Source: Streptomyces parvus (lineage in GTDB: Bacteria; Actinomycetota; Actinomycetes; Streptomycetales; Streptomycetaceae). Taken from it: a stretch of DNA of 64,000 nucleotides. A program made the position numbers and the translations under genes. How positions within the stretch are numbered: position 1 is the first letter of the stretch; each line of letters opens with the position of its first letter. The notes below the pieces were generated by a model, which saw nothing but the letters and a program-made list of their open reading frames with translations, did not search any database and had not been told where the DNA came from. Below are positions 1 to 64,000 of this stretch, in pieces. The stretch lies in the NCBI RefSeq assembly GCF_032121415.1, contig NZ_CP135079.1, positions 6,758,001-6,822,000 of the forward strand, read 5' to 3'.

Positions 1-315
1 GGTGGGGACGTAACGCCAGTAGCCGCTGCCCTCGGCCAGCAGCGACAGCCGCTCCGGCGAGGCGAACCGCAGGGCCGAGACCCGTTCGCCGTCCGCACGT
101 TCCCGCTCGCCCGCGCTCGTCCCGGTCCCCGCCACGGTCAGGAAGGGCAGCACGCGGGTCGCGTACCGGAACCGCTGGGCGGAGCCCGCCGGACCGGGCA
201 GGGGGCTGATCTCGGTGAACCGCAGATCCCACCGCCGGTGCTGGGCGGGGTCCTGGGTCCGCTCCCACAGGCGCTCCGGATCGGTACGGATCAGCGCCTC
301 GATGTACAGCCCCAT
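1..315 (-). CDS. SRPBCC-family protein, 3' part cut by window edge
   Basis: Only the first ~105 residues are visible; the gene runs off the left edge. The start is the ATG at 315, and the protein opens with MGLYIEALIRTDPERLWERT followed by D-P-x-x-H-x-x-W-D. This is the typical beginning of a START/polyketide-cyclase-like (SRPBCC) fold, a helix-grip domain that binds hydrophobic ligands. The ligand cannot be told. Two TetR-like palindromes lie directly upstream (342-407), so the gene is probably under a TetR repressor, perhaps encoded just outside the window. Family assignment is moderate because the C-terminal half is missing. Confidence 0.6.
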   Translation of the reverse strand, partial: MGLYIEALIRTDPERLWERTQDPAQHRRWDLRFTEISPLPGPAGSAQRFRYATRVLPFLTVAGTGTSAGERERADGERVSALRFASPERLSLLAEGSGYWRYVPT

Positions 316-341
316 GCCTGCCCCCGGGTCTTCACGCGTGT

Positions 342-407
342 TTGAGCGAGTGCTCAAGTCCCGCCGCGTTCCAGGACGCTATCAGAGGGGGTTGAGCACT
401 CGCTCAA
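342..407. promoter_or_regulatory. Twin TetR-like operators
   Basis: TTGAGCGAGTGCTCAA at 342-357 and its exact reverse complement TTGAGCACTCGCTCAA at 392-407. Each is itself a TTGAGC-N4-GCTCAA palindrome, centres 50 bp apart. They lie between the SRPBCC start (315) and the stop of the deazaflavin-type gene (428), so they can only serve the leftward SRPBCC gene. The form fits TetR-family operators; the regulator is not in the window. Confidence 0.6.
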
Positions 408-427
408 CCCCCTCGGACAGGTCGTGC

Positions 428-1342
428 TCAGGCTGTGCTCGCGGCGGGGGCCGCCGGAGGCCAGGGCACCTCGGCCAGCAGCGGCAGGATGTGCTCCTCC
501 TCGTAGTCGAGGTGGGCGGTCAGCTCCGCGGTCATCCTGGCCAGTTCGGCACGGAAGCGGTCCGGTTCCGCGATGGCCGCATCGGCCAGCAGGTCCGCGA
601 GCGCCGACTGCACGGCCCCGATGGAGCGGTGCTCCTCCCGCAGTCGGTCGAAGACATCCCGCAGGTGGGGGTGGTAGCCCTCCATCGCGGGGAACATGTG
701 CCCGTCCTCGGCCGTGTGGTGGAACTCCAGCGCCTGGCAGAACGCCAGGCAGCGCTGCCGGATCTGCAGCCCGAGACCGGGGGCGGGCGGTTCGCCGCCG
801 TCCCCGTGCCCGGCCCGCGCGGCGAAGTGCGCCTCGGTCTCGTCGTGCACATGGCGCAGTTGGCCGCGCAACCAGGTGTGCACCTCCAGCAGCTTGTCGG
901 CGAGCGAGGCGATCGGGGGAGCCGCCGCGCCGGGGTCGGGGAGTTCCAGCACCACGACCGGCAGCACCCGGTCGGTGGCGTCCTGGTACTCCGCGTACCC
1001 GGGCGCCTCGGCGACCATCCGGGCGAAGAGCGCGTCGCGCCGGGCCCCTTCGGCGGGTACGGCGATGGAGTCGAATTCTCCGTGCCCCAACTCGACCCGC
1101 ACGGCGGGGTGGGCGAGGAGGTTGCGGTACCAGTCGGGATGGAGCGGTGCGCCGAGGTTGGAGGCGACGACGAGGAGTCGGCGGCCGTCGCGGACGTAGC
1201 CGAGCGGTGTGGTGTGCGGCTTCCCGGAGCGGGCGCCGGTGGTGGTGAGCAGGAGGAGGTCGGAGCCCTCGAAGGGGCCGCCGACCTTCCCCGCGTTGGC
1301 ACGGAATTCGGTGATGACGGACTGCTGGAAGGTCTGGGGCAT
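428..1342 (-). CDS. Deazaflavin (F420)-dependent nitroreductase-type oxidoreductase fused to hemerythrin domain
   Basis: 304 aa in two parts. Residues ~1-140 resemble the deazaflavin-dependent nitroreductase (Ddn/DUF385) split-barrel family: the stretch LLLLTTTGARSGKPHTTPLG, then a WYRNLLAHP motif. Residues ~150-295 are a hemerythrin-like four-helix bundle with spaced His/Glu ligands (VHDETEAHF, EFHHTAEDGHMFP, EEHRSIG, DYEEEHILP) that would bind a di-iron centre. The start ATG at 1342 is chosen because MPQTFQ... begins the conserved domain; a GGAG lies about 14 nt upstream and longer in-frame starts have no homology-like sequence. It is a stand-alone gene. The fusion suggests coupling of F420H2 chemistry to O2, NO or iron sensing, which is inference. 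Confidence 0.8.
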   Translation of the reverse strand: MPQTFQQSVITEFRANAGKVGGPFEGSDLLLLTTTGARSGKPHTTPLGYVRDGRRLLVVASNLGAPLHPDWYRNLLAHPAVRVELGHGEFDSIAVPAEGARRDALFARMVAEAPGYAEYQDATDRVLPVVVLELPDPGAAAPPIASLADKLLEVHTWLRGQLRHVHDETEAHFAARAGHGDGGEPPAPGLGLQIRQRCLAFCQALEFHHTAEDGHMFPAMEGYHPHLRDVFDRLREEHRSIGAVQSALADLLADAAIAEPDRFRAELARMTAELTAHLDYEEEHILPLLAEVPWPPAAPAASTA

Positions 1343-1422
1343 GGAGGTTCTGGGTCTCCCGGAAGGAATGCGGGCAGGCGAAGGCCCGGCGTTGCGGAGT
1401 GCCGGCCGCGAGGCGCCCAAGG

Positions 1423-1486
1423 CAGGAGCGCCCAGAGGCGGGAACGCTCAAGGGCAGGGGCGCTCAAGGGCGGAGATGCTCAGGGG
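1423..1486. repeat. Four imperfect 16-bp tandem repeats upstream of the F420/hemerythrin gene
   Basis: Units CAGGAGCGCCCAGAGG, CGGGAACGCTCAAGGG, CAGGGGCGCTCAAGGG and CGGAGATGCTCAGGGG follow each other without spacer; a weaker 14-bp unit precedes them. The period of 16 is not a multiple of three and no convincing gene covers the 1343-1701 gap, so this is non-coding. It sits 81-144 bp upstream of the leftward start at 1342. The rest of the gap has a second short direct repeat, GGGCGGACAACG, at 1627 and 1642. Confidence 0.65.
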
Positions 1487-1701
1487 CAGGGGGCGGTGAA
1501 TGGACTCATGGCGTCATCCCTGGAAGAAGGTGCTGGCTTGACCGCCGGCCGGCCCAGATCTCATTGACCGACGTCACGCTGCACGGACGGTATGAGAACC
1601 CGATCCGCTCGTCGCTGTCAACGCGGGGGCGGACAACGGCAGGGCGGACAACGCCGGAAATCGCGTTGCCCGCCCTGCGGAAGCCTGCGACGCTTCCGGC
1701 C

Positions 1702-2001
1702 ATGCCCTTGGAACGACAGCCCCTTGCGCCACTGCCCCGGACCCCTCGTACGCACCCGGTGGAGGCGCTCTTCTCGCACGGCCGCCTGGTCGCGATCCCG
1801 CGCAAGGAGGCCCGCCGGGAGCAGCTGCTCGTGCACCTCGCCGACACGCTGTTCGAGCCGGATCGCCCGTACACCGAGCGCGAGGTGAACGAGGCGCTCC
1901 TCACCGTCCACGAGGACTGCTCCGCGCTGCGCCGCTATCTCGTCGTCGCCGGGCTGCTGGTCCGGCCCCGGGACGGCAGCAGCTACCGCCGCGGACGCTG
2001 A
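1702..2001 (+). CDS. DUF2087 domain protein
   Basis: 99 aa, essentially one DUF2087 domain: F-x-x-G-R-L-V-A-I-P near residue 24, then Y-T-E-R-E-V-N-E, and LRRYLVVAGLL close to the end. This small winged-helix-like domain often stands alone or at the C-terminus of ArsR/GNAT-type regulators, so a nucleic-acid-related role is possible but not shown. The ATG at 1702 has no clear Shine-Dalgarno. A later GTG (VEALFSHGRL) would still keep the domain, so the start is uncertain. Confidence 0.72.
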   Translation: MPLERQPLAPLPRTPRTHPVEALFSHGRLVAIPRKEARREQLLVHLADTLFEPDRPYTEREVNEALLTVHEDCSALRRYLVVAGLLVRPRDGSSYRRGR

Positions 2002-2040
2002 CCGGCAGAGACTGCCGGCGCGACATCCCACCGCACCAGG

Positions 2041-2874
2041 TCAGTTGAAGATGTCGGGGTCCAGGCCGGTGCGCATGCCCCGGTCCAGGGCGGCGACGGC
2101 GTCCATCTCCGCGGCCGACAGCTCGAAGTCGAAGACGTCGATGTTCTGCCGGATCCGCTCGGGCGTGACCGACTTCGGGATCACGATGTTGCCGAGCTGG
2201 AGGTGCCAGCGCAGGACCACCTGGGCCGGGGACCTGCCGTGCCGCTCCGCGATGGAGACGAGGGCCTCCTCCTTGAGCAGGGCGCCCTGGGCCAGCGGGC
2301 TCCAGGCCTCGGTGGCGATGCCGTGCTCGGCGTGGAAGGCGCGCACGTCGGTCTGCTGAAGGCCCGGGTGCAGCTCGATCTGGTTGACGGCGGGGACGAG
2401 CGTGCCCGTCTCCAGCACCCTCCTCAGGTGGGCGGGCTGGAAGTTGGAGACCCCGGCCGCCCGGATCCGGCCGTCGGCGGCCAGCTTCTCCAGGGCGCGC
2501 CAGCTCTCCGGGTACAGGTCGTGGGCGGGCGTCGGCCAGTGGATCAGGTAGAGGTCCACGTGATCGAGGCCGAGCTTGGCCAGGCTCGCGTCGAACGCGG
2601 CGAGCGTGGCCTCGTAGCCCTGGTCGGCGTTCCACAGCTTGGTCGTGACGAACAGCTCCTCGCGGGGGATCCCGGAGGCGGCCAGCGCCCGGCCGACGCC
2701 GGCCTCGTTGCCGTAGATCGCCGCGGTGTCGATGGACCGGTAGCCGGCCTCCAGCGCGGCGGAGACGGCGGCGGTGGTCTCGTCGTCGGGCACCTGGAAG
2801 ACGCCGAAGCCGAGTTGGGGGATGGTCACGCCGTTGTTGAGCGTGACGGTGGGAACGGTGGGGGCGGTGGGCAT
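2041..2874 (-). CDS. Aldo/keto reductase
   Basis: 277 aa NADPH-dependent AKR of the 2,5-diketo-D-gluconate reductase type. The catalytic tetrad is complete: D49 (SIDTA), Y54 (IYGNEAGVG), K79 (TTKLW) and H112 (LIHWP). The phosphate-binding end IPKSVTPERIRQN is present near residue 230. The start at 2874 has GGAAGG upstream at good spacing, and the length fits the family. Cytosolic. Divergent from the peptidase at 3102, with a 227-bp AT-richer promoter region between. The substrate is a small aldehyde or ketone, not definable here. Confidence 0.93.
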   Translation of the reverse strand: MPTAPTVPTVTLNNGVTIPQLGFGVFQVPDDETTAAVSAALEAGYRSIDTAAIYGNEAGVGRALAASGIPREELFVTTKLWNADQGYEATLAAFDASLAKLGLDHVDLYLIHWPTPAHDLYPESWRALEKLAADGRIRAAGVSNFQPAHLRRVLETGTLVPAVNQIELHPGLQQTDVRAFHAEHGIATEAWSPLAQGALLKEEALVSIAERHGRSPAQVVLRWHLQLGNIVIPKSVTPERIRQNIDVFDFELSAAEMDAVAALDRGMRTGLDPDIFN

Positions 2875-2949
2875 GAAGGGCCTTCCGTGGCGCGGTGCGC
2901 GCCGATATGAGCGGCGCACGACGTTTACTGGCGTCAACAACAATTGCGC

Positions 2950-2976
2950 ACGCGGGTTATATGCAAACGCGGGCTA
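2950..2976. promoter_or_regulatory. Direct repeat in divergent promoter region
   Basis: ACGCGGGTTA (2950-2959) and ACGCGGGCTA (2967-2976) are direct repeats with a 17-bp period in the 2875-3101 intergenic region, which is less GC-rich than its surroundings. On the minus strand TTGTTGACG lies nearby and could be the -35 of the aldo/keto reductase gene. A regulator site is plausible, not shown. Confidence 0.4.
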
Positions 2977-3101
2977 AGGGGTGAGGCGTCGCAGGTCGCC
3001 GCCCCGCCCGCGGGCACGCCCCCTGCGCCGGACCGGGGCGGTCATGTGCTGGACTGGCGCTTTCGCCCGGATCGGCCAGCACCCCGGATTCAGGAGTTCT
3101 T

Positions 3102-4397
3102 GTGAGCAGTTACCGGCAGCCCGGCGTCGTCCTCACCGACCGCCGCTTCACCGTGCCCCTCGACCACAGCGACCCCGGCGGCGAGCAGATCGAGGTCTAC
3201 GGCCGGGAAGCGGTCGCCGCCTCCCGGGCTGGCGAAGAACTGCCCTGGCTGGTCTACCTGGAGGGCGGCCCCGGCTTCGGCGCACGCCGCTTCGTCGGTA
3301 CGGAGGCCTGGCTCGGCCGGGCCCTGCGCGAGTTCCGGGTGCTGCTCCTCGACCAGCGGGGGACCGGTCTCTCCACCCCGGCCAACCGGCAGACCCTGCC
3401 GCTGCGCGGCGGCCCGCGCGAGCAGGCCGACTACCTCGCCCACTTCCGCTCCGACTCCATCGTCCGCGACTGCGAGCTGATCCGGCCGCAGCTCACCGGC
3501 GGAGCGCCCTGGACCGTCCTCGGCCAGTCCTTCGGCGGCTTCTGCGCCGTCCGCTATCTCTCCGCCGCCCCGGAAGGGCTGAAGGAGGTCCTGATCACCG
3601 GCGGTCTGCCTTCGCTGGACGCGCACGCGGACGACGTCTACCGGGCCGCGTACCCCCGCATCGAGCGGAAGGTCGCCGCCCATTACGCCCGCTACCCGCA
3701 GGATGTCGAGCGCGCCCGCGCGATCGCCGCGTACCTCGCCGAACACCGGCCCGAGAGTGCCGGACACCGGCTCACCCCCGAGGGCTTCCAGTCGCTCGGC
3801 ATCATGCTCGGCTCCGGCAGCGGCAGCCACCAGCTCCACTACCTGCTGGAGAACGCGTTCGTCCGCACCCCGCACGGCACCGAACTCTCCGACGCCTTCC
3901 AGGAAGCGATGCGCACCGCCTCCTCCTTCGCCGGGCACCCGCTCTACGCCCTGCTGCACGAGGCCATCTACGGGCAGGGCGAGCGCGCCACGGGATGGGC
4001 GGCGACACGCGTACGGGCAGAGTTCCCGCAGTTCGACGCGGCGACCGCGCTGAAGGGCGGCGGCCCGGTCCTCTTCACCGGCGAGACCATCCACCCCTGG
4101 CACTTCGACGTCGACCCGGCGCTGCGCCCGCTGCGCGAGACCGCCGAACTCCTCGCGCAGCGCACCGACTGGCCGGTGCTGTACGACCCCGAGCGGCTCG
4201 CCGCCAACGAGGTTCCGGTCGCCGCGGCCGTCTACCACGACGACATGTACGTCGAGACGGCTGACTCGCTGCGCACGGCGGCGGCGATCCGGGGGCTGCG
4301 GACCTGGGTGACGAACGAGTACGAGCACGACGGGGTCCGGGCGGGCGGGCCCCGGGTCCTGGACCGGCTGCTCTCCCTGGTGCGCGACGAGGCCTGA
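3102..4397 (+). CDS. Alpha/beta-hydrolase, S33 proline-iminopeptidase-like
   Basis: 431 aa cytosolic serine hydrolase. The oxyanion motif GGPG (residues 55-58), DQRGTGLS, and nucleophile elbow GQSFGG (S143) are those of S33 prolyl aminopeptidases, which cleave N-terminal proline from peptides. A late His in NEYEHDG fits the triad. The GTG at 3102 is the start, with CAGGAG 6 nt upstream. No signal peptide. Stand-alone; its end converges on the rhodanese gene with a GC-rich hairpin between them. Confidence 0.88.
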   Translation: MSSYRQPGVVLTDRRFTVPLDHSDPGGEQIEVYGREAVAASRAGEELPWLVYLEGGPGFGARRFVGTEAWLGRALREFRVLLLDQRGTGLSTPANRQTLPLRGGPREQADYLAHFRSDSIVRDCELIRPQLTGGAPWTVLGQSFGGFCAVRYLSAAPEGLKEVLITGGLPSLDAHADDVYRAAYPRIERKVAAHYARYPQDVERARAIAAYLAEHRPESAGHRLTPEGFQSLGIMLGSGSGSHQLHYLLENAFVRTPHGTELSDAFQEAMRTASSFAGHPLYALLHEAIYGQGERATGWAATRVRAEFPQFDAATALKGGGPVLFTGETIHPWHFDVDPALRPLRETAELLAQRTDWPVLYDPERLAANEVPVAAAVYHDDMYVETADSLRTAAAIRGLRTWVTNEYEHDGVRAGGPRVLDRLLSLVRDEA

Positions 4398-4412
4398 TCC
4401 GGACGGGTCCCC

Positions 4413-4439
4413 GGGGCCGGTCGCGGACCGGCCGGCCCC
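4413..4439. terminator. Hairpin between convergent genes
   Basis: GGCCGGTC - GCG - GACCGGCC (8-bp stem, 3-nt loop) extended by GGGG/CCCC across a small bulge. It lies between the peptidase stop (4397) and the rhodanese stop (4446). No T-tract, as is common for high-GC actinomycete terminators. Confidence 0.5.
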
Positions 4440-4445
4440 GTGGGA

Positions 4446-5018
4446 TCAGCGCTGGAGCTCCTCCAGCGTGGCGTCCAGGTCGCCGGCGGAACGCGGGGCC
4501 CGGTTGTGCGGCAGCTTCGAGAGGACCGCCGCCATTCCGCAGGTGTTGCTGAGCGCCGAGTAGACCAGGCCCGTGCCGACGCCCGCTGAGAGCCAGCGCG
4601 CGGCCGGGAAGCGGATGCCCGCCACCAGCCCCGCCACCACCAGCGAGCCCGCCGCGAGCCGCACCTGGCGCTCCATGGCCCACGTGGTGCGCGCGCCCTC
4701 GGGGCGGTCCAGGCCGCGGCCGTCGCCCTCCCAGGCGGACGTGCCGCCGGTCAGCGTCACGGCCTCGATGTCCGCGCCCGCGAGGATCTCGCAGGCCCGC
4801 GTGGACCGGACCCCGGAGGCGCACACCACCAGCAGCGAACCGCGTGCGGAGGCCGACTTCAGCGCGGGCAGCGCGTCCGGCAGCTTGTCGAGCGGGATGT
4901 TCAGGGCGCCGGGTACATGCCCGGCGGCGTACTCGCCCGGAGCCCGCACGTCGATCACGGTGAACTCCTCCAGACGGGCTGCGGCCTGGGCGGGGGAGAG
5001 GGAAGCGGGGCTGGGCAC
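4446..5018 (-). CDS. Membrane-anchored rhodanese (YgaP-like)
   Basis: 190 aa. Residues 1-105 form a rhodanese domain: IDVRAPGEYAAGHVPGALNI and the active-site loop CASGVRS, whose Cys would carry the persulfide. Residues ~115-190 are a hydrophobic DUF2892-type tail with two membrane segments around LAAGSLVVAGLVAG and LSAGVGTGLVYSAL, then CGMAAVL. This is the YgaP layout: a sulfurtransferase held at the inner face of the membrane. Start GTG at 5018 with AAAGGA upstream. Single gene. Confidence 0.88.
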   Translation of the reverse strand: MPSPASLSPAQAAARLEEFTVIDVRAPGEYAAGHVPGALNIPLDKLPDALPALKSASARGSLLVVCASGVRSTRACEILAGADIEAVTLTGGTSAWEGDGRGLDRPEGARTTWAMERQVRLAAGSLVVAGLVAGIRFPAARWLSAGVGTGLVYSALSNTCGMAAVLSKLPHNRAPRSAGDLDATLEELQR

Positions 5019-5090
5019 GAGGCAGGTCCTTTCGTTCGCCGGACTCCAGCGTCGCACGCCCGCCGCCGGAGCCGGCGGTAGCCTGCCCGT

Positions 5091-5544
5091 ATGACGCCGC
5101 GGCGACTCGAACCGGTGCCCGGCGACTGGCAGCGCGCCCCGGCCGTGGTCGCCCACGTCACGCTCAACCACCGGGACATCTGGGGCGGGGTCGCCTGGAA
5201 CACCCCCGACCACCGCGCGGTCGGGTGCGCCACCCTGGACGCCGTCGTCGACGCGGGCAACCGCTGGATCCTCCCGGAACTCGGCGAGCAGGGACTCCAG
5301 CCGTGGGACGGGGTGTGCTGGACCGCCGTGGCGGGCAGCGGCCGGCCCACCCGCGCGGTCGACGCGACGGCCGGCCTCGAACGCGCGGTCCGGTCCCTGC
5401 TGGAGCACCGTACGTACATCGAGGCGCTGACCCAGGAGGGCCCCGAGCGGTACTGCCGGACCTTCCTCACCGGCATGGCCGAGGCCGCAGCCGAGCGGTT
5501 CGGGCGGCCGGCCCGCGGTCACCTTCGAGGTCTTCGCCCGGTAA
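5091..5544 (+). pseudogene. Remnant of a PIG-L (LmbE-like) deacetylase
   Basis: An apparently open 160-codon frame reads like the C-terminal half of a PIG-L N-acetylglucosaminyl deacetylase: NTPDHRAVGCATLDAVVDAG, NRWILPEL, then AVDATAGLERAVRSLLEHR and YCRTFLTGMAE. The N-terminal half that should carry the metal-binding P-H-P-D-D motif is absent; only ~70 bp separate this gene from the rhodanese start. Near 5505 one extra C appears to have been inserted: removing it gives F-G-G-R-P-A-V-T-F-E-V-F-A-R and a stop at 5542-5544, a natural family ending, whereas the present frame runs on to 5573 in unrelated sequence. 5' truncation plus a frameshift argue for a decayed gene. Confidence 0.65.
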
Positions 5545-5569
5545 GCGGGTCGCCGCGCGAGTTGTCCGG

Positions 5570-5598
5570 TTGACAAAACGGGTTGCCGATTCTGCAAT
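5570..5598 (+). promoter_or_regulatory. Promoter for leaderless XRE gene
   Basis: TTGACA (5570-5575), 17-bp spacer, TGCAAT (5593-5598), then 6 nt to the ATG at 5605. No Shine-Dalgarno precedes that ATG, so transcription probably begins at or next to the start codon. Inferred from spacing. Confidence 0.55.
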
Positions 5599-5604
5599 GG
5601 CCCG

Positions 5605-6201
5605 ATGAAGGAACACGACCGGGACGATCCGGAACTGGAGTCCGTCCTCTCCGGCGTCGGCCCCCGACTGCGCCGGCTGCGCAAGGACCGCGGGGTGACC
5701 CTCGCCGCCCTTTCGGCCGCCACCGGCATCTCCGTCTCCACCCTCTCCCGGCTGGAGTCCGGCGGCCGCCGCCCCAGCCTCGAACTGATGCTGCCGATCG
5801 CCCGCGCCCACGAGGTGCCGCTCGACGACCTCGTGGGCGCCGCACCGGTCGGCGACCCCCGGGTGCGGGCCAAGCCGATCGTGCAGCACGGCCGGACCAT
5901 GCTGCCGCTGACCGCCCGGCCGGGCGGCCTCCAGGCGTACAAGCTGATCCAGGAGCCGGGCGGCGGCCCGCCGGAGCAGCGCACGCACGAGGGGTACGAG
6001 TGGCTGTTCGTGCTCTCCGGGAAGCTGCGGCTGCTGCTGGCCGAACACGACCTGGTGCTGGAGCCGGGGGAGGCGGCCGAGTTCGACACCCGCCTGCCGC
6101 ACTGGTTCGGCCCGGCCGAGGACGAGCGGGTGGAGTTCCTCAGCCTCTTCGGCCCGCAGGGCGAGCGCATGCACGTACGGGCGAAGCCCAAGCGCGGCTG
6201 A
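5605..6201 (+). CDS. XRE-family regulator with C-terminal cupin sensor
   Basis: 198 aa one-component regulator. Residues ~17-72 are an XRE/Cro helix-turn-helix (GPRLRRLRKDRGVTLAAL, ISVSTLSRLESGGRRPS). Residues ~110-190 are a cupin_2 barrel (THEGYEWLFVLSGKLRLLL, LEPGEAAEFDTRLPHWFGP) that binds a small ligand or metal. Probably leaderless: a -10-like TGCAAT lies 6 nt before the ATG and there is no Shine-Dalgarno. Its target is not evident; candidates are its own promoter and the neighbouring PIG-L remnant, which would then be a lost target gene. Confidence 0.9.
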   Translation: MKEHDRDDPELESVLSGVGPRLRRLRKDRGVTLAALSAATGISVSTLSRLESGGRRPSLELMLPIARAHEVPLDDLVGAAPVGDPRVRAKPIVQHGRTMLPLTARPGGLQAYKLIQEPGGGPPEQRTHEGYEWLFVLSGKLRLLLAEHDLVLEPGEAAEFDTRLPHWFGPAEDERVEFLSLFGPQGERMHVRAKPKRG

Positions 6202-6234
6202 GGCCCGGAGCCTCCCGGGGTCGGGGGCGGGGTG

Positions 6235-6264
6235 TTCCCAGATCGGCAAGCGACCGCTTAGTAT
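6235..6264 (+). promoter_or_regulatory. Promoter and operator of the acyl-CoA dehydrogenase operon
   Basis: TAGTAT (6259-6264) is a good -10. The palindrome AAGCG-AC-CGCTT (6248-6259) abuts it, so a bound repressor would block the polymerase. The AAGCG-N2-CGCTT type is seen at TetR-family operators of fatty-acid and acyl-CoA genes. No regulator gene is adjacent. Confidence 0.55.
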
Positions 6265-6330
6265 GCGGCGCAGCAGTGGTAATGCCGACCGCCCCGGCGG
6301 TTGATGCCGACAGTGTTGTGGAGGCCCCTC

Positions 6331-7296
6331 ATGCAGGCATGGCGAGTGCACCGGAACGGTGAGCCGGGCGAGGTGATGCGGCTGGAGGAGACGGACCGGC
6401 CCACGCCCGGCGACGGGCAGGTGCTCGTCGAGGTCCGCGCGGCGAACGTCAACTTCCCCGACGCCCTGCTCTGCCGGGGCCAGTACCAGGTGAGGCCGCC
6501 GCTGCCGTTCACCCCTGGCGTCGAGGTGTGCGGCACCACCGAGGACGGGCGGCGGGTCCTCGCCACCCCCGCCCTGCCCCACGGCGGCTTCGCCGACCAC
6601 GTGGTCGCGGACGAGGCGGCCCTGCTGCCCGCACCCGACGCCCTGGACGACGCCGAAGCGGCCGCCCTGCACATCGGCTACCAGACCGGATGGTTCGGCC
6701 TGCACCGCCGCGCCCGCCTCCAGCCCGGCGAGACCCTCCTCGTCCACGCGGCGGCCGGCGGCGTCGGCAGCGCCGCCGTCCAGCTCGGCAAGGCCGCGGG
6801 CGCGAAGGTCATCGGCGTCGTCGGCGGCCCCGAGAAGGCGGCCGTCGCCCGCGCGCTCGGCTGCGACCTGGTCATCGACCGGCGCAGCGAGGACATCGTC
6901 GCCGCCGTGAAGGAAGCCACCGGCGGGCGCGGCGCGGACGTCGTCTACGACCCGGTCGGCGGCGACGCGTACGCCAAGTCCACCAAGTGCGTCGCCTTCG
7001 AGGGCCGCATCCTCGTCGTCGGCTTCGCCAGCGGCGTCATCCCCGCCCCGGCCCTCGGCCACGCCCTGGTGAAGAACTACTCGGTCGTCGGACTGCACTG
7101 GGGCCTCTACAACACCAAGGACCCGGCCGCCGTCCGCGCCTGCCATCAGGAGCTGACCGAACTCGCGGAGCAGGGCATCGTCAAACCCCTGATCAGCGAG
7201 CGTGTCGCCATGGACGGCGCCGCCGACGCCGTCCAGCGCGTCGCCGACGGCACCAGCACCGGCCGCATCGTCGTCCTGCCCGGAGGCGGCCGATGA
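6331..7296 (+). CDS. NADPH:quinone oxidoreductase, zinc-free MDR family
   Basis: 321 aa medium-chain reductase. N-terminal GroES-like domain (VEVRAANVNFPDALLCRGQY) and Rossmann domain with AAAGGVGSAAVQLGKAAGAK near residue 140. No zinc cysteines, as in quinone reductase/crotonyl-type members. Start ATG 6331 rather than the upstream ATG at 6301, because GGAGG (6320-6324) sits 6 nt before it. First gene of a three-gene operon with two acyl-CoA dehydrogenases, overlapping the next by 4 bp, which suggests a redox step in acyl-CoA or branched-chain metabolism. Confidence 0.88.
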   Translation: MQAWRVHRNGEPGEVMRLEETDRPTPGDGQVLVEVRAANVNFPDALLCRGQYQVRPPLPFTPGVEVCGTTEDGRRVLATPALPHGGFADHVVADEAALLPAPDALDDAEAAALHIGYQTGWFGLHRRARLQPGETLLVHAAAGGVGSAAVQLGKAAGAKVIGVVGGPEKAAVARALGCDLVIDRRSEDIVAAVKEATGGRGADVVYDPVGGDAYAKSTKCVAFEGRILVVGFASGVIPAPALGHALVKNYSVVGLHWGLYNTKDPAAVRACHQELTELAEQGIVKPLISERVAMDGAADAVQRVADGTSTGRIVVLPGGGR

Positions 7297-8486
7297 GCCC
7301 CGCAGCCGACGCCGCCGAGGTCCGCCGCCGCACCCGCGAGCTGCTCGCCGCGCACCCGCCCGCCACCACCGACCGCACCGACTTCCTGAAGGCCCGCTTC
7401 GACGCGGGCCTCGCCTGGGTCCACTACCCGGTGGGCCTCGGCGGGCTCGACGCGCCCCGCTCCCTCCAGCAGGTCGCCGACGCCGAACTCGCCGCCGCCG
7501 ACGCGCCGGACAACGACCCGCGCCGCATCGGCATCGGCCTCGGCATGGCCGCGCCCACCATCCTCGGCTTCGGCACCGACGAGCAGAAGCGCCGCTTCCT
7601 GCGCCCGCTGTGGGTGGGGGAGGAGGTCTGGTGCCAGCTGTTCAGCGAGCCGGGCGCCGGATCCGACCTCGCCGCCCTGGCCACCCGGGCCGTCCAGGAC
7701 GAGGCCGGCGACTGGATCGTCGACGGCCAGAAGGTCTGGACGTCCAGCGCCCACCTGGCCCGCTGGGCCATCCTCATCGCCCGCACCGACCCGGACCTGC
7801 CCAAGCACCGGGGCATCAGCTACTTCATCTGCGACATGGCCGACCCCGGCGTCGAGGTCCGGCCGCTGCGCCAGATCACCGGCGAGGCCGAGTTCAACGA
7901 GGTCTTCCTCACCGGCGTACGCATCCCCGACAGCCACCGGCTCGGGCCCGTTGGCGAGGGGTGGAAGGTCGCCCAGACCACCCTGATGAACGAGCGCGTC
8001 TCCATCGGCGGCTCCCGCATCCCCCGCGAGGGCGGCATGATCGGCCCGGTCGCGAGGACCTGGCGCGAACGCCCCGAGCTGCGCACCGCCGACACCCACC
8101 AGCGCCTGCTGACCCTCTGGGTGGAGGCCGAGGTCGCCCGGCTCACCGGCGAGCGGCTGCGCCAGCAGCTCGTCGCCGGACAGCCCGGGCCCGAGGGCTC
8201 GGGCATGAAGCTCGCCTTCGCCCGCCTCAACCAGGAGATCAGCGGCCTGGAGGTCGAACTCCTCGGCGACGAGGGCCTGTTGTACAGCGACTGGACCATG
8301 GTCCGCCCGGAGTCGGTCGACTTCACCGGACGGGACGCCGGCTACCGCTATCTGCGCTCCAAGGGCAACTCCATCGAGGGCGGCACCAGCGAGGTCCTGC
8401 TGAACATCGTGGCCGAACGCGTCCTCGGGCTGCCCCCCGAGCCCCGCAACGACAAGGACGTCGCCTGGAAGGACCTGAGCCGATGA
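7293..8486 (+). CDS. Acyl-CoA dehydrogenase (FadE-like), subunit 1
   Basis: 397 aa FAD-dependent acyl-CoA dehydrogenase. Substrate/FAD motifs CQLFSEPGAGSDLA and VDGQKVWTSSAHLA, and C-terminal signature IEGGTSEVLLNIVAERVLGL. The ATG overlaps the preceding stop (ATGA), indicating translational coupling. The next gene is a second, more divergent ACAD, again overlapping. Pairs like this in actinomycetes form alpha2-beta2 enzymes acting on bulky or branched acyl-CoAs. The acidic C-terminal signature is visible here and not in the partner, so this subunit more likely carries the base. Confidence 0.88.
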   Translation: MSPAADAAEVRRRTRELLAAHPPATTDRTDFLKARFDAGLAWVHYPVGLGGLDAPRSLQQVADAELAAADAPDNDPRRIGIGLGMAAPTILGFGTDEQKRRFLRPLWVGEEVWCQLFSEPGAGSDLAALATRAVQDEAGDWIVDGQKVWTSSAHLARWAILIARTDPDLPKHRGISYFICDMADPGVEVRPLRQITGEAEFNEVFLTGVRIPDSHRLGPVGEGWKVAQTTLMNERVSIGGSRIPREGGMIGPVARTWRERPELRTADTHQRLLTLWVEAEVARLTGERLRQQLVAGQPGPEGSGMKLAFARLNQEISGLEVELLGDEGLLYSDWTMVRPESVDFTGRDAGYRYLRSKGNSIEGGTSEVLLNIVAERVLGLPPEPRNDKDVAWKDLSR

Positions 8487-9601
8487 CCGCGCCCGCCCAG
8501 CCCCCCGCCACGCCCGACCTGCTCTACTCGCAGGACGAGGAGGACCTCCGCTCCGCCGTGCGCGCCCTCCTCGCCGACCGGGCCGACGCGCCGACGGTGA
8601 TCGCCGCCACCGAGGCCGACACGCCGTACGACCCGCGGCTGTGGTCCTCGCTGGCCGGTGACATCGGCGCGGCCGGACTCCTCGTCCCCGAGAAGTTCGG
8701 CGGCCAGGGCGCGTCCCACCGCGAGGCCGCCGTGGTCCTGGAGGAGCTGGGGCGCAGCGTCGCCCCCGCCCCCTATCTGACCAGCTCCGTCGTCGCCACC
8801 GAGACCCTGCTCGCACTGGTCGGCGCGGACGGGCCGGCCGCAGCCCTTCTCGGCGAACTGGCCTCCGGCGCCCGTACGGCCGTGCTCGCCGTGCCCTTCG
8901 CGACCCCGCCCGCGGGGGCGGGGCCGGTCCTCGCCGCCCTCGACGGAACGGTCCCGGGCGTCGCCGACGCGGCGGCCGCCGATGTCCTCCTGGTGCCGAC
9001 CGCCGAGGGGCTGTACGCGGTCGAGACCTCGGGCCCCGGCGTCACCGTCGAGGCGCTCGTCCCGCTCGACCTGACCCGCCCGCTCGCCGCCGTCAGCCTG
9101 AGCGGGGCGGCCGGGACCCTACTGGCCGACGCGGAGGCCGGGGCCACCGCCGTACGGCGCGGGCTGCTCGCCGGGGCCGGGCTGCTCGCCTCCGAACAGC
9201 TCGGGATCGCCGAGTGGTGTCTGACCGAGACCGTCCGCCACACCCGCGAACGCCACCAGTTCAACCGGCCGGTCGGATCGTTCCAGGCGCTCAAGCACCG
9301 GATGGCACAGCTCTGGCTGGAGGTCGTCTCGGCCCGCGCCGCCGCCCGTAACGCCGCCGACGCGCTGGCCACCGGCAGCCCCGACGCCCCGCTCGCCGTC
9401 GCGGTGGCCCAGGCGTACTGCTCGGGTGCCGCCGTGCACGCCGCCGAGGAGTGCGTCCAACTGCACGGCGGGATCGGCATGACCTGGGAGCACCCCGCGC
9501 ACCTGTACCTCAAGCGCGCCAAGGCGGACTCGATCGCGTTCGGCACGGCGGGCAGTCACCGCCGGTCCGTCGCGGAGCTGGCGGAGCTTCCGGCGCCCTG
9601 A
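8483..9601 (+). CDS. Acyl-CoA dehydrogenase (FadE-like), subunit 2
   Basis: 372 aa. ACAD fold recognised from GLLVPEKFGGQGASHREAAV, RERHQFNRPVGSFQALKHRM, and ECVQLHGGIGMTWEHPAH. In place of the usual E-G-T-S-E signature it ends SIAFGTAGSHRR, with no obvious catalytic Glu, as seen in non-catalytic partners of heterotetrameric ACADs (inference). Overlaps the previous gene by 4 bp and is followed by a strong hairpin with a T-run, so it closes the operon. Confidence 0.85.
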   Translation: MTAPAQPPATPDLLYSQDEEDLRSAVRALLADRADAPTVIAATEADTPYDPRLWSSLAGDIGAAGLLVPEKFGGQGASHREAAVVLEELGRSVAPAPYLTSSVVATETLLALVGADGPAAALLGELASGARTAVLAVPFATPPAGAGPVLAALDGTVPGVADAAAADVLLVPTAEGLYAVETSGPGVTVEALVPLDLTRPLAAVSLSGAAGTLLADAEAGATAVRRGLLAGAGLLASEQLGIAEWCLTETVRHTRERHQFNRPVGSFQALKHRMAQLWLEVVSARAAARNAADALATGSPDAPLAVAVAQAYCSGAAVHAAEECVQLHGGIGMTWEHPAHLYLKRAKADSIAFGTAGSHRRSVAELAELPAP

Positions 9602-9621
9602 GAAGCGTCCTTCGGCGCATC

Positions 9622-9674
9622 GGCCCTGGTACATCCCGTCCCGCCTGTCGAGGCGGGGTGTACCGGGGCCTTTT
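9622..9674 (+). terminator. Intrinsic terminator after the ACAD operon
   Basis: Long imperfect stem from GGCCCTGGTACA to GTACCGGGGCC, with inner CCCGCC/GGCGGG, followed by TTTT (9671-9674). It separates the ACAD operon from the nik promoter starting 14 bp later. Confidence 0.8.
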
Positions 9675-9687
9675 ACGTGCTGTTTAA

Positions 9688-9704
9688 TTGCATGCTGTTC
9701 GCAA
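9688..9704 (+). promoter_or_regulatory. Nur (nickel-responsive Fur family) box
   Basis: TTGCAT-GCTGT-TCGCAA matches the Streptomyces Nur consensus tTGCaa-N5-ttGCAA at 10 of 12 positions with exact 5-bp spacing. It lies 35 bp before the start of the binding-protein gene. Nur with nickel bound represses nickel uptake genes, so this supports nickel as the transported metal. Confidence 0.75.
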
Positions 9705-9738
9705 TAGCAGCCGATCTTCAACAGGGATGTGCAGAGAT

Positions 9739-11355
9739 ATGACGGTCCGATCGATACGGGTGGCGGTCGCCGCCGCACTGGCGACCGCCCTGTCCCTGAC
9801 CGCGGCGGCCTGCTCGAACCCGGAGAGCGCCAAGAGCGGGTCCGGTTCGGGCTCCACCTCGGCCGTCGTCGGCATCGCCTACGAGCCCGACAGCCTGAGC
9901 CCGCTGCTCGGCTACGGAAAGGACGGCAACTCCAAGATCTTCGACGGACTGCTCGCCCTGGACGCGGACATGAAGCTCCGCCCCGCCCTCGCCGCCGCAC
10001 TCCCCGAGGTCAGCGCCGACGGCCTGACGTACACGTACAAGCTGCGCCAGGGCGTGAAGTTCAGCGACGGCGAGGCGTTCGGCGCCAAGGACGTCGTCTT
10101 CACCTACCGCACCATCTTCGACGAGAAGACCAACAACCCCTCCCGCACCGAGTTGGACGCCGTCGAGGACGTCACGGCGAAGGGCGAGGACACGGTCGTC
10201 TTCACGCTCAAGTACCCCTACGCGCCGTTCGCCCAGCGCACCGTCCTGCCCATCGCCCCCGAGCACATCGCCGGCAAGCAGGACGTCAACACCGGGACCT
10301 TCACCACCAAGCCGATCGGCACCGGGCCCTACGTCCTGACCAAGTGGTCCAAGGGCGAGAAGCTCAGCTTCACCGCCAACCCCCACTACTGGGGCGGCGC
10401 ACCCGAGGTGAAGAAGTTCACCATGGCGATCATCAAGGACGACGACGTGCGCGCCACCCGGCTGCGCTCCGGCGACCTCGACGGCGCGATCCTGCCGCCC
10501 AACCTCGCCAAGGGCTTCGCCGACGACCGGACCAAGAAGACCTACGCGGCGAACAGCTACGACTACCGCACGGTGACGCTCCCCACCAACAACAAGGTCG
10601 CCGGCGACAGGGCCGTGCGCCGCGCCCTCGATGTGGCGGTCGACCGGCAGACGATGGTCGACGCCATCCTCAACGGCAGCGGCAAGCCCGCCTACGGCCC
10701 CGTCCCCACCGACAGCGAGTGGTTCACCCAGGGCACCGAGCGCCCCCACGACCTCGCCGCCGCCAAGAAGATCCTGGACGAGGCCGGATGGAAGCCCGGC
10801 AAGGACGGCGTCCGCGTCAAGGACGGGGTGCGCGCCACCTTCCCCCTCTGGTACCTCAGCGGTGACAAGCTCCGCCAGGAGCACGCCCTCGCCTACGCCT
10901 CCGACGCCAAGAAGGCGGGCATCGACATCCGCACCGAGGCCGGGACCTGGGAGGTCATCGAGCCCCGCATGAAGCACGACGCCGTGCTCGCGGGCGGCGG
11001 CTCCCCGGCCGACCCCGACTTCGACCAGTACACCCTGCTCAAGTCCTCCCTCGCGGGCGACGGCTTCAACAACATGGCCTGGTACGACAACAAGGCCGTC
11101 GACGCCGCGATCGAGGCGGGGCGCAGGAGCGGGGACAAGGCCGAGCGGAAGAAGGCGTACGACACCGTCCAGCGCGAGCTGGTGAAGAACCCGGGGTACA
11201 CCTTCCTCACCCACATCGACCACCTCTACGTCGTCGACGACCGCTTCGGCCCCCTCACCACCCAGGTCGAGCCGCACGACCACGGGCTGGCTTCCGGCCC
11301 CTGGTGGAACGTCGAGAAGTGGTCCACCAAGAGCGCCGGGGGCTCGGAGAAGTGA
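9739..11355 (+). CDS. nikA: Nickel-type ABC transporter substrate-binding lipoprotein
   Basis: 538 aa family-5 solute-binding protein (peptide/nickel class). Lipoprotein signal peptide with lipobox ending at C25 (L-T-A-A-A-C). Family signatures IFDGLLALDADMKLRPALA, TYTYKLRQGVKFSDGEAF and the G-P-Y-V-L segment are visible. Start ATG 9739 is chosen because it begins the signal peptide; a second ATG 12 nt upstream is possible. First gene of a five-gene overlapping operon whose Nur box points to nickel, probably as a chelate. Anchored outside the membrane, delivering to the two permeases downstream. Confidence 0.85.
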   Translation: MTVRSIRVAVAAALATALSLTAAACSNPESAKSGSGSGSTSAVVGIAYEPDSLSPLLGYGKDGNSKIFDGLLALDADMKLRPALAAALPEVSADGLTYTYKLRQGVKFSDGEAFGAKDVVFTYRTIFDEKTNNPSRTELDAVEDVTAKGEDTVVFTLKYPYAPFAQRTVLPIAPEHIAGKQDVNTGTFTTKPIGTGPYVLTKWSKGEKLSFTANPHYWGGAPEVKKFTMAIIKDDDVRATRLRSGDLDGAILPPNLAKGFADDRTKKTYAANSYDYRTVTLPTNNKVAGDRAVRRALDVAVDRQTMVDAILNGSGKPAYGPVPTDSEWFTQGTERPHDLAAAKKILDEAGWKPGKDGVRVKDGVRATFPLWYLSGDKLRQEHALAYASDAKKAGIDIRTEAGTWEVIEPRMKHDAVLAGGGSPADPDFDQYTLLKSSLAGDGFNNMAWYDNKAVDAAIEAGRRSGDKAERKKAYDTVQRELVKNPGYTFLTHIDHLYVVDDRFGPLTTQVEPHDHGLASGPWWNVEKWSTKSAGGSEK

Positions 11356-12344
11356 GCCGCCGCCTTCCCTGGGGGCCGATGGCGAGGATGGCGGGACGGC
11401 GGGCCCTGTTCGCCGTCCCCGTCCTCGGCATCGTCACCTTCGGCGTCTTCGCCGTCGCCGCCGCGTCCCCCTTCGACCCGGTCAAGGCCTACGCGGGCAC
11501 TGCCGGGCTCACCGCGTCACAGGAGAACCTCGACCAGCTGCGGGCCAACCTCGGCGTCGACCAGCCGCTCGTCGCCCGCTGGTGGGACTGGCTGACCTCC
11601 GCCCTCCAGGGCGACTTCGGCGACTCCAGCGTGATGCGCCAGCCGGTCGCCGACGTCATCGCCGAGCGCATGGGGTGGTCCGTCCTGCTCGCCGCCACCG
11701 CCTTCCTCATCGCGATTCTGCTCGGCACCGGCCTCGGCGTCCTCGCCGCCCGCCGGCCCGGCGGCTGGCTCGACCGGTGCGTCAGCTCCGTCGCGTACAC
11801 CCTGGAGGCCGCCCCCGCCTTCTGGCTCGGCCTGCTCGCCATCTGGTTCTTCGCCCTGAAACTCGACGTCCTCCCGGCCGGGGGGCTCACCGACGCCGCC
11901 AGCGACGTCGTCACCTTCGGCCAGGTCGCCTCCCACCTGGTGCTGCCCGCCGCCGTCCTCGGCGTCTCCCAGCTGCCGTGGTTCTTCCTGTACGTACGCC
12001 AAGGGGTCGCCGACGCGCTGGCCGAGGACCCGGTCCGCGGCGCCCGCGCCCGGGGACTGAGCGAACGCACCGTGCTCCTCGGCCACGCCCTGCGCTCCGG
12101 GATGCTGCCGATGCTCACCCTGATCGGCTCCCGCGTCCCCGAACTCATCACCGGCGCCCTGCTCGTCGAGACGGTCTTCAGCTGGCCCGGCATCGCCGCC
12201 GCCACCGTCCAGGCCGCCACCTCGGTGGACTTCTCCCTGCTCGCCGCGCTCACGGTGCTCGCCACCGCCGCCGTCCTGCTCGGCAACCTGCTCTCCGACC
12301 TCCTCTACGGACTCGCCGACCCCCGGGTGGCCTTCGATGGCTGA
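11352..12344 (+). CDS. nikB: Nickel-type ABC transporter permease 1
   Basis: 330 aa DppB/NikB-type permease with about six membrane segments, the periplasmic QLRANLGVDQPLVARWWDWL region typical of DppB family members, and the cytoplasmic EAA-type loop ARARGLSERTVLLGHALR. The GTG at 11352 overlaps the nikA stop (GTGA); a GGAG sits unusually close, so a later ATG (11379, MARMAGRR) is an alternative. Pairs with the next gene to form the channel. Confidence 0.85.
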   Translation: MSRRLPWGPMARMAGRRALFAVPVLGIVTFGVFAVAAASPFDPVKAYAGTAGLTASQENLDQLRANLGVDQPLVARWWDWLTSALQGDFGDSSVMRQPVADVIAERMGWSVLLAATAFLIAILLGTGLGVLAARRPGGWLDRCVSSVAYTLEAAPAFWLGLLAIWFFALKLDVLPAGGLTDAASDVVTFGQVASHLVLPAAVLGVSQLPWFFLYVRQGVADALAEDPVRGARARGLSERTVLLGHALRSGMLPMLTLIGSRVPELITGALLVETVFSWPGIAAATVQAATSVDFSLLAALTVLATAAVLLGNLLSDLLYGLADPRVAFDG

Positions 12345-13194
12345 GACCGCACTCGCCCGGCCGGGCCGCGCCACCCGCCGCGTCCGGGTCGTCACCTCGG
12401 CGGTGATCGTCACCGCCGTCGCGCTCGCCGTCCTCGTCGTCCCGCCGCTGGCCCAGCTCGACCAGCAGGCCGTCGACCTGGCCCACAAGCTCGACCCGCC
12501 GTCCCTCGCCCACCCGTTCGGCACCGACGACGTCGGCCGCGACCTCCTGCTGCGCTGCGTCTACGGGCTGCGCGTGTCCCTGCTCGTCGGTCTGGTCGCC
12601 GCTCTCACCGCCACCGTCATCGGCACTGCCGTCGGCGCGCTCGCCGGGGCGTTCGGCGGCTGGACCGACCGGGTCGTGATGCGCGTCGTGGACGCCCTGT
12701 CCTCCATCCCGCACCTGCTGCTCGGCATCTTCATCGTCGCGATGTTCCGGCCCGGTGTCTGGCCGGTGATCGTCTCGGTCGCCCTGACGCACTGGATCTC
12801 CACGGCCCGGATCGTCCGCTCCGAAGTGCTCTCGCTGCGCTCGCGCCCCTTCATCGACGCGGCCATCTCCGGCGGCGCCTCCCGCACCCGGGTCATCGTC
12901 CGCCACCTGCTGCCCGGCGTGCTGCCGCAGGCGGGCCTGGCGGCGGTGCTGATGGTGCCGCACGCCATGTGGCACGAGTCCGCGCTGTCCTTCCTCGGGC
13001 TCGGGCTCCCGGCCCACCAGGCCAGCCTCGGCAACCTCGTCCAGTCCGCACGCGGTTCGCTGCTCGCGGGCGACTGGTGGCCCACCCTTTTCCCCGGCCT
13101 CTTCCTGATCATCCCGACCCTCGCGCTCGCGGGCCTCGCCGGAGCCTGGCGCGACCGGATCAACCCGCGCCGGAAATCGGAGCTGATGCTGTGA
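12337..13194 (+). CDS. nikC: Nickel-type ABC transporter permease 2
   Basis: 285 aa DppC/NikC-type permease. N-terminal membrane helix, then the conserved AHPFGTDDVGRDLLLRCVYG segment, and EAA loop FIDAAISGGASRTRVIVRHL. Overlaps nikB by 8 bp and nikD by 4 bp, so translation is coupled through the operon. Forms a heterodimeric channel with NikB. Confidence 0.87.
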   Translation: MAETALARPGRATRRVRVVTSAVIVTAVALAVLVVPPLAQLDQQAVDLAHKLDPPSLAHPFGTDDVGRDLLLRCVYGLRVSLLVGLVAALTATVIGTAVGALAGAFGGWTDRVVMRVVDALSSIPHLLLGIFIVAMFRPGVWPVIVSVALTHWISTARIVRSEVLSLRSRPFIDAAISGGASRTRVIVRHLLPGVLPQAGLAAVLMVPHAMWHESALSFLGLGLPAHQASLGNLVQSARGSLLAGDWWPTLFPGLFLIIPTLALAGLAGAWRDRINPRRKSELML

Positions 13195-14192
13195 CCGCCG
13201 ACCGAGCGACAACCCAGGCTCCCGTCCTCGACGTCCGGGACCTCTCCGTCCGCTTCCGGATGCGCGGCGGCCGGGACATCGCCGCCGTCACCGACGCCCG
13301 CTTCTCCGTCGCGCCGGGGGAGTGCCTCGCCCTGGTCGGCGAGAGCGGCTGCGGCAAGTCCGTCCTGGCCTCCGCCCTGCTGGGCCTGCTGCCCGCCAAC
13401 GCCCGGACCACCGGCAGCGCGCTGCTCGGCGGGGACACGGACCTGCTCACCGCGGGCGAACTCACCCTCGCCCGCACCGTACGGGGGCGGCGCATCGGCC
13501 TCGTACCGCAGAGCCCCGCCGCCCACCTCACGCCCGTGCGCACCGTCCGGGCCCAGCTGGAGGAGAGCCTGCGCGAGCTGACCGGGGCGCGCGGCAGCGA
13601 GCTGCCGAAGGCCGCCGTGGCGGCCGCCGCCCGCGCCTCGTTCCCCGAGGGGCACCTCGACCGTTACCCGCACGAACTCTCCGGCGGCCTCGCCCAGCGT
13701 GCCGCGACCGCCCTCGCCCTGATCGGCGACGCTCCGCTGCTGCTCGCCGACGAACCGACCACCGGACTCGACCGGGACCTCGTCGAGCGGACCGTGGACG
13801 AACTGCGCCGCCACACCGACGAGGGCCGGGCGCTGCTGATCATCACCCACGACCTGGCCGCCGCCGAACGCATCGCCGACCGGGTCGCCGTCATGTACGC
13901 GGGCCGGATCGTCGAGATCGCGGACGCGGAGGCCTTCTTCGGCGCACCCGGCCCCCGCCACCCGTACGCCAAGGGCCTGCTGGACGCCCTGCCCGAGCGG
14001 GAGTTCACCCCGATCCCCGGGATGCCGCCGGAGCTCGGGGCGCTCCCCGAGGGCTGCGCCTTCGCCGACCGCTGTGCGTTCGCCGATGCCCGCTGCACCG
14101 GCGAACGCCCGGCCTTCACGGCGGGCCTGGCCTGCCACCACGGGGCGGCCGTCCGGGCACACTCCCCGACGAAGGAGTCCGCCGATGCTTGA
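13191..14192 (+). CDS. nikD: Nickel-type ABC transporter ATPase 1
   Basis: 333 aa ATPase. Walker A GESGCGKS (about residue 48), signature LSGGLAQR, Walker B LLLADEPTTGLD, H-loop ITHD. The C-terminal oligopeptide/dipeptide extension with HPYAKGLLDALP and a cysteine-containing CAFADRCAFADARC segment is typical of DppD/NikD. Start is the GTG overlapping the nikC stop. Works with NikE. Confidence 0.88.
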   Translation: MTADRATTQAPVLDVRDLSVRFRMRGGRDIAAVTDARFSVAPGECLALVGESGCGKSVLASALLGLLPANARTTGSALLGGDTDLLTAGELTLARTVRGRRIGLVPQSPAAHLTPVRTVRAQLEESLRELTGARGSELPKAAVAAAARASFPEGHLDRYPHELSGGLAQRAATALALIGDAPLLLADEPTTGLDRDLVERTVDELRRHTDEGRALLIITHDLAAAERIADRVAVMYAGRIVEIADAEAFFGAPGPRHPYAKGLLDALPEREFTPIPGMPPELGALPEGCAFADRCAFADARCTGERPAFTAGLACHHGAAVRAHSPTKESADA

Positions 14193-14859
14193 GCTGACCC
14201 GCATCACCGCCGGCTACGACCGCCGCGACCCCGTCGTCCGGGACGTGTCCCTGCACGTCGGTGCGGGCCAGGCGGTCGGGCTGCTGGGTCCCAGCGGCTG
14301 CGGCAAGTCCACCCTGGCCAAGGTCGCCGCCCTCCTGCACCGCCCGGACGCCGGAACCATGACCCTCGACGGCACGGTGATACGCGGCTGGCGGCACCGC
14401 GCCCCGCGGGAGCAGCGCACCGCCGTCGGCGTGGTCTTCCAGCAGCCCCGGCTCTCCGCCGACCCCCGCCTCAGCCTGCGCGAACTGATCGCCCAGCCGT
14501 TGCGGTCCACCGGCCGCCGCCGGGACGTTTCCGAGCGGGTGGCGGAACTGGCCCCGCTGGTCGGCCTCTCCGAGGAGCTGCTGGAGCGTCGGCCCCACGC
14601 GGTGAGCGACGGCCAGCTCCAGCGGGCCTGCCTCGCCCGGGCCCTGGTGCTGCGGCCCCGGCTGCTGATCTGCGACGAGATGACCGCGATGCTCGACGCG
14701 TCCACCACCGCCGCCCTGGTCGCCGTCGTCGAGCGCTACCGCGCCGAGTCCGGGGCGGCCCTGCTGGCCGTCGGCCACGACCGGGTGCTGCTGGAGCGCT
14801 GGTGCGACCGTACGGTCCGCTGGGACGAGCGCGACACCGAGCCGGCGACGGCCGGGTGA
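14185..14859 (+). CDS. nikE: Nickel-type ABC transporter ATPase 2
   Basis: 224 aa short ATPase. Walker A GPSGCGKST; signature degenerate as VSDGQLQRACLARAL; Walker B LLICDEMTAMLD, where the usual P after DE is M. It lacks the C-terminal extension, as NikE often does. GAAGGAG lies 8 nt before the ATG, which overlaps the nikD end by 8 bp. Two different ATPases per complex is the rule in this family. Last gene of the operon; a strong hairpin follows. Confidence 0.85.
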   Translation: MLELTRITAGYDRRDPVVRDVSLHVGAGQAVGLLGPSGCGKSTLAKVAALLHRPDAGTMTLDGTVIRGWRHRAPREQRTAVGVVFQQPRLSADPRLSLRELIAQPLRSTGRRRDVSERVAELAPLVGLSEELLERRPHAVSDGQLQRACLARALVLRPRLLICDEMTAMLDASTTAALVAVVERYRAESGAALLAVGHDRVLLERWCDRTVRWDERDTEPATAG

Positions 14860-14891
14860 GCGTCCCCGGGCGGCGCCCCGGTCGGCCTACG

Positions 14892-14926
14892 CCTCGCCGA
14901 AGGCGATCAGGCGCCTTCGGCGGAGG
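14892..14926. terminator. Hairpin closing the nik operon
   Basis: GCCGAAGGCG (14896-14905) pairs perfectly with CGCCTTCGGC (14912-14921) across a 6-nt loop, extended by CCTC/GAGG across a one-base bulge. The stop codon of the small leftward gene lies in the loop, so the element could terminate transcription from both sides. Confidence 0.65.
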
Positions 14927-15140
14927 GGACGAAGAGGCGGGACGCGGACGTGGCGATGCCGGGAACGACGAAGCCGCGCGCGTCGTCCTCGGCGAGAATG
15001 ACCGACTGGGGATGCGGTTCCGGGCAACGGCGGCAAACCCAGGTCGCCTTGCCGGTCTGCCGAGTCGGGGTCCACAGCTTCCTGCAACGGCGGGGCGGCG
15101 GTGGCGCCCGCGACGAGGCTGGCCGCCCGGCCGTAGGCAC
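14907..15140 (-). CDS. Small hypothetical protein with a CxxC pair
   Basis: 77 aa if it starts at the GTG at 15140. No family recognised. Its second half, KATWVCRRCPEPHPQSVIL followed by AEDDARGFVVPGIATSAS, looks protein-like, with a C-R-R-C knuckle and strongly G/C-biased third positions. The first 25 residues are Pro/Arg-rich and may not be translated. It follows the YaaH-type gene on the same strand by 28 bp. It may be a real small zinc-knuckle protein or a gene remnant. Confidence 0.4.
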   Translation of the reverse strand: MPTAGRPASSRAPPPPRRCRKLWTPTRQTGKATWVCRRCPEPHPQSVILAEDDARGFVVPGIATSASRLFVPSAEGA

Positions 15141-15168
15141 GGCAACCGGGCGTATGCGTGCGGCCCCG

Positions 15169-15873
15169 TCAGAGCTGGTGGCGCACTCCGGCCTCCTGTT
15201 GGGCCTCGGTGAGCTGCTCGCGCAGGTCGCCCTCGATGGACTCGCGGGCCTTGCCGCGGCGGAAGAGGGGGAGCACGGTGCGCTGTTTCCCGTCTTCGAC
15301 CAGCAGGGCGAGCCCCCCGTAGAGCGCGAAGACGCCGATGCCCAGGCCGGCCCAGCCCGCTGCCGTCTGGAAGGTGGTGCCCAGACCCGCCTCGTACAGG
15401 CCCGTGAGGGCGAAGCGCACGGCGGTGAGCGTGAGGAGGACGGCGAACAGGGGCTTGGACTGCGCGGCCGCACCGGCGAGGGCGAGGACGAAGGGGACGA
15501 GCGCCAGGAGGAAGACGGCCTGGGCCACCACCGGCTTGCCGGGCGGGGAGTCCAGGGACGTCACACTCGTGCCCGCCCAGGCGGCGCCGAGCAGCAGCAG
15601 CGCCGTGCCGGCCCCGGCGTCGCGGGCCAGGAAGGCGAAGACTCCGCCGATCAGTTGGAGCGGGACGACGAAGATGAGGACGAGAAGGAGAAGGATGCTG
15701 CTCTGCGCAGCCGGCACCCAGCCGAGTTGGAGGGAGGACAGAACCGTGCTGCCCAGGCCCAGGGCGAAGAAGCCCAGCGGCAGCGGGCTGGCGATCGGGC
15801 GCAGCACGATCCGGGTCACGGCGTCGGTCGTCAGCGGCTCCGAAGAGCCGTTCGGACGGGATTCCTGAGTCAC
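15169..15873 (-). CDS. GPR1/FUN34/YaaH-family membrane transporter
   Basis: 234 aa with six hydrophobic segments. The N-terminal motif RIVLRPIASPLPLGFFALGL is the NPAPLGL-type signature of the acetate/succinate uptake (SatP) family, here with P-L-P-L-G-F. The C-terminal cytoplasmic tail is charged. Start GTG at 15873 with no clear Shine-Dalgarno; TACGCT lies 6 nt upstream, so the message may be leaderless. Probably imports short carboxylates; the substrate is inferred from family. Confidence 0.8.
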   Translation of the reverse strand: MTQESRPNGSSEPLTTDAVTRIVLRPIASPLPLGFFALGLGSTVLSSLQLGWVPAAQSSILLLLVLIFVVPLQLIGGVFAFLARDAGAGTALLLLGAAWAGTSVTSLDSPPGKPVVAQAVFLLALVPFVLALAGAAAQSKPLFAVLLTLTAVRFALTGLYEAGLGTTFQTAAGWAGLGIGVFALYGGLALLVEDGKQRTVLPLFRRGKARESIEGDLREQLTEAQQEAGVRHQL

Positions 15874-15992
15874 CGCGCAAGCGTACGAGTTCCGGACGGG
15901 CAGGTGGCCACCGGGCGGGGGCACGGCCGATCCGAAGCGTGCGCGCGGACCGGGGCCCTCGGTCCGCGCGGGACTGTCCGCTCCCCGAACCG

Positions 15993-16928
15993 CTAGGAGA
16001 GCGAGTCGACGACCACGGAGGCCGCTTCGGCGATCAGCCGGTCGTCCGGCTCGGCGTCCTTCGTACCGCGGTGCGACAGGATGGCGATCACGATGGGCGC
16101 GGCGTCCGGGGGCCACACCACGGCGATGTCGTTGCGGGCCCCGTAGTAGCTGCCGGTCCCGGTCTTGTCGCCGACGACCCAGTTCTTCGGCACACCCGCC
16201 CTGATCACCGCGTCCCCGGTGGTGTTGGTCCGCAGCCACGTCGTCAGCTGCGCCCGCTCGGGTGCGCGCAGGGCCTTGCCCAGGACGAACGCGCGCAGAT
16301 CCTCGGCCAGCGCCCGGGGCGTGGAGGTGTCCCTCTTCTCGCCGGGGACCCAGCGGCTCAGCTCCGGCTCCTCCCGGTCCATCCGCGTGACGTCGTCGCC
16401 CAGCTTCTCCAGCGAGGCGTCCAGGCCCTTGGGCCCGCCGACGTGGTCGAAGAGGAGATTGGCGGCGGTGTTGTCGCTGTAGCGCACGGAGGCGTCGCAC
16501 AGCTCCTTGAGCGTCATGCCGCCGTCCACGTGCTTCTCGGTCACCGGGGAGTTGGCGACCAGGTCCTCACGGGTGTAGGTCACCCGCTTGTCGAGGCCGT
16601 CCAGGGAGTAGGTGCTGAGCACGACCGCGGCCTGGAGCGCCTTGAAGGTGGAGTTGTAGGCGAAGCGCCCCCGGTCGTTGTGGATCACCTCGTGTCCGGT
16701 GCCGGTATCGATCGCGTAGACGCCAAGCCGCGCGTCGAACTTCCGCTCCAGCTCCTTGAAGTCGCCGGTGTACGGCTGCGCGGCGGCAGCGGAGGCCGTC
16801 GTGCTCGCGGCGGGCTTGGCGGAGGAGGGCGGCGCGGTGGAGTCGCTCTGCCCGCAGGCCGCCAGCGGTACGAGGGACAGCGTGGCGACCAGCCCGGCGA
16901 CGGCGGTCCTGACGCGGGGGTGATGCAT
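15993..16928 (-). CDS. bla: Class A beta-lactamase (lipoprotein)
   Basis: 311 aa. Lipobox P-L-A-A-C25, so membrane-anchored or secreted. Active-site motifs: S93-T-F-K96, S151-D-N153, E187-P-E-L-S191 (omega loop) and K-T-G in [12 protein letters not shown]. The omega-loop residue corresponding to Asn170 is Ser. AGGAGG lies 8 nt before the ATG. It hydrolyses beta-lactams outside the membrane. Divergent from a LysR gene followed by a second penicillin-recognising protein, the arrangement of the Streptomyces cacaoi blaL-blaA-blaB locus, so expression is probably inducible. Confidence 0.95.
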
Positions 16929-17036
16929 GGGCGAAACCTCCTGGCGCTCCGGACCGGAGCGCATCGGGGACGGGGCCGCACGGACCCGTCCCGGTACGTG
17001 ATCATGCCTGCCGAAGCCACCTTCGTCGCCTCCGGT

Positions 17037-17087
17037 CATGCGGTCCAATACGCTCATGCGCGTTTCCATGCCGAAACCGCATAGGCT
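17037..17087. promoter_or_regulatory. LysR-type control region of the bla locus
   Basis: CATGC occurs at 17003, 17037, 17055 and 17067. ATGC-CGAAACC-GCAT (17068-17082) is a perfect inverted repeat of the T-N11-A LysR type and touches TAGGCT (17082-17087), a -10 sited 6 nt before the GTG of the LysR gene. Binding there would allow autorepression while activating the divergent bla gene. Confidence 0.6.
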
Positions 17088-17093
17088 CGGGGT

Positions 17094-17996
17094 GTGGATC
17101 TGGTCGGAGCGTGTCGGGCGTTCGTCAGCGTCAGCGAGTACGGCGGCTTCACCGACGGGGCGGCAGCCGCGGGGATGTCCCAGTCGGTGGCGAGCCGACG
17201 GGTCGCCGCCCTGGAGGAGCGCTTCGGCGAGCAGTTGTTCGAGCGCACGTCGCGGCGGGCGGTGCTCACCCCTTTCGGGCGCGACATGCTGGCCGCCGCC
17301 AGGCAGCTCGTCCACTCCGCCGACGTGCTGCTGGAGGAGGCCGAAGCCGTCAAGGACAAGCCCTGGCGACTGGCCGTCCCCGCCGTCTGCTCCGCGTCCG
17401 CCCTGGCCCGCCTGGTCGCCGAGGCGCGGGGGCACGGGGTCCGTCTCGACCTCCGGACCGCCGGACCGGTGCGCCGCAGGGAACTCGTCCAGGCCCAGCA
17501 GGTGCGCGCCGCTCTGCTCGCCGTACCCGCGAAAGGGGCGCCCTGGTCGGTGCCGCTGGGGCTCGCCGGGGCGCGGGACGGCGGGGTGCGGCGGATCTAC
17601 GTCGAGACACTGCGGCTCGGACGGGGTGCGCCGGGTCCGGCCCGCCGCGTCTGGATCCAGCCGGAGGACGACGTACCGCACATCCGCGACCCCCTGACGC
17701 GGCTGCGGGACGCGGTGGGCCTGCGGCCCGCGCAGGTTCTCGCCGCACCGGACCTGACGGCCGCCGCGGCCGAAGTCCTCTGTTCCGAGGACCTGCTGCT
17801 GTGCTCCCGGACCCAGGCGGAGGAACTCGCCCTGGCCTGGCACCCCATCGGGGAGATGACCCCGCGCCGGGGCTACGCCCTCACGGTCGTGGCGGACGGC
17901 AACCCCCTGCCCATGGAGGCGCGGCTGGGCGAGGCCATCGCCCGCTGCCTGGGCGCGGACGACCCGGCCTTCGCCGGGGGAGGGAAGGCGGCATGA
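17094..17996 (+). CDS. blaA: LysR-family activator of beta-lactamase (BlaA-like)
   Basis: 300 aa. N-terminal winged HTH of LysR type: [53 protein letters not shown]. The remaining ~210 residues form the effector domain. The GTG start sits 6 nt after a -10-like TAGGCT and lacks a Shine-Dalgarno, so it is probably leaderless. Divergent from bla and overlapping by 4 bp a BlaB-like gene. Assignment as BlaA homologue rests on gene order plus family. Confidence 0.85.
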
Positions 17997-18895
17997 ACAC
18001 CGAGGCGCTGTTGCGGGACGTGCGCGCCCGGCTGTCCGAAGGCGGCCTGCGCGCCTGCCTGCTGGTGCGGGACCTGGCCACGGGGGAGGAGCTGGGCATC
18101 GAGCCGGACACGGATCTGCCGTCGGCCTCCCTGGTCAAGGTTCCGCTCGCGCTCGCCACGCTCGAACGCATCCGGCGCGGTGAGCTGGACGGCGCGGCCC
18201 TGCTGGACGTGGCGCCCGGGCGCGTCACCACGCCCGGCCCGACCGGCCTCAGCCGCTTCCGGCACCCCGCCCGGATCGCGATCGACGACCTGCTCTACCT
18301 CAGCACCTGCCTGAGCGACGGGACGGCCGCCGACGCGCTGTTCGACCTCACTCCGCCCGCCCGGGTCGCCGACCTCCTCCGGGAGGCCGGCCTGCGCGGG
18401 ATCACGGTCCGGCACCGCACGGAGGAGCTGTTCGACACACCCGTGGAGCGTTTCGACGCCGACCAGGTGCACCTCGCCCACGCGCTGGCCATCGACGCGG
18501 GCACCAGCGGCCGCGGCCACCGGGTGCCCCAACTCGACACGACCCGCGCCAACACCGGCAGCGCGCGCTCCTTCGTCGACCTCCTCCAGGCCGTGTGGAC
18601 CCCGTCGAAGATCCATCCGGAAGTGGCCGAACGGCTCCGCGACCTCCTGGCCCACAACGTGCTGCGCCATCGGCTGACCCCGGACTTCAGTTCCGACGCG
18701 AGCCGGTGGTCCTCCAAGACGGGCACCCTGCTGAATGTGAGACATGAGATCGGCGTCGTGGAGCACGCCGACGGACAGACCTTCGCCGTCGCCGTCCTGA
18801 CCGAGTCGTCGGTCCCGGCGGGCGCACAGCCGGGCGTCGACGGGCTGATGGCCGAAGCCGCCCGGCGGCTGCGCGACCACCTCAGACAGCTGTAG
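17993..18895 (+). CDS. blaB: Penicillin-recognising serine protein, BlaB-like regulator
   Basis: 300 aa, beta-lactamase-like fold but no signal peptide, hence cytoplasmic. Motifs: S46-L-V-K49 (SxxK), S108-D-G110 in place of SDN, and K242-T-G244. An E-x-x-L-N omega-loop motif is not evident. These changes suggest binding or slow acylation instead of efficient hydrolysis. The start overlaps the LysR stop (ATGA) with GGGAAGG upstream, so the two are co-translated. In S. cacaoi the equivalent BlaB is needed with BlaA for beta-lactamase induction; the same is inferred here. Confidence 0.82.
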
Positions 18896-18968
18896 GTCTT
18901 CCGCCGAACGGGTCCGGCCGGCGATCCGCCCCCGAGGTGGCCACGGCGTGAAGCGTCGTCGAACACCT

Positions 18969-18982
18969 GTCAGGTACCTGAC
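18969..18982. promoter_or_regulatory. Perfect 14-bp palindrome before phosphodiesterase gene
   Basis: GTCAGGTACCTGAC reads the same on both strands. Its right half overlaps CTGACG (18979-18984), which with CATACT (19003-19008) after 18 bp could be the promoter for the gene at 19043. A dimeric repressor site is likely; the regulator is unknown. Confidence 0.5.
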
Positions 18983-19042
18983 GGAAGAGCCGGTCGCGCC
19001 CGCATACTCGACGCGACCCCGTCCGCCGCTCAGGGAGTCCCC

Positions 19043-19921
19043 ATGGTCCAGCTCACCCGCCGCCGCGCGCTCACCGTCGCCCTCGCCACCGCCGCCGCGG
19101 GCGTTGCCGTCCCCACCGCGACAGCGGCCGCCGCACCCGTCCGCCCACGCGGCCCGCGTCCGTTACGCCACGCCCACGGGCACAACGACTACCTCCACCC
19201 GCGCCCGTTGCACGACGCGCTCGCCCATGGGTTCACCAGCGTCGAGGCGGACATCTTCCTGGTCGACGGCGAACTGCTCGTCGCCCATGAACCCGCCACC
19301 CTCGACCCCACCCGTACCCTCGCCTCGCTCTACCTCGACCCGCTCGCCGCCCTCGTCCGCGCCGGGCACGGCAGCGTTCACCCGTACCACCGGGCCCCGC
19401 TGCAACTCCTCGTCGACATCAAGGCCGACGGCGTCGCCGCCTACCGCGAGCTGGACCGGCAACTGCGCCGCCACCAGCGCATGTTCACCCGTTACCAGCA
19501 CGGCCGCGTCGTCCCCGGTGCCGTCACCGCCGTCATCTCCGGCGACCGCGCCGCCCGGGCCCCCATGGAGGCCCAGCGCACCCGCCTCGCCTTCTACGAC
19601 GGCCGCCTCGACGACCTCGGCGCCCCGGCCCCCGCCTCCTTCGCCCCGCTCGTCAGCGCCAACTGGACGCAGAGCTTCAGCTGGCTCGGCGCGGGCCCCT
19701 TCCCCCGGGCCGAGCGCGACCGGCTCCGCTCCCTCGTCGCCACCGCCCACCGCGAAGGCCGCCGCGTCCGCTTCTGGGCGACCCCGGACGTGGCGGGACC
19801 CGAACGCGAGGCCGTCTGGTCCGAACTGCTCGCCGCGGGGGTCGACCACCTGAACACCGACGACCTGGCAGGGCTGGAGAGCTTCCTGCGGGCTCGGCAG
19901 GACGCCTCCCCGACCCCGTAA
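19043..19921 (+). CDS. Tat-exported PI-PLC/GDPD-like phosphodiesterase
   Basis: 292 aa. Twin-arginine signal (TRRRALTVALATAAAG) ending near residue 32. Mature domain begins HAHGHNDYLHPRPLHDALAH, then GFTSVEADIFLVDGELLVAHE: the TIM-barrel metal/catalytic site of the PI-specific phospholipase C / glycerophosphodiester phosphodiesterase superfamily, closest in style to the AIM6-like branch. AGGGAG lies 5 nt before the ATG. Acts outside the cell on a phosphodiester or related lipid headgroup. Stand-alone, with a palindromic operator candidate upstream. Confidence 0.83.
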   Translation: MVQLTRRRALTVALATAAAGVAVPTATAAAAPVRPRGPRPLRHAHGHNDYLHPRPLHDALAHGFTSVEADIFLVDGELLVAHEPATLDPTRTLASLYLDPLAALVRAGHGSVHPYHRAPLQLLVDIKADGVAAYRELDRQLRRHQRMFTRYQHGRVVPGAVTAVISGDRAARAPMEAQRTRLAFYDGRLDDLGAPAPASFAPLVSANWTQSFSWLGAGPFPRAERDRLRSLVATAHREGRRVRFWATPDVAGPEREAVWSELLAAGVDHLNTDDLAGLESFLRARQDASPTP

Positions 19922-20038
19922 CGCGCGACCTCCCGGAAGTACCCGTTCGGCGGACACGCCAGTGCGCCGAACGGCCCCTCCGCTGCGCCACACTGGCGGC
20001 CGAAAGCCGCAAATCAGGCGCGGCGGAGGAGGTTGGTC

Positions 20039-20233
20039 ATGGCCATTTCGATCTCACTGGTACTGCTCCTGGTGATCCTCGCGGTGATCTTTCTGCGCAA
20101 CGGCGGACTGAAGGTCTCGCACGCCCTGGTCTGCCTCCTGCTGGGCTTCTTCCTGGCGGGTACGAGCATGGCGCCGACCATCCACGACGGCGTCGGGGCC
20201 ACCGCCGACCTGGTCAGCAGCCTGCACCCCTGA
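20039..20233 (+). CDS. Small membrane protein, unknown function
   Basis: 64 aa. Two hydrophobic stretches: residues ~3-20 (ISLVLLLVILAVIFL) and ~30-45 (ALVCLLLGFFLAG), joined by RNGGLKVSH, then an outside tail. The ATG at 20039 is preferred over a TTG two codons earlier because GGAGGAGG ends 6 nt before it. I recall similar short proteins as common in Streptomyces but know no function. It is followed at 90 bp by the zinc-ribbon gene, which has its own promoter. Confidence 0.75.
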   Translation: MAISISLVLLLVILAVIFLRNGGLKVSHALVCLLLGFFLAGTSMAPTIHDGVGATADLVSSLHP

Positions 20234-20311
20234 CGACCCGGCGCCGCGTTGCGCACGGCGCCGCCACCCGTGCCGTACGGGGGACCGTCCGCGTCCGCAC
20301 CGGGCATCCCG

Positions 20312-20317
20312 CACAAT
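20312..20317 (+). promoter_or_regulatory. -10 element of leaderless zinc-ribbon gene
   Basis: CACAAT ends 6 nt before the ATG at 20324 (CACAAT-GGGCCC-ATG), with no ribosome binding site. Spacing predicts a transcript starting at the A of the start codon. Confidence 0.5.
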
Positions 20318-20323
20318 GGGCCC

Positions 20324-21064
20324 ATGTCTTTTCCGCCCTCCGGCCGGCACTCGGGCGCCGCCCACCACGAGTACTGCAACACCGCCCTGTGCTGCCGGTG
20401 CCAGATGCGGAGCTGGACGACCAAGGCGGGCAACGAGCGGCTCTGCGGGCCGTGCGCGGCGTGCTGCCATGAGTGCGGCCGGGCACCCGCGCCCCATCTG
20501 GACGGCCTCGACGGCGGGCTGTGCGCCGAGTGCCGCGGACTGTGCGGCCGCTGCCACGCACCCAGGCGCCCCGACGGATCCTGCTCCTGCGACCGCTGGC
20601 GGGAGAACGCCCGGGGCAATCCCCGCGGCTATGTCCTCCAGGCCCTGCCGCACCAGCTCCTCCAGGCCCTCGGGGGCAGGGTGCCGAGCACCGTCCACGA
20701 CCTCATCCACCAGGAGATCGCCGTCCGCAGCGCCGCCCAGCTCCGCGAGCGCATCGAACGACGCTGGAACCTGCGCTGGGCCCACGCGCTGGGTGAGCTC
20801 GACGAGGACGGCCGCCGTCGGTGGAGCGCCCAGGACATCGCCGAACAGCTCCTGCGGCCCGGCTCGTGCACCGACCCCCTGTGCGAGGACGGCTACCACC
20901 TCACGACCGACGCCCCGTGCGCCCACTGCCGGCAGCCGCTGCACCGCTTCGTCACCTCGGTCGCCGATCACACGGCGACCACGGAGCACGCACGCTCCAC
21001 CGCCGCGGAAATCCGCCGGGCCATGCAGGAGAACCGCTCCCGCCCGCAGCGCCCGCAGCGCTGA
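20324..21064 (+). CDS. Cysteine-rich multi-zinc-ribbon protein
   Basis: 246 aa, family not recognised. Fifteen cysteines fall in residues 18-89, mostly as C-x2-C or C-x3-C knuckles (C41-GP-C44, C67-AE-C70, C74-GR-C77), and more near the C-terminus (DPLC, DAPCAHC). This implies three or more zinc ribbons. The middle region (residues ~100-180) is helical and Arg-rich, with L-R-E-R-I-E-R-R-W. No signal peptide or membrane segment, so cytoplasmic; nucleic-acid or protein binding is likely. Probably leaderless. Converges on DUF779, with a perfect hairpin between. Confidence 0.72.
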   Translation: MSFPPSGRHSGAAHHEYCNTALCCRCQMRSWTTKAGNERLCGPCAACCHECGRAPAPHLDGLDGGLCAECRGLCGRCHAPRRPDGSCSCDRWRENARGNPRGYVLQALPHQLLQALGGRVPSTVHDLIHQEIAVRSAAQLRERIERRWNLRWAHALGELDEDGRRRWSAQDIAEQLLRPGSCTDPLCEDGYHLTTDAPCAHCRQPLHRFVTSVADHTATTEHARSTAAEIRRAMQENRSRPQRPQR

Positions 21065-21095
21065 GGACACCGACGAGAGTTACGCCGCGAAAGCA

Positions 21096-21144
21096 CGCTT
21101 CCTCATCCGTTCCCGTCCACCAGGCGGGAACGGATGAGGAAGCG
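21096..21144. terminator. Perfect 20-bp hairpin overlapping the DUF779 stop
   Basis: CGCTTCCTCATCCGTTCCCG (21096-21115) and its exact reverse complement (21125-21144) with a 9-nt loop. It lies between convergent genes and includes the last ~14 codons of the DUF779 gene, including its stop (21103-21105). No T-run. Likely a bidirectional terminator or mRNA 3'-end stabiliser. Confidence 0.75.
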
Positions 21145-21474
21145 CACCCCTTCCGGGGCCTCCAGCGAGAATCCGCTGCCGCGGCCCTCCACCACGTCCA
21201 CGATCAGCCGGGTGTGGGCCCACACCGCGTGCTGGCTCCGCGACATCCAGAAAGGCACCCTTTCGGCCATGCCTTCGACGGCGAGTTCCGCCAGGAGCAC
21301 ATCGGCGTCCCCGGTGCGGAACTCACCCGCCGGGTAGCACATCGGCGCGCTGCCGTCGCAGCAGCCGCCGGACTGATGGAACATCAACGGACCGTGGTCC
21401 GCCCGCAGCCGCCGCAGCACACCGGCCGCGGCGGCGGTCAGCTCGACGGCGGGTGATTTCGGGTCACACTCCAT
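21103..21474 (-). CDS. DUF779 family protein
   Basis: 123 aa. Conserved FHQSGGCCDGSAPMCYP (vicinal Cys pair plus a third Cys), then WAHTRLIVDVVEGRGSGFSL and EGVRFLIRSR: the DUF779 signature, a small metal-binding-looking domain. In many bacteria it sits next to an NAD aldehyde dehydrogenase, which is absent here. AAAGGGG lies ~8 nt before the ATG. Its 3' end is embedded in a perfect hairpin. Confidence 0.88.
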   Translation of the reverse strand: MECDPKSPAVELTAAAAGVLRRLRADHGPLMFHQSGGCCDGSAPMCYPAGEFRTGDADVLLAELAVEGMAERVPFWMSRSQHAVWAHTRLIVDVVEGRGSGFSLEAPEGVRFLIRSRLVDGNG

Positions 21475-21573
21475 GGACCTGCCCCTTTCCGGCCGCGGCA
21501 GCGCTGCGACAACCGGACGCAAGTCAACTCGACCGGACGTTGCGACGGGGTTGCACACCCTATGCTCGCGGCC

Positions 21574-21951
21574 ATGGAGCAACGGGAAGTCGTGAAGCGT
21601 GTGATCGGCATCCTCACAGAGGCGCGCGAAATGCAGCGTCTGCTGGAGGCGGACCTCGAACGGGAAGATCTGGACGCGGGAGCGGGCGCCGTCACCGCCC
21701 TGCTGAACGAGACGATGCCCCACATCGCCATCCCCGACGACTTCTCCGTCGAGGAGGTGGTCGCCGTCGTCGGGCGCGAGGTCGGCGGTGCGGTCGAACA
21801 GCTCGTGAGCGCCTTCACCCTCGCGTTCACGATGCTGGCCCAGGTCCATGACTCCGGGCAGACCGACGTGTCGTCGGCCGACGTCCTCCAGGACCTCGCG
21901 CTGCGGGTCGAGGGCGGCGGACCGGACGACGACGACAATCCGCTGCTGTAG
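21574..21951 (+). CDS. Hypothetical helical protein
   Basis: 125 aa from the ATG at 21574. No family recognised. Predicted mostly helical, acidic, with a hydrophobic helix LVSAFTLAFTMLAQV near residue 75, and ending in D-D-D-D-N-P-L-L. TATGCT (21561-21566) is 7 nt before this ATG and there is no ribosome binding site, so a leaderless start fits; an ATG four codons earlier would lie inside the -10. Coding judged from strong third-position GC. Confidence 0.6.
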   Translation: MEQREVVKRVIGILTEAREMQRLLEADLEREDLDAGAGAVTALLNETMPHIAIPDDFSVEEVVAVVGREVGGAVEQLVSAFTLAFTMLAQVHDSGQTDVSSADVLQDLALRVEGGGPDDDDNPLL

Positions 21952-22027
21952 CCCCCTGCGTTTCACCGCGCGCGTATGCATAGTGGAGGGAGGAAGCGCG
22001 TATCTCCCTCGCGGCATGGAGGCAGCT

Positions 22028-22207
22028 GTGGGAAAGAGCACCGAGATAGCCCGCGCCAAGGCGCGGAGGCTCAGAGGCATGATCAAGGAATCGGACGGCA
22101 TCGCCCTCGAGAACGAGCGGCTGAAGGCCGAGGGCAGGAGGGAACAGGCCGAGGCCCGCCGCGAGGAGGCCCTGGCACGCGCGTCGCGGGCTGCTTCCGA
22201 CCGCTGA
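22028..22207 (+). CDS. CsbD-like small stress protein
   Basis: 59 aa, all-helical, highly charged: STEIARAKARRLRGMIKESD then NERLKAEGRREQAEARREEA. The repeated K-A-x-x-x-x-G / E-x-L-x-A-E-G-R pattern resembles CsbD (general stress) proteins, though short and divergent. The GTG at 22028 is preferred because GGAGG (22018-22022) lies 5 nt upstream; an earlier ATG at 22016 would overlap that site. Confidence 0.6.
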   Translation: MGKSTEIARAKARRLRGMIKESDGIALENERLKAEGRREQAEARREEALARASRAASDR

Positions 22208-22271
22208 GAGTGAGCTGGGCGCCCGTGCCGTCACCGTACGGCCCGGGCGCCTTCGCGAGGCGGCGCGGCGG

Positions 22272-22972
22272 TCACTTCCGGGCGAGGGCCGCCTCCCGGA
22301 CCGCCTCGGCGGTCTCCCGGTCGAGGGCCGCCCTGACCAGTGCCGCGGCGAACGCGGCCGGGTCCCGGTCACGCGCCAGGCCGAGGAGGCGATCGCTGGA
22401 GGCGCCAGGCCGAGGAGGCGATCGCTGGAGGTCGGCAGACCGAGCCGCTCGGCCCCCTGAAGCCCCTTGGCACCGACCCAGAACCCGGTCTCCGGCCACA
22501 CGGCCTGTACCTCGCGTACGAAGATGTCGGCGCCCGCCGGGCCGATCCCCGGAACGCGCTGGAGCCCCGCCCGCAACGCCTCCGTGTCGCCGTCCGCCTC
22601 CGCGCGCAGCCGCCGCAGGTCGCCCTTCCAGAGGTCGAGGACGAGGTGGGCGCCCTCCCCGAGCTGGGTGGAGGTCCGCTCGTCGTAGCGGCGGTATCCG
22701 CCCTCGCCCAACGCGTCCACGCGCTGCTGCCAGGTCGCGTCCGCCATCCGGCGCGGGGTACGCATCTCGTGCGCGAACAACGCCCGCGCGGCGGCCACGG
22801 CGACCGAACCACGGATCCGGGCGCTCAGCAGATGGCTCAGGACCAGAAGCTGGTAGAGCGGCTGCGGAGTGTCGCGCAGCCGGATCCCCGCCTCCGCCGC
22901 ATACGTCCGCCCGCACTCCTCCAGCAGCGCGTCGGTGATCCGGCGCGCCGACGCGGAAGCCTTGCCGGTCAT
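22272..22972 (-). pseudogene. HhH-GPD / endonuclease III-like DNA glycosylase, frameshifted
   Basis: Reads as a helix-hairpin-helix base-excision protein: LLVLSHLLSARIRGSVAVAA, MADATWQQRVDALGEGGYRR, and the HhH motif LQRVPGIGPAGADIFVREVQ. Near 22430 the frame breaks because a 29-bp segment is tandemly duplicated (22373-22401 and 22402-22430). Deleting one copy gives exactly 224 codons including stop and a smooth ending DRDPAAFAAALVRAAL...ALARK, stop at 22272. As it stands, the protein loses its last ~35 residues and reads into unrelated sequence. The start at 22972 overlaps the DUF6480 stop. May be inactive, phase-variable, or a sequencing artefact. Confidence 0.75.
22373..22430. repeat. 29-bp perfect tandem duplication
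   Basis: Two head-to-tail copies of a 29-bp unit beginning GCGCCAGGCCGAGGAGGCG and containing CGATCG, inside the DNA glycosylase gene. 29 is not a multiple of three, so it shifts the frame. Confidence 0.9.
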
Positions 22973-23151
22973 CCGTAACCGAAGATCCGGGCGAGGAAGA
23001 ATCCGGCGACCACGAGCGCTCCCACCACGATCAGGGCGGTCCAGACGCCCGGGTGCTCCCACATCCCTCCGTCCGCGCGCTCCTCGTGGGCCTCGCCGAT
23101 GGAACCCTCGGCCGGCGGTGTCTCTCCTGGGGGATTCAGTAGTACAGCCAT
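22969..23151 (-). CDS. DUF6480-like small membrane protein
   Basis: 60 aa. An N-terminal NPPGETPPAEGSIGEAHEE segment matches the P-P-G-E-T-P-P-A-E-G-S hallmark I associate with DUF6480, then one membrane helix (TALIVVGALVVAGFFLARIF) at the C-terminus. The stop overlaps the ATG of the DNA glycosylase gene (ATGA), so the two are translationally coupled. Function unknown. Confidence 0.78.
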   Translation of the reverse strand: MAVLLNPPGETPPAEGSIGEAHEERADGGMWEHPGVWTALIVVGALVVAGFFLARIFGYG

Positions 23152-23281
23152 GCCTCCAGGGTCTCTCCGAACGCGGCCCCGCGCACGCCGTCCGGGTTTC
23201 CGCACCCGGATGCGGGGCCCGTACGGCGGAGCCCGGCCGAGGGGGGCGCTGCGGCGGGGCGAATCGGGGCACCTTCAAGGA

Positions 23282-24487
23282 ATGCCCCGAGTCTCCGCCC
23301 CCGTCGTCAAGCTCGTGCAGCGCACCACCGAACCCGCCGGGGTGCAGACGCTGCGCTCGACGGCAGCCGCCGTCATCGCCTACTCCGTGGCCGTCTGGCT
23401 CCTGCCCGAACCGGCCCCGCTCACCGCACCCCTCACCGCGCTCCTGGTCGTCCAGGTGACCCTCTACGCGACCCTCACGACCGGCATCCGCAGGGTGAAC
23501 TCCGTCATCGTCGGCGTCCTCATCGCCATCGGCTTCAGCTCCCTGGTGGGGCTGAGCTGGTGGAGCCTCGGTCTCACCATCTTCACCGCGCTGCTGGTCG
23601 GACGGCTGGTCCGGGTCAACGAGTTCGTGCCCGAGGTGGCGATCAGCGCGATGCTCGTCCTCGGCGTCTCCCAGGTCGCCGACACCGCCTGGGACCGGGT
23701 GTGGGAGACGCTGATCGGGGCTGTGGTCGGGCTCCTGTTCAACCTGCTCCTCGCCCCGCCCGTCTGGGTCGGCTCGGCCGGCTCCTCCATCGAGTCGCTG
23801 GCCGCCCGGATGGGCACGATGCTGCGCAGCATGGGCGAGGAGGTGGTGGGGAACAACCCCGTCTCCCGGGCCGCCGCCCGGCTGCACGAGGCCCGCAGGC
23901 TCGACCACGACATCGTGGAGGTCGACGCCTCCCTGCGCCAGGCGGAGGAAAGTCTCACCCTCAACCCAAGGGTTAGACAAGGACTGCTCCACCGGGTCGT
24001 CCTGCGCACCGGGCTCGACACCTTGGAGATCTGCGCCGTCGTCCTGCGCGTCCTCTCCCGCACCCTCACCGACCTGGCGAAGGCCCGTACCGAGGAGTCA
24101 CTCTTCCCGGCCGATGTGACGGAACTGCTCCAGGAACTCTTCGGCCACCTCGCCGAGGCGATCGAGAGCTTCGCCGTCCTGGTCACCACCCAGCTCGCCG
24201 CCGACGCGGAGGCGGCCGAGGAACGGCTCGCCGAGGCGCTCGTCCGCAGCCGCGCCGCCCGCGACCGGGTGGCCGACCTGCTGCTGGAGGACGTCCAGGA
24301 GCATCCGCGCCAGTGGCAGCTGCACGGCGCTCTGCTCGCCGAGATCGACCGGGTGCTGGCCGAACTCGACATCGAGGAGCGCACCAAACGGCTCGGCGAG
24401 GAGCTGGACCGCCGCTCGGAGGAGGCGCACGCGCGCCACCCCCGGCTGCGAGCGCTCCTGCGGCGCCTCGGCCGGCAGCCCGCCTGA
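23282..24487 (+). CDS. FUSC-family aromatic-acid-exporter-like membrane protein
   Basis: 401 aa. N-terminal half (residues ~20-150) has five or six membrane segments (AAAVIAYSVAVWLL, ALLVVQVTLYATLTTG, VIVGVLIAIGFSSLVG, and an AWDRVWETLIGAVVGLLFNL helix); the C-terminal half is a long cytoplasmic helical domain with several Glu/Arg-rich helices. This is the layout of FUSC/ArAE exporters. Start ATG 23282; AAGGA is unusually close (1 nt), so the start is moderately certain. Confidence 0.78.
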   Translation: MPRVSAPVVKLVQRTTEPAGVQTLRSTAAAVIAYSVAVWLLPEPAPLTAPLTALLVVQVTLYATLTTGIRRVNSVIVGVLIAIGFSSLVGLSWWSLGLTIFTALLVGRLVRVNEFVPEVAISAMLVLGVSQVADTAWDRVWETLIGAVVGLLFNLLLAPPVWVGSAGSSIESLAARMGTMLRSMGEEVVGNNPVSRAAARLHEARRLDHDIVEVDASLRQAEESLTLNPRVRQGLLHRVVLRTGLDTLEICAVVLRVLSRTLTDLAKARTEESLFPADVTELLQELFGHLAEAIESFAVLVTTQLAADAEAAEERLAEALVRSRAARDRVADLLLEDVQEHPRQWQLHGALLAEIDRVLAELDIEERTKRLGEELDRRSEEAHARHPRLRALLRRLGRQPA

Positions 24488-24612
24488 CCGCCCGCGCCCG
24501 CCGCGGCAGCGCCGGTTCCGGCGACCGGGCCCCGGCCGCGCGGGATGCGCAGGCGGCCGGTCGCTGGTTCGCTGGGGACACAGGTCCCGTACCCGGCGTC
24601 CAAGGAGTGGTG

Positions 24613-24804
24613 ATGAGCGGTTCGGACGAACCCGCCGACCTGGCTCGGCAGATGCGTGAGAAGTCCCGGCAGCTCCACGAGGCGGCAGAGCGCGCGAGCG
24701 ATCCGCAGGAGCGTGAGCGGCTGGAGAAGAAGTCCCGGACGATCCGGGACCGGAGCGAGCAGCAGAGCGCCATGGAGGCCGGGGACATCTACCCCGAGAA
24801 GTAG
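24613..24804 (+). CDS. DUF6381-like small helical protein
   Basis: 63 aa, two charged amphipathic helices: QMREKSRQLHEAAERASDPQ and ERERLEKKSRTIRDRSEQQS, ending GDIYPEK. The A-S-D-P-x-E-R-x-R-L-E-x-K and G-D-I-Y-P-x motifs fit DUF6381. AAGGAG lies ~6 nt before the ATG. Cytoplasmic, likely a coiled-coil. Function unknown; such proteins are often stress-induced (inference). Confidence 0.8.
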   Translation: MSGSDEPADLARQMREKSRQLHEAAERASDPQERERLEKKSRTIRDRSEQQSAMEAGDIYPEK

Positions 24805-24923
24805 CCCCGCCGGTGCCTCCCCCCCCGCCCGCCCCCGGAGGACGTACACACCTCCGGGGGCGGGTGCGTGCGGTGCTGAGGGGGCCGGCCCGTGCGGTGC
24901 CACGGAAGCAGCCGGGCGCGGGG

Positions 24924-25931
24924 TCAGCCGGCCCACTCCAGGAGCCGTTCCGCGCTCCAGGTCGTCACCACGCGGTCCGCCGGCACCCCGCACTCCTCGG
25001 CACGGGCGCACCCCGACCGCTGCCAGTCGAGCTGCCCCGGGGCATGCGCGTCCGTGTCGATCGCGAACAGCGTCCCCGCCGCGACGGCGGCGCGCAGCAG
25101 CCGCAGGGGCGGGTCCTGCCGCTCCGGGCGGCAGTTGATCTCCACCGCCGTCCCGGCCTCGGCGCAGGCCGCGAAGACCCGGTCCGCGTCGAACCGCGAC
25201 TCGGGGCGGCCACGTCCCTCCAGCAGGCGTCCCGTGCAGTGGCCGAGCACATTCGCCCGCGGATGGCTCACGGCCGCTTCCAGCCGCTGTGTCATCGGGG
25301 CCGGGTCCATCCGCAGCTTGGAGTGGACGGAGACCACCACCACGTCGAGCCGCTCCAGCAGCTCGTCCTCCTGGTCGAGCGAGCCGTCCGGCAGGATGTC
25401 GCACTCGATCCCCGTCAGCAGCCGGAACGGGGCCCACTCCTCGTTGAGCCGCGCCACCACCTCCAGCTGCTCCCGCAGCCGTTCCGGCGACAGGCCCTTG
25501 GCCACCGTCAGCCGGGGCGAGTGGTCGGTGAGAACGGTCCACGCGTGGCCCAGCTCCGCGGCGGTCCGGCCCATCTCCTCGATCGGGCTGCCCCCGTCCG
25601 ACCAGTCCGAGTGCATATGGCAGTCGCCCGTCAGCCGCGCGAAGAGGTCCTGGCCGGCCTCGACGGGCGGCTCGTCCGCGGCCTCCTTCTCCAAACGGTC
25701 CAGATACCCGGGTGTCCTGCCCGCCAGGGCCTCACGGATCACCTCGGCCGTACGCGGGCCGATGCCGGGCACCCGCTCCAGGGACTTCGCGGCCACCCGC
25801 TCGGCCGCCTCCCCTGCGGCCATGGCGTCCACGGCGGCGGCGGCCGTACGGAAGGCCTTCACCCGGTAGGTGGCGGCCTGTGAGCGTTCCAGCAGGAACG
25901 CGATCCGCCGCAGGGCGGTGACGGGATCCAT
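24924..25931 (-). CDS. PHP-domain protein (DNA polymerase X C-terminal type)
   Basis: 335 aa. Residues ~1-85 resemble the helix-hairpin-helix lead of family X polymerases (AFRTAAAAVDAMAAGEAAER, LERVPGIGPRTAEVIREAL); residues ~100-330 are a PHP phosphoesterase: GDCHMHSDWSDG, LTDHSP, GIECDILPDG, VVVSVHSKL, and DTDAHAPGQ supply the metal ligands. The polymerase palm is absent, so it is a stand-alone PHP hydrolase. Start 25931 with GGAGG 7 nt upstream. A role in DNA repair or phosphoester hydrolysis is inferred. Confidence 0.88.
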   Translation of the reverse strand: MDPVTALRRIAFLLERSQAATYRVKAFRTAAAAVDAMAAGEAAERVAAKSLERVPGIGPRTAEVIREALAGRTPGYLDRLEKEAADEPPVEAGQDLFARLTGDCHMHSDWSDGGSPIEEMGRTAAELGHAWTVLTDHSPRLTVAKGLSPERLREQLEVVARLNEEWAPFRLLTGIECDILPDGSLDQEDELLERLDVVVVSVHSKLRMDPAPMTQRLEAAVSHPRANVLGHCTGRLLEGRGRPESRFDADRVFAACAEAGTAVEINCRPERQDPPLRLLRAAVAAGTLFAIDTDAHAPGQLDWQRSGCARAEECGVPADRVVTTWSAERLLEWAG

Positions 25932-26042
25932 CGGCACCTCCATCAGAAGCGTCTGCGGCCGGCCCCGGTCCGGCGGGCACGCCGCCCGCCCCACCAGCAT
26001 GAGCGCCCCCGACCCCGCCCGCCTCCGCGCCCCGGCCACGTC

Positions 26043-27575
26043 TCAGGACGCGGCCTCGCTGTCGTCCGCCACGGGCACCCAGCGGCCGGCGGTCGTGTCG
26101 TAGTCGAGTACGGAGTGCCCCCGTACCCCGTTCGTACGGAACGGCCGCCCGCCGTCGTCGATGCGCACCGTGCCGGACCTGCCGCCGCTGCTCCATGTCA
26201 GCTCCCCGACCCAGGAGCAGTCGCAGCCGACCGTACGGCCGGTGATCAGGAAGACCTCGGGATCGGTCACCGAGACGCGGTACGGGAAGGCGGCCGCCTC
26301 GATGGGCTCGCCCGAGTCGTTGCCCGCGACCGGGCGGGCCACGGGGCGGGAGGCGTCGAGATCCACGTCGAACATCCTGGGAGTGAGGGATCCGCCGCAG
26401 CCGGAACTCATCCGGTAGACCCGGCCCTCGGCCGGTGAGCCGCGCTCGACCACCCGGATCCGCAGGGATTCCAGCACCACGGCCCGGTCGTCCCGGCCCT
26501 GCAAGGTGATCCGGACACCGGTCTCGCCCGCGTGCACCGCGCCGAGCGCCCCCGCCCAGGACGCCGCGTCGGCCTCCACCGGGGGCGGCGGAACGGCGGC
26601 GGGCTCCCGGTCGAGCAGGTAGGCGTGGTCGCAGCCGTTCTTCCAGACGTGGTCGTCACCGGTCCAGGTGAACGGCGCCCGCCCGGCTTCCGGTCCGGAC
26701 GAGGGCCCGGAGGACCGGGGGACGCTCTCGTTGCGGGGCCCGATCCCGGCCGGTGTGGTCGGCGCGGGGCTGCCCGACGGGGATTTCCGCGGTGACCCGC
26801 TTGCCGTGCCCTGCGGTTTCCCGGGCGTCGGGGAGTCGGATGAGGGGGACTCCGGGGCGCCCGCCGGAGGCCCGCCCGGGACGTGGGCGACTGACGGGCG
26901 CCCGTCGGAACCCGAGGGCCACGGCCGTCCGAAGGCCGCGACCAGGGCGAGGACGAGGGCCGCCGCGGCGAGGACGCCCAGCCCCTGCCCGTACCGGCGT
27001 GCGCGGCGTGACCGGGGGGTCGGCATCCGGGAAGCGCGACGGCCGGTGGCGCTGGACTGCCCGGGGCCGGGGACGGGGCCGGAACGGGATTCGGAGGCGG
27101 GTGCAGATCCGGGGGACGGCACCGCCTCCGGCTTGTCCTCGTCGGGCAGCCCGGGCGGGGCCCCGGAAGCGGGCGGCCCCGCCACAGCGCCTTCCGTCGG
27201 CGGCCCGGCCGGAGCCCCGGGCGCAGGCGTCCCGGCCCCCATCCCCGCCGCCGGCGGCCCGGCCACCACCCTCTCCCCGTTCTCCCGCACCGCCCCCGAG
27301 GCCTCCTGCCGGTCGAGGCGCTCGCCGTCCGCCAGGAGCCACAGGCGGTGCAGCGCCTGCCGTTCCCCGGCCGGTACGCCGCACAGCCGGGCCAGCCGCT
27401 CCACCGGGGCGAACTCCGCGGGCACCGTCCGCCCCGTGCAGTACCGGTGCAGCGTCGAACCGCTGACCCCGATGCGGCGGGCCAGCGACGCGTACGTCCG
27501 GCCCGACCCCTCCCGCAGCGCGCTCAGCCGCTCCGCCAGCGCCGCCCGTGCGGCCCCCTCGGCGTCACCCGACAC
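26043..27575 (-). CDS. Membrane-spanning HTH regulator with extracytoplasmic domain
   Basis: 510 aa in four parts: XRE-like HTH (residues ~12-51, with SLARRIGVSGSTLHRYCTG), a Gly/Pro/Ala-rich linker (~95-195), one membrane helix (GLGVLAAAALVLALVAAFG, ~198-216) after a basic RRARR patch, then an outside Ser/Pro/Thr-rich stalk (~220-300) and a globular domain (~300-510). Four outside cysteines (C315, C393, C451, C453) could form disulfides. GGGAGGGGAGG lies just before the GTG start. This CadC-like topology couples an outside signal to DNA binding. Divergent from a secreted protein gene 262 bp away, its likely target. Confidence 0.8.
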   Translation of the reverse strand: MSGDAEGAARAALAERLSALREGSGRTYASLARRIGVSGSTLHRYCTGRTVPAEFAPVERLARLCGVPAGERQALHRLWLLADGERLDRQEASGAVRENGERVVAGPPAAGMGAGTPAPGAPAGPPTEGAVAGPPASGAPPGLPDEDKPEAVPSPGSAPASESRSGPVPGPGQSSATGRRASRMPTPRSRRARRYGQGLGVLAAAALVLALVAAFGRPWPSGSDGRPSVAHVPGGPPAGAPESPSSDSPTPGKPQGTASGSPRKSPSGSPAPTTPAGIGPRNESVPRSSGPSSGPEAGRAPFTWTGDDHVWKNGCDHAYLLDREPAAVPPPPVEADAASWAGALGAVHAGETGVRITLQGRDDRAVVLESLRIRVVERGSPAEGRVYRMSSGCGGSLTPRMFDVDLDASRPVARPVAGNDSGEPIEAAAFPYRVSVTDPEVFLITGRTVGCDCSWVGELTWSSGGRSGTVRIDDGGRPFRTNGVRGHSVLDYDTTAGRWVPVADDSEAAS

Positions 27576-27837
27576 GCTCGACCTCCCCTCCCGCCGTTCC
27601 AGGGCGTTCCAGCCCCCCGAGAACACCCACGTCACCAGGGGTGGGACGGTTCCAGCCCGGCCGGAAGCCGTATCGCGCTTGTCCGGATCCGGGGCTCCGG
27701 CCCAGGCTGGTGCCCGTTCCACCCCGCCGCCGTACGGCCCCCGACGGGCTCCGTACGCCGCGGCGCGACGCCGTACGTACGAACGGCCGAACGGTACGCA
27801 CCACCTGACCGCACCATCCGAAACGGGGAACCTCACC

Positions 27838-28455
27838 ATGCGCAACCTCCGCACCGCCCTCCTCACCGTCATGGCCACGGGCCTGGCCGTCACCGCCCTG
27901 GCCCAGGTGCCGGCCGCCGCGGCCCCGGCACCCGCTCCCGTCCAGCCGAAGTTCCTGAGCGCGAGCCGGCTGCCCGCCTCCCACACCCCCTGGACGGCCG
28001 GTCCGGTACGCCAGGGCGTGCCGGCGGAGGGCTCCGTGTGCACCACCGGGATCGCCCCGGCGGCGGGCACCCGCCACCGGGACTTCCGCACCGAGCTGGA
28101 CACCAACGCCCGCCAGACCATCACGGTCGCCGCCACCACCGCCCAGGCCAAGAAGCTCGCCGCCGACCTGCGGAGCGCCCTGGAGACCTGCCTCGACCGG
28201 CTGAAGGAGCAGGAGTCCGGCCTGGAGGGAGAGGCGTTCTACCACGGCAGAATCGACGTCGAGGAGGGCGCGCACCTCTACAGCATCGACACGTCCTACC
28301 CGGAGGTCGGCTCCACCGACATCGGGCTGTTCTCCGTGGGCCGTGACGGCCGGGCCGTCACCGTCGTCGAGTGGGGGCAGATGGGCGAGCTGGACGGCGC
28401 TCCGCTGGAGGGGTTCCGGAAGACCACCCGTACCGCCGTCGCCAAGCTGTACTGA
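27838..28455 (+). CDS. Secreted protein of unknown function
   Basis: 205 aa. Sec signal peptide (MRNLRTALLTVMATGLAVTA, cleavage after A-x-A near residue 28). The mature part has two cysteines (in SVCTTG and ETCLDRL) likely forming one disulfide, and a beta-rich C-terminal half (LYSIDTSYPEVGSTDIGLFS, AVTVVEWGQMGEL). The pattern resembles the PknH-sensor/lipoprotein LpqH-like domain in a general way, but I cannot name it. Faces away from the membrane-HTH gene, suggesting a sensor-effector pair. Confidence 0.72.
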   Translation: MRNLRTALLTVMATGLAVTALAQVPAAAAPAPAPVQPKFLSASRLPASHTPWTAGPVRQGVPAEGSVCTTGIAPAAGTRHRDFRTELDTNARQTITVAATTAQAKKLAADLRSALETCLDRLKEQESGLEGEAFYHGRIDVEEGAHLYSIDTSYPEVGSTDIGLFSVGRDGRAVTVVEWGQMGELDGAPLEGFRKTTRTAVAKLY

Positions 28456-28537
28456 TCCCGCGAGAGGCGACCGGCCGTCGGGGGGCGGCCGGTCGCCGGA
28501 GGTGCGGGGTGCCCAGGACCGGGAGCATGCTGGCTGT

Positions 28538-31198
28538 GTGACCCGGCACGATACGCCCCGGTCTTCCCCGCCCGGCGGACACGGGACCGTCGCCGGGGCG
28601 GCAGACGTCGGCCGTGTGCCGGACGAGTTCTCCCGCGCCGGGGCGGCAGACGTCGGCCGTGTGCCGGACGAGCTCTCCCTCGTCCTCGCCCAGGCCCTCG
28701 TCAGCGCCGTCGAGTCGAGCGACGGCTACGCGGGCGGCGTCTACCTGCGCAGCCGGACGCCCGGACTTCTCCGGCTCGCGGTGCTCGCCGGACTGCCGGG
28801 CCCGCTGTTCCGGCCCTGGTGGCGGATGCATGTGAACCGCCCCTTCCCGGTCTCCGAGGCCTACCGCTCGGGGCGGCCCGTACTGCTCTCCGACGCGGAG
28901 GAGGCCATGCGCCGCTTCCCGCAGCTGATGGCCGGGCTGCCGTTCCCGTTCGGTTCGCTGTGGGTGCCGATCACCGGGCCCCGGGGAAGCATGGGCGTAC
29001 TGGCCGTCCTGCGGGCCTCCACGCCGGGGCAGCCCGTCGCCCCCGCCGACGGCGAACGGCTCCTCCGCCTGGGCCGCCGGCTCGGCGCCGCGCTCACCGA
29101 TCTGGAGGGACGGGGCGTCGACTGCCTGTGGGAGACCGAGCCGGTCCCCGTGCAACTGCCCGCCGCCACCACGCCCCCGGTGCGCGTCGGCCGCTTCGAC
29201 TGGGACCTGCACTCCGGGCAGGTCGCCGCCGACGACGAACTCTGCGCGATCCTCGGCTTCGAGCCCGCCGCCTTCCCGGGCACCGTCGACGCGCTCGCCG
29301 AACGGCTGGTCCCCGAGGACGTGTACGGGCTGTGGGCCCTGGCCCGGCAGACGGTGGAGTCCGCCGAACCGGTCGTCCGCCGGATGCGGCTGCGCGGCCC
29401 CGACGGCCGGTCCCATCTGCTGGAGCTGTCCGGCCGCTGGACGCACCCGGACGGCGATGTGTCCGCCAGCCATCTGACCGGCTTCCTGGTCGACCTGGGC
29501 GCCGGCCCCGTCGTACCGGAGGCCGCCGACCGGCTGCCGCGGGGGATCCTCTCCCTGGACCGGCTGGGCCGGATCACGTACGCCAACGGCCTCGCCGAGG
29601 AACTGCTCGGCCACGCCCGTACGGAGCTGGTGGGCCATCCGGTGTGGCAGGCCCTGCCGTGGTTCGGGCACGAGGCCTACGAGGACCACTACCGGGCGGC
29701 TCTGATCGCCGACGAGCCCGTCCACTTCCTCGCGCGGCGCCCGCCCGCACTCTGGCTGTCGGTGTCCCTGTACCCCGGGCACGACGGGGTGAGCGTCGTC
29801 CTCCAGGCGACCGACCAGCCGGCCTACGCCCCCGGCTCCGTCACCGCGCCGGGGCTGGGCATCGGCTCGACCGCCGACCGTTCCTCCGCGCTGTACCGGC
29901 CGGTGGCGCTCGCCATCGCGCTGACCGAGGCGGTCACGGCCCGCCAGGTCTCCTCGGTGGTCACGGACGAGCTGCTGCCCGCGTTCGGCGGCCGTCAGCT
30001 CGCGATCTACCTGCTGAACGAACGCCACCTCCACCTGGCCTGGGAGACGGGGTTCCCCAAGGGGTTCCTCGACCGCTTCGACGGGGTCGGGCTCGACGTC
30101 AGCATCCCCGGGGTGGAGACCCTCACCACGGGCCGCCCGATCTTCTTCGAGTCCATGCAGCGCCTGGCCGAGGCCTATCCGGGCATCCCGATCGACACGG
30201 ACGTCGGGGCGCGGGCGTTCCTGCCGCTCATCGCCTCGGGACGGCCCGTCGGCTCCTGCATCCTCGGCTTCGACCGGCCGCGCGGCTTCAGCCCGGAGGA
30301 GCGTACGGTCCTGACGGCCCTGGCCGGGCTGATCGCGCAGGCCCTGCAGCGCGCCCAGCGCTACGACAGCGAGTCGGCGCTCGCCCGCGGGCTCCAGGAC
30401 GCCCTGCTGCCGCACCGGCTGCCCGAGGTGGACGGGGTGGACACGCTGGGACGCTATCTCTCCGGTACCCAGGGCATGGACGTGGGCGGCGACTGGTACG
30501 ACGTCATCGAGACCGGCCACGAACTCGCCCTGGTCATCGGGGATGTGCAGGGCCACGGCGTTTCCGCCGCCGCGACGATGGGACAACTGCGCAGTGCGGT
30601 GCGGGCGTTCGCGCTGAGCAAGCACGATCCGCAGGAGGTGATGAGCGGCACGAACCGGCTGCTCATCGACCTCGACCCGGGCCAGTTCGCGAGCTGCTGC
30701 TACATCGCCCTCGACCCGGCGACCGGCGTGGCCCGTGCCGTACGGGCGGGCCATCCGCAGCCCGTGCTGCGGCGGCCCGACGGCCGGACGGAGGTGCTGG
30801 ACCTGCCCGGTGGCATCGTGCTCGGGATCGACGGGGACGCGGCCTACCCGGTCACGGAGATGCGGCTCGAACCGGGAGCGATGCTGGCCCTGTTCACGGA
30901 CGGGCTGATCGAGCGTCCGGGGACGGACATCGACGAGGGCGTCGAGCGGTTGCGCGCCACCGTCGAACGCATCGGCGCCGTCCCCCTGGCCGAGACGGCC
31001 GACCAGGTCATCGGCGAGGCGAGGGCGGCCACCGACCGCCCCGACGACATCGCCCTCCTGCTCGCCGCCCGGTGGGCCGAGGCCCCTCGGGCCGCCCGGC
31101 GCCCCCGGACGGCGCAGGAACCCGGGCCCGATCTGTGGCGCACGTTCAGGAGGCCGGACCCGGGGCGTACGACGGGTGCCCCGGATCCGGCCTCCTAG
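28538..31198 (+). CDS. PAS/GAF-domain SpoIIE-type PP2C phosphatase
   Basis: 886 aa, soluble. N-terminal GAF-like region (~50-190), PAS-like region (~215-330, VGRFDWDLHSGQVAADDEL), second PAS (~345-450, GILSLDRLGRITYANGLAEE), GAF (~480-630), and C-terminal PP2C_SIG/SpoIIE phosphatase (~640-860: GMDVGGDWYDVIE, VIGDVQGHGVSAAATM, LFTDGLIER, DDIALLLAA) with the acidic metal ligands in place. Such proteins dephosphorylate anti-anti-sigma factors, controlling sigma-B-like stress responses. GTG start with CATGCT 6 nt upstream and no ribosome site, so probably leaderless. Residues ~19-48 contain a recent 15-residue tandem duplication. Confidence 0.9.
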   Translation: MTRHDTPRSSPPGGHGTVAGAADVGRVPDEFSRAGAADVGRVPDELSLVLAQALVSAVESSDGYAGGVYLRSRTPGLLRLAVLAGLPGPLFRPWWRMHVNRPFPVSEAYRSGRPVLLSDAEEAMRRFPQLMAGLPFPFGSLWVPITGPRGSMGVLAVLRASTPGQPVAPADGERLLRLGRRLGAALTDLEGRGVDCLWETEPVPVQLPAATTPPVRVGRFDWDLHSGQVAADDELCAILGFEPAAFPGTVDALAERLVPEDVYGLWALARQTVESAEPVVRRMRLRGPDGRSHLLELSGRWTHPDGDVSASHLTGFLVDLGAGPVVPEAADRLPRGILSLDRLGRITYANGLAEELLGHARTELVGHPVWQALPWFGHEAYEDHYRAALIADEPVHFLARRPPALWLSVSLYPGHDGVSVVLQATDQPAYAPGSVTAPGLGIGSTADRSSALYRPVALAIALTEAVTARQVSSVVTDELLPAFGGRQLAIYLLNERHLHLAWETGFPKGFLDRFDGVGLDVSIPGVETLTTGRPIFFESMQRLAEAYPGIPIDTDVGARAFLPLIASGRPVGSCILGFDRPRGFSPEERTVLTALAGLIAQALQRAQRYDSESALARGLQDALLPHRLPEVDGVDTLGRYLSGTQGMDVGGDWYDVIETGHELALVIGDVQGHGVSAAATMGQLRSAVRAFALSKHDPQEVMSGTNRLLIDLDPGQFASCCYIALDPATGVARAVRAGHPQPVLRRPDGRTEVLDLPGGIVLGIDGDAAYPVTEMRLEPGAMLALFTDGLIERPGTDIDEGVERLRATVERIGAVPLAETADQVIGEARAATDRPDDIALLLAARWAEAPRAARRPRTAQEPGPDLWRTFRRPDPGRTTGAPDPAS
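28592..28681 (+). repeat. 45-bp in-frame tandem duplication
   Basis: Two copies (28592-28636, 28637-28681) differ at only two bases and encode AGAADVGRVPDEFSR and AGAADVGRVPDELSL near the N-terminus of the phosphatase. 45 bp is in frame, so the gene stays open. Confidence 0.9.
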
Positions 31199-31224
31199 AA
31201 GGTGCCTGAAAGACGTCCTGCCGA

Positions 31225-32586
31225 TCAGGCGCCGGAGGCGTCCAGCATGCCCTCGCGCTCCACGACCTTGATCCGCTCACGGCCCTGGGCCGCACCCAGC
31301 GCCTGCTCGTGGGCGTCCAGCTTGTGCCAGCCCTCCCAGGTCGTGTAGCGGACGCCCCGGTCCTCCAGGAACGCCTCGACGGCCTCCGGGGCGGGCGTCG
31401 CCGGCTCGGGCAGACGGCCGGCGGCACGGTCCTCCAGGACGCAGGCGACCGTCTCGTTGGCGTCGCCCTTGGTGTGTCCGATCAGACCGATCGGGCCGCG
31501 CTTGATCCAGCCGGTGACGTAGACCGAGGCCATGTGCTCGTCCCCGGCGATGACCCGGCCCGCCTCGTGCGGGACGGTGCCGGAGGTGACGTCGAAGGGG
31601 AGCTTGGGCAGCTCCTCGGAGTAGTAGCCGACGGCACGGTAGACGCTCTGCACGTCCCAGTCGGTGAACCGGCCGGTACCCCGGACGTTTCCGGTGCCGT
31701 CCAGCTCGGTGCGCTCGGTGCGCAGCGCGGTGACCTTGCCGTCCTCGCCGAGGATCTCGACCGGGGACTCGAAGAAGTGCAGGAACAGCTTGTGCGGGCG
31801 GTCGCCGACGTCGCGGATCGCCCAGTTCTCCAGGGTCTGCGCGACCATGTTGGCCTGCTTGTTCTCGCGGCGGGTCGCGATGGAGCCCTCGTCGTACTCG
31901 ATGTCCTCGGGGTTGACGATGACCTCGATGTGGGGGGAGTGGTCCAGCTCCCGCAGCTCCATCGGGCTGAACTTGGCCTGCGCCGGCCCACGCCGCCCGA
32001 ACACATGCACCTCCAGCGCCTTGTTCTGCTTGAGACCCTGGTAGACGTTGTCCGGGATCTCGGTGGGCAGCAGTTCGTCGGCCGTCTTGGCCAGGACCCG
32101 GGCCACGTCCAGGGCCACGTTCCCGACGCCGAGCACGGCGACCTTCTCCGCGGTGAGCGGCCAGGTGCGCGGGACCTCGGGGTGCCCGTCGTACCAGGAG
32201 ACGAACTCGGCCGCGCCGTAGGAGCCGTCCAGTTCGATGCCGGGGATGTCGAGCGCGCGGTCGGCCTCGGCGCCGGTCGAGAAGATCACCGCGTCGTAGA
32301 ACGACCGCAGGTCGTCCAGGCCGATGTCGTGCGGGTAGCCGACGTTCCCGAAGAGCCGTATCTGGGGCTTGTCCAGCACCTGGTGCAGGGCTTTCACGAT
32401 GCCCTTGATCCGCGGGTGGTCGGGGGCCACCCCGTAGCGGATGAGACCGAAGGGGGCGGGCATGCGCTCGAAGAGGTCGATGGAGACCCCCGGGTCCTGG
32501 CAGACCTCGGATTTGAGCAGCGCGTCCGCAGCGTAGATACCGGCGGGGCCGGCTCCGACAATGGCGACGCGGACGGGGCGTGTCAT
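31225..32586 (-). CDS. fprA: Ferredoxin/adrenodoxin-type NADP+ reductase
   Basis: 453 aa. FAD-binding IVGAGPAGIYAADALLKS at residue ~9, YGVAPDHPRIKG typical of adrenodoxin-reductase-like FNRs, and NADP motif VLGVGNVALDVARVL at ~150. Length and motifs match mycobacterial FprA, which passes electrons from NADPH to ferredoxins that feed P450s and other oxygenases. Start ATG 32586 with AAGGA upstream. Cytosolic, single gene. A weak iron-box-like element lies 55 bp upstream. Confidence 0.92.
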   Translation of the reverse strand: MTRPVRVAIVGAGPAGIYAADALLKSEVCQDPGVSIDLFERMPAPFGLIRYGVAPDHPRIKGIVKALHQVLDKPQIRLFGNVGYPHDIGLDDLRSFYDAVIFSTGAEADRALDIPGIELDGSYGAAEFVSWYDGHPEVPRTWPLTAEKVAVLGVGNVALDVARVLAKTADELLPTEIPDNVYQGLKQNKALEVHVFGRRGPAQAKFSPMELRELDHSPHIEVIVNPEDIEYDEGSIATRRENKQANMVAQTLENWAIRDVGDRPHKLFLHFFESPVEILGEDGKVTALRTERTELDGTGNVRGTGRFTDWDVQSVYRAVGYYSEELPKLPFDVTSGTVPHEAGRVIAGDEHMASVYVTGWIKRGPIGLIGHTKGDANETVACVLEDRAAGRLPEPATPAPEAVEAFLEDRGVRYTTWEGWHKLDAHEQALGAAQGRERIKVVEREGMLDASGA

Positions 32587-32640
32587 GGCGTGGTGATCCT
32601 TCGGGGCGGGCGAACGCGGGCAGGTACAGCGTACGTCGGA

Positions 32641-32660
32641 GGTAAGGGTTGGCTTACTAG
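32641..32660. promoter_or_regulatory. Possible iron-box-like inverted repeat upstream of fprA
   Basis: GTAAG-GGTTGG-CTTAC (32642-32657) is a perfect 5-bp inverted repeat. The stretch AGGGTTGGCTTACTAG partly resembles the DmdR iron box (TTAGGTTAGGCTCACCTAA), but with several mismatches. Kept as a weak candidate only. Confidence 0.3.
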
Positions 32661-33034
32661 TCTCCACCTCACACCGTAAGCGATCGCCGGGCGGGCCCTT
32701 CGGCCGACCCCGCCTGGAGTGCCCGATCGGCCCGTTTTGTTCTACCGATATGGTCGATTTGGCCCCTATGGGGCTCATGGTCAATAAAGGGCTTATTAGG
32801 GTTACCGGGGCATTTGCTTAGGCGCAATTTCGCCATCGCCGCGAGGGAGTGGTGAGCGTCACGTCCAAGAGGGCGGACGCCGAAGCGGACGTATCGGTTC
32901 CCTTCTGCGCGAGGAAAGTTGACGCCGTGACGGCGCGGCCCGATCCGGCAATTCCGCTATTCGATCATGCGCGGAAAGGGAAATCGGGAATGCAGGGCTT
33001 GTTCCGTCCGATGTTTCTCGCCTACGGTCACCGT

Positions 33035-33215
33035 CAATCCGGATGGAACGCCGAATCCTGCCGCCGTCCGGGAATCCGAAACCCACTCACGTACGGCAGG
33101 AGCGGGGGACCCAGGTAAGCCGCCGATCCGTAACCGGAACGGCTTGGGGTGAAGTCGCACGACCGTGCGGCCAGACATCTCCCGTCTGAACCCGACAGCT
33201 CACCTCGCAGGCGCC
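33035..33215 (+). promoter_or_regulatory. ydaO-type cyclic di-AMP riboswitch
   Basis: The 645-bp gap 32587-33231 has no gene but holds a structured leader. Conserved ydaO/yuaA blocks appear in order: CGCCGAATCCTGCCG, GGAGCGGGGGACCCAGGTA, CTTGGGGTGAAGTCG, and TGAACCCGACAGCTCACCT followed by CGCAGGCGCCGGAGAGG just before the start. The downstream gene is a LysM cell-wall hydrolase; in Streptomyces, rpf/swl-type muralytic genes are known to carry this riboswitch, which shuts off expression when c-di-AMP binds. The promoter should lie in the AT-richer 32740-32830 stretch. Exact boundaries are estimates. Confidence 0.85.
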
Positions 33216-33231
33216 GGAGAGGAAATCCCCC

Positions 33232-34068
33232 ATGCCCGCACTGGGTAAGCACCGTCGTCCCAAGTCCATCTCGCTCGGCCGCGGCCTCGCCGCCGTGACC
33301 ACCGGTGGAGCCGTTCTCGCCCTCCCGGTGATCGGTGCCACCAGCGCCTTCGCCGCTCCTGCCCCCGCCGCCGCGGCGCAGGCCGTGGCGCCCGCCGCGG
33401 TGGTCGCCCAGGCGAATCCCGCCGCGAAGGCCGCCCCCGCCAAGCATTCCGTGATGGCCGGCGAAACGCTTTCCAAGATCGCTCGCGAGCATTCCGTCAG
33501 CGGCGGCTGGAAGAAGCTGTACGAAGGAAACCGGAAGATCATCGGATCGAATCCCGATCTCATTCACCCGGGTATCAAGCTGGACATCGGAGTCACGTCC
33601 GATGCCTCGTCGGACGGTAAGACCTCCAAGGCTTCTCCGTCCGCCGCGCGCGGCGCTTCGGCGGACCGCGCCGACCGTTCGGAGCGCATCAACGCCGCCC
33701 CCGTGGCAAAGGCCGCTCCGGCCGCCGAGAAGAAGGTCGTCACCTACACGAACGACCTCGACGGCTGGATCCGGGAATCGCTGGCGATCATGGCGGAGCA
33801 GGGCATCCCCGGCACCTACGAGGGCATCCACCGCAACATCATGCGCGAGTCCTCCGGCAACCCGGCCGCCATCAACAACTGGGACTCCAACGCGGTCAAG
33901 GGCACCCCGTCCAAGGGGCTGCTCCAGGTCATCGACCCGACGTTCCAGGCCTACCACGTGCCCGGCACCTCGACCGACAGCTACGACCCGGTCGCCAACA
34001 TCACGGCCGCGTGCAACTACGCGGCGGACCGCTACGGCTCGATCGACAACGTCTTCGGCGCCTACTGA
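33232..34068 (+). CDS. Secreted LysM + lytic transglycosylase-like hydrolase (Swl-type)
   Basis: 278 aa. Long N-terminal signal peptide (to A-F-A-A-P near residue 42), one LysM peptidoglycan-binding domain (~72-120: KHSVMAGETLSKIAREHSV, NPDLIHPGIKLDIG), an Ala/Ser linker, and a C-terminal transglycosylase-like domain (~172-278) with the likely catalytic Glu in NIMRESSGNPAAINNWDSNA and SKGLLQVIDPTFQAY. AGAGGA lies ~7 nt before the ATG. Cuts peptidoglycan outside the cell during germination or growth, under c-di-AMP riboswitch control. Closed by a strong terminator. Confidence 0.92.
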   Translation: MPALGKHRRPKSISLGRGLAAVTTGGAVLALPVIGATSAFAAPAPAAAAQAVAPAAVVAQANPAAKAAPAKHSVMAGETLSKIAREHSVSGGWKKLYEGNRKIIGSNPDLIHPGIKLDIGVTSDASSDGKTSKASPSAARGASADRADRSERINAAPVAKAAPAAEKKVVTYTNDLDGWIRESLAIMAEQGIPGTYEGIHRNIMRESSGNPAAINNWDSNAVKGTPSKGLLQVIDPTFQAYHVPGTSTDSYDPVANITAACNYAADRYGSIDNVFGAY

Positions 34069-34087
34069 TCCCTGCGCGACCGCACAG

Positions 34088-34129
34088 CACGAAGGGGCCC
34101 CGGACCGCACGGTCCGGGGCCCCTTCGTG
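34088..34129 (+). terminator. Strong terminator after the cell-wall hydrolase
   Basis: A 19-bp perfect stem (34088-34106 with 34111-34129; CACGAAGGGGCCCCGGACC and its complement) and a 4-nt loop GCAC, starting 20 bp after the stop. Confidence 0.85.
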
Positions 34130-34227
34130 GTCCCGGGGTGTCGCCGGGAAGTTACCCCCGAGTTTCTCGTGTACTTACCTCGCGAACCGCAGGAGAACCT
34201 GTTGCACTCTGCGGAGAGTGAGGGACG

Positions 34228-34653
34228 TCACATGAACGACAATGACATGCAGGACAGCGGGGCCAAGGGTGTTTCGCGTCGAAGATTCATCACTGGAACA
34301 GGTTCTTTTCTGGGAGCCGCGGCGATCGTCGGGCACGTCCCCCGGGAGGGCGTGACGACCACCGCACCGGCCCGGATCGCCCGGCCGATGTCGGCCAGGG
34401 CGTCATCGGGACGGATGTCGCCGGACGCCGTGTAGACCACCGCCCGGGGGCGGGAGGCCAGGACGGCGCCGATGCCGTCGGTGGCCGCGACCCCGAGCGG
34501 GTGCCCGAGACCGCCGAGTTCGCCCGCGTCGCGGCCGACCTTGGCGGGACCGTGCACGAGGACGGCGGCGAGCGTCAGTGCCGGAGGGGCCTCGACGGCG
34601 CGGACCGCCGCGCGGCCGACGTTGCCGGTACCCCAGACAACCGTGGGAATCAT
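34228..34653 (-). pseudogene. 5' fragment of NAD(P)-binding dihydrodipicolinate-reductase-like dehydrogenase
   Basis: Starts MIPTVVWGTGNVGRAAVRAV, a Rossmann fold, and continues GELGGLGHPLGVAATDGIGA, PRAVVYTASGD and RAGAVVVTPS up to about residue 103. The family should be ~350 aa, yet from there the frame reads antisense through the Tat-signal fragment and stops at 34228. The break lies between about 34331 and 34347. Both this gene and its convergent neighbour have lost their 3' portions, as expected from one deletion across two convergent genes. Confidence 0.7.
34231..34443 (+). pseudogene. 5' fragment of a Tat-exported protein, truncated by a deletion
   Basis: Begins with a good ribosome site (GAGGGACG) and ATG, and encodes a twin-arginine signal: SRRRFITGTGSFLGAAAIVG. 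After about residue 37 the sequence becomes the antisense of the leftward dehydrogenase fragment and loses any protein character, running to an accidental stop at 34443. Codon use in 34231-34335 is also less GC-biased than its neighbours. I read it as the first ~35 codons of a secreted enzyme whose remainder was deleted. Confidence 0.6.
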
Positions 34654-34773
34654 GCGCGGAGGGTAGCTCCGGGGCCTTGCACTTCCCAGAGTTGTGACCC
34701 CACCGAATCCCCGGGGCAAAGGGTGTTCCCGGGCCGGCGGGGGATCCGCCGGCCCGGGAGCCGGTCAGGTCGT

Positions 34774-37725
34774 TCAGCGCTTCGCGCGGGCGCCGTTCGG
34801 GGTGCCGGAGATCGTGAACTGCGAACCCGGCTCGATCAGCACATGGTCGTCGCGCGAGTCGGTGATCGTCACGTCGGTGAGCGTCGCATTGCCGCGTGCG
34901 CCGCCCATCGCGAGGATGCCGGAGCCGTTGTTGGACGAGTCGATCCGCACGTTCTGGATCTTGACGTCCGGCATCAGGCCGCCACCCGTCTTGAACTGGA
35001 TGCCGTCGTAGGTGGAGTCGACGATGTCCGTGTCGCGGATCGTGACTCCGGGGATCGGCAGATTCTGCGGGAAGAGGGTGATCGCACCGAACTCCTGGTC
35101 CTCGTTCCAGAAGGCTCCGCCGGTGCGGTACAGGCCGTTGTTGGCGATCAGCGTCTGCCCGGAGAAGGGCAGCGGATCGTGGTCGGTCGCCAGCATGATG
35201 GCCGGGTAGTTCATGGTGTCGGAGATCAGGTTGTTCTCGATCTTGTTGCCGTGACCGCCGTAGATCGCGATGCCGTTGGCGCGCCACGGGAGCTGGATGG
35301 TGTTGTTGCGGAAGCTGTTGTCGTGGCCGATGTCGACGGTCTGGTCCTTGACGTACTTGCTGGACCAGACGGCGAGCGCGTCGTCGCCGGTGTTGCGGAA
35401 CGATGAGTTGTAGACCGTGGAGTTCCGGGTGCCGTTGGCGAAGTTGATGCCGTCCGCGTACGTGTTGCGGATCCGCATGCCGGTGAACTCGACGCCGTCG
35501 CCCGGGTTCCACAGCTCCTGGATGTTGTCGAAGTCGCGGCCGGCCCAGACACCCACGTTGGCGTGCTCGATCCAGACATTGCTGATCTTCGTGTCCTTGC
35601 CGAACCGGCCGTTGAGCGCGACGCCGCCCTCGTGGTTGCCGTCACCGCCGCGGATCGTGCCCGAACCGAATATGGCGATGTCGGAGATTTGCGTGTTCTC
35701 GTCGATGTCGAAACCGAAGTTGCCCTCGTGCGGGTGGTTGATACCGCCCGCTTCATGCGGCGGGGTCAGCGTGTAGAGCTGGGAGTGCCACATGCCCGCG
35801 CCCCGGATCGTCACGTCCCGGATGCCGACCTGGTTCCACTGGCCCCGGTCGAGCGGGTCGTCGGTGAGGATCTTCTGCTCCTGGCGCCACTGGCCCGCCG
35901 GGATCCAGACGCAGTCGATCCGGCCGTTCTGGTTGGCCGTCACCGCGCGCTGGATGGCGGCCGTGTCGTCGAGCCCGTCGTTCGCCACCGCGCCGTACGT
36001 CGTGATGGAGACACAGCCGGACGGCTGCGAGGAGGGCGCCGCCACCTGCTCCAGGTCTATCAGGTCGATGATGTGGAAGGCGGCGTTGTCGCTCGCGTCG
36101 CGCTGGAGGCGGAACTCCGTTCCCGCCGGGTAGGTCTCGGTGAGCAGGGCGTGGGACTCGTCGAACAGCCGCCGCGCGTCGCCGCCCGGAGTGTTGGTGA
36201 GCCCCTCGGGGCTGTCGGTGTTCCCGTACAGCCAGCTGTGCTTCGAGGAGAGGCCGAGTTTGCGGACGAACTCGCCGTCGGCGTACAGGCTGATGGTCGC
36301 ATCGCGGCCGCCGCCGCCCGGCGCGTCCGGGATGGAGTTGCGGACGACGAGCGAGTTCGCCGGGGCGGTCGAGGTGAACTCCACGTAGTCACCGGTGGAG
36401 TTGAGCCGCACCGACTCGCGGCCGGAGGACTCGGTGGCGAAGTTGGTGTGCCCGAAGGTGCGTTCGGCGTCGGACTGGAGCAGTGTGCCCTTGTAGTCGG
36501 CCTTCTCCGCCTCCAGTTCGGTGTACGGGACGGCGGCGCCGCGTCCGACGACGATGGACCGGGCGAAGGTGTTGTTGGTCTCACTGGTCTCGGCGACCAG
36601 GTTCGTGGCGTCGGCGGTGGCGGTCAGGGTCGCGCCGCCGCTCGCCGCCGTCCAGCTGCCGCCGACCGTGACGTTCGCGGTCGCGCCCGCGGCGATGGCC
36701 GGGGTGGTGCCGTTGAGCGTGGTGGAACCGACGGTCAGCCGGGTGACCGTGCCCGCGTTCACCGCACTGGTGCCGCGGTTGTGCACCGCAACGGTGAAGG
36801 TGACCGCCGCGCCGACGGCCGGGTTGGCCGGGCTGGAGGTGATGGAGCGGGCCTCCAGGTCGGGGCCGGGGCTCTGACCGACCACGAGCGGGGAGGCGGT
36901 GGTGCGGCTGTTGTTGGTGTTGTCCGACTCGGCGACCGTGTCGGTCGGGTCCACCAGTGCCGAGACGGTGTACGCCCCCCGCGGCCGCTTGCCGACTTCG
37001 ACCGAGATCGGGGCCGAGGCCCCGGCCGCGAGGGGGCCGACCGGCGCGCTGCCCACGACCACGCCGCCCAGGCTCACATGGACGGCGGTCGCGGGGGAGG
37101 CGGCCGAGCCGGCGTTGCGGACGGTGCCCTCGACGGTGATGTCGTCCGTCTCGGACGGTGACGAGGGGCTCCAGGACAGCGCGCTGACGGTCAGGTCCGG
37201 GTTGGGAGCGGCCGTCCCGAAGACCTGGATCTCGGCGATCTGGGCGCCGGGAGCCTCGGTGTTGGAGAAGAACTTCAGCTGGAGGTCGGCGACCCGGCCG
37301 TCCACCGGGATGGTCACCGTGTTCCGGTTGGAGCCGGGGTTGAACACATAGCCGGCGCGGGTGCGCAGCGAGGTGAACGCAGTGCCGCCCTGCGCCCGGC
37401 CGAGCACTTGGATGTCCTGCGTGCGGGTGGCCCAGATCGGGTCCGGGTTGAGCTTGAGGACCACGGAGTCGAGGTCCGCGTCCGCGCCGAGCTTCACCGT
37501 CAGGTCGGCGGGGTGGCCGTTCGATTCCCAGTAGCTGTCGAGCCTGCCGTCGTTGGCGTTCGATGCCGGGTATCCGCCGTGCGATCCGCTGGCGGTGACG
37601 GTCTTGCCCCGCGCGAGGTCCGTGGCCTCAGCCGCGTTCGCGGTGACGGGCAGGAGCCCGGCGGAGATCAGTCCGGCTGCCAGCAGCCCGGCGACCGTCC
37701 GTCCGGTGAGTCGCTTCCATCTCAT
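34774..37725 (-). CDS. Secreted modular GH87-type alpha-1,3-glucanase (mutanase)
   Basis: 983 aa. Signal peptide (~1-31); F5/8C discoidin-like domain (~35-170); two CARDB domains (~176-283 and ~288-395, each with D-x-x-N-x-V-x-E-x-x-x-x-N-N); a CBM35-like domain (~400-560, ELEAEKADYKGTLLQSDAE); and a right-handed beta-helix (~570-980). Three aspartates, D758 (YADGINF), D781 and D782 (NTGDDALA), have the 23/24 spacing reported for the catalytic Asp trio of GH87 alpha-1,3-glucanase. Substrate: alpha-1,3-glucan, e.g. fungal wall or mutan. AGAGGTC precedes the ATG. Monocistronic, with an AT-rich promoter region at 37726-37850. Confidence 0.83.
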   Translation of the reverse strand: MRWKRLTGRTVAGLLAAGLISAGLLPVTANAAEATDLARGKTVTASGSHGGYPASNANDGRLDSYWESNGHPADLTVKLGADADLDSVVLKLNPDPIWATRTQDIQVLGRAQGGTAFTSLRTRAGYVFNPGSNRNTVTIPVDGRVADLQLKFFSNTEAPGAQIAEIQVFGTAAPNPDLTVSALSWSPSSPSETDDITVEGTVRNAGSAASPATAVHVSLGGVVVGSAPVGPLAAGASAPISVEVGKRPRGAYTVSALVDPTDTVAESDNTNNSRTTASPLVVGQSPGPDLEARSITSSPANPAVGAAVTFTVAVHNRGTSAVNAGTVTRLTVGSTTLNGTTPAIAAGATANVTVGGSWTAASGGATLTATADATNLVAETSETNNTFARSIVVGRGAAVPYTELEAEKADYKGTLLQSDAERTFGHTNFATESSGRESVRLNSTGDYVEFTSTAPANSLVVRNSIPDAPGGGGRDATISLYADGEFVRKLGLSSKHSWLYGNTDSPEGLTNTPGGDARRLFDESHALLTETYPAGTEFRLQRDASDNAAFHIIDLIDLEQVAAPSSQPSGCVSITTYGAVANDGLDDTAAIQRAVTANQNGRIDCVWIPAGQWRQEQKILTDDPLDRGQWNQVGIRDVTIRGAGMWHSQLYTLTPPHEAGGINHPHEGNFGFDIDENTQISDIAIFGSGTIRGGDGNHEGGVALNGRFGKDTKISNVWIEHANVGVWAGRDFDNIQELWNPGDGVEFTGMRIRNTYADGINFANGTRNSTVYNSSFRNTGDDALAVWSSKYVKDQTVDIGHDNSFRNNTIQLPWRANGIAIYGGHGNKIENNLISDTMNYPAIMLATDHDPLPFSGQTLIANNGLYRTGGAFWNEDQEFGAITLFPQNLPIPGVTIRDTDIVDSTYDGIQFKTGGGLMPDVKIQNVRIDSSNNGSGILAMGGARGNATLTDVTITDSRDDHVLIEPGSQFTISGTPNGARAKR

Positions 37726-37889
37726 GATGACCTCTGCTTCCACAATATTTGAGCCCACAAGTCAATCTTTTGCGGTCAGAGATTCACAGATTTCTGCGCC
37801 GTTTCGGATTTGTCAACGGTCTTCGCATGGCCATGTCATCCGGGCGCGTGACATGACGCGTTGTCAGGCAGCCGCCGACGAGAACCTGT

Positions 37890-38786
37890 TCAGCCCGCCG
37901 CCACGCCCCGGGCCAGCAGCAACGCCAGATCCACCGCCGCCGCGGCCACCGCTCCGGCCAGTGCCGCCTTGCGCCACCGGCGGCCGAGCGCCGGACCGGC
38001 GAGCGCCGCCGCCCCGGCCAGGGCGAGCGCCGCGGCACCCCCGGCGCCCACCGGTCCGGGCGGCCCGAGCGCCAGCACCGCCGTAGCGCCGAGGAGCGGC
38101 AGCGGCAGCAGCAGCCGGGTCCCCGTGTCGCCCAGCCGGTGCGGAAGGCCCCGGATCCCGGCCGCCCGGTCCGCCGCGATGTCCGGGAGCGTGTCGGCCA
38201 GATGCGCCGCGAACCCGAGCAGGGCCCCGGCCGCCACCGTCCACCACCGGGGTGCCGGCCCGCCGGGCAGGGAGAGGGTGACGGCGGCGGGCAGGGCGCC
38301 GAACCCGGCCGCGTACGGCAGCCAGGACAGGGCGGTCGCCTTGAGCCGCAGGTTGTAGAGCCAGGCGGCCGCGACCGCGGCAAGGTGCACCGTACCGGCG
38401 AGGAGCCCGCAGGCCAGCGAGAGCGGTACGCACAGGGCGAGCGCGGCCGTCGCCGCCGCCCACACCGCGCCCGCCCCGACCGTGCCGTCGGACGCGGGCT
38501 TCCCCCGGCGGCCCGCCCGGGCGTCACGCCGCGCGTCGTACGCGTCGTTGCACCAGCCCACCGAGAGCTGGCCGGTCAGCACGGCCGCCGTGACCAGCGT
38601 GGAACGGGGACCGCCGAGGCCGGAGCCGAGGGCGAGGGCGCAGGCGAGCGCGGTCACCGCGAGCGCGGGCCCGGGGTGACACGCGAGCGCGAGCCCCATG
38701 ACCCGGCCACCCCGCTGCCCGGCACCGGCCGGAGCGACGTCGACCGGAACGGAACCCGCCGGGTCCACCCTCTCCATGGCGTCCAT
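37890..38786 (-). CDS. UbiA-family prenyltransferase
   Basis: 298 aa, about eight membrane helices. Both Asp-rich motifs are present: N-D-A-Y-D-A-R-R-D and D-T-L-P-D-I-A-A-D, which bind Mg-prenyl diphosphate. The TACGAT element 6 nt before the ATG at 38786, with no Shine-Dalgarno, suggests leaderless translation. Transfers a prenyl chain to an aromatic or polar acceptor in the membrane. It is divergent from a type III PKS operon by 118 bp, so the acceptor may be the PKS-derived phenol (inference). Confidence 0.88.
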   Translation of the reverse strand: MDAMERVDPAGSVPVDVAPAGAGQRGGRVMGLALACHPGPALAVTALACALALGSGLGGPRSTLVTAAVLTGQLSVGWCNDAYDARRDARAGRRGKPASDGTVGAGAVWAAATAALALCVPLSLACGLLAGTVHLAAVAAAWLYNLRLKATALSWLPYAAGFGALPAAVTLSLPGGPAPRWWTVAAGALLGFAAHLADTLPDIAADRAAGIRGLPHRLGDTGTRLLLPLPLLGATAVLALGPPGPVGAGGAAALALAGAAALAGPALGRRWRKAALAGAVAAAAVDLALLLARGVAAG

Positions 38787-38904
38787 CGGGCGATCGTAGG
38801 GGGCTGTCGCCCCGTCAATGCCACGACCGGGCGGGTCTTTTGCGCCGTTTCGCACCACCTTGTGGGCAGGATGGGGGCATGACGCCACCGAAGCAGGAGG
38901 CAGG

Positions 38905-39957
38905 ATGACCCGCATCGCCGCGGTGCACGGGGCTCTGCCGTCGCACCGCCACACCCAGCGCGAGGTCACCGACATGGTGGCCCGGACCTGCCTGCCGCCC
39001 GGTGCCGACCGCCGCGTCCTCGACCGGCTCCACGAGAACGCCCGGGTCCGCAGCCGGCACACCGTGCTGCCGCTGGACGGCTACGGCGACCTCGACGGCT
39101 TCGGTCCGTCCAACGACGTGTTCATCCGGTCCGCCGTCGACCTCGGCGCCCAGGCCGTACGCGGCGCGCTGCGGGCGGCGGGACTGCGCCCCTCCGACGT
39201 CGACCTGCTGATGTTCACCTCCGTCACGGGCATCGCGACCCCCTCGATCGATGCCCGGCTCGTCACCCGGCTCGGGATGCGGTCCGACGTCAAACGGCTG
39301 CCCGTCTTCGGCCTCGGCTGCGTCGCCGGAGCCGCCGGAACGGCGCGGCTGCACGACTACCTCCTCGGCCGTCCCGACGACGTGGCCGTGCTCCTGTCGG
39401 TCGAACTCTGCTCCCTCACCTTCCAGCGCCACGACGTCTCGCCCGCCAACCTCGTGGCGACCGCGCTGTTCGGGGACGGAGCGGCCGCCGTCGTCGCCCT
39501 CGGCGCGCGCCGGGCCGTCGCCGGGCCCGAGATCGTGGCCACCCGCAGCCGGATGTACCCGGACACCGAGCACGTCATGGGCTGGGACATCGGCTCCACC
39601 GGCTTCCGCGTCGTCCTCGATCCGGGCGTGCCCGACGTCGTACGCCACTATCTCGCCGACGACGTACGGGAGTTCCTCGGCGAACACGGCCTCAAACCGA
39701 AGGACATCGCCCACTGGGTCTGCCACCCGGGCGGCCCCAAGGTCCTGGAGGCGGTGACCGAGGTCCTCGACCTGCGCGACGGGGCGCTCGACGTCACCTG
39801 GCGCTCGCTGGCCGACATCGGCAACCTGTCCTCGTCCTCGGTCCTGCACGTCCTGCGGGACACCATCGAACAGCGCCGGCCGGAGCCGGGCACCCCCGGA
39901 CTGCTGCTCGCCATGGGCCCGGGGTTCTGCTGCGAACTGGTGCTGCTGCGCTGGTAG
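38905..39957 (+). CDS. srsA: Type III polyketide synthase (alkylresorcinol synthase-like)
   Basis: 350 aa thiolase-fold chalcone-synthase-like enzyme. Catalytic triad C139 (FGLGCVAGAAG), H274 (WVCHPGGPK) and N307 (IGNLSSSS) all present. It condenses an acyl-CoA starter with malonyl-type extenders to a phenolic or pyrone product. Followed at 13 bp by an isoprenylcysteine-methyltransferase-like gene and then an FAD oxygenase, the order of the Streptomyces griseus srsABC operon for alkylresorcinols and their methyl ethers/quinones. GCAGGAGGCAGG precedes the ATG. Product identity is inferred from synteny. Confidence 0.88.
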   Translation: MTRIAAVHGALPSHRHTQREVTDMVARTCLPPGADRRVLDRLHENARVRSRHTVLPLDGYGDLDGFGPSNDVFIRSAVDLGAQAVRGALRAAGLRPSDVDLLMFTSVTGIATPSIDARLVTRLGMRSDVKRLPVFGLGCVAGAAGTARLHDYLLGRPDDVAVLLSVELCSLTFQRHDVSPANLVATALFGDGAAAVVALGARRAVAGPEIVATRSRMYPDTEHVMGWDIGSTGFRVVLDPGVPDVVRHYLADDVREFLGEHGLKPKDIAHWVCHPGGPKVLEAVTEVLDLRDGALDVTWRSLADIGNLSSSSVLHVLRDTIEQRRPEPGTPGLLLAMGPGFCCELVLLRW

Positions 39958-39970
39958 GAAGGAACGGTCC

Positions 39971-40498
39971 ATGACCTGGTACACCGCCCTCGTGCTCGCC
40001 GTCGCCGCCGAGCGCCTCGCCGAGCTCGTGGTGGCCCGCCGCAACGCCCGCTGGAGCCTCGCCCGCGGCGGCACCGAATCGGGCCGGGGACACTATCCGG
40101 CGATGGTCGCGCTGCACACCGTGCTCCTGGCCGGCTGCGTGGCGGAAGCCCGGTTCGCCGAACGTCCCTTCCCGCCCGTCCTCGGCTGGGTCATGGTCGC
40201 CGTCGTCGTGGCCGCGCAAGCGCTGCGCTGGTGGTGCATCCGTACGCTCGGCCCCCGTTGGAACACCCGCGTCATCGTGGTCCCCGGCCTGCCCCGGGTC
40301 ACCGGCGGCCCCTACCGGTGGCTGAGCCACCCCAACTACGTCGCCGTCGCCGCCGAAGGCCTCGCGCTGCCCCTGGTCCACGGGGCGTGGGTGACCGCCC
40401 TGGTGTTCACCGCCCTCAACGCCGCGCTCATGGTCGTACGGATCCGCTGCGAGGACGGGGCACTGGCCCGCCTCCCGTCCGTGGAGGCGCGGGCGTGA
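39971..40498 (+). CDS. srsB: ICMT-type membrane O-methyltransferase
   Basis: 175 aa, four or five membrane helices, isoprenylcysteine carboxyl methyltransferase family: RWWCIRTLGPRWNTRVIVVP, GPYRWLSHPNYVAVAAEGLA. SrsB in S. griseus methylates alkylresorcinols. AAGGAACGG lies before the ATG, and the last codons overlap the next start (GTGA). Acts in the membrane, suiting a lipid phenol substrate. Confidence 0.85.
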   Translation: MTWYTALVLAVAAERLAELVVARRNARWSLARGGTESGRGHYPAMVALHTVLLAGCVAEARFAERPFPPVLGWVMVAVVVAAQALRWWCIRTLGPRWNTRVIVVPGLPRVTGGPYRWLSHPNYVAVAAEGLALPLVHGAWVTALVFTALNAALMVVRIRCEDGALARLPSVEARA

Positions 40499-41511
40499 TC
40501 GACGTCCTGGTCGCGGGCGGCGGACCGGCCGGAATGGCCGCCGCGATCCGGGCCGCCTCCGCGGGCCTGGAAGCGGTGGTGGTCGAGCCGCGCACCACCC
40601 CCGTCGACAAGGCGTGCGGCGAGGGCATCATGCCCGGCGGCGTCGCGGCCCTGCGCGACCTCGGCGTCCGCGTCACGGGCCACGAGCTGCGCGGCATCCG
40701 CTACACCGACGGCCGACGCAGCGCGGAAGCGGCTTTCCGGGGCGGCCCGGGCGCGGGCGTCCGCCGCACCGAACTCCACGCTGCCCTGCACGGACGCGCC
40801 GCCGCCCTCGGCGTCCGCGTCCTCGCCGGCAAGGTGGGGGAGATCCGGCAGGACGAGCACACCGTCACCGCCGCCGGACTCACCGCACGCTGGCTCATCG
40901 CCGCCGACGGGCTCCACTCGCCGCTGCGCCGCGCCCTGGGCCTCGACCACCCGGTCCCCGGCCCCGGACGCTACGGGCTGCGCCGCCACTACCCGCTCGC
41001 CCCCTGGACGGACCACGTCGAGGTGCACTGGTCCCGGCACGGCGAGGCATATGTGACCCCGGTCGGCGAGCGCCTGGTGGGCGTGGCCGTCCTGAGCCGC
41101 GACCGCCGCCCCTACGACCAGCACCTGGCCGCCTTCCCCGCCCTCGCGGCCCGGCTCGCGGACGGCCCGGGGGCCACGCCCGTACGCGGGGCAGGTCCGC
41201 TGCGTCAGCGGGCGCTGGGCCGACGGGCCGGGCGCGTCCTGCTGGTCGGCGACGCCGCGGGGTACGTGGACGCCCTCACCGGGGAGGGCATCGCCCTCGC
41301 GGTCGCCACGGCGACGACCGCGGTCGACTGCCTGAGCGCCGGGCGGCCCGAGGACTACCCCCGCCAGTGGGCCCGGGCCACCCGGCGCTACCGCATGCTC
41401 ACCGCGGCCCTGCTCAGCGCAGCGGGCCACCCGTCCTCGGGCCGGCTGATCGTCGCCGCGGCCCACCGGGCGCCCGCCGTCTTCCGCACCGCGGTCCGCG
41501 CGCTCCAGTGA
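40495..41511 (+). CDS. srsC: FAD-dependent monooxygenase / geranylgeranyl-reductase-like (SrsC-type)
   Basis: 338 aa. Dinucleotide fold VLVAGGGPAGMAAAIRAASA at the N-terminus, an ACGEGIMPGGVAALRDLGV segment typical of the geranylgeranyl reductase branch, and FAD motif LLVGDAAGYVDALTGEGIA. GTG start overlapping the srsB stop. In srs operons the equivalent hydroxylates the resorcinol ring, giving hydroquinones/quinones. Reduction of a prenyl chain is an alternative, given the UbiA neighbour. Confidence 0.85.
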   Translation: MIDVLVAGGGPAGMAAAIRAASAGLEAVVVEPRTTPVDKACGEGIMPGGVAALRDLGVRVTGHELRGIRYTDGRRSAEAAFRGGPGAGVRRTELHAALHGRAAALGVRVLAGKVGEIRQDEHTVTAAGLTARWLIAADGLHSPLRRALGLDHPVPGPGRYGLRRHYPLAPWTDHVEVHWSRHGEAYVTPVGERLVGVAVLSRDRRPYDQHLAAFPALAARLADGPGATPVRGAGPLRQRALGRRAGRVLLVGDAAGYVDALTGEGIALAVATATTAVDCLSAGRPEDYPRQWARATRRYRMLTAALLSAAGHPSSGRLIVAAAHRAPAVFRTAVRALQ

Positions 41512-41641
41512 GTCCCCGGCGGCGTGTACGGCAGGACGTCCGCCTCGAATGGCAAGGTCCCCGGTTCCGGCCTAACGTCGGTCGGGTGAACACCCGCGCT
41601 CACGCGGGGCACTGCCCTCGGCACGAGAGACGAACTCCACC

Positions 41642-43315
41642 ATGACGGGCTCCCGCGCGACACCCACGGCCACGGCCCACGACCGGCACCGGAGCGGACT
41701 GGCGCTGCTGGTCATCGCCTCGTGCCAGCTGATGGTGGTGCTCGACGTCACCATCGTCAACATCGCGCTGCCGCACATGCAGAAGGACCTGGGGTTCTCC
41801 ACCGAGAACCTCTCCTGGGTCGTCAACGCGTACACGTTGACTTTCGGCGGACTGCTGTTGCTCGGCGGACGCCTCGGCGACATCCTCGGCCGCCGCAGAG
41901 TCTTCGTCTTCGGCGTGCTCCTCTTCGTCTTCGCCTCGCTGCTCGGCGGACTGTCCCAGGAGGGCTGGCAGTTGCTGGCAGCCCGCTCCCTCCAGGGCGT
42001 CGGCGGCGCTGTCGCCTCGCCGACCGCCCTGTCGCTGATCACCACGACCTTCCGCGAAGGCCCCGAACGCAACCGCGCGTTCGGGGTCTTCGCCGCCGTC
42101 TCGGCGGGCGGCAGCGCGATCGGGCTGCTGGCAGGCGGGGTGCTGGTGGAGTGGCTGGACTGGCGCTGGGTCCTGTTCGTCAACGTCCCGATCGGCCTGC
42201 TGATCGCCTTCGCGACCCCTCGCTACATCCCCGAGTCCGAACGCCGTCCGGGCCACTTCGACGTCCTCGGCGCGCTCACCTCGACGGTCGGCATGGTGCT
42301 GCTCGTCTACGGCTTCATCCGGGCCTCCGAGGACGGCTGGACCGACGGGCTCACCCTCGGCTCGTTCGCGGCCGCCGTGGTGCTCCTCGCGGTCTTCATC
42401 CTGATCGAACGCGGCTCGAAGCAGCCCATCACGCCGCTGTGGATGTTCCGCGACCGCAACCGCGCCGGGTCGTACGCGATGATGCTCAGCCTCGCCGCGG
42501 CGATGTTCGGGATGTTCTTCTTCCTCACCCTGTTCGTGCAGAACGTGCTCGACTTCAGCCCGCTGCGGGCCGGGCTCGCCTTCCTGCCGGTCAGCGCCGT
42601 CATCGCGGTCAGCGCGGGCCTGGCCTCCCAACTGCTGCCCCGCTGGGGACCCAAACCCTTCATGGTGGTCGGTGCGCTCCTGGCGGCCGCCGGCCTCGGC
42701 TGGCTGACGCTGACCGACGTCCACAGCTCCTACCTCGGCTCGATCCTCGGCCCGATGCTCGTGTTCGGCTTCGGCATGGGCATGCAGTTCGTCTCGCTGA
42801 CCCTGATGGCCGTCTCGGGCGTCGCCCCGAAGGAGGCGGGCGCCGCCTCCGGCATCCTCAACGCCACCCAGCAGGTGGGTGGCTCGCTGGGGCTGTCGAT
42901 CCTGGTCACGACGTTCGGCACGGCCAGCCGCAACGAGGCGAGAGTCCAGGAGCCGAGGTTCCGTGAGGAGGCCACGCGCGCCCAGCTGGAAGAGGCGGGC
43001 AGGACCGGCCAGCTGCCACCGCCCTGGGGCGACGAGGTGCTCACCTCGGGCGTCTCCAGCGCCTTCGTCGTCGCGGCCTGCTTCGCCGTGGTCGCCGCCC
43101 TGGTCGCCCTGTTCGTCATCCAGGTCCGGCCCGCCGACCTGGCCCGCCTCCAGGGCGGCGCGACACCGCTCGGCGCGGAGGGGGCGCTCGACGGCGAGGC
43201 GGACGAGCCGACGCCCGGCGCGGACGCGACCCGGCCCGATCCGGACGCACCACCGCCCGACCCGGACGATCCACGGCCGGACCCGGACAACGACCGACCC
43301 ACGAAAGGGCTGTGA
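41642..43315 (+). CDS. DHA2-family (EmrB/QacA) MFS drug exporter
   Basis: 557 aa, 14 predicted membrane helices. Motif C-type and A-type signatures: VLDVTIVNIALPHMQKDLGF, GGRLGDILGRRRVF, and RSLQGVGGAVASPTALSLIT. Proton-driven efflux of hydrophobic compounds. The C-terminal ~25 residues are an unusual acidic Pro-Asp tail with repeated P-D-P-D. It starts 130 bp after the srsC-like gene and could export its product, but it has its own leader. The VOC gene follows 3 bp later, so the two form an operon, suggesting drug export plus drug binding/modification. Confidence 0.9.
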   Translation: MTGSRATPTATAHDRHRSGLALLVIASCQLMVVLDVTIVNIALPHMQKDLGFSTENLSWVVNAYTLTFGGLLLLGGRLGDILGRRRVFVFGVLLFVFASLLGGLSQEGWQLLAARSLQGVGGAVASPTALSLITTTFREGPERNRAFGVFAAVSAGGSAIGLLAGGVLVEWLDWRWVLFVNVPIGLLIAFATPRYIPESERRPGHFDVLGALTSTVGMVLLVYGFIRASEDGWTDGLTLGSFAAAVVLLAVFILIERGSKQPITPLWMFRDRNRAGSYAMMLSLAAAMFGMFFFLTLFVQNVLDFSPLRAGLAFLPVSAVIAVSAGLASQLLPRWGPKPFMVVGALLAAAGLGWLTLTDVHSSYLGSILGPMLVFGFGMGMQFVSLTLMAVSGVAPKEAGAASGILNATQQVGGSLGLSILVTTFGTASRNEARVQEPRFREEATRAQLEEAGRTGQLPPPWGDEVLTSGVSSAFVVAACFAVVAALVALFVIQVRPADLARLQGGATPLGAEGALDGEADEPTPGADATRPDPDAPPPDPDDPRPDPDNDRPTKGL

Positions 43316-43318
43316 ACC

Positions 43319-43783
43319 ATGGACTGGACCCTCGAAGTGATCGTGCTTCCCGTGACCGACGTCGACCGGGCCCGGGACTTCTACCGGGACAAGCTCGGCT
43401 TCCACGTCGACATCGACGACGAGGTGATGCCGGGCGCCCGCGTGGTCCAGCTGACGCCTCCGGGATCCGGCTGTTCGATCGCCCTCACCGACGGCCTGCC
43501 CAACCCGACGGGAACCCCGCAGCCGGGCACGTACCACGGCCTCCAGCTCTGCGTCACCGACATCGCCGCCGCGCACGCCGAACTCGTCGGCCGAGGCGTC
43601 GAGGTCTCCGCGCCGCAGCGCTACACCCCCGACGACGGGGCGACCTTCATGCACTTCACCGACCCGGACGGCAACGGCTGGGCGGTGCAGGAGTACCGCC
43701 GCCGGGAGACCGAACCCCTCCACAAGGTCCTCGCGGACCAGGCCGCCGGGAACGGGGGAGACACGGGGGACACGGTGGGGTGA
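43319..43783 (+). CDS. VOC/glyoxalase-family protein
   Basis: 154 aa. One beta-alpha-beta-beta-beta pair: LPVTDVDRARDFYRDKLGFH at the N-terminus, YHGLQLCVTDIAAAHAELVG in the second half, and PDGNGWAVQEY near the end with metal-ligand positions partly conserved. Only 3 bp after the exporter. Such proteins are dioxygenases, lyases or bleomycin-type binding proteins; next to an efflux pump, binding a toxic compound is plausible. Confidence 0.85.
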   Translation: MDWTLEVIVLPVTDVDRARDFYRDKLGFHVDIDDEVMPGARVVQLTPPGSGCSIALTDGLPNPTGTPQPGTYHGLQLCVTDIAAAHAELVGRGVEVSAPQRYTPDDGATFMHFTDPDGNGWAVQEYRRRETEPLHKVLADQAAGNGGDTGDTVG

Positions 43784-43878
43784 ACCGGATGCGAAGGTGG
43801 ATCGCGTTGCGTCCGGTCCACCAGAATGCTCCCCGTATCGAGTGCAGAGATCCATCAGCGCAAGGGAGCGGCATCCAC

Positions 43879-44277
43879 ATGGGCGGCAACGCAGACATGG
43901 TGGCCTTCGTCCGGGCGCGGCTCGCCGACGAGGAACACGTCGCACTGGCCGCCGGCGGGGACCGATGGCGGTGCCCGGCCGATGTTCCGGGCGAGGTCCA
44001 CGACCGCACCGGCGGGGTGGCGTTCACGGTGCGGGGCCGGGGCTTCGACCAGCACATCGCTCTCCAGAACCCCGCGCGGACCCTGGAGCGCATCGAGACG
44101 AACCGCGTCATGCTCGGCGAGTACGTCGAAGTGGCCGACCTGGACACGGACCGCCCGGCCGAGGACTTCCGCTCCGGCCGCGCGGTGGGGCTGGGCTTCG
44201 CCGTACGGCAGCTCGCCGCCGAGTACGCAGGTCACCCCGACTACCAGGCGCGTTGGCTGCCCCGGTTCATCCAGTAG
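43879..44277 (+). CDS. DUF6221-like protein
   Basis: 132 aa. MVAFVRARLADEEHVALAAG at the N-terminus, then QHIALQNPARTLERIETNRV (the H-x-x-x-x-x-P-A-R-x-L-x-x-I-E-x-x-R motif) and YAGHPDYQARWLP at the end, as in DUF6221. Soluble, function unknown. GGGAG lies ~11 nt before the ATG; a second ATG six codons later is an alternative. Separate from the VOC gene by 95 bp. Confidence 0.75.
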   Translation: MGGNADMVAFVRARLADEEHVALAAGGDRWRCPADVPGEVHDRTGGVAFTVRGRGFDQHIALQNPARTLERIETNRVMLGEYVEVADLDTDRPAEDFRSGRAVGLGFAVRQLAAEYAGHPDYQARWLPRFIQ

Positions 44278-44728
<451 letters not shown>

Positions 44729-44742
44729 TCCGGGTTGACCGA

Positions 44743-44783
44743 CCCGGGAGCCCCGGAGCGCGACGCGCTCCGGGGCTCCCGGG
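44743..44783. terminator. Terminator between csp and MFS genes
   Basis: CCCGGGAGCCCCGGAGCG (44743-44760) pairs perfectly with 44766-44783 across a 5-nt loop. Lies between convergent genes, so may act both ways. Confidence 0.8.
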
Positions 44784-44799
44784 CGTTCCGGGCCGCGGG

Positions 44800-46275
44800 T
44801 CAGCGGGGTTGACGGCCGCCCTCGGCCTCCACGGCCGACAGGGGGGTGGCGATGTCCTCCAACGAGCGCTGCTCGGCGGGCACCGCGAAGAAGAGCGCGA
44901 CCACGCCCGCCGCCACCATCAGGGTGGCTCCCACGCAGAAGGCGATGACCGCGTCGGCCACCACACCGCTCTCGGTGAGGCTCGCGAACAGCAGCGGCCC
45001 TGAGATACCGCCGGCCGCGGTGCCGATGGCGTAGAAGAACGCGATCGACATCGCGCGCGTCTCCATCGGGAAGATCTCGCTGACCGTCAGGTAGGCGGAG
45101 CTCGCCCCGGCCGAGGCGAAGAAGAGGACCACGCACCAGCACAGCGTCATGGTCGTGGCGGTGAGCAGCCCCGCTCCGAACAGCCAGGCCGTTCCGAACA
45201 GCAGCACGCCCGACAGGATGTACGTGCCCGAGATCATCGGACGCCGGCCCCAGACGTCGAACAGGCGCCCGAGCAGAAGGGGGCCGAGGAAATTGCCGAA
45301 AGCGATGACGGCGAAGAAGTACCCGGTCGTTCCGCTGGAGACGTCGAAGAACTTCACCAGGATGGACCCGAACCCGAAGGTGATGGCGTTGTAGAGGAAC
45401 GCCTGCCCGACGAAGAGGGAGAAACCGAGCGTGGCCCGCCGGGGGTGGTCCCGGAAGACGCTCCAGGCGATCTCCAGGAAACCGACGCTCCTGCGCTGGC
45501 GGACGGTGATCTCCGTCGTCGCCTCCGGGAGCGGTTTCCCCTTCTCCTCCTCGACCGTGCGCTCCACGTCGTCGACGAGACGCTCCGCCGCTTCCCCGTG
45601 GCCATGGATGAACATCCACCGGGGGCTCTCCGGAACATGGCGGCGTACCAGCAGGATGACCAGACCGAGCACGACACCGAGGGCGAACGTGAGCCGCCAG
45701 CCGATGTCCTTCGGGAAGATGTCGGTGTTCAGGGCGACGACCGACAGCAGGGCGCCGCCCATCGCTCCGAACCAGTAACTGCCGTTGATGATGAGGTCGA
45801 CCCGGCCGCGGTACTTGCTCGGGATCAGTTCGTCGATGGCGGAGTTGATGGCCGCGTACTCCCCGCCGATACCGAAACCCGTGAGGAAGCGACAGAGGAA
45901 GAACCACCAGGGCGAGAAGGAGACCGCGGTCAGCGCGGTGGCCCCGAGGTAGACGGCCAGAGTGATCAGGAAGAGTTTCTTGCGGCCGTAGAGGTCGGTG
46001 AGGCGGCCGAAGAAGAGGGCCCCGGCGCAGGCCCCCGCCACGTACAGTGCCGCCGCGACACCGGTGACCTGGGCGTCCGTGATGGCCAGGCCGCTGCCGT
46101 CCTCGGACAGGCGGCTCGCGATGTTGCCGACCACGGTCACTTCCAGGCCGTCGAGGATCCACACGGTCCCGAGGCCGACCACGATCATCCAGTGCCATCG
46201 CGACCACGGAAGCCGGTCCAGCCGGGCGGGAACCCGGGTCGAGACCGTTCCCAGGACCGGTTCGTCTCTGCTCAT
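44800..46275 (-). CDS. MFS transporter, sugar-porter/metabolite:H+ symporter type
   Basis: 491 aa, 12 membrane helices. Motifs GRLTDLYGRKKLFLITL (loop 2-3), FLCRFLTGFGIGGEYAAINS and VPESPRWMFIHGHGEAAER (after TM6) are those of the sugar porter / metabolite:H+ symporter group; the central loop is long and charged. Substrate unknown, perhaps an aromatic acid or sugar. GAGGAG lies ~9 nt before the ATG. A sigma-B-like promoter (GTTT-N16-GGGTAC) sits ~55 bp upstream. Confidence 0.88.
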   Translation of the reverse strand: MSRDEPVLGTVSTRVPARLDRLPWSRWHWMIVVGLGTVWILDGLEVTVVGNIASRLSEDGSGLAITDAQVTGVAAALYVAGACAGALFFGRLTDLYGRKKLFLITLAVYLGATALTAVSFSPWWFFLCRFLTGFGIGGEYAAINSAIDELIPSKYRGRVDLIINGSYWFGAMGGALLSVVALNTDIFPKDIGWRLTFALGVVLGLVILLVRRHVPESPRWMFIHGHGEAAERLVDDVERTVEEEKGKPLPEATTEITVRQRRSVGFLEIAWSVFRDHPRRATLGFSLFVGQAFLYNAITFGFGSILVKFFDVSSGTTGYFFAVIAFGNFLGPLLLGRLFDVWGRRPMISGTYILSGVLLFGTAWLFGAGLLTATTMTLCWCVVLFFASAGASSAYLTVSEIFPMETRAMSIAFFYAIGTAAGGISGPLLFASLTESGVVADAVIAFCVGATLMVAAGVVALFFAVPAEQRSLEDIATPLSAVEAEGGRQPR

Positions 46276-46330
46276 GTGTCTGACTCCTCGGCTGCGGCGT
46301 CCCGGCCTCGTGGTCCGGGCCGGAGCGCGG

Positions 46331-46356
46331 GTACCCGGCGATGAAACCGGACAAAC
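46331..46356 (-). promoter_or_regulatory. Sigma-B-like promoter for the MFS gene
   Basis: On the minus strand GTTT (46356-46353), 16-nt spacer, GGGTAC (46336-46331). This fits the Streptomyces sigma-B consensus GNNT-N14-16-GGGTAY. The start codon is 55 bp downstream. Confidence 0.5.
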
Positions 46357-46440
46357 AGCGGTCGGGGCGGCGGGCCGCGCAGAAGGGGGGCGGTTCCTGT
46401 GTCCGCCGGCCGGCGTTCGACCGGGTGGCCGTGATCCGGG

Positions 46441-46465
46441 GATTGGGCTGCCGCGCTGCGGGTAC
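46441..46465 (+). promoter_or_regulatory. Sigma-B-like promoter for the LPFR small protein
   Basis: GATT, 15-nt spacer, GGGTAC, about 60 bp before the small-protein start. Same consensus as the neighbouring promoters. The rest of the 46276-46526 gap shows nothing further. Confidence 0.45.
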
Positions 46466-46526
46466 GCGGTGGCTCGCGAACCCAACGCCCCTGGAACTCC
46501 TGGGAGCGAGAACGGAGGGCAGATTC

Positions 46527-46655
46527 ATGCTGAAGGCCATCGCGGACGTGCTCCGCTCCATCGGTGGAGCCATCGCCACCGTGGTCACGTTGCCCTTCCG
46601 GGCACTGGCCCGGCTGTTCGGGGGCGCGTCGAGCAGCGCGCGTGGACACCACTGA
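46527..46655 (+). CDS. LPFR-motif small protein
   Basis: 42 aa: MLKAIADVLRSIGGAIATVV then TLPFRALARLFGGASS. One amphipathic/hydrophobic helix followed by the L-P-F-R motif that names this family of actinomycete microproteins. GGAGGG lies ~9 nt before the ATG. Probably membrane-associated; function unknown. The stop is followed within 2 bp by a 56-bp perfect palindrome. Confidence 0.85.
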   Translation: MLKAIADVLRSIGGAIATVVTLPFRALARLFGGASSSARGHH

Positions 46656-46656
46656 A

Positions 46657-46712
46657 CCACCACATGGCGGTGCCCCGGCCCTTCGAAGGGCCGGGGCACC
46701 GCCATGTGGTGG
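46657..46712. terminator. 56-bp perfect palindrome (28-bp stem)
   Basis: Every base from 46657 to 46684 is matched by 46685 to 46712; the centre is CCCTTCGAAGGG, which as RNA closes with a TCGA-type turn. It begins 2 bp after the LPFR stop (46655) and ends 17 bp before the stop of the convergent gene at 46729. A strong bidirectional terminator is the simplest reading. Confidence 0.85.
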
Positions 46713-46728
46713 GGGCGGAGGCGGCGGA

Positions 46729-46977
46729 TCAGCCCGTCGCCTCGTCCGGGGCAGGGTGCTCCTCGGGGTGCGCGCCCGCGTTGCGCGGCTTCTTCCGGCC
46801 GGCGCCCGCCTCGTCCAGCTCGGGCCCGTCGGTCTGGCGGGCCACCCGGTCCGGCACCGGTATGTCGAGAGCGTCCTCGCCCTCCTGGTTCTGCTGGTCC
46901 GGCATGTCCGCCGGTACGGGGGGCGGGCTGCCGGAAGCCCCGGTGTAGGCGGTGCCTTCCGGCCTGCGGTCGGTCAT
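46729..46977 (-). CDS. Small hydrophilic protein, likely disordered
   Basis: 82 aa, rich in Pro, Asp, Glu, Gly with no hydrophobic stretch: MTDRRPEGTAYTGASGSPPP at the start and EEHPAPDEATG at the end. GGAAGG lies ~7 nt before the ATG. No family recognised; likely intrinsically disordered, as many osmotic-stress proteins are. A sigma-B-like GGGTAC motif lies ~60 bp upstream on the same strand. Confidence 0.65.
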   Translation of the reverse strand: MTDRRPEGTAYTGASGSPPPVPADMPDQQNQEGEDALDIPVPDRVARQTDGPELDEAGAGRKKPRNAGAHPEEHPAPDEATG

Positions 46978-47035
46978 GAGAGCTTCCTTCCGTACGGCCC
47001 CGGTGCGCCCGGGGAGGAGTGATGCGCCCAGGTGG

Positions 47036-47060
47036 GTACCCGCTGCCGGGCGAAGCAGTC
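47036..47060 (-). promoter_or_regulatory. Sigma-B-like promoter for the disordered small protein
   Basis: Minus strand GACT (47060-47057), 15-nt spacer, GGGTAC (47041-47036), ~60 bp before the start at 46977. Part of a 361-bp gene-free region (46978-47338) that otherwise shows only the divergent promoter at 47232. Confidence 0.45.
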
Positions 47061-47231
47061 ACCCGCTCCGATGAGGCGGGGGACACAGGGACCGGGCCGC
47101 CCGCACCCCGGCCGGCCCGGGGGAGGCCGGGAGAAGATGCGGGGCCCGTCGCGTCCGGCCATATTGGGAGCCCCGGGCCACCACCCCGGAGCGTCTCGGG
47201 CGGCAGGAGGCGGCGGAAGCGTCGCCGGGGA

Positions 47232-47256
47232 GTGTGGCTCGCCCCAGCGCGGGTAC
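47232..47256 (+). promoter_or_regulatory. Sigma-B-like promoter for DUF5133
   Basis: GTGT, 15-nt spacer, GGGTAC, ~80 bp before the DUF5133 start. Fourth GGGTAC in about 0.95 kb. Confidence 0.45.
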
Positions 47257-47338
47257 CCGGGGCGATGCCCCACCAGGGCACGCGGTGCCCCACTCGGGCG
47301 CGAGACCACCTGATGAACCCGGCGGAAGGATCCCCCGC

Positions 47339-47566
47339 ATGCTGATGGCCCACCCCACGGTGCTGCGCAATCTGATCGAGCAGTACGAGGTGCTGCGTGT
47401 GATGCACGCGGAGAACGGCGGCCAGGAGGCCCGGCAGCGCATGGACGACGTGGCGTACACGCTGTGCGTGTCGACCGGCACGAGTGACGTGGACAGCGCG
47501 CTCGTGGCCGCCCGCCACCAACTGCCCGGCGCCCGCCCCGAGGACGACTCCGTCCTCTCCGTCTGA
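47339..47566 (+). CDS. DUF5133 protein
   Basis: 75 aa: MLMAHPTVLRNLIEQYEVLR, MDDVAYTLCVSTGTSDVDSA, then ALVAARHQL. Matches the conserved core of DUF5133, short helical proteins common in Streptomyces; function unknown. GGAAGGA lies ~9 nt before the ATG. 30 bp upstream of the carboxylate-amine ligase gene, so likely co-transcribed with it. Confidence 0.85.
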   Translation: MLMAHPTVLRNLIEQYEVLRVMHAENGGQEARQRMDDVAYTLCVSTGTSDVDSALVAARHQLPGARPEDDSVLSV

Positions 47567-47596
47567 CCGGCCGTCAAGCATCGAAGGGGAGGCCCC

Positions 47597-48688
47597 GTGG
47601 TCCGCACGGTGGGAGTCGAAGAAGAACTGCTGCTGGTCGACGAGGACAGCGGCGAAGCCCGCGCTCTGTCATCTGCGGTGCTGGCGATCGCCGAGAAGGA
47701 CGCGCCTGGGGAGTCGCCTTTCGAGTCGGAGCTGCACCGCCAGCAGCTGGAGTTCTCCACGCACCCCTGCGCGGACATGGGCGAGCTCGCCGACTCGGTC
47801 CGCCGGTGGCGTGCCGAGGCGGTCCGGCACGCCGCCGACGCGGGGGCCTCGGTCGCGGCCCTGGCGACCTCTCCGCTCCCGGTCAGCCCGAAGATCGGCA
47901 CGGGGGAGCGGTACCGGTGGATGGCGGAGCGCTTCGGGCTGACCGCCCAGGAGCAGCTGACCTGCGGCTGCCACGTCCATGTCTCGGTGGCCTCGGACGA
48001 GGAGGGCGTCGCCGTGCTCGACCGGGTGCGCTGCTGGCTGCCCGTCCTGCTCGCCCTGAGCGCCAATTCGCCGTTCTGGCAGGGGCAGGACAGCCAGTAC
48101 AGCAGCTATCGCAGCCAGGTGTGGGGGCGGTGGCCCTCGGCCGGCCCGGTGGACGTCCACGGCTCCGCCGAGGCGTACCACGCCGACGTGCGGTCCCTGG
48201 TCGCCACCGGAGTGCTCCGGGACGAGGGGATGGTCTACTTCGACGCGCGCCTCTCGCACCGCTACCCCACGGTGGAGGTCAGGATCGCGGACGTCTGTCT
48301 GGACCCGGCCGACACCGTGCTGCTGGCCACCCTGGTGCGGGGACTGGTGGAGACGGCCGCCCGGGAGTGGCGGGCCGGTGAGCCGCCCTCGGGGGCCGGT
48401 ACGTCCCTGCTGCGCGCGGCCTCCTGGCAGGCGGGCCGCTCGGGCCTGCAGGGCCATCTGGTCCACCCCCGGACCTGGCAACCGGAGCCGGCGCCCGATG
48501 TCCTCGCGGCCCTGCTGGACCATGTGCGGGACGCCCTGGAGGACAGCGGCGACCTGGAAGCCGCGGAGAAGGCCGTGGCCACCGTGGTCCGGCGCGGGAA
48601 CGGGGCGCGGATCCAGCGCGAGACCCTGGCGCGGACCGGCAGCCTGCGCGACACCGTGGCCGAATGCGTCCGCATCACGGCCGGATGA
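47597..48688 (+). CDS. Carboxylate-amine ligase, GCS2/YbdK family
   Basis: 363 aa. Begins TVGVEEELLLVDEDSGEARA, the substrate-binding start of GCS2-type ATP-dependent ligases, with FESELHRQQLEFSTHPC, TCGCHVHVSVAS, and PTVEVRIADVCLDPADTVLL. YbdK-like enzymes join a carboxylate to an amine (weak gamma-glutamyl-cysteine activity in E. coli). GTG start with AAGGGGAGG upstream. Likely in one operon with DUF5133 and the following DJ-1 protein, consistent with a stress/redox theme. Confidence 0.87.
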   Translation: MVRTVGVEEELLLVDEDSGEARALSSAVLAIAEKDAPGESPFESELHRQQLEFSTHPCADMGELADSVRRWRAEAVRHAADAGASVAALATSPLPVSPKIGTGERYRWMAERFGLTAQEQLTCGCHVHVSVASDEEGVAVLDRVRCWLPVLLALSANSPFWQGQDSQYSSYRSQVWGRWPSAGPVDVHGSAEAYHADVRSLVATGVLRDEGMVYFDARLSHRYPTVEVRIADVCLDPADTVLLATLVRGLVETAAREWRAGEPPSGAGTSLLRAASWQAGRSGLQGHLVHPRTWQPEPAPDVLAALLDHVRDALEDSGDLEAAEKAVATVVRRGNGARIQRETLARTGSLRDTVAECVRITAG

Positions 48689-48755
48689 GCCCCCGCCGCG
48701 GCGGGACGACCGCATGAACAGCCGAACACCCGACATCGCAGGAACGGAGCAGCCC

Positions 48756-49319
48756 ATGTCCACCACCGCTCTCGACGACCGCCGGATCCTGGCCGTCGTC
48801 ACCAACTACGGCGTCGAGCAGGACGAACTCGTCGTCCCCGTGAAGCACCTGCGCGGACACGGAGCGCAGGTCACCGTGGCGGCGGTCTCCACCGACGAGA
48901 TCCGCACCCTCGTCGGCGACCGCGATCCGGGCGAGACCGTGCGGCCCGACCTCACACTCGACGACGTCGACCCCGCCTCGTACGACCTCCTCCTGGTCCC
49001 GGGCGGCACGCTCAACGCCGACTCGCTGCGCCTGGAGGACGCCACCACCCGGATCGTCAGCTCGTTCGCCGCCTCCGGCCGGCCGGTCGCCGCCATCTGC
49101 CACGGGCCGTGGGCCCTGATCGAGGGCGGCTACGTCCGGGGCAAGACGCTGACCTCGTACGCCTCGCTGCGGACCGACATCACCAACGCGGGCGGCACCT
49201 GGGTCGACAAGCCGGTGGTCCGCGACGACGCCGAGGGCTGGCCGCTGATCACCTCCCGGAACCCCGGAGACCTGGACGACTTCCTGGGCGAGATCGACGC
49301 CGTGCTGGCCGAGGACTGA
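48756..49319 (+). CDS. DJ-1/PfpI-family protein
   Basis: 187 aa. Type 1 glutamine-amidotransferase fold with nucleophile C115-H116 in VAAICHGPWALIEGGYVRGK and acidic partner in SYDLLLVPGGTLNADSLRLE. Family members act as stress chaperones, glyoxalases or proteases. Start 48756 chosen (GGAACGGAG upstream); an ATG 14 codons earlier is possible. Confidence 0.88.
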   Translation: MSTTALDDRRILAVVTNYGVEQDELVVPVKHLRGHGAQVTVAAVSTDEIRTLVGDRDPGETVRPDLTLDDVDPASYDLLLVPGGTLNADSLRLEDATTRIVSSFAASGRPVAAICHGPWALIEGGYVRGKTLTSYASLRTDITNAGGTWVDKPVVRDDAEGWPLITSRNPGDLDDFLGEIDAVLAED

Positions 49320-49381
49320 GCCGGCCACGCCACTCGGTGCGGGGCGGCTCCGGGCCGCCCCGCGCTCTTCTCCGTCGGCCG

Positions 49382-50410
49382 TCAGTCCAGCGTCTGGTTC
49401 ACCTCGCTGTGCGTGGGGGTGTGCACGACCCTGCACCGTGCCCCGTTGACGAGCGGCAGGTACGGCGGCACATGGCCGCACTCGACGTCGGCGATGACCG
49501 GCACGTTCAGCGGTCCCAGCGCCTCCAGCACCGCCTGGTGCTGGGTGAGCGAGGCGGTGTCCGGGGCCGACGTGCGGCCCACGAGTACGGCTTCGGCCGC
49601 GTCGAAGAAGCCGGCCAGCCGCATGCCGTGCAGATAGCGGCAGGTGGCGAACGCGTCGTCGCCGGCGGCCTCCACGTACACGAGAAGCCCCTCCGGGGCG
49701 TGGGCCCGGGCGAACGCCGAGGTGTCGAGGTACGGCGATCCGGTGAGGTTGCACAGCATCTCGATGCAGCCTCCGATCAGCCGTCCCTCGACCTCCACGT
49801 CGCCGCTGCCGTCCAGTCGGCTCCAGCGGCCGGGGATGTCGAGCGTGAACGTCCGGGCGTCGGGATGCTCCGCCCAGTCGTCCCAGCCCGAAGCCCGGTG
49901 ACGCTCCGGCGGGATCTGGGTGAAACGGCGGCCCGGTGGGGCGGCGACGATGTCGAACCAGGACAGCAGCCCGTCCGGCACCCGGTACGGGGTGTCCATG
50001 AGGTTGTTCCCGTGCACGGTCGCCACCCCGGTGAGCAGGGTGAGCGGTGTCATCACGGTCGACATGTCCGAGTAGCCCACCACCCAGGTCGGCTCAGCCG
50101 CCCGCACCGCCTCCCAGCCGATCAGCGGCAGCAGGTCGATGGCGGTCTCCCCGCCCCACGGCGGCACCACGGCCCGGATGTCGGGATCCATCAGCATCGC
50201 CGTCAACTCGGCCGCCCGCTCGGCCGCGGGCGCGCTGACGTGCCCGGAGCCGTCCATGCACCGGCCGGTCACGACCTCGTACCCCCGCGCCTCCACATCG
50301 CGCACCGCCACGGCGAGCCGCTCACTCAGCTCCTCGGGCACTCCGCTCGAAGGAGAGGTGACGCCGACGCGGTCACCGGGACGCAGGGGGCGCGGGTATC
50401 GAACTGGCAT
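49382..50410 (-). CDS. LD-carboxypeptidase / MccF-like (S66 family)
   Basis: 342 aa. Nucleophile S114 in VGYSDMSTVMTPL, PPWGGETAIDLLP near residue 85, and a C-terminal HVPPYLPLVNG segment with the catalytic His; Glu in VYVEAAGDDAFAT. S66 enzymes trim peptidoglycan tetrapeptides or detoxify microcin C-like adenylates (MccF). No signal peptide, so cytosolic; the N-terminus RYPRPLRPGDRVGVTSPSSG is typical. Divergent from the iron-regulated SIP gene. Confidence 0.9.
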   Translation of the reverse strand: MPVRYPRPLRPGDRVGVTSPSSGVPEELSERLAVAVRDVEARGYEVVTGRCMDGSGHVSAPAAERAAELTAMLMDPDIRAVVPPWGGETAIDLLPLIGWEAVRAAEPTWVVGYSDMSTVMTPLTLLTGVATVHGNNLMDTPYRVPDGLLSWFDIVAAPPGRRFTQIPPERHRASGWDDWAEHPDARTFTLDIPGRWSRLDGSGDVEVEGRLIGGCIEMLCNLTGSPYLDTSAFARAHAPEGLLVYVEAAGDDAFATCRYLHGMRLAGFFDAAEAVLVGRTSAPDTASLTQHQAVLEALGPLNVPVIADVECGHVPPYLPLVNGARCRVVHTPTHSEVNQTLD

Positions 50411-50492
50411 GCGTGAGATCTTGGCACAGCACGCCCGTGCCGGGGCAGCGCATTTCGAGTGCGGTGCTGGCCGTCTCGAACCGCTGCGCGTG

Positions 50493-50511
50493 GAAGGTTA
50501 GGCTGGCCTAA
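50493..50511 (+). promoter_or_regulatory. DmdR/IdeR iron box upstream of the SIP gene
   Basis: GAAGGTTAGGCTGGCCTAA matches the Streptomyces iron box TTAGGTTAGGCTCACCTAA at 15 of 19 positions, including the whole AGGTTAGGCT core. TAGGCT within it could be the -10, so iron-loaded repressor would block transcription of the gene at 50581. Confidence 0.75.
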
Positions 50512-50580
50512 GTCAATTCGGTTCTCTCGTCCCTGCGGCGAGGCGCTCAGGCCGACCACGCGTACGAAGGGGCAGTGTCC

Positions 50581-51474
50581 ATGACGATCCATCGAGCCGT
50601 CGTCGCCCGAGTGCAGCCGCTCACCCCGAGCATGACCCGCATCACCCTCCACGGAGAGGGCCTTGCCGGCTTCCGGACCACCGGGGTCGGCGACGAGTAC
50701 GTGCGGATCTTCCTCCCGCACGGCCCGGACCGCACCGACGTCTCCCTGCCCCGGACCACCGAGCGGGGCGGTTGGGAGACCCCCGAGGGCCACCCCGTCG
50801 CGCCGATGCGCACGTACACGATCCGCGCCGTGCGCCCGGAGGCGGGCGAGGTCGACATCGACTTCGTACTGCACGAGGGCGGTGTGGCATCCGGCTGGGC
50901 CGCCGGGGCGCGCCCCGGCGACGTGGTGGGTGTCAACGACCCCACCGGGCTCTACAGCCCTCCGGACGATCTCTCCTGGCAGGTGCTGGTCGCCGACCAG
51001 ACCGGTCTGCCCGCCGCCGCCCGGCTGCTGGAGAACACCCCGGAGCATGTCCGGACCCGGGTGGTCCTGGAGGCGCCCGCCCCTTCGGCCGTGCTGCCGC
51101 TGCGCGAGCCGGCCGACTCCAAGGTGACCTGGACCTACGGTGGAAACGGCCACGGCCCGAGCCGTCTGGCCGACCTGGTCGCCGCCGCCGTGCCGCCCGG
51201 CGCGGACCTCGCGGGCGGGTACGTCTGGGTGGCCGGGGAGACCAACGCCCTGCGCGCCGTGCGCCGCTACCTCCGGCGCGAACTGGGGCTCCCGGCCGAG
51301 CGCTTCAAGGTCGTCGGCTACTGGATCCCGAACTCCGACACCTGGTCCGAGCGGTACGAAGCGCTGCCCGACACCGTGCGCTCCGAGCTGGAGGCCCTCT
51401 GGGACAACCCGGTCGGCGATTCCGAGGACCGGACCATCCGCTACGAGGCCCGCCTCAGCGACCTCGGCCTCTGA
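50581..51474 (+). CDS. Siderophore-interacting protein (FAD ferric-siderophore reductase)
   Basis: 297 aa. SIP family: FAD-binding barrel with APMRTYTIRAVRPEAGEVDI (R-x-Y-T), then HEGGVASGWAAGARPGD, GYVWVAGETNALRAVRRYLR, and KVVGYWIPNSD near the end. Reduces ferric siderophores in the cytosol to release iron. Start ATG 50581 (GAAGGGG 9 nt upstream); a GTG two codons earlier is possible. The iron box 70 bp upstream indicates derepression under iron limitation. Confidence 0.9.
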   Translation: MTIHRAVVARVQPLTPSMTRITLHGEGLAGFRTTGVGDEYVRIFLPHGPDRTDVSLPRTTERGGWETPEGHPVAPMRTYTIRAVRPEAGEVDIDFVLHEGGVASGWAAGARPGDVVGVNDPTGLYSPPDDLSWQVLVADQTGLPAAARLLENTPEHVRTRVVLEAPAPSAVLPLREPADSKVTWTYGGNGHGPSRLADLVAAAVPPGADLAGGYVWVAGETNALRAVRRYLRRELGLPAERFKVVGYWIPNSDTWSERYEALPDTVRSELEALWDNPVGDSEDRTIRYEARLSDLGL

Positions 51475-51577
51475 CCTCCCCCCCTCGATACGGTCGGCAT
51501 ATCCCCAGGGAAGCGCGTGAGTTGGGGAATCCGGTGAGTCGACCGCGAGTGGGTGGGTAAGGTCGTTACCGATCAAG

Positions 51578-51596
51578 TAAAGGTAGCCTTGCCTAA
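51578..51596 (+). promoter_or_regulatory. Iron-box-like site upstream of MbtH
   Basis: TAAAGGTAGCCTTGCCTAA; its complement begins TTAGGCAAGGCTACC, matching the left half and core of the DmdR iron box but with a 1-bp shorter right half. Lies 17 bp before the MbtH GTG and its ribosome site. Confidence 0.6.
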
Positions 51597-51612
51597 AACT
51601 GTGGAGGATGCG

Positions 51613-51831
51613 GTGAGCAATCCGTTCGAGGACGAGGACGGCGTCTACCTGGTGCTCGTCAACGACGAGGGGCAGCATTCGTTGTGGCCGGCGTTCGCCG
51701 ACGTGCCCTCCGGATGGACCGTGGCGCACCCGGAGGACACCCGTCAGGCCTGCCTGGACTATGTCGAGCAGAACTGGACCGACCTGCGGCCCAAGAGCCT
51801 GATCGAGAGCATGGCGGCCGACCCCGCCTGA
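51613..51831 (+). CDS. MbtH-like protein (orphan)
   Basis: 72 aa. Canonical MbtH signature: [33 protein letters not shown], and [16 protein letters not shown]. MbtH proteins bind and activate adenylation domains of NRPSs. GTG start with GGAGG 5 nt upstream. No NRPS gene is in the window, so it is an orphan at least locally. The iron-box-like site and the adjacent SIP gene suggest it serves a siderophore NRPS encoded elsewhere. A hairpin terminator follows. Confidence 0.95.
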
Positions 51832-51863
51832 GACCCGACACAGGACTGGCCCCGCCTGCCCGA

Positions 51864-51890
51864 TGATCCCGCACCCCGTGTGCGGGATCA
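51864..51890 (+). terminator. Terminator after MbtH
   Basis: TGATCCCGCA (51864-51873) and TGCGGGATCA (51881-51890), perfect 10-bp stem, 7-nt loop. Confidence 0.75.
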
Positions 51891-51981
51891 CCGGCGTGCT
51901 CGCGTCACCGGTACGGGACAGGCCCTAGGCTGCGACCCGGCACCGGCACCGGCCCCGACGGATTCAGGAGCACACCCCCGC

Positions 51982-52539
51982 ATGAACCACCCCGTCCGCG
52001 CTTTCCCCTTCCCCGACGCGCTGAGCGCCGACGCTTCCCCCGCGCCGCACCCCCTGCTGGCCCCGGTGACCGGATTCCTCGGCACCTGGCGGGGCACGGG
52101 GAGCGGCGGGTATCCGACGCTGGAGGCGGACTTCACGTACGCGCAGGAAGTCACGTTCAGCCACGACGGGCGGCCCTTCCTCGCGTACGAGGCCCGGGCC
52201 TGGCTGCTCGACGCGGACGGGAAGCCGCTGCGTCCGTCCGCCCGGGAGACCGGCTGGTGGCGGCTGCAACCGGACGGCCGCGTGGAAGCCCTGATCACCC
52301 AGCCCACCGGCATCGCGGAGATCCTGTCCGGCCACGCCCGCGACGGCGCCGTCGACCTCGCCACCGAACAGGTCTCCCTCGCCCCCACCGCCAAGGAGGT
52401 CGACGCCACCCGCCGCCGCTACGCCCTGGCGGATCCGGACACGCTCGCCTTCGTCCACGACCTCGCCGCCGTCGGCCGCCCGCTCCAGCACCACCTGTCG
52501 GCCGACCTCCGCCGAACAGCGCCCGGACAGGGCGGGTAG
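51982..52539 (+). CDS. Nitrobindin-like heme-binding beta-barrel protein
   Basis: 185 aa. The hallmark [20 protein letters not shown] (G-x-W-x-G-x-G-x-G-x-Y-P-T) near residue 33 and a C-terminal [11 protein letters not shown] carrying the heme-ligand His define the nitrobindin/THAP4-C family (FABP-like). Binds ferric heme; isomerises peroxynitrite or handles NO. Start ATG 51982 with CAGGAG ~11 nt upstream. Single gene. Confidence 0.9.
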
Positions 52540-52626
52540 TTGCCGGAGCGTGACCGAAACGGCGGCATGGCGGAGGGGCCACGGGGCAGGTGGACGGGAA
52601 GCCAGGAGAACAGGAGCACCTTCCCG

Positions 52627-53055
52627 ATGTCCCTTCCCTCGTACCCGGATTCCCCGTACTCGGCACCGCCCGCGGCCGGTCACGACTCCTACGGCGGTCA
52701 GCCGCCCGCCCGGACGAACGGCTTCGCCGTCGCCGCCCTGGTGCTCGGTCTCCTCGCCTGCCTGTTCTTCTGGACCGTCGTCGGTGGACTGCTCCTCGGC
52801 CTGCTCGCCGTCGTCTTCGGCATCATCGCCGCCCTCCGCACCCGCCAGGGCCGCGCACCACGCCGCGTGATGGCCATCGTCGGCGCGGCCTTCGGCGCTC
52901 TGGGGCTCATCGGCTCGGCGATCGTCCTCGTGGTGGCCGTCTCCGTGTTCGACTCCCAGGAGTTCAAGGACTTCGAGACCTGTATGGACCGGGCCAACGG
53001 GCAGGCCGCCGAGGACCGGTGCACGGAGGACTTCATCGACGAACTGAGCAACTGA
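52627..53055 (+). CDS. DUF4190 small membrane protein
   Basis: 142 aa. Pro/Ser/Tyr-rich N-terminus (~1-28), then N-G-F-A-V-A-A-L-V-L-G beginning a pair of membrane helices (~32-68 and ~84-108) separated by a basic loop RTRQGRAPRRV, and an outside tail with two cysteines (FETCMDRANG, DRCTED). The layout is DUF4190. Function unknown; possibly envelope-associated. GGAG lies ~12 nt before the ATG. Confidence 0.82.
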   Translation: MSLPSYPDSPYSAPPAAGHDSYGGQPPARTNGFAVAALVLGLLACLFFWTVVGGLLLGLLAVVFGIIAALRTRQGRAPRRVMAIVGAAFGALGLIGSAIVLVVAVSVFDSQEFKDFETCMDRANGQAAEDRCTEDFIDELSN

Positions 53056-53115
53056 CCGGTCCCGAAGGAGCCGTACGCCGCCGCCCCCGCGAGGGCGGCG
53101 GCGTACGCTCGGCCC

Positions 53116-53502
53116 ATGGTGCATGTACTGGGCAGCAGGATCCTCCTCCACCCCACCGACCCCGACCGTTCCCGCGCCTTCTACGGCGACGCCCTGGGCC
53201 TCGCCGTCTACCGGGAGTTCGGTACAGGCCCCGAGCGCGGCACGGTCTACTTCCTCGGCGGCGGATTCCTGGAGGTCTCCGGCCGGGGTGAGGAGCCGCC
53301 CTCGTCGGCCGTACAATTCTGGCTCCAGGTCGACGACGCCGAGGCCGCCCACGAGGAACTGCGGGGGAGGGGCGTCACCGTCCTGCGACCCCCGAAACGC
53401 GAGCCCTGGGGACTGGTCGAGATGTGGATCGAGGACCCCGACGGCGTGCGGATCGCCGTCGTCGAGGTGCCCGACGACCACCCCCTGCGCCACCGGCCCT
53501 GA
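53116..53502 (+). CDS. VOC/glyoxalase-family protein
   Basis: 128 aa. MVHVLGSRILLHPTDPDRSR then AFYGDALGLAVYREFG, FWLQVDDAEAAHEELRGRG, EPWGLVEMWIEDPDGVRIAV: two beta-alpha-beta-beta-beta units with a terminal E-D-P-D-G motif. TACGCT (53104-53109) is exactly 6 nt before the ATG and no ribosome site is present, so the mRNA is probably leaderless. Substrate unknown. Confidence 0.85.
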   Translation: MVHVLGSRILLHPTDPDRSRAFYGDALGLAVYREFGTGPERGTVYFLGGGFLEVSGRGEEPPSSAVQFWLQVDDAEAAHEELRGRGVTVLRPPKREPWGLVEMWIEDPDGVRIAVVEVPDDHPLRHRP

Positions 53503-53669
53503 CCGGCGATCTCCGCACATCAGTCCACTCCCGCCCGGCACCGCACCGCCGGTTGCACGCGCACCGGGTGTTTGCCACGGTGTGGGTGGGTAGGCGGCCC
53601 GGTAATCACCGGGTGGCCTCGCCCGTTGGACCGTCCGCAATGGAGCACCGAGCAGATAGGGAGGGTTCG

Positions 53670-53747
53670 ATGTCCTCGAAGCGACGTCGTAAGAAGAAGG
53701 CCCGCCGCAAGAACGCCGCGAACCACGGCAGGCGGCCGCAGAGCTGA
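53670..53747 (+). CDS. bL37-like ribosomal microprotein
   Basis: 25 aa: MSSKRRRKKKARRKNAANHG then RRPQS. Extremely basic, with the K-x-A-N-H-G-x-R-P ending of the actinobacterial ribosomal protein bL37. Strong ribosome site GGGAGGG ~6 nt before the ATG and a perfect 20-bp terminator directly after, which supports a real gene despite its size. The C-terminal Q-S instead of the usual N-A/N-S suggests a divergent paralogue (inference). Confidence 0.7.
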   Translation: MSSKRRRKKKARRKNAANHGRRPQS

Positions 53748-53752
53748 GACGA

Positions 53753-53796
53753 CGCCGCGGCCCCGCCGGACTTCTGAGTCCGGCGGGGCCGCGGCG
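53753..53796 (+). terminator. Terminator after the bL37-like gene
   Basis: CGCCGCGGCCCCGCCGGACT (53753-53772) pairs perfectly with 53777-53796 across TCTG, followed by GTTT. Confidence 0.85.
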
Positions 53797-53865
53797 GTTT
53801 CCGTGGGCCGGGGGAGGGCCGTGCGGAACTCGGGTCCACCTCCTGATGCCCGGTGGGCGCCCGGT

Positions 53866-54801
53866 TCACACCCCAAGCGGGGCCGTGGGTTCCGTTCCCG
53901 CCCTGGCGCAGACCGAGGCGGCCGTCGCGGCCGCGTATTCCAGCATCGCACGCGCCTCCGTGCGGGACAGCTCGGTCCGCCACCCGGTCTCCGACCCGAG
54001 CCAGGCCAGCATCCCCGCCATGAACGCGTCACCCGCGCCGATGGTGTTCACCACCCGTACCGCAAGGGCGGGGACGGAGACGGCCGGGGCGTCCTGGACG
54101 TACGCGGTGGCGCCCCGCGCACCCCGGGTCAGCACCACCAGCCGCCCCTGCCCGGCGAGCCTCCGGCAGCTCGCCTCAGGCTCCGCGTCCGGCCACAACC
54201 GCACCAGATCCTCGTCGCTCGCCTTCACGACCCGCGCGAGCGCGCACAGCTCGCGCAGCCGCTCCAGGCTCCGTACGGGGTCCAGGGTGCGGTCCTCGCG
54301 CACGTTGGGGTCCACAGCGAGCACACCGCCGTGCGCCGCCCGCGCGGTGGCGGCCACGACCTCCGCCGCCGGCTCGACGACCGCGGCGAGCCCGCCCACG
54401 TACACCGCGCCGAAACGCGTCGCCTCCGCCGTGCGGTCGGGCAGCGCGAAGGTCGCCGTGTCCCCGAGATGAAAGCGGTACGTGTTCCCGTGGTCACCCG
54501 GGTCGGCCACCGCGAGCGCGGTGGGCAGCGGCGGGCGGGCGCTCAGCGAGAGATCGACGCCCGCCCCGGTCAGCCACGCCTCGATGCGGCTCCCGAAGGC
54601 GTCGTCGCCGAGCCCGCCCACGAAGGACGGCCGCCCGCCGAGACGGGCCAGACCCACCGCGACGTTCGCCGGAGCACCGCCCGGCTGGGCCACCCGGACC
54701 GCGATGTCCTCGTCGGCCGGCACCAGATCCACCAGCGCCTCGCCGAGCACGAGGACCGAGCCCGGGTCCCGGCCGGGACCCGGGGGCGAGGTGTCCGTCA
54801 C
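53866..54801 (-). CDS. PfkB-family carbohydrate kinase (fructokinase-like)
   Basis: 311 aa ribokinase-fold kinase. N-terminal VLVLGEALVDLVPADEDIAV, GGAPANVAVGLARLG (substrate-binding), and C-terminal NTIGAGDAFMAGML with catalytic Asp in GAGD. Phosphorylates a ketose, most likely fructose or a related sugar produced by the dehydrogenase upstream. Last gene of the five-gene polyol operon; GTG start overlaps the dehydrogenase stop by 4 bp. Confidence 0.9.
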   Translation of the reverse strand: MTDTSPPGPGRDPGSVLVLGEALVDLVPADEDIAVRVAQPGGAPANVAVGLARLGGRPSFVGGLGDDAFGSRIEAWLTGAGVDLSLSARPPLPTALAVADPGDHGNTYRFHLGDTATFALPDRTAEATRFGAVYVGGLAAVVEPAAEVVAATARAAHGGVLAVDPNVREDRTLDPVRSLERLRELCALARVVKASDEDLVRLWPDAEPEASCRRLAGQGRLVVLTRGARGATAYVQDAPAVSVPALAVRVVNTIGAGDAFMAGMLAWLGSETGWRTELSRTEARAMLEYAAATAASVCARAGTEPTAPLGV

Positions 54802-55787
54802 GGCTCCACCACGATCTTGCGGCCGATCCCCGCCTGGAAGCGCTCGATCGCCTGCGGGTACTGCTCCAGCGGCAGCCGGTCGCTGATGAACACCGACGCG
54901 TCCAGCACCCCGCTCGCGAAGAGCGCCGCGGCCCGCTCGTAACTGTGCAGGACCGCCATCGACCCGGTGATGGTGATCTCCTGGTTGTAGATCCTGTACG
55001 GCTCGATCACCGCGGTCGTCGCATAGTCCGAGACGCCGAACTGGAGGAACGTCCCGCCCTTGGCGACCCTTCCCAGCCCGTCCTGGATCGCGGCGGCGTT
55101 GCCGGTGGCGTCGATGACGACGTCCCAGCCGCCCGGGCGGTCCAGCTCCTCGGCGCGGGCCGCCGAGCCGGTGCAGCCGAGCGTCGTCGCGGTGGCCAGG
55201 CGCTGGGGATTGACGTCCAGCATGTCCACCGACGCCGCGCCGGTGCGCTTGGCCAGCTCCAGCATCATCAGCCCCATGGTCCCGGACCCGTAGATCAGCA
55301 CCTGGGCCCCGAGGTTGCCGTTCAGGACGTCGTAGCCGCGCACCGCGCAGGACAGCGGCTCGATCAGGGCCGCGTCCCGGACGTCGATGTGCTCCGGCAG
55401 GCGTACGCAGTTGGCGACGGGCGCCACCGCGTACTCGGCCGCGCCCCCGGGCACGGTGACGCCGATCGCCGCCCAGTTGTCGCAGAGGTTGCCCCGGCCG
55501 GAGCGGCAGTAGCGGCACTCGTGACAGTGCAGCGAGGGGTCCACGGCCACCTTGTCGCCGACGGACAGCTCGGTGACGTCCGCACCCAGGCCCACGACCT
55601 CCCCGGCGAACTCATGACCCGGCACGATCGGCAGCGTCGGCGCGAACTCGCCCTGGAGGATGTGGAGATCGGTCCCGCACAGCCCGCACGACGCCACCTT
55701 GACGACCACGTCACGCGGGCCGGGCGTGGGGTCCGGGACGGTGGTCACGGAGACCTTGCCGACGGCTTCGACGATGGCTGCCCTCAT
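54798..55787 (-). CDS. Zinc-dependent polyol dehydrogenase
   Basis: 329 aa MDR-family dehydrogenase. Catalytic zinc site C37 (GLCGTD), H58-E59 (VPGHEFAGEV); structural zinc cysteines C88, C91, C94, C102 (CHECRYCRSGRGNLC). NAD(H) fold VLIYGSGTMGLMMLELAK. Resembles sorbitol/L-arabinitol-type dehydrogenases that oxidise a polyol to a ketose. Between a sugar importer and a PfkB kinase, completing uptake, oxidation, phosphorylation. ATGA overlaps on both sides. Confidence 0.9.
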   Translation of the reverse strand: MRAAIVEAVGKVSVTTVPDPTPGPRDVVVKVASCGLCGTDLHILQGEFAPTLPIVPGHEFAGEVVGLGADVTELSVGDKVAVDPSLHCHECRYCRSGRGNLCDNWAAIGVTVPGGAAEYAVAPVANCVRLPEHIDVRDAALIEPLSCAVRGYDVLNGNLGAQVLIYGSGTMGLMMLELAKRTGAASVDMLDVNPQRLATATTLGCTGSAARAEELDRPGGWDVVIDATGNAAAIQDGLGRVAKGGTFLQFGVSDYATTAVIEPYRIYNQEITITGSMAVLHSYERAAALFASGVLDASVFISDRLPLEQYPQAIERFQAGIGRKIVVEP

Positions 55788-56668
55788 TTGACTGCTCCCA
55801 GCGAGAGGCCCTGGACGAGTTTGTCCTGGGCGGCGTAGCCGGCGACGAGCACCGGCAGGGACACGACCACGGACGCCGCGCACAGCTGGGCGAGGAAGAG
55901 ACCCTGGCTGGTGACGAAGGTGGTCAGATGGACGGGGGCGGTCCCGGCGACCACGCCGGTCAGCACCCGTGCGAACAACAGCTCGTTCCAGCTGAAGATG
56001 AAGCAGATCAGGGCGGTCGCGGCGATCCCGGGACCGGCGACCGGGGCGACGACCCGGCGCAGCACCGTCGGCAGCCGGGCCCCGTCGACCTGCGCAGCCT
56101 CGATGATGGAGACGGGCACGTCCGCGAGGAAGGACTGCATCATCCACACCGCGATCGGCAGGTTCATCGAGGTGTAGAGCAGGACCAGCAGCCAGATGTT
56201 GTCCAGCAGCCCCGTGTTCTTCGCGAACAGGTACACCGGCAGCAGCCCGGCGACCACCGGGAGCATCTTGGTGGACAGGAAGAAGAACATCACGTCCGTC
56301 CACTTGCGCACCCGCCGGATGGACAGCGCGTACGCGGCGGGCAGCGCGAGCAGCAGCACCAGCACGGTCGAGAAGAACGAGGCCGCCAGCGAGTTGACCA
56401 GCGGGGGCCACGGGGTCGGGCCGCCCCCGCCGCCGAAGAACGTGCGGTAGCCGTCCAGGGTCAGGGCGGCGGCGAGCGACGGCGGGTTGGTCGCCGCGTC
56501 GGCCTCCGCGTGGAAGGACGTCAGTACCATCCACAGGGCCGGCAGGCAGAAGCCGATGCCCACGACCCAGGCGACCACGCCCAGGGCCGCGGAACGCCGA
56601 CGGGCTTTGCGCTCGGGCCCGTTGGCGGACGACATGGCGGACGGGGAAGTCGCGGTCGAGGCGCTCAT
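55784..56668 (-). CDS. Carbohydrate ABC transporter permease (MalG-like)
   Basis: 294 aa, six membrane segments, CUT1 family. EAA loop PVSIIEAAQVDGARLPTVLRRVVAPV near residue 190 and short cytoplasmic N-terminus. Overlaps its neighbours by 4 bp. Forms a channel with the next upstream permease. Confidence 0.9.
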   Translation of the reverse strand: MSASTATSPSAMSSANGPERKARRRSAALGVVAWVVGIGFCLPALWMVLTSFHAEADAATNPPSLAAALTLDGYRTFFGGGGGPTPWPPLVNSLAASFFSTVLVLLLALPAAYALSIRRVRKWTDVMFFFLSTKMLPVVAGLLPVYLFAKNTGLLDNIWLLVLLYTSMNLPIAVWMMQSFLADVPVSIIEAAQVDGARLPTVLRRVVAPVAGPGIAATALICFIFSWNELLFARVLTGVVAGTAPVHLTTFVTSQGLFLAQLCAASVVVSLPVLVAGYAAQDKLVQGLSLGAVK

Positions 56669-57630
56669 GCGCGGCTCGCCTCCTCACGGAAGAGGGAGGA
56701 GACCACCCGGAGCGCGAAGGTGGCGATGATGATCGTGCCGATCACCACGACCACGCCCGCCGCCGACGCCAGCCCGTACTCATGGGCCCGGTAGAAGGTC
56801 TCGTAGACGGTGTACGGGAGGTTGGCGGTGCCCAGACCGCCGGAGGTGATCGTGAACACCGCGTCGAAGTTCTGCACGATGTACACCGACCCGAGCAGGA
56901 TGCCGAGTTCGAGGTAGCGGCGCAGATGCGGCAGGGTCAGATGGCGGAATATCTGCCAGGGGCCGGCCCCGTCGAGCCGCGCGGCCTCGATGATCTCGGC
57001 GGGCCGGCTCTGCAGCCCGGCCAGCAGGATCAGCATCATGAACGGCGTCCACTGCCACACGAGCGACGCTTCGATGGCGATCAGCGGCATCTCGGACGTC
57101 CACTCCGGCTGCGCGATCGACTCGATGCCGAACAGCTCGCCGAACCAGGTGAGTACGCCGTTGAACAGCCCGTACTCGGGGTTGTAGAGCGCGTGCTTCC
57201 ACAGCAGCGCGGCGGAGACCGGCACCAGCAGGAACGGGGTGATCAGCAGGGTGCGCACGAACCCCCGGCCGAAGAAGGTGCGGTCCAGGAGCAGCGCGAA
57301 GACGAGCCCCAGCACGACGCTGACGATCACGACCGTCGCGGTCAGGACGACGGTCGTCACGACCGATTCGCGCAACGCCTCGTCGGTGAAGACGGACGCG
57401 TAGTTGGACAGGCCGGTGAAGTGGCGCTTCTCCGGCTTGAGGGAGTTCCAGTCGAAGAGCGAGATCACCAGGGTTGCCACGAAAGGCAGTTGGGTGACGG
57501 CGATCAGGAAGATCAGCGCGGGCAGCAGGGGCGCGCGGGTCGCCCACGCGCGCCGTCGGTCACCGCCGCCCGGCTTCTTCACCGGAGCCTGCGGGGAGGC
57601 CGTGGTCTCTCTCGTTGCGGTGACGGTCAT
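56665..57630 (-). CDS. Carbohydrate ABC transporter permease (MalF-like)
   Basis: 321 aa, six membrane segments. Starts with a basic Pro-rich cytoplasmic stretch, then PLLPALIFLIAVTQLPFVAT, and EAA loop AEIIEAARLDGAGPWQIF. SmoF/MalF-type CUT1 permease for polyols or oligosaccharides. No ATPase gene in the operon, so the shared Streptomyces ATPase MsiK is the expected partner (established for several CUT1 systems). Confidence 0.9.
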   Translation of the reverse strand: MTVTATRETTASPQAPVKKPGGGDRRRAWATRAPLLPALIFLIAVTQLPFVATLVISLFDWNSLKPEKRHFTGLSNYASVFTDEALRESVVTTVVLTATVVIVSVVLGLVFALLLDRTFFGRGFVRTLLITPFLLVPVSAALLWKHALYNPEYGLFNGVLTWFGELFGIESIAQPEWTSEMPLIAIEASLVWQWTPFMMLILLAGLQSRPAEIIEAARLDGAGPWQIFRHLTLPHLRRYLELGILLGSVYIVQNFDAVFTITSGGLGTANLPYTVYETFYRAHEYGLASAAGVVVVIGTIIIATFALRVVSSLFREEASRA

Positions 57631-58994
57631 CGGTACTCCTCCGCGACCTTCTCGGCCAGCTTCTGGGAGGCCGCGAGCGCGGCGTCCACCGACTGGCGGC
57701 CGGCGATGGCGGCGCTGATCTCCTGTGCCACCCGGGTGCCCAGATCGGTGAATTCCGGTACGCCGACGAACTGGATGCCCGCCGTCGGGCGGGGCTGGGT
57801 GCCCGGGTTCTTCGGGTCGGCCTCGGAGATCGCCCGCTCGGTGACATCGGCGAACGCCCCCGCCTCCGCCCGGTAGTCGGGGTTGGCATAGGTGGAAGCC
57901 CGTTTGCCCGCGGGGACGTTGGACCAGCCGCTGGTGGCGCCGACGAGCTCCTCGTACTCCTTGCTGGAGGCCCAGGAGACGAACTTCCAGGCGTCGTCGG
58001 ACTTCTTGGACGCCTTCTGCAGGCCCCAGGCCCAGGTGTAGAGCCAGCCGGAGCTCTTGGTCCGCTCCACCGGGGCGGGGACGTACCCGATCTTCCCCTT
58101 CACCGGGGAGTCCTTCGCCTCCAGGGACCCGGCGCCCGCCGTGGCGTCGTACCACATGGCGGTCTTTCCCTGCGTCATGTTGTTCAGGCACTCCGCGTAC
58201 CCGGACTGCGGGGCGCCCAGCTCTCCGTGCTCACGCACGAGATCGACGTAGAACTTCGTCGCCTTCTTGAACTCCGGTGCGGTCAGCTGCGGTTCCCAGT
58301 CCTCGGTGAACCAGGTCCCGCCCATCGTGTTGACGACGGTGGTCAGCGGGGCGATGACCTCGCCCCAGCCCGGCAGGCCGCGCAGACAGATGCCCTTCAT
58401 CCCGCGCTCCGCGCCGTCCGTCCGCTCCGCGAGCTTCGCCACCTCCTCCCAGGTCGGCTTCTCGGGCATGGTCAGGCCCTGTTTCTCGAAGACGTCCTTG
58501 CGGTACATCAGGAAGGACGACTCGCCGTAGAAGGGCTGGGCGTAGAGCTTGCCGTCCTCGGCGGTCAACGAGTCCCGCAGCGGCCCCAGGATGTCCTCCT
58601 GGTCGAACGCGGTGTCGGCCTTCGCATAGTCGTCGAGCGGGTGCAGCCACCCGTTCTTCGCGAAGAACGGCAGCTCGAAGTTGCTGATGGTGGCGACGTC
58701 GTACTGACCGGCCTGGTTGGAGAAGTCCTGGCTGATCTTGTCCCGTACGTCGTTCTCGGGCAGCACCGTGAAGTGGACCTTGATGCCGGTCTCCTCCGTG
58801 AAGTGCTTCGCGGTGAGTTTCTGCAGCTCGACCATCTGCGGGTTGTTCACCATCAGTACGTTCAGCGCGTCACCGCCCCCGAAGGAGGTCCCGCCCGCTC
58901 CGGCGCAGCCGGTGGCTAGGAGGGCCAGTGCGGCGGTCACGGCACACGTCCGTCCCCGCATACGTGGTCGGCGGCGGCGTCCTGGGTGAGGCAT
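57627..58994 (-). CDS. Polyol-type ABC transporter substrate-binding lipoprotein
   Basis: 455 aa family-1 solute-binding protein. Basic N-terminus, hydrophobic core, lipobox L-A-T-G-C30. LNVLMVNNPQMVELQKLTAK and the QYDVATISNFELPFFAKNGW region resemble SmoE/mannitol-sorbitol binding proteins. AGGAGC precedes the ATG; a second ATG (residue 12) is possible. First gene of the operon, 123 bp after the DeoR regulator gene, whose product probably controls it. Confidence 0.9.
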   Translation of the reverse strand: MPHPGRRRRPRMRGRTCAVTAALALLATGCAGAGGTSFGGGDALNVLMVNNPQMVELQKLTAKHFTEETGIKVHFTVLPENDVRDKISQDFSNQAGQYDVATISNFELPFFAKNGWLHPLDDYAKADTAFDQEDILGPLRDSLTAEDGKLYAQPFYGESSFLMYRKDVFEKQGLTMPEKPTWEEVAKLAERTDGAERGMKGICLRGLPGWGEVIAPLTTVVNTMGGTWFTEDWEPQLTAPEFKKATKFYVDLVREHGELGAPQSGYAECLNNMTQGKTAMWYDATAGAGSLEAKDSPVKGKIGYVPAPVERTKSSGWLYTWAWGLQKASKKSDDAWKFVSWASSKEYEELVGATSGWSNVPAGKRASTYANPDYRAEAGAFADVTERAISEADPKNPGTQPRPTAGIQFVGVPEFTDLGTRVAQEISAAIAGRQSVDAALAASQKLAEKVAEEYR

Positions 58995-59117
58995 AGGGGC
59001 TCCTGATCAGTCGTAGCGGCTCGGTGATCGGGTGGGGGCGGGCATGGCGGACCACGCCCCGGCGGGTGGGGGAGTGGAGGGGGGTACGGGCGCCCTGCGG
59101 GCGGAGAGCGGGGGCGG

Positions 59118-59879
59118 TCAGACGCGGATGACCTGAGGGCCGAGCAGGGAGTAGCGCTGGGCCTCGGCCGAGGGGAGCCCGGCGTCGGTGACGATCGCCT
59201 CGAAGTCGCCGACCCCGGCGAACCGGCAGAAGCTCACCGCACCGAACTTGCTGTGGATCCCGGCGAAGACCCTCCGCCGCGAGCTGCGCAGCGCCTGTGC
59301 CTTGACCTCGGCGACGGCGGGGTCCGGGGTGGTGAGACCGTACTCGCGGGAGATGCCGTTGGCCCCGACGTACGCCAGGTCGATCACGAATTCCGAGAGC
59401 ATCCGGGAGGCCCAGTGGTCGACCGTCGCCATCGTCGAACCGCGGACCCGGCCGCCCAGCAGCAGCACCGAGGTCTTCTCGACCGCGGCGAGGGAGGTGG
59501 CGACGGCCAGGGACGCGGTGACCACGGTCAGCGGCCGGTCCTGGGGAAGCGCCTCGGCGACGAGCTGGGGGGTGAAGCCCTCGTCGACGAAGACGGTCTC
59601 GGCGTCACCGAGGAGATCGGCCGCGGCGGCCGCGATACGCGACTTCTGCGGAACGTTACGGGTGGTGCGGACGGCGAGCGTCGTCTCGAACCCGGCCGAC
59701 TCCACCGGGTAGGCGCCACCGTGGGTCCGGCGGACGAGCCCGTGCTCCTCCAGCACGTGCAGGTCGCGGCGGACGGTCTCCTTGGCCACCTTGAACAGGT
59801 CCGCGAGGGCGTTCACCCCGACCGACCCCTCCCGCCGGGCCGTGTCCAGAATTCCCCGACGGCGTTCCTCGGTGTCCAC
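59118..59879 (-). CDS. DeoR/GlpR-family repressor of the polyol operon
   Basis: 253 aa. N-terminal DeoR HTH (~1-57: RRRGILDTARREGSVGVNAL, KETVRRDLHVLEEHGLVRRT HGGA in one run), C-terminal DeoRC sugar-phosphate-sensing domain with FVDEGFTPQLVAEAL, TVVTASLAVATSLA, LLLGGRVRGSTMA and YVGANGIS. GTG start with GGGAAG upstream. Immediately upstream of and in line with the transport operon. Likely ligand: the phosphorylated ketose formed by the PfkB kinase. Confidence 0.9.
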   Translation of the reverse strand: MDTEERRRGILDTARREGSVGVNALADLFKVAKETVRRDLHVLEEHGLVRRTHGGAYPVESAGFETTLAVRTTRNVPQKSRIAAAAADLLGDAETVFVDEGFTPQLVAEALPQDRPLTVVTASLAVATSLAAVEKTSVLLLGGRVRGSTMATVDHWASRMLSEFVIDLAYVGANGISREYGLTTPDPAVAEVKAQALRSSRRRVFAGIHSKFGAVSFCRFAGVGDFEAIVTDAGLPSAEAQRYSLLGPQVIRV

Positions 59880-60232
59880 GGCGCACTTCCCTGGTCGCTG
59901 CTGCGCCCGTTTCGGGCGGAGCCCGCATGTCCGTTCGGGCTCATGTGTCGTTTGTACAAGCAGTCCAGGGGCCACGACCAGCTGCTTCACCGAATCCCCT
60001 CGGCCCGTTCGTGCCCGCTTTCCGAGGGTGACTGTGCTGGTCAGGCCCGGACCGCCGCCGTGGCGGCCGTCCAGGGTGCCCGCTTTCCCGGGTTGGCTGC
60101 CCGAATGGTGCCCGAAGTGCGGAGCCCCGGCGTCCGCAGTGCCCAAGAACGAGGGCACGCGACGACCGGGGCGGCGCGGCCCGGAGCCGGACCGCTCGGG
60201 TCACCCGGGCGGCTCGGCTCCCTCGGGCCGTG
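59880..60232. other. Gene-free region upstream of the DeoR gene, with repeats
   Basis: 353 bp without a credible gene. GAGCCCG-N10-CGGGCTC (59919-59942) is an inverted repeat 40 bp before the DeoR start and is the best operator candidate; CATGT occurs in its spacer and just after it. TTGTACAA (59952-59959 area) may be part of a promoter. GTGCCCGCTTTCC is repeated exactly at 60011 and 60076, and TGCCCGAA recurs soon after. The right part separates two leftward transcription units. Confidence 0.5.
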
Positions 60233-61321
60233 TCAGGAGAGAACGGGCCTGCCCTCGCCCTCGCCGCGGTGGGGGCGGGCCACCGCGCCCCTCCCGGGCG
60301 ACTCCGGATAGAACCGCCCGGCCCAGCGCCGGAACGGGCCGATCGGTCCGTCACCGGAAGCCAGCCGGGGCGGCTGCTGATACTGCTTGTGGTGCCAGAT
60401 CGGGAAGTCCGCGGCGGTGAACTCGCAACTGGACCGGAAGATGGGGCGGTCCAGGAGCCGGGCCGCGGTTCGGCTGACGATCCGGGCGACCCCGGGCGGC
60501 AGCCGCCCCGGCTCGTCGAACGCGATGCGGTTGAGCTGCCGGAACTGCATCCGGTTGGGCCCGATGGCCGTCGGCATCACCAACGTGCACCTCCGCAGCC
60601 CGAAGCGGGGCGTGCGGACGTCGGCGTGCAGGCAGCCGAGTCCATAGCCGTCCACCGTCACCTCGACGGTGAAGTCGCCCACGAGCGGCGCCGACTCGCG
60701 GGCCCGCACGGCGACATGGAACGTCGCGTCGTCGTACGCCACAGGACCGTCGATCTCGGCCTTCGCCCAGCCGTGCAGGGTGGCGAAGTGCCCGAGGTCG
60801 GCCGCATTCTCGATGACTTCCTGGACGTTGCCGGCCAGCTCCCAGGCGGCCGTGCGCGCGGGCCTGTACCCGATCCGGTGCCACTGCGGCACGGACCAGT
60901 CCGGATCCCGTCCGTCGTGGTGCCGCCAGACGAAGACGCCTCCGTTCACCTCCTGGACGGGCAACTGCGCCAGCGGGGACCGCGGGGGAGGAGTGCCGTA
61001 CCCCGTGCGGACACAGGTGCCGTCGGGGGCGAACGCGAAGAAGTGGAAGGGGCACGTGAGATCCTCCCCCTCCACCTTGGCCAGGCCGAGATGGGCCCCC
61101 AGGTGCGGGCAGTACGGCCGGACGGCGCGGAGCACTCCCGTGCCGGTGCGGTACAGGACGACGTCGCGCCCCGCGAGCGGTCGCGTCAGCACGGTGCCCG
61201 GCCGCAGCTCGTGCGAGAAGGCCAGGGCGGACCAGCCGCTCGGACAGGGCAGTGCGGGCGCTCCTGCCGCGTCGGCCGGCGTCGGACCCTCGCTGATGGT
61301 GTGCACGTACTCACGTGCCAC
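60233..61321 (-). CDS. Rieske non-heme iron oxygenase (KshA-like)
   Basis: 362 aa. Rieske [2Fe-2S] ligands C71-P-H73 and C90-P-F-H93; mononuclear iron motif D175-x2-H178-x4-H183 in NAADLGHFATLHGW. The form is that of 3-ketosteroid 9-alpha-hydroxylase/cholesterol desaturase-type oxygenases. Needs a reductase from elsewhere, e.g. an FprA/ferredoxin pair. Start GTG 61321, with GGAGGAGGAG 8 nt upstream; another GTG two codons earlier is too close to it. Substrate unknown, likely a hydrophobic ring compound. Confidence 0.9.
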   Translation of the reverse strand: MAREYVHTISEGPTPADAAGAPALPCPSGWSALAFSHELRPGTVLTRPLAGRDVVLYRTGTGVLRAVRPYCPHLGAHLGLAKVEGEDLTCPFHFFAFAPDGTCVRTGYGTPPPRSPLAQLPVQEVNGGVFVWRHHDGRDPDWSVPQWHRIGYRPARTAAWELAGNVQEVIENAADLGHFATLHGWAKAEIDGPVAYDDATFHVAVRARESAPLVGDFTVEVTVDGYGLGCLHADVRTPRFGLRRCTLVMPTAIGPNRMQFRQLNRIAFDEPGRLPPGVARIVSRTAARLLDRPIFRSSCEFTAADFPIWHHKQYQQPPRLASGDGPIGPFRRWAGRFYPESPGRGAVARPHRGEGEGRPVLS

Positions 61322-61511
61322 TCCCACGACTCCTCCTCCGCGGTCGGTCGCACGGAGGCTGCGCAGAACCGCCCCGGGGGCCTCCTGGCACGCCGCACAC
61401 CACCCGAACGGGACGGCGCCTGCGACGTGTTGACGGGAGGGGCGCGGCGGGAGAGGGAAGAAGAGAGGGGCGACGGGGCGCGGGCGCCGTCCGGAGCGCG
61501 CCCGCCTCCCG

Positions 61512-62411
61512 TCAGAGGTCGGAGCCGAACGCCTCGGCCAGCCGGCGCCATTCGGCGCGCGGCAGGCCGGCGCCGCCCTCGTCGGCGGTGAGGACCTGCA
61601 ACGCGACATGGTCCGCGCCCGCGTCGAGGTACTCGCGCGTCCGGCGCACCACCTGCTCCGCGTCGCCCAGCGCGAAGAGGGCATCGAGGAGGCGGACGCT
61701 GCCGCCGCCCTCGAAGTCGCCTTCCGTGAACCCGAGGCGCAGCAGATTGGACGTGTAGTTGGGCAGTTGGAGATACATCCCCAGCATGGTCCGCGCGGTG
61801 GTGCGGGCCCGGTCGAGGTCGGTGTCCAGCACCGCGGTCAGCTCAGGGGCGAGCAGCGCGTCGGGCCCGAGCGCCGCACGGGCCTCCGCGGTGTGCTCGG
61901 TGGTGACGAGATAGGGGTGTGCGCCCAGCGACCGGTCCGCCGCGAGCTTCAGCATCTTCGGCCCGAGAGCCGCCAGCACCCGATGACCGGAGCCCACGGA
62001 CGGTTCGGCGCCGTCGAGCGCGTCGAGATAGGCCACCATCGCGCTGTACGGCTTCGCGTACTGGGGCGCCATCGGGCCGTGGCTGACACCCAGCCCGAGG
62101 ACGAAGCGGCGGCGCGCGTCCGGATCGATCGCCGAGACCGCGGCCGCCACCTCCTCCGCCGTGTGGTTCCAGATGCTCAGGATGCCGGTGGCCACGGTGA
62201 TCGAGCGGGTGGCGGCCACGACGGCGGCGGCGTCCCCGGGCGTCGGACTGCCCCCGATCCAGACGGTGCCGTACCCCAGTTCCTCCAGTTCTGCGAGCGC
62301 GTCGGCGATCGCCTCCCCGCCCGCTTCGTCCACGCGCGACGCGTGCAGGGCGCCGCTCCAGATCCCCACGCGTCCGAAGGCGCTGCCTGTTCCGGTCGTC
62401 TCAGAAGTCAT
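61512..62411 (-). CDS. LLM-class F420-dependent oxidoreductase
   Basis: 299 aa luciferase-like TIM barrel. GRVGIWSGALHASRVDEAGG, ELEELGYGTVWIGGSPTPGD, RRRFVLGLGVSHGPMAPQYA and HRVLAALGPKMLKLAADRSL are characteristic of the actinobacterial LLM/F420 group (MSMEG-type TIGR03620-like). Oxidises or reduces small organics with F420. No Shine-Dalgarno is obvious before the ATG at 62411. 190 bp separate it from the Rieske gene on the same strand; possible joint transcription. Confidence 0.88.
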   Translation of the reverse strand: MTSETTGTGSAFGRVGIWSGALHASRVDEAGGEAIADALAELEELGYGTVWIGGSPTPGDAAAVVAATRSITVATGILSIWNHTAEEVAAAVSAIDPDARRRFVLGLGVSHGPMAPQYAKPYSAMVAYLDALDGAEPSVGSGHRVLAALGPKMLKLAADRSLGAHPYLVTTEHTAEARAALGPDALLAPELTAVLDTDLDRARTTARTMLGMYLQLPNYTSNLLRLGFTEGDFEGGGSVRLLDALFALGDAEQVVRRTREYLDAGADHVALQVLTADEGGAGLPRAEWRRLAEAFGSDL

Positions 62412-62510
62412 GGTGTGATCAACAATGATCCGGCCCGGCTATTCCTGGCCGGAGGGCCATTCACCCGTCCGGATGTGCACGCCCCATGCCGTCGGCCACG
62501 ACGAGCGGTC

Positions 62511-63710
62511 TCACTCCTCGGGGACGTCCTTCATGAACACGATCCCGTCGATGCGGTCCAGGTGCGCCGGGTCGAGCGGGGCATAGCCGAAGTACGGGGA
62601 CGTGCGCCGAACGGGGTCGGTGGCGGCGAGGGCGGCGGCCGACTCGGAGGCGACGAGACAGGTCCCGGCCGGGATCGCGTACAGGGCTCCTTCAAGGGTC
62701 TCCGGCGGCGGGGTACCGACCCCCTGGTGCCGCAGCGTGCCGAACGCGGTGGCCAGGAAGCCGTACTCCTCGCCCAGGCGGGTGTGCACGATGGCGCCCG
62801 CGCTCCACCACTCCAGCCGCTGCCCGCCCATCCGCATCGAGCTGATGTCGCGCTGGAGATGGCTGTTGTGCGCGTGGACCAGAACCGGCCCCCGCTCCGC
62901 GAGCGCGAGGAGATTGTCGGCCATCATCTGGTCCCGCAGCCCCGTCAGCCGCGCCAGCCGGCTCGGCGAGGCGTCCGCCATCCAGTGGTGGTAGCGCAGC
63001 AGCCCCGAGGCGGCCCGCGCCCGGAGCCGCGCCCGGTAGAACGCGTCCCGTGAGGTCGCCGCGATCAGGTGCGGTGCCCAGGCGTGGAGCAGCGCCCCCA
63101 GATCGTCGGCGAGCAGCCGCAGTTCCCCGGCCTCGGCCGACCGCCCGAAGGAGGCGGACGGATCCAGCATCGCCGCGGGGTCGGTCCACCGTTCGTCGGG
63201 GCCGAGCAGGTGGTCGAGCGTCTCGGCCGTGCACGGAATCAGCCCCGGGTCCACGTGGTCGGTGAGGGTGCGGTGGAGCGCGGTGAGGGTCTCCCGGGGG
63301 CTCGCGGCCCCGGCCATCTCCAGCGGACCGTCGAAGCCGGCGAAGCGGACCCGGTCGGACGCGGGCCGGCCGTCGTTGAACGCGCGCATCCAGCACACCA
63401 GTTCACGACTGGCGGCGGACGCCCCGAGACCGTGGCTGAAGCCCTGCTCCAGTACGTCGTCCAGCGCGCCCGCACCCGACGTCACGTGGTCGTCCACCAG
63501 AAGCCCTGCCACGCAGTCGCTCTCGACGGCGATGGTCCGGTACCCCTCCTGCTCGACCAGCTGCCGGAAGAGGGCGTTGCGCAGGCGGAGCGGGGCGTCC
63601 ACCCCGTGGGTGGGCTCGCCCAGGGCCAGTATCCGGGGCGGGGAGGCGAACAGCCCCATGACGGAGGCCGCCTCGACGGCGTGGGCGATGTCCTTGATGT
63701 CGTCTGCCAT
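62511..63710 (-). CDS. Erythromycin-esterase-like protein
   Basis: 399 aa. LALGEPTHGVDAPLRLRNAL (E32, H35) and TIAVESDCVAGLLVDDHV (E63) match the metal/catalytic residues of the erythromycin esterase superfamily, with VLVHAHNSHLQRDISSMRMG later. Family members hydrolyse macrolide lactones, but most homologues have unknown substrates. The promoter carries an inverted repeat, and a divergent MerR gene begins 58 bp away, so regulation by that protein is likely. Confidence 0.85.
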   Translation of the reverse strand: MADDIKDIAHAVEAASVMGLFASPPRILALGEPTHGVDAPLRLRNALFRQLVEQEGYRTIAVESDCVAGLLVDDHVTSGAGALDDVLEQGFSHGLGASAASRELVCWMRAFNDGRPASDRVRFAGFDGPLEMAGAASPRETLTALHRTLTDHVDPGLIPCTAETLDHLLGPDERWTDPAAMLDPSASFGRSAEAGELRLLADDLGALLHAWAPHLIAATSRDAFYRARLRARAASGLLRYHHWMADASPSRLARLTGLRDQMMADNLLALAERGPVLVHAHNSHLQRDISSMRMGGQRLEWWSAGAIVHTRLGEEYGFLATAFGTLRHQGVGTPPPETLEGALYAIPAGTCLVASESAAALAATDPVRRTSPYFGYAPLDPAHLDRIDGIVFMKDVPEE

Positions 63711-63713
63711 GGC

Positions 63714-63731
63714 TTCAACAGTATCGTTGAA
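63714..63731. promoter_or_regulatory. Inverted repeat between esterase and MerR genes
   Basis: TTCAAC-AGTATC-GTTGAA: perfect 6-bp arms with 6-bp spacer. On the minus strand GATACT in the centre is a possible -10 of the esterase gene, so the repeat overlaps that promoter. Likely operator of the divergent MerR-type regulator or a TetR-like protein. Confidence 0.55.
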
Positions 63732-63768
63732 CCTTCGGTGGAGACTTCTGAGCGATATCCTCGGGAAC

Positions 63769-64000
63769 ATGGCGAAGAACCCTCAAACAGCAGATCGCCT
63801 GCGCCCCGTCGACCTGGCCCGTCGGCACGGTCTGTCGACCCAGGCGGTGAGGAACTACGAAGCGGCGGGCATCCTCCCGGCCGCCGGGCGCACCGCCCAC
63901 GGCTACCGCGCCTACACACCGCTGCACGCGGCCGCCCTCGGGGCATTTCTCGCCCTGATCCCCGGCCATGGGCACGCGGCCGCGACGGAGATCATGCGGG
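63769..64000 (+). CDS. MerR-family regulator, 3' part cut by window edge
   Basis: First 77 residues only. RLRPVDLARRHGLSTQAVRN then YEAAGILPAAGRTAHGYRAY is the MerR winged HTH; the following HAAALGAFLALIPGHGHAAA differs from the usual MerR linker and resembles the TioE-like subgroup. TATCCT lies 7 nt before the ATG and GGGAA is very close, so the start may be leaderless. Divergent from the esterase gene it probably controls. Confidence 0.82.
   Translation, partial: MAKNPQTADRLRPVDLARRHGLSTQAVRNYEAAGILPAAGRTAHGYRAYTPLHAAALGAFLALIPGHGHAAATEIMR

What the first reader, a model, noticed from the sequence alone, without database searches (positions are those of the whole stretch)
34231..34653. Deletion scar: two convergent genes fused through their middles
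A Tat-signal start on the plus strand and a dehydrogenase N-terminus on the minus strand each lose protein character at the same point (34331-34347). One deletion removing both 3' portions explains this. The lost Tat-exported enzyme is unknown.
Basis: partly seen in the sequence, partly recalled or inferred. Interest (0 to 1): 0.55.

Follow-up and report, generated by a model that had tools for sequence, protein, structure and literature searches.

The report
Deletion scar of a cholesterol-oxidase locus
In this Streptomyces strain a single loss of about 2.8 kilobases removed nearly all of an exported cholesterol oxidase gene, a small neighbouring gene and most of a dehydrogenase gene, leaving the first parts of two facing genes joined; this is an ordinary, clearly resolved gene loss rather than a surprise.

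Summary
The finding is real and its interpretation essentially right. All 22 relatives examined carry an intact block: a + strand Tat-exported cholesterol oxidase (547 aa in the reference) facing a - strand pair, a 159-aa CMD/AhpD-like gene and a 359-aa dehydrogenase of the DapB/2,4-diaminopentanoate-dehydrogenase type. In 9 of 22 both window flanking genes are there too. The window has about 37 codons of the oxidase joined to the first 103 codons of the dehydrogenase. The missing piece is 2,840 bp against the nearest relative, 2,832-2,884 bp over 11. The join lies at 34343|34344 with a 3-bp GGG overlap and no repeat or mobile element found at the edges. Of 391 other genus genomes, 117 have the dehydrogenase orthologue and none ends where the window's does. 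The missing sequence was not found elsewhere in the genome. Both sister genomes are intact, so the loss is derived. A side result is more interesting than the scar: the three genes lie together in 72 of 80 named loci, in two layouts, suggesting a functional unit.

The parts
33232..34068 (+). Left flanking gene: LysM plus lytic-transglycosylase-like secreted protein, 278 aa (label by eye, not from a family search)
   Evidence: ORF; homologue found in 14 of 22 relative loci, in 2 of these (L077, L079) on the other side of the block
34232..34343 (+). Remnant of the cholesterol oxidase gene: start codon and Tat signal region, about 37 codons; nothing of the FAD-binding or catalytic part remains
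   Evidence: (own genome matches query residues 1-38 here)
34343..34346 (.). Deletion junction 34343|34344; GGG at 34344-34346 is present at both ancestral edges in the nearest relative; about 2,840 bp missing
34344..34653 (-). Remnant of the dehydrogenase gene (DapB / 2,4-diaminopentanoate-dehydrogenase type): first 103 codons, without the C-terminal domain
34232..34435 (+). Open frame made by the join: Tat signal followed by antisense of the dehydrogenase, 67 aa
   Evidence: tail aligns to relatives no better than shuffled tails
34228..34653 (-). Open frame made by the join: dehydrogenase residues 1-103 followed by 38 aa antisense to the signal region, 141 aa
   Evidence: tail aligns to relatives no better than shuffled tails
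34774..37758 (-). Right flanking gene: large secreted protein, 994 aa, right-handed-repeat-like C-terminal part (label by eye)
   Evidence: ORF; homologue beside the block in 9 of 22 relative loci; in G311 it is split over two frames with one stop

Best explanation
In the line leading to this strain, after it split from its S. globisporus- and S. parvus-like sisters, one 2.84-kb stretch was lost, most likely when a double-strand break was repaired by end joining. The two breakpoints lie inside two convergent genes, so the 5' part of a Tat-exported cholesterol oxidase gene now meets the 5' part of a dehydrogenase gene, and the CMD/AhpD-like gene between them is gone. Shown: ancestral layout, size, breakpoint, single occurrence among the genomes searched, failure to find the missing sequence elsewhere in the genome, derived state on a tree. 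Inferred: the repair route, loss of this enzyme's activity, and lack of function of the two stubs.
For: Block intact (oxidase at least 535 of 547 aa, dehydrogenase at least 355 of 359, CMD-like at least 155 of 159, no stops) in 22 of 22 relatives examined. Loss of 2,832-2,884 bp against 11 of 11 relatives measured. 117 of 391 other genus genomes have the dehydrogenase orthologue, 115 of these over at least 355 of 359 residues, 2 with frame changes; only the window stops at residue 106. 241 of 391 others have a strong oxidase match (E <= 1e-100), this genome none. Oxidase and dehydrogenase (protein) and 2,051 bases of the block (DNA) not found elsewhere in the genome apart from distant GMC proteins and two 46-47-base chance-level matches. 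The window sits in a 100/100 clade with two intact genomes. Private changes of the window in the dehydrogenase stub: 4, 5, 0 at codon positions 1, 2, 3, against 7, 5, 11 pooled over seven relatives (Fisher p 0.013); 9 in 306 sites against 8 in 828, 48 in 2,943 and 7 in 598 in intact neighbour genes. Two Ku-family genes in the genome.
Against: The 3-bp overlap is what 7.4% of random joins give, so the repair route is not shown. Zero third-position changes is fewer than neutral decay predicts (p 0.026 for 0 of 9), and against the LysM gene the codon-position contrast is not significant (p 0.08); the decay signal is post hoc and suggestive. No reads were available, so an assembly error is not formally excluded, and no second strain of the species was examined.
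Confidence: 0.96

Rival explanations
1. Assembly or sequencing error: the block is present in the organism but was collapsed in the assembly.
For: No reads were available to test it.
Against: The genome is in 2 contigs at 100% completeness. No repeat joins the two edges: 3 bp at the join, and the longest exact word shared within 40 bp of the edges is 7 bases, out of register with the join. No stray copy of the missing DNA was found in the assembly. The stub carries nine private changes, all at codon positions 1 and 2.
Confidence: 0.03
2. The short state is ancestral, and the three-gene block was inserted in the relatives.
For: The block is patchy in the genus: 117 of 391 others have the dehydrogenase orthologue.
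Against: The remaining pieces are the 5' ends of two genes whose full forms occur across Streptomyces and other actinobacterial genera. An insertion would have had to complete both genes at once. The 11 other rows of the tree are all intact, including both sisters.
Confidence: 0.005
3. The stubs still act: an exported 67-aa peptide, or a 141-aa nucleotide-binding half-domain protein, kept by selection after the deletion.
For: Both frames are open.
Against: The tails of the fused frames align to 108 related loci no better than shuffled tails. Nine of nine private changes in the dehydrogenase stub and three of three in the Tat stub hit codon positions 1-2, the opposite of purifying selection.
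Confidence: 0.02

Closest known systems
End-joining deletion scars in Streptomyces chromosomes
   Same: Single clean join without long homology, in a genome with Ku genes; in S. ambofaciens, scars after induced breaks show signatures of classical end joining (PMC5869714, passages seen).
   Different: Here the event is natural, its repair route is inferred, and it happens to join two convergent genes through their interiors.
GMC-type cholesterol oxidase (PDB 1COY Brevibacterium type; 1B4V Streptomyces SA-COO type; these type names are recalled)
   Same: The intact gene of G227 matches 1COY over residues 49-547 of 547 (E 7.9e-219), with the FAE, YHPLGG and VNPF segments kept (that these hold the catalytic residues is recalled).
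   Different: Nearer to 1COY than to 1B4V (731 against 611 bits); in the window only the signal region is left.
2,4-diaminopentanoate dehydrogenase / DapB-like amine dehydrogenases
   Same: The intact relative matches DAP_DH_C over its cut-off and DapB_N just under it, and NF040740 (E 2.6e-22).
   Different: Far below the NCBIfam cut-off (79.7 against 400 bits), so probably a distinct subfamily; no function tested.

Membership tests
Deletion pseudogene (gene remnants at one breakpoint) | Relatives carry the full genes | tested here: met
   22 of 22 relatives examined; both flanking genes also beside the block in 9 of 22
Deletion pseudogene (gene remnants at one breakpoint) | Single continuous loss, derived in this lineage | tested here: met
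Deletion pseudogene (gene remnants at one breakpoint) | Loss of coding constraint in the remnant | tested here: inconclusive
   9 of 9 private changes at positions 1-2, small number, post hoc
Microhomology-mediated end joining | Breakpoint overlap longer than chance | tested here: not met
   3 bp; 7.4% of random joins reach it
Recombination between direct repeats, or mobile-element excision | Repeat or element at both edges | tested here: not met
   3 bp at the join; longest exact shared word within 40 bp is 7 bases, out of register; no pairing of the edges among the 20 repeat families shown of 40
GMC cholesterol oxidase (the lost gene, judged on intact relatives) | Full-length similarity to solved cholesterol oxidases with the catalytic Glu/His/Asn segments | tested here: met
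   which residues are catalytic is recalled
GMC cholesterol oxidase (the lost gene, judged on intact relatives) | Score above the cut-off of the NCBIfam cholesterol oxidase model NF058674 | tested here: not met
   93.2 against 850 bits; the model fits another branch better (551.1 bits for the own-genome protein on C2)
GMC cholesterol oxidase (the lost gene, judged on intact relatives) | Oxidises cholesterol | not testable with these tools
   needs an enzyme assay

The most novel reading that the evidence does not exclude
The deleted block is a true functional unit, not three chance neighbours: a Tat-exported 1COY-type cholesterol oxidase, a CMD/AhpD-like protein and an uncharacterised DapB/DAPDH-like dehydrogenase lie together in 72 of 80 named loci, in two layouts (convergent in 63, all on one strand in 9 loci of Nonomuraea, Microtetraspora, Planobispora, Planotetraspora and Streptosporangium), so they probably act in one undescribed sterol- or peroxide-linked pathway, and this strain is a natural knockout of it.
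Probability: 0.5. Interest if true: 0.4.

Novelty: new member of a known kind. Interest (0 to 1): 0.22.

Why it matters
It is a well-resolved example of single-step loss of a conserved gene block, with ancestral layout, breakpoint and position on the tree all visible. It gives a natural null strain for asking what the cholesterol oxidase, CMD-like and dehydrogenase block does in Streptomyces. It also warns that gene callers may report two spurious proteins here.

Tried and rejected
Direct repeats or a mobile element at the edges: none found. A 7-base word, GGGCGTG, occurs at both edges but four bases out of register with the join; not pursued. Missing DNA moved elsewhere in the genome: not found (one search tested 2,051 of about 2,840 bases). 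The junction in other genus members: DNA matches that ran across it in G228, G062, G337, G105 and G151 were fetched and are intact loci; G349's crossing match was not fetched, but its dehydrogenase (27699-28769) and oxidase (29357-30976) are full length and adjacent. One search did not list all its matches. Homologues of the fused frames: alignments crossing the junction exist but do not exceed shuffled-tail controls; the counts mix separate places and are replaced.

Backup cholesterol oxidase: the own genome has further GMC-type matches (one, C2:5911726-5911908, was not examined). Of the two examined, the one on C2 (L083) fits the NCBIfam cholesterol oxidase model over its full length under the cut-off (551.1 of 850 bits), the one on C1 (L082) fits it weakly (99 bits) (L082), so sterol oxidation by another enzyme is not excluded. 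An exact 40-base junction pattern in the named genome collection gave nothing (that collection may leave out the window's own genome or one very near it). Literature: no paper in the held library had the terms cholesterol oxidase, carboxymuconolactone decarboxylase and dihydrodipicolinate reductase together; a search with five terms on class I enzymes gave none; two searches gave listings from which nothing was used.

Slips of my own: the Tat stub was numbered from 34231, one base early, so its codon positions were mislabelled; one search repeats it from 34232 (2, 1, 0). In one search the codon positions of the Tat stub, the large flanking gene and the oxidoreductase gene were mislabelled; replace them.

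Full report
What is there. On the + strand a frame from 34232 encodes a Tat-type N-terminus and ends after 67 aa; on the - strand a frame from 34653 encodes a DapB-like N-terminus and runs to 34228. They overlap, and both lose similarity to relatives at the same place.

Ancestral state. A DNA search of 60 relatives plus the own genome showed the two halves as separate matches about 2.8-2.9 kb apart in G005, G019, G024, G032, G015 and G004. The fetched stretch of G005 holds, in order, the LysM gene, a 547-aa oxidase on +, a 159-aa CMD-like gene and a 359-aa dehydrogenase on -, then the large flanking gene. Twenty-two relative loci were examined with protein queries; 22 of 22 hold oxidase, CMD-like gene and dehydrogenase at near full length without stops. 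Beside the block, the LysM gene was found in 14 of 22 and the large flanking gene in 9 of 22; all 9 have both. In L077 and L079 the LysM gene lies on the dehydrogenase side.

Who the genes are. The oxidase matches solved cholesterol oxidases over its mature length, best 1COY (E 8.6e-222 for G005, 7.9e-219 for G227), and Pfam GMC domains. The dehydrogenase matches DAP_DH_C and, just under the cut-off, DapB_N, and solved DapB- and amine-dehydrogenase-type proteins weakly. The small gene is weakly CMD/AhpD-like, under the cut-offs. The window keeps none of the oxidase's FAD-binding part, which begins near residue 58, and keeps the dehydrogenase to residue 103, short of the C-terminal domain matched from 144.

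Breakpoint. Against 11 relatives (L024, L066-L075) the loss is 2,832, 2,840, 2,841, 2,871, 2,851, 2,841, 2,871, 2,869, 2,884, 2,857 and 2,841 bp with the join set at 34343|34344. In G227 (L066) GGG at 34344-34346 occurs at both edges. Random joins in the same stretch share 3 or more bases in 7.4% of draws, so the overlap neither proves nor excludes use of microhomology. A 7-base word occurs at both edges but out of register. The genome has two Ku-family genes. In S. ambofaciens, scars after induced breaks show signatures of classical end joining (PMC5869714; passages seen, not the whole paper).

How common. The genus sample is 392 genomes with the own one. By DNA, 115 of 392, the own included, match the scar region (its match list was cut). 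By dehydrogenase protein 121 of 392 match; without the own genome and three with distant relatives only (G014, G252, G278), 117 of 391 have the orthologue, 115 over at least 355 of 359 residues; G248 and G274 are broken by frame changes between residues 54 and 76. A genome with only the window's stub would have been listed, since the stub itself scores 1.1e-49 against the limit of 1e-30. By oxidase protein 241 of 391 others match at E <= 1e-100: a group at 72% identity or more and, in the rows listed, a group near 52-55%; the own genome has neither (list cut), its best match elsewhere being E 3.9e-10. In 95 fetched loci with both gene starts, some genomes in twice, the starts are 1,587-3,426 bp apart; in the window they are 421 apart. 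Other damage was seen: G078 has a frame change in the oxidase, and G343 and G002 hold the two-gene pair without the oxidase in the stretch fetched (in G002 the contig begins 1,955 bases beyond the pair).

Polarity and age. A tree of the left flank (12 rows, about 2.2 kb) groups the window with G227 and G311 at 100/100; both are intact, as are the other nine. That the window is a Streptomyces follows from these. The loss lies on the window's end branch, 0.037 changes per site. The window's private changes in the dehydrogenase stub are nine in 306 sites, 4, 5, 0 by codon position; seven relatives pooled give 7, 5, 11 there (p 0.013). Intact neighbours of the window give 11, 9, 28 in 2,943 sites (p 0.002) and 1, 0, 6 in 598 (p 0.0009), but the LysM gene 4, 1, 3 in 828 (p 0.08). 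This fits loss of constraint but rests on nine changes chosen after the fact.

Fused frames. The tails of both new frames align across the junction in some relatives, at the separate intact genes; identity after the junction averages 0.22-0.23 for the - frame and 0.33-0.36 for the + frame. Fifteen shuffled tails each give 0-91 such loci for the - frame and 0-87 for the + frame over the two settings, ranges that enclose the real 24 and 9, and 55 and 10. So there is no sign that the fused frames are conserved proteins.

The block as a unit. A protein search in the named genome collection kept the best 80 of 377 loci that encode the oxidase. In 72 of 80 a dehydrogenase (340 aa or more matched) and a CMD-like gene (140 or more) lie beside it: 63 convergent, as in the window's ancestor, including an Actinomadura and an Actinophytocola locus, and 9 on one strand in the order dehydrogenase, CMD-like, oxidase. 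In 8 of 80 they were absent from the stretch. Flanks were at most 4.5 kb and the 80 were chosen by similarity, so this is no unbiased sample. Keeping company across a change of layout argues for a shared function; which one is open, and a link to the H2O2 made by the oxidase is a guess. Cholesterol oxidases at other loci have been tied to natamycin production (PMC10580950, start of abstract; not compared here) and proposed as fungal sensors (PMC6694107, passages seen; that enzyme is 82% identical to the SA-COO type according to the paper).

Verdict. A genuine, derived, single-event deletion scar, ordinary in kind. Interest is modest and lies mainly in the conserved block that it removed.

Noticed in passing
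L135, L136, L148, L153, L154, L155, L159, L166, L167: In nine loci of Nonomuraea, Microtetraspora, Planobispora, Planotetraspora and Streptosporangium the same three genes lie on one strand in the order dehydrogenase, CMD-like, cholesterol oxidase, unlike the convergent layout of Streptomyces.
   Followed up: partly
L168 (G248), L169 (G274), L171 (G078): Frame changes break the dehydrogenase in G248 and G274 and the oxidase in G078 and G248, so the block may erode independently in several lineages, or these are sequencing errors.
   Followed up: partly
L172 (G343), L173 (G002): The CMD-like and dehydrogenase genes are present without the cholesterol oxidase in the fetched stretch.
   Followed up: no
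L082:2889-4544 and L083:1514-3412 (own genome, contigs C1 and C2): Two further GMC oxidoreductases; the C2 one follows an aldehyde-dehydrogenase-like frame (label by eye) and fits the NCBIfam cholesterol oxidase model at full length but under the cut-off.
   Followed up: partly
L069 (G311): The large right-hand flanking gene is split over two frames with one stop in this relative.
   Followed up: no
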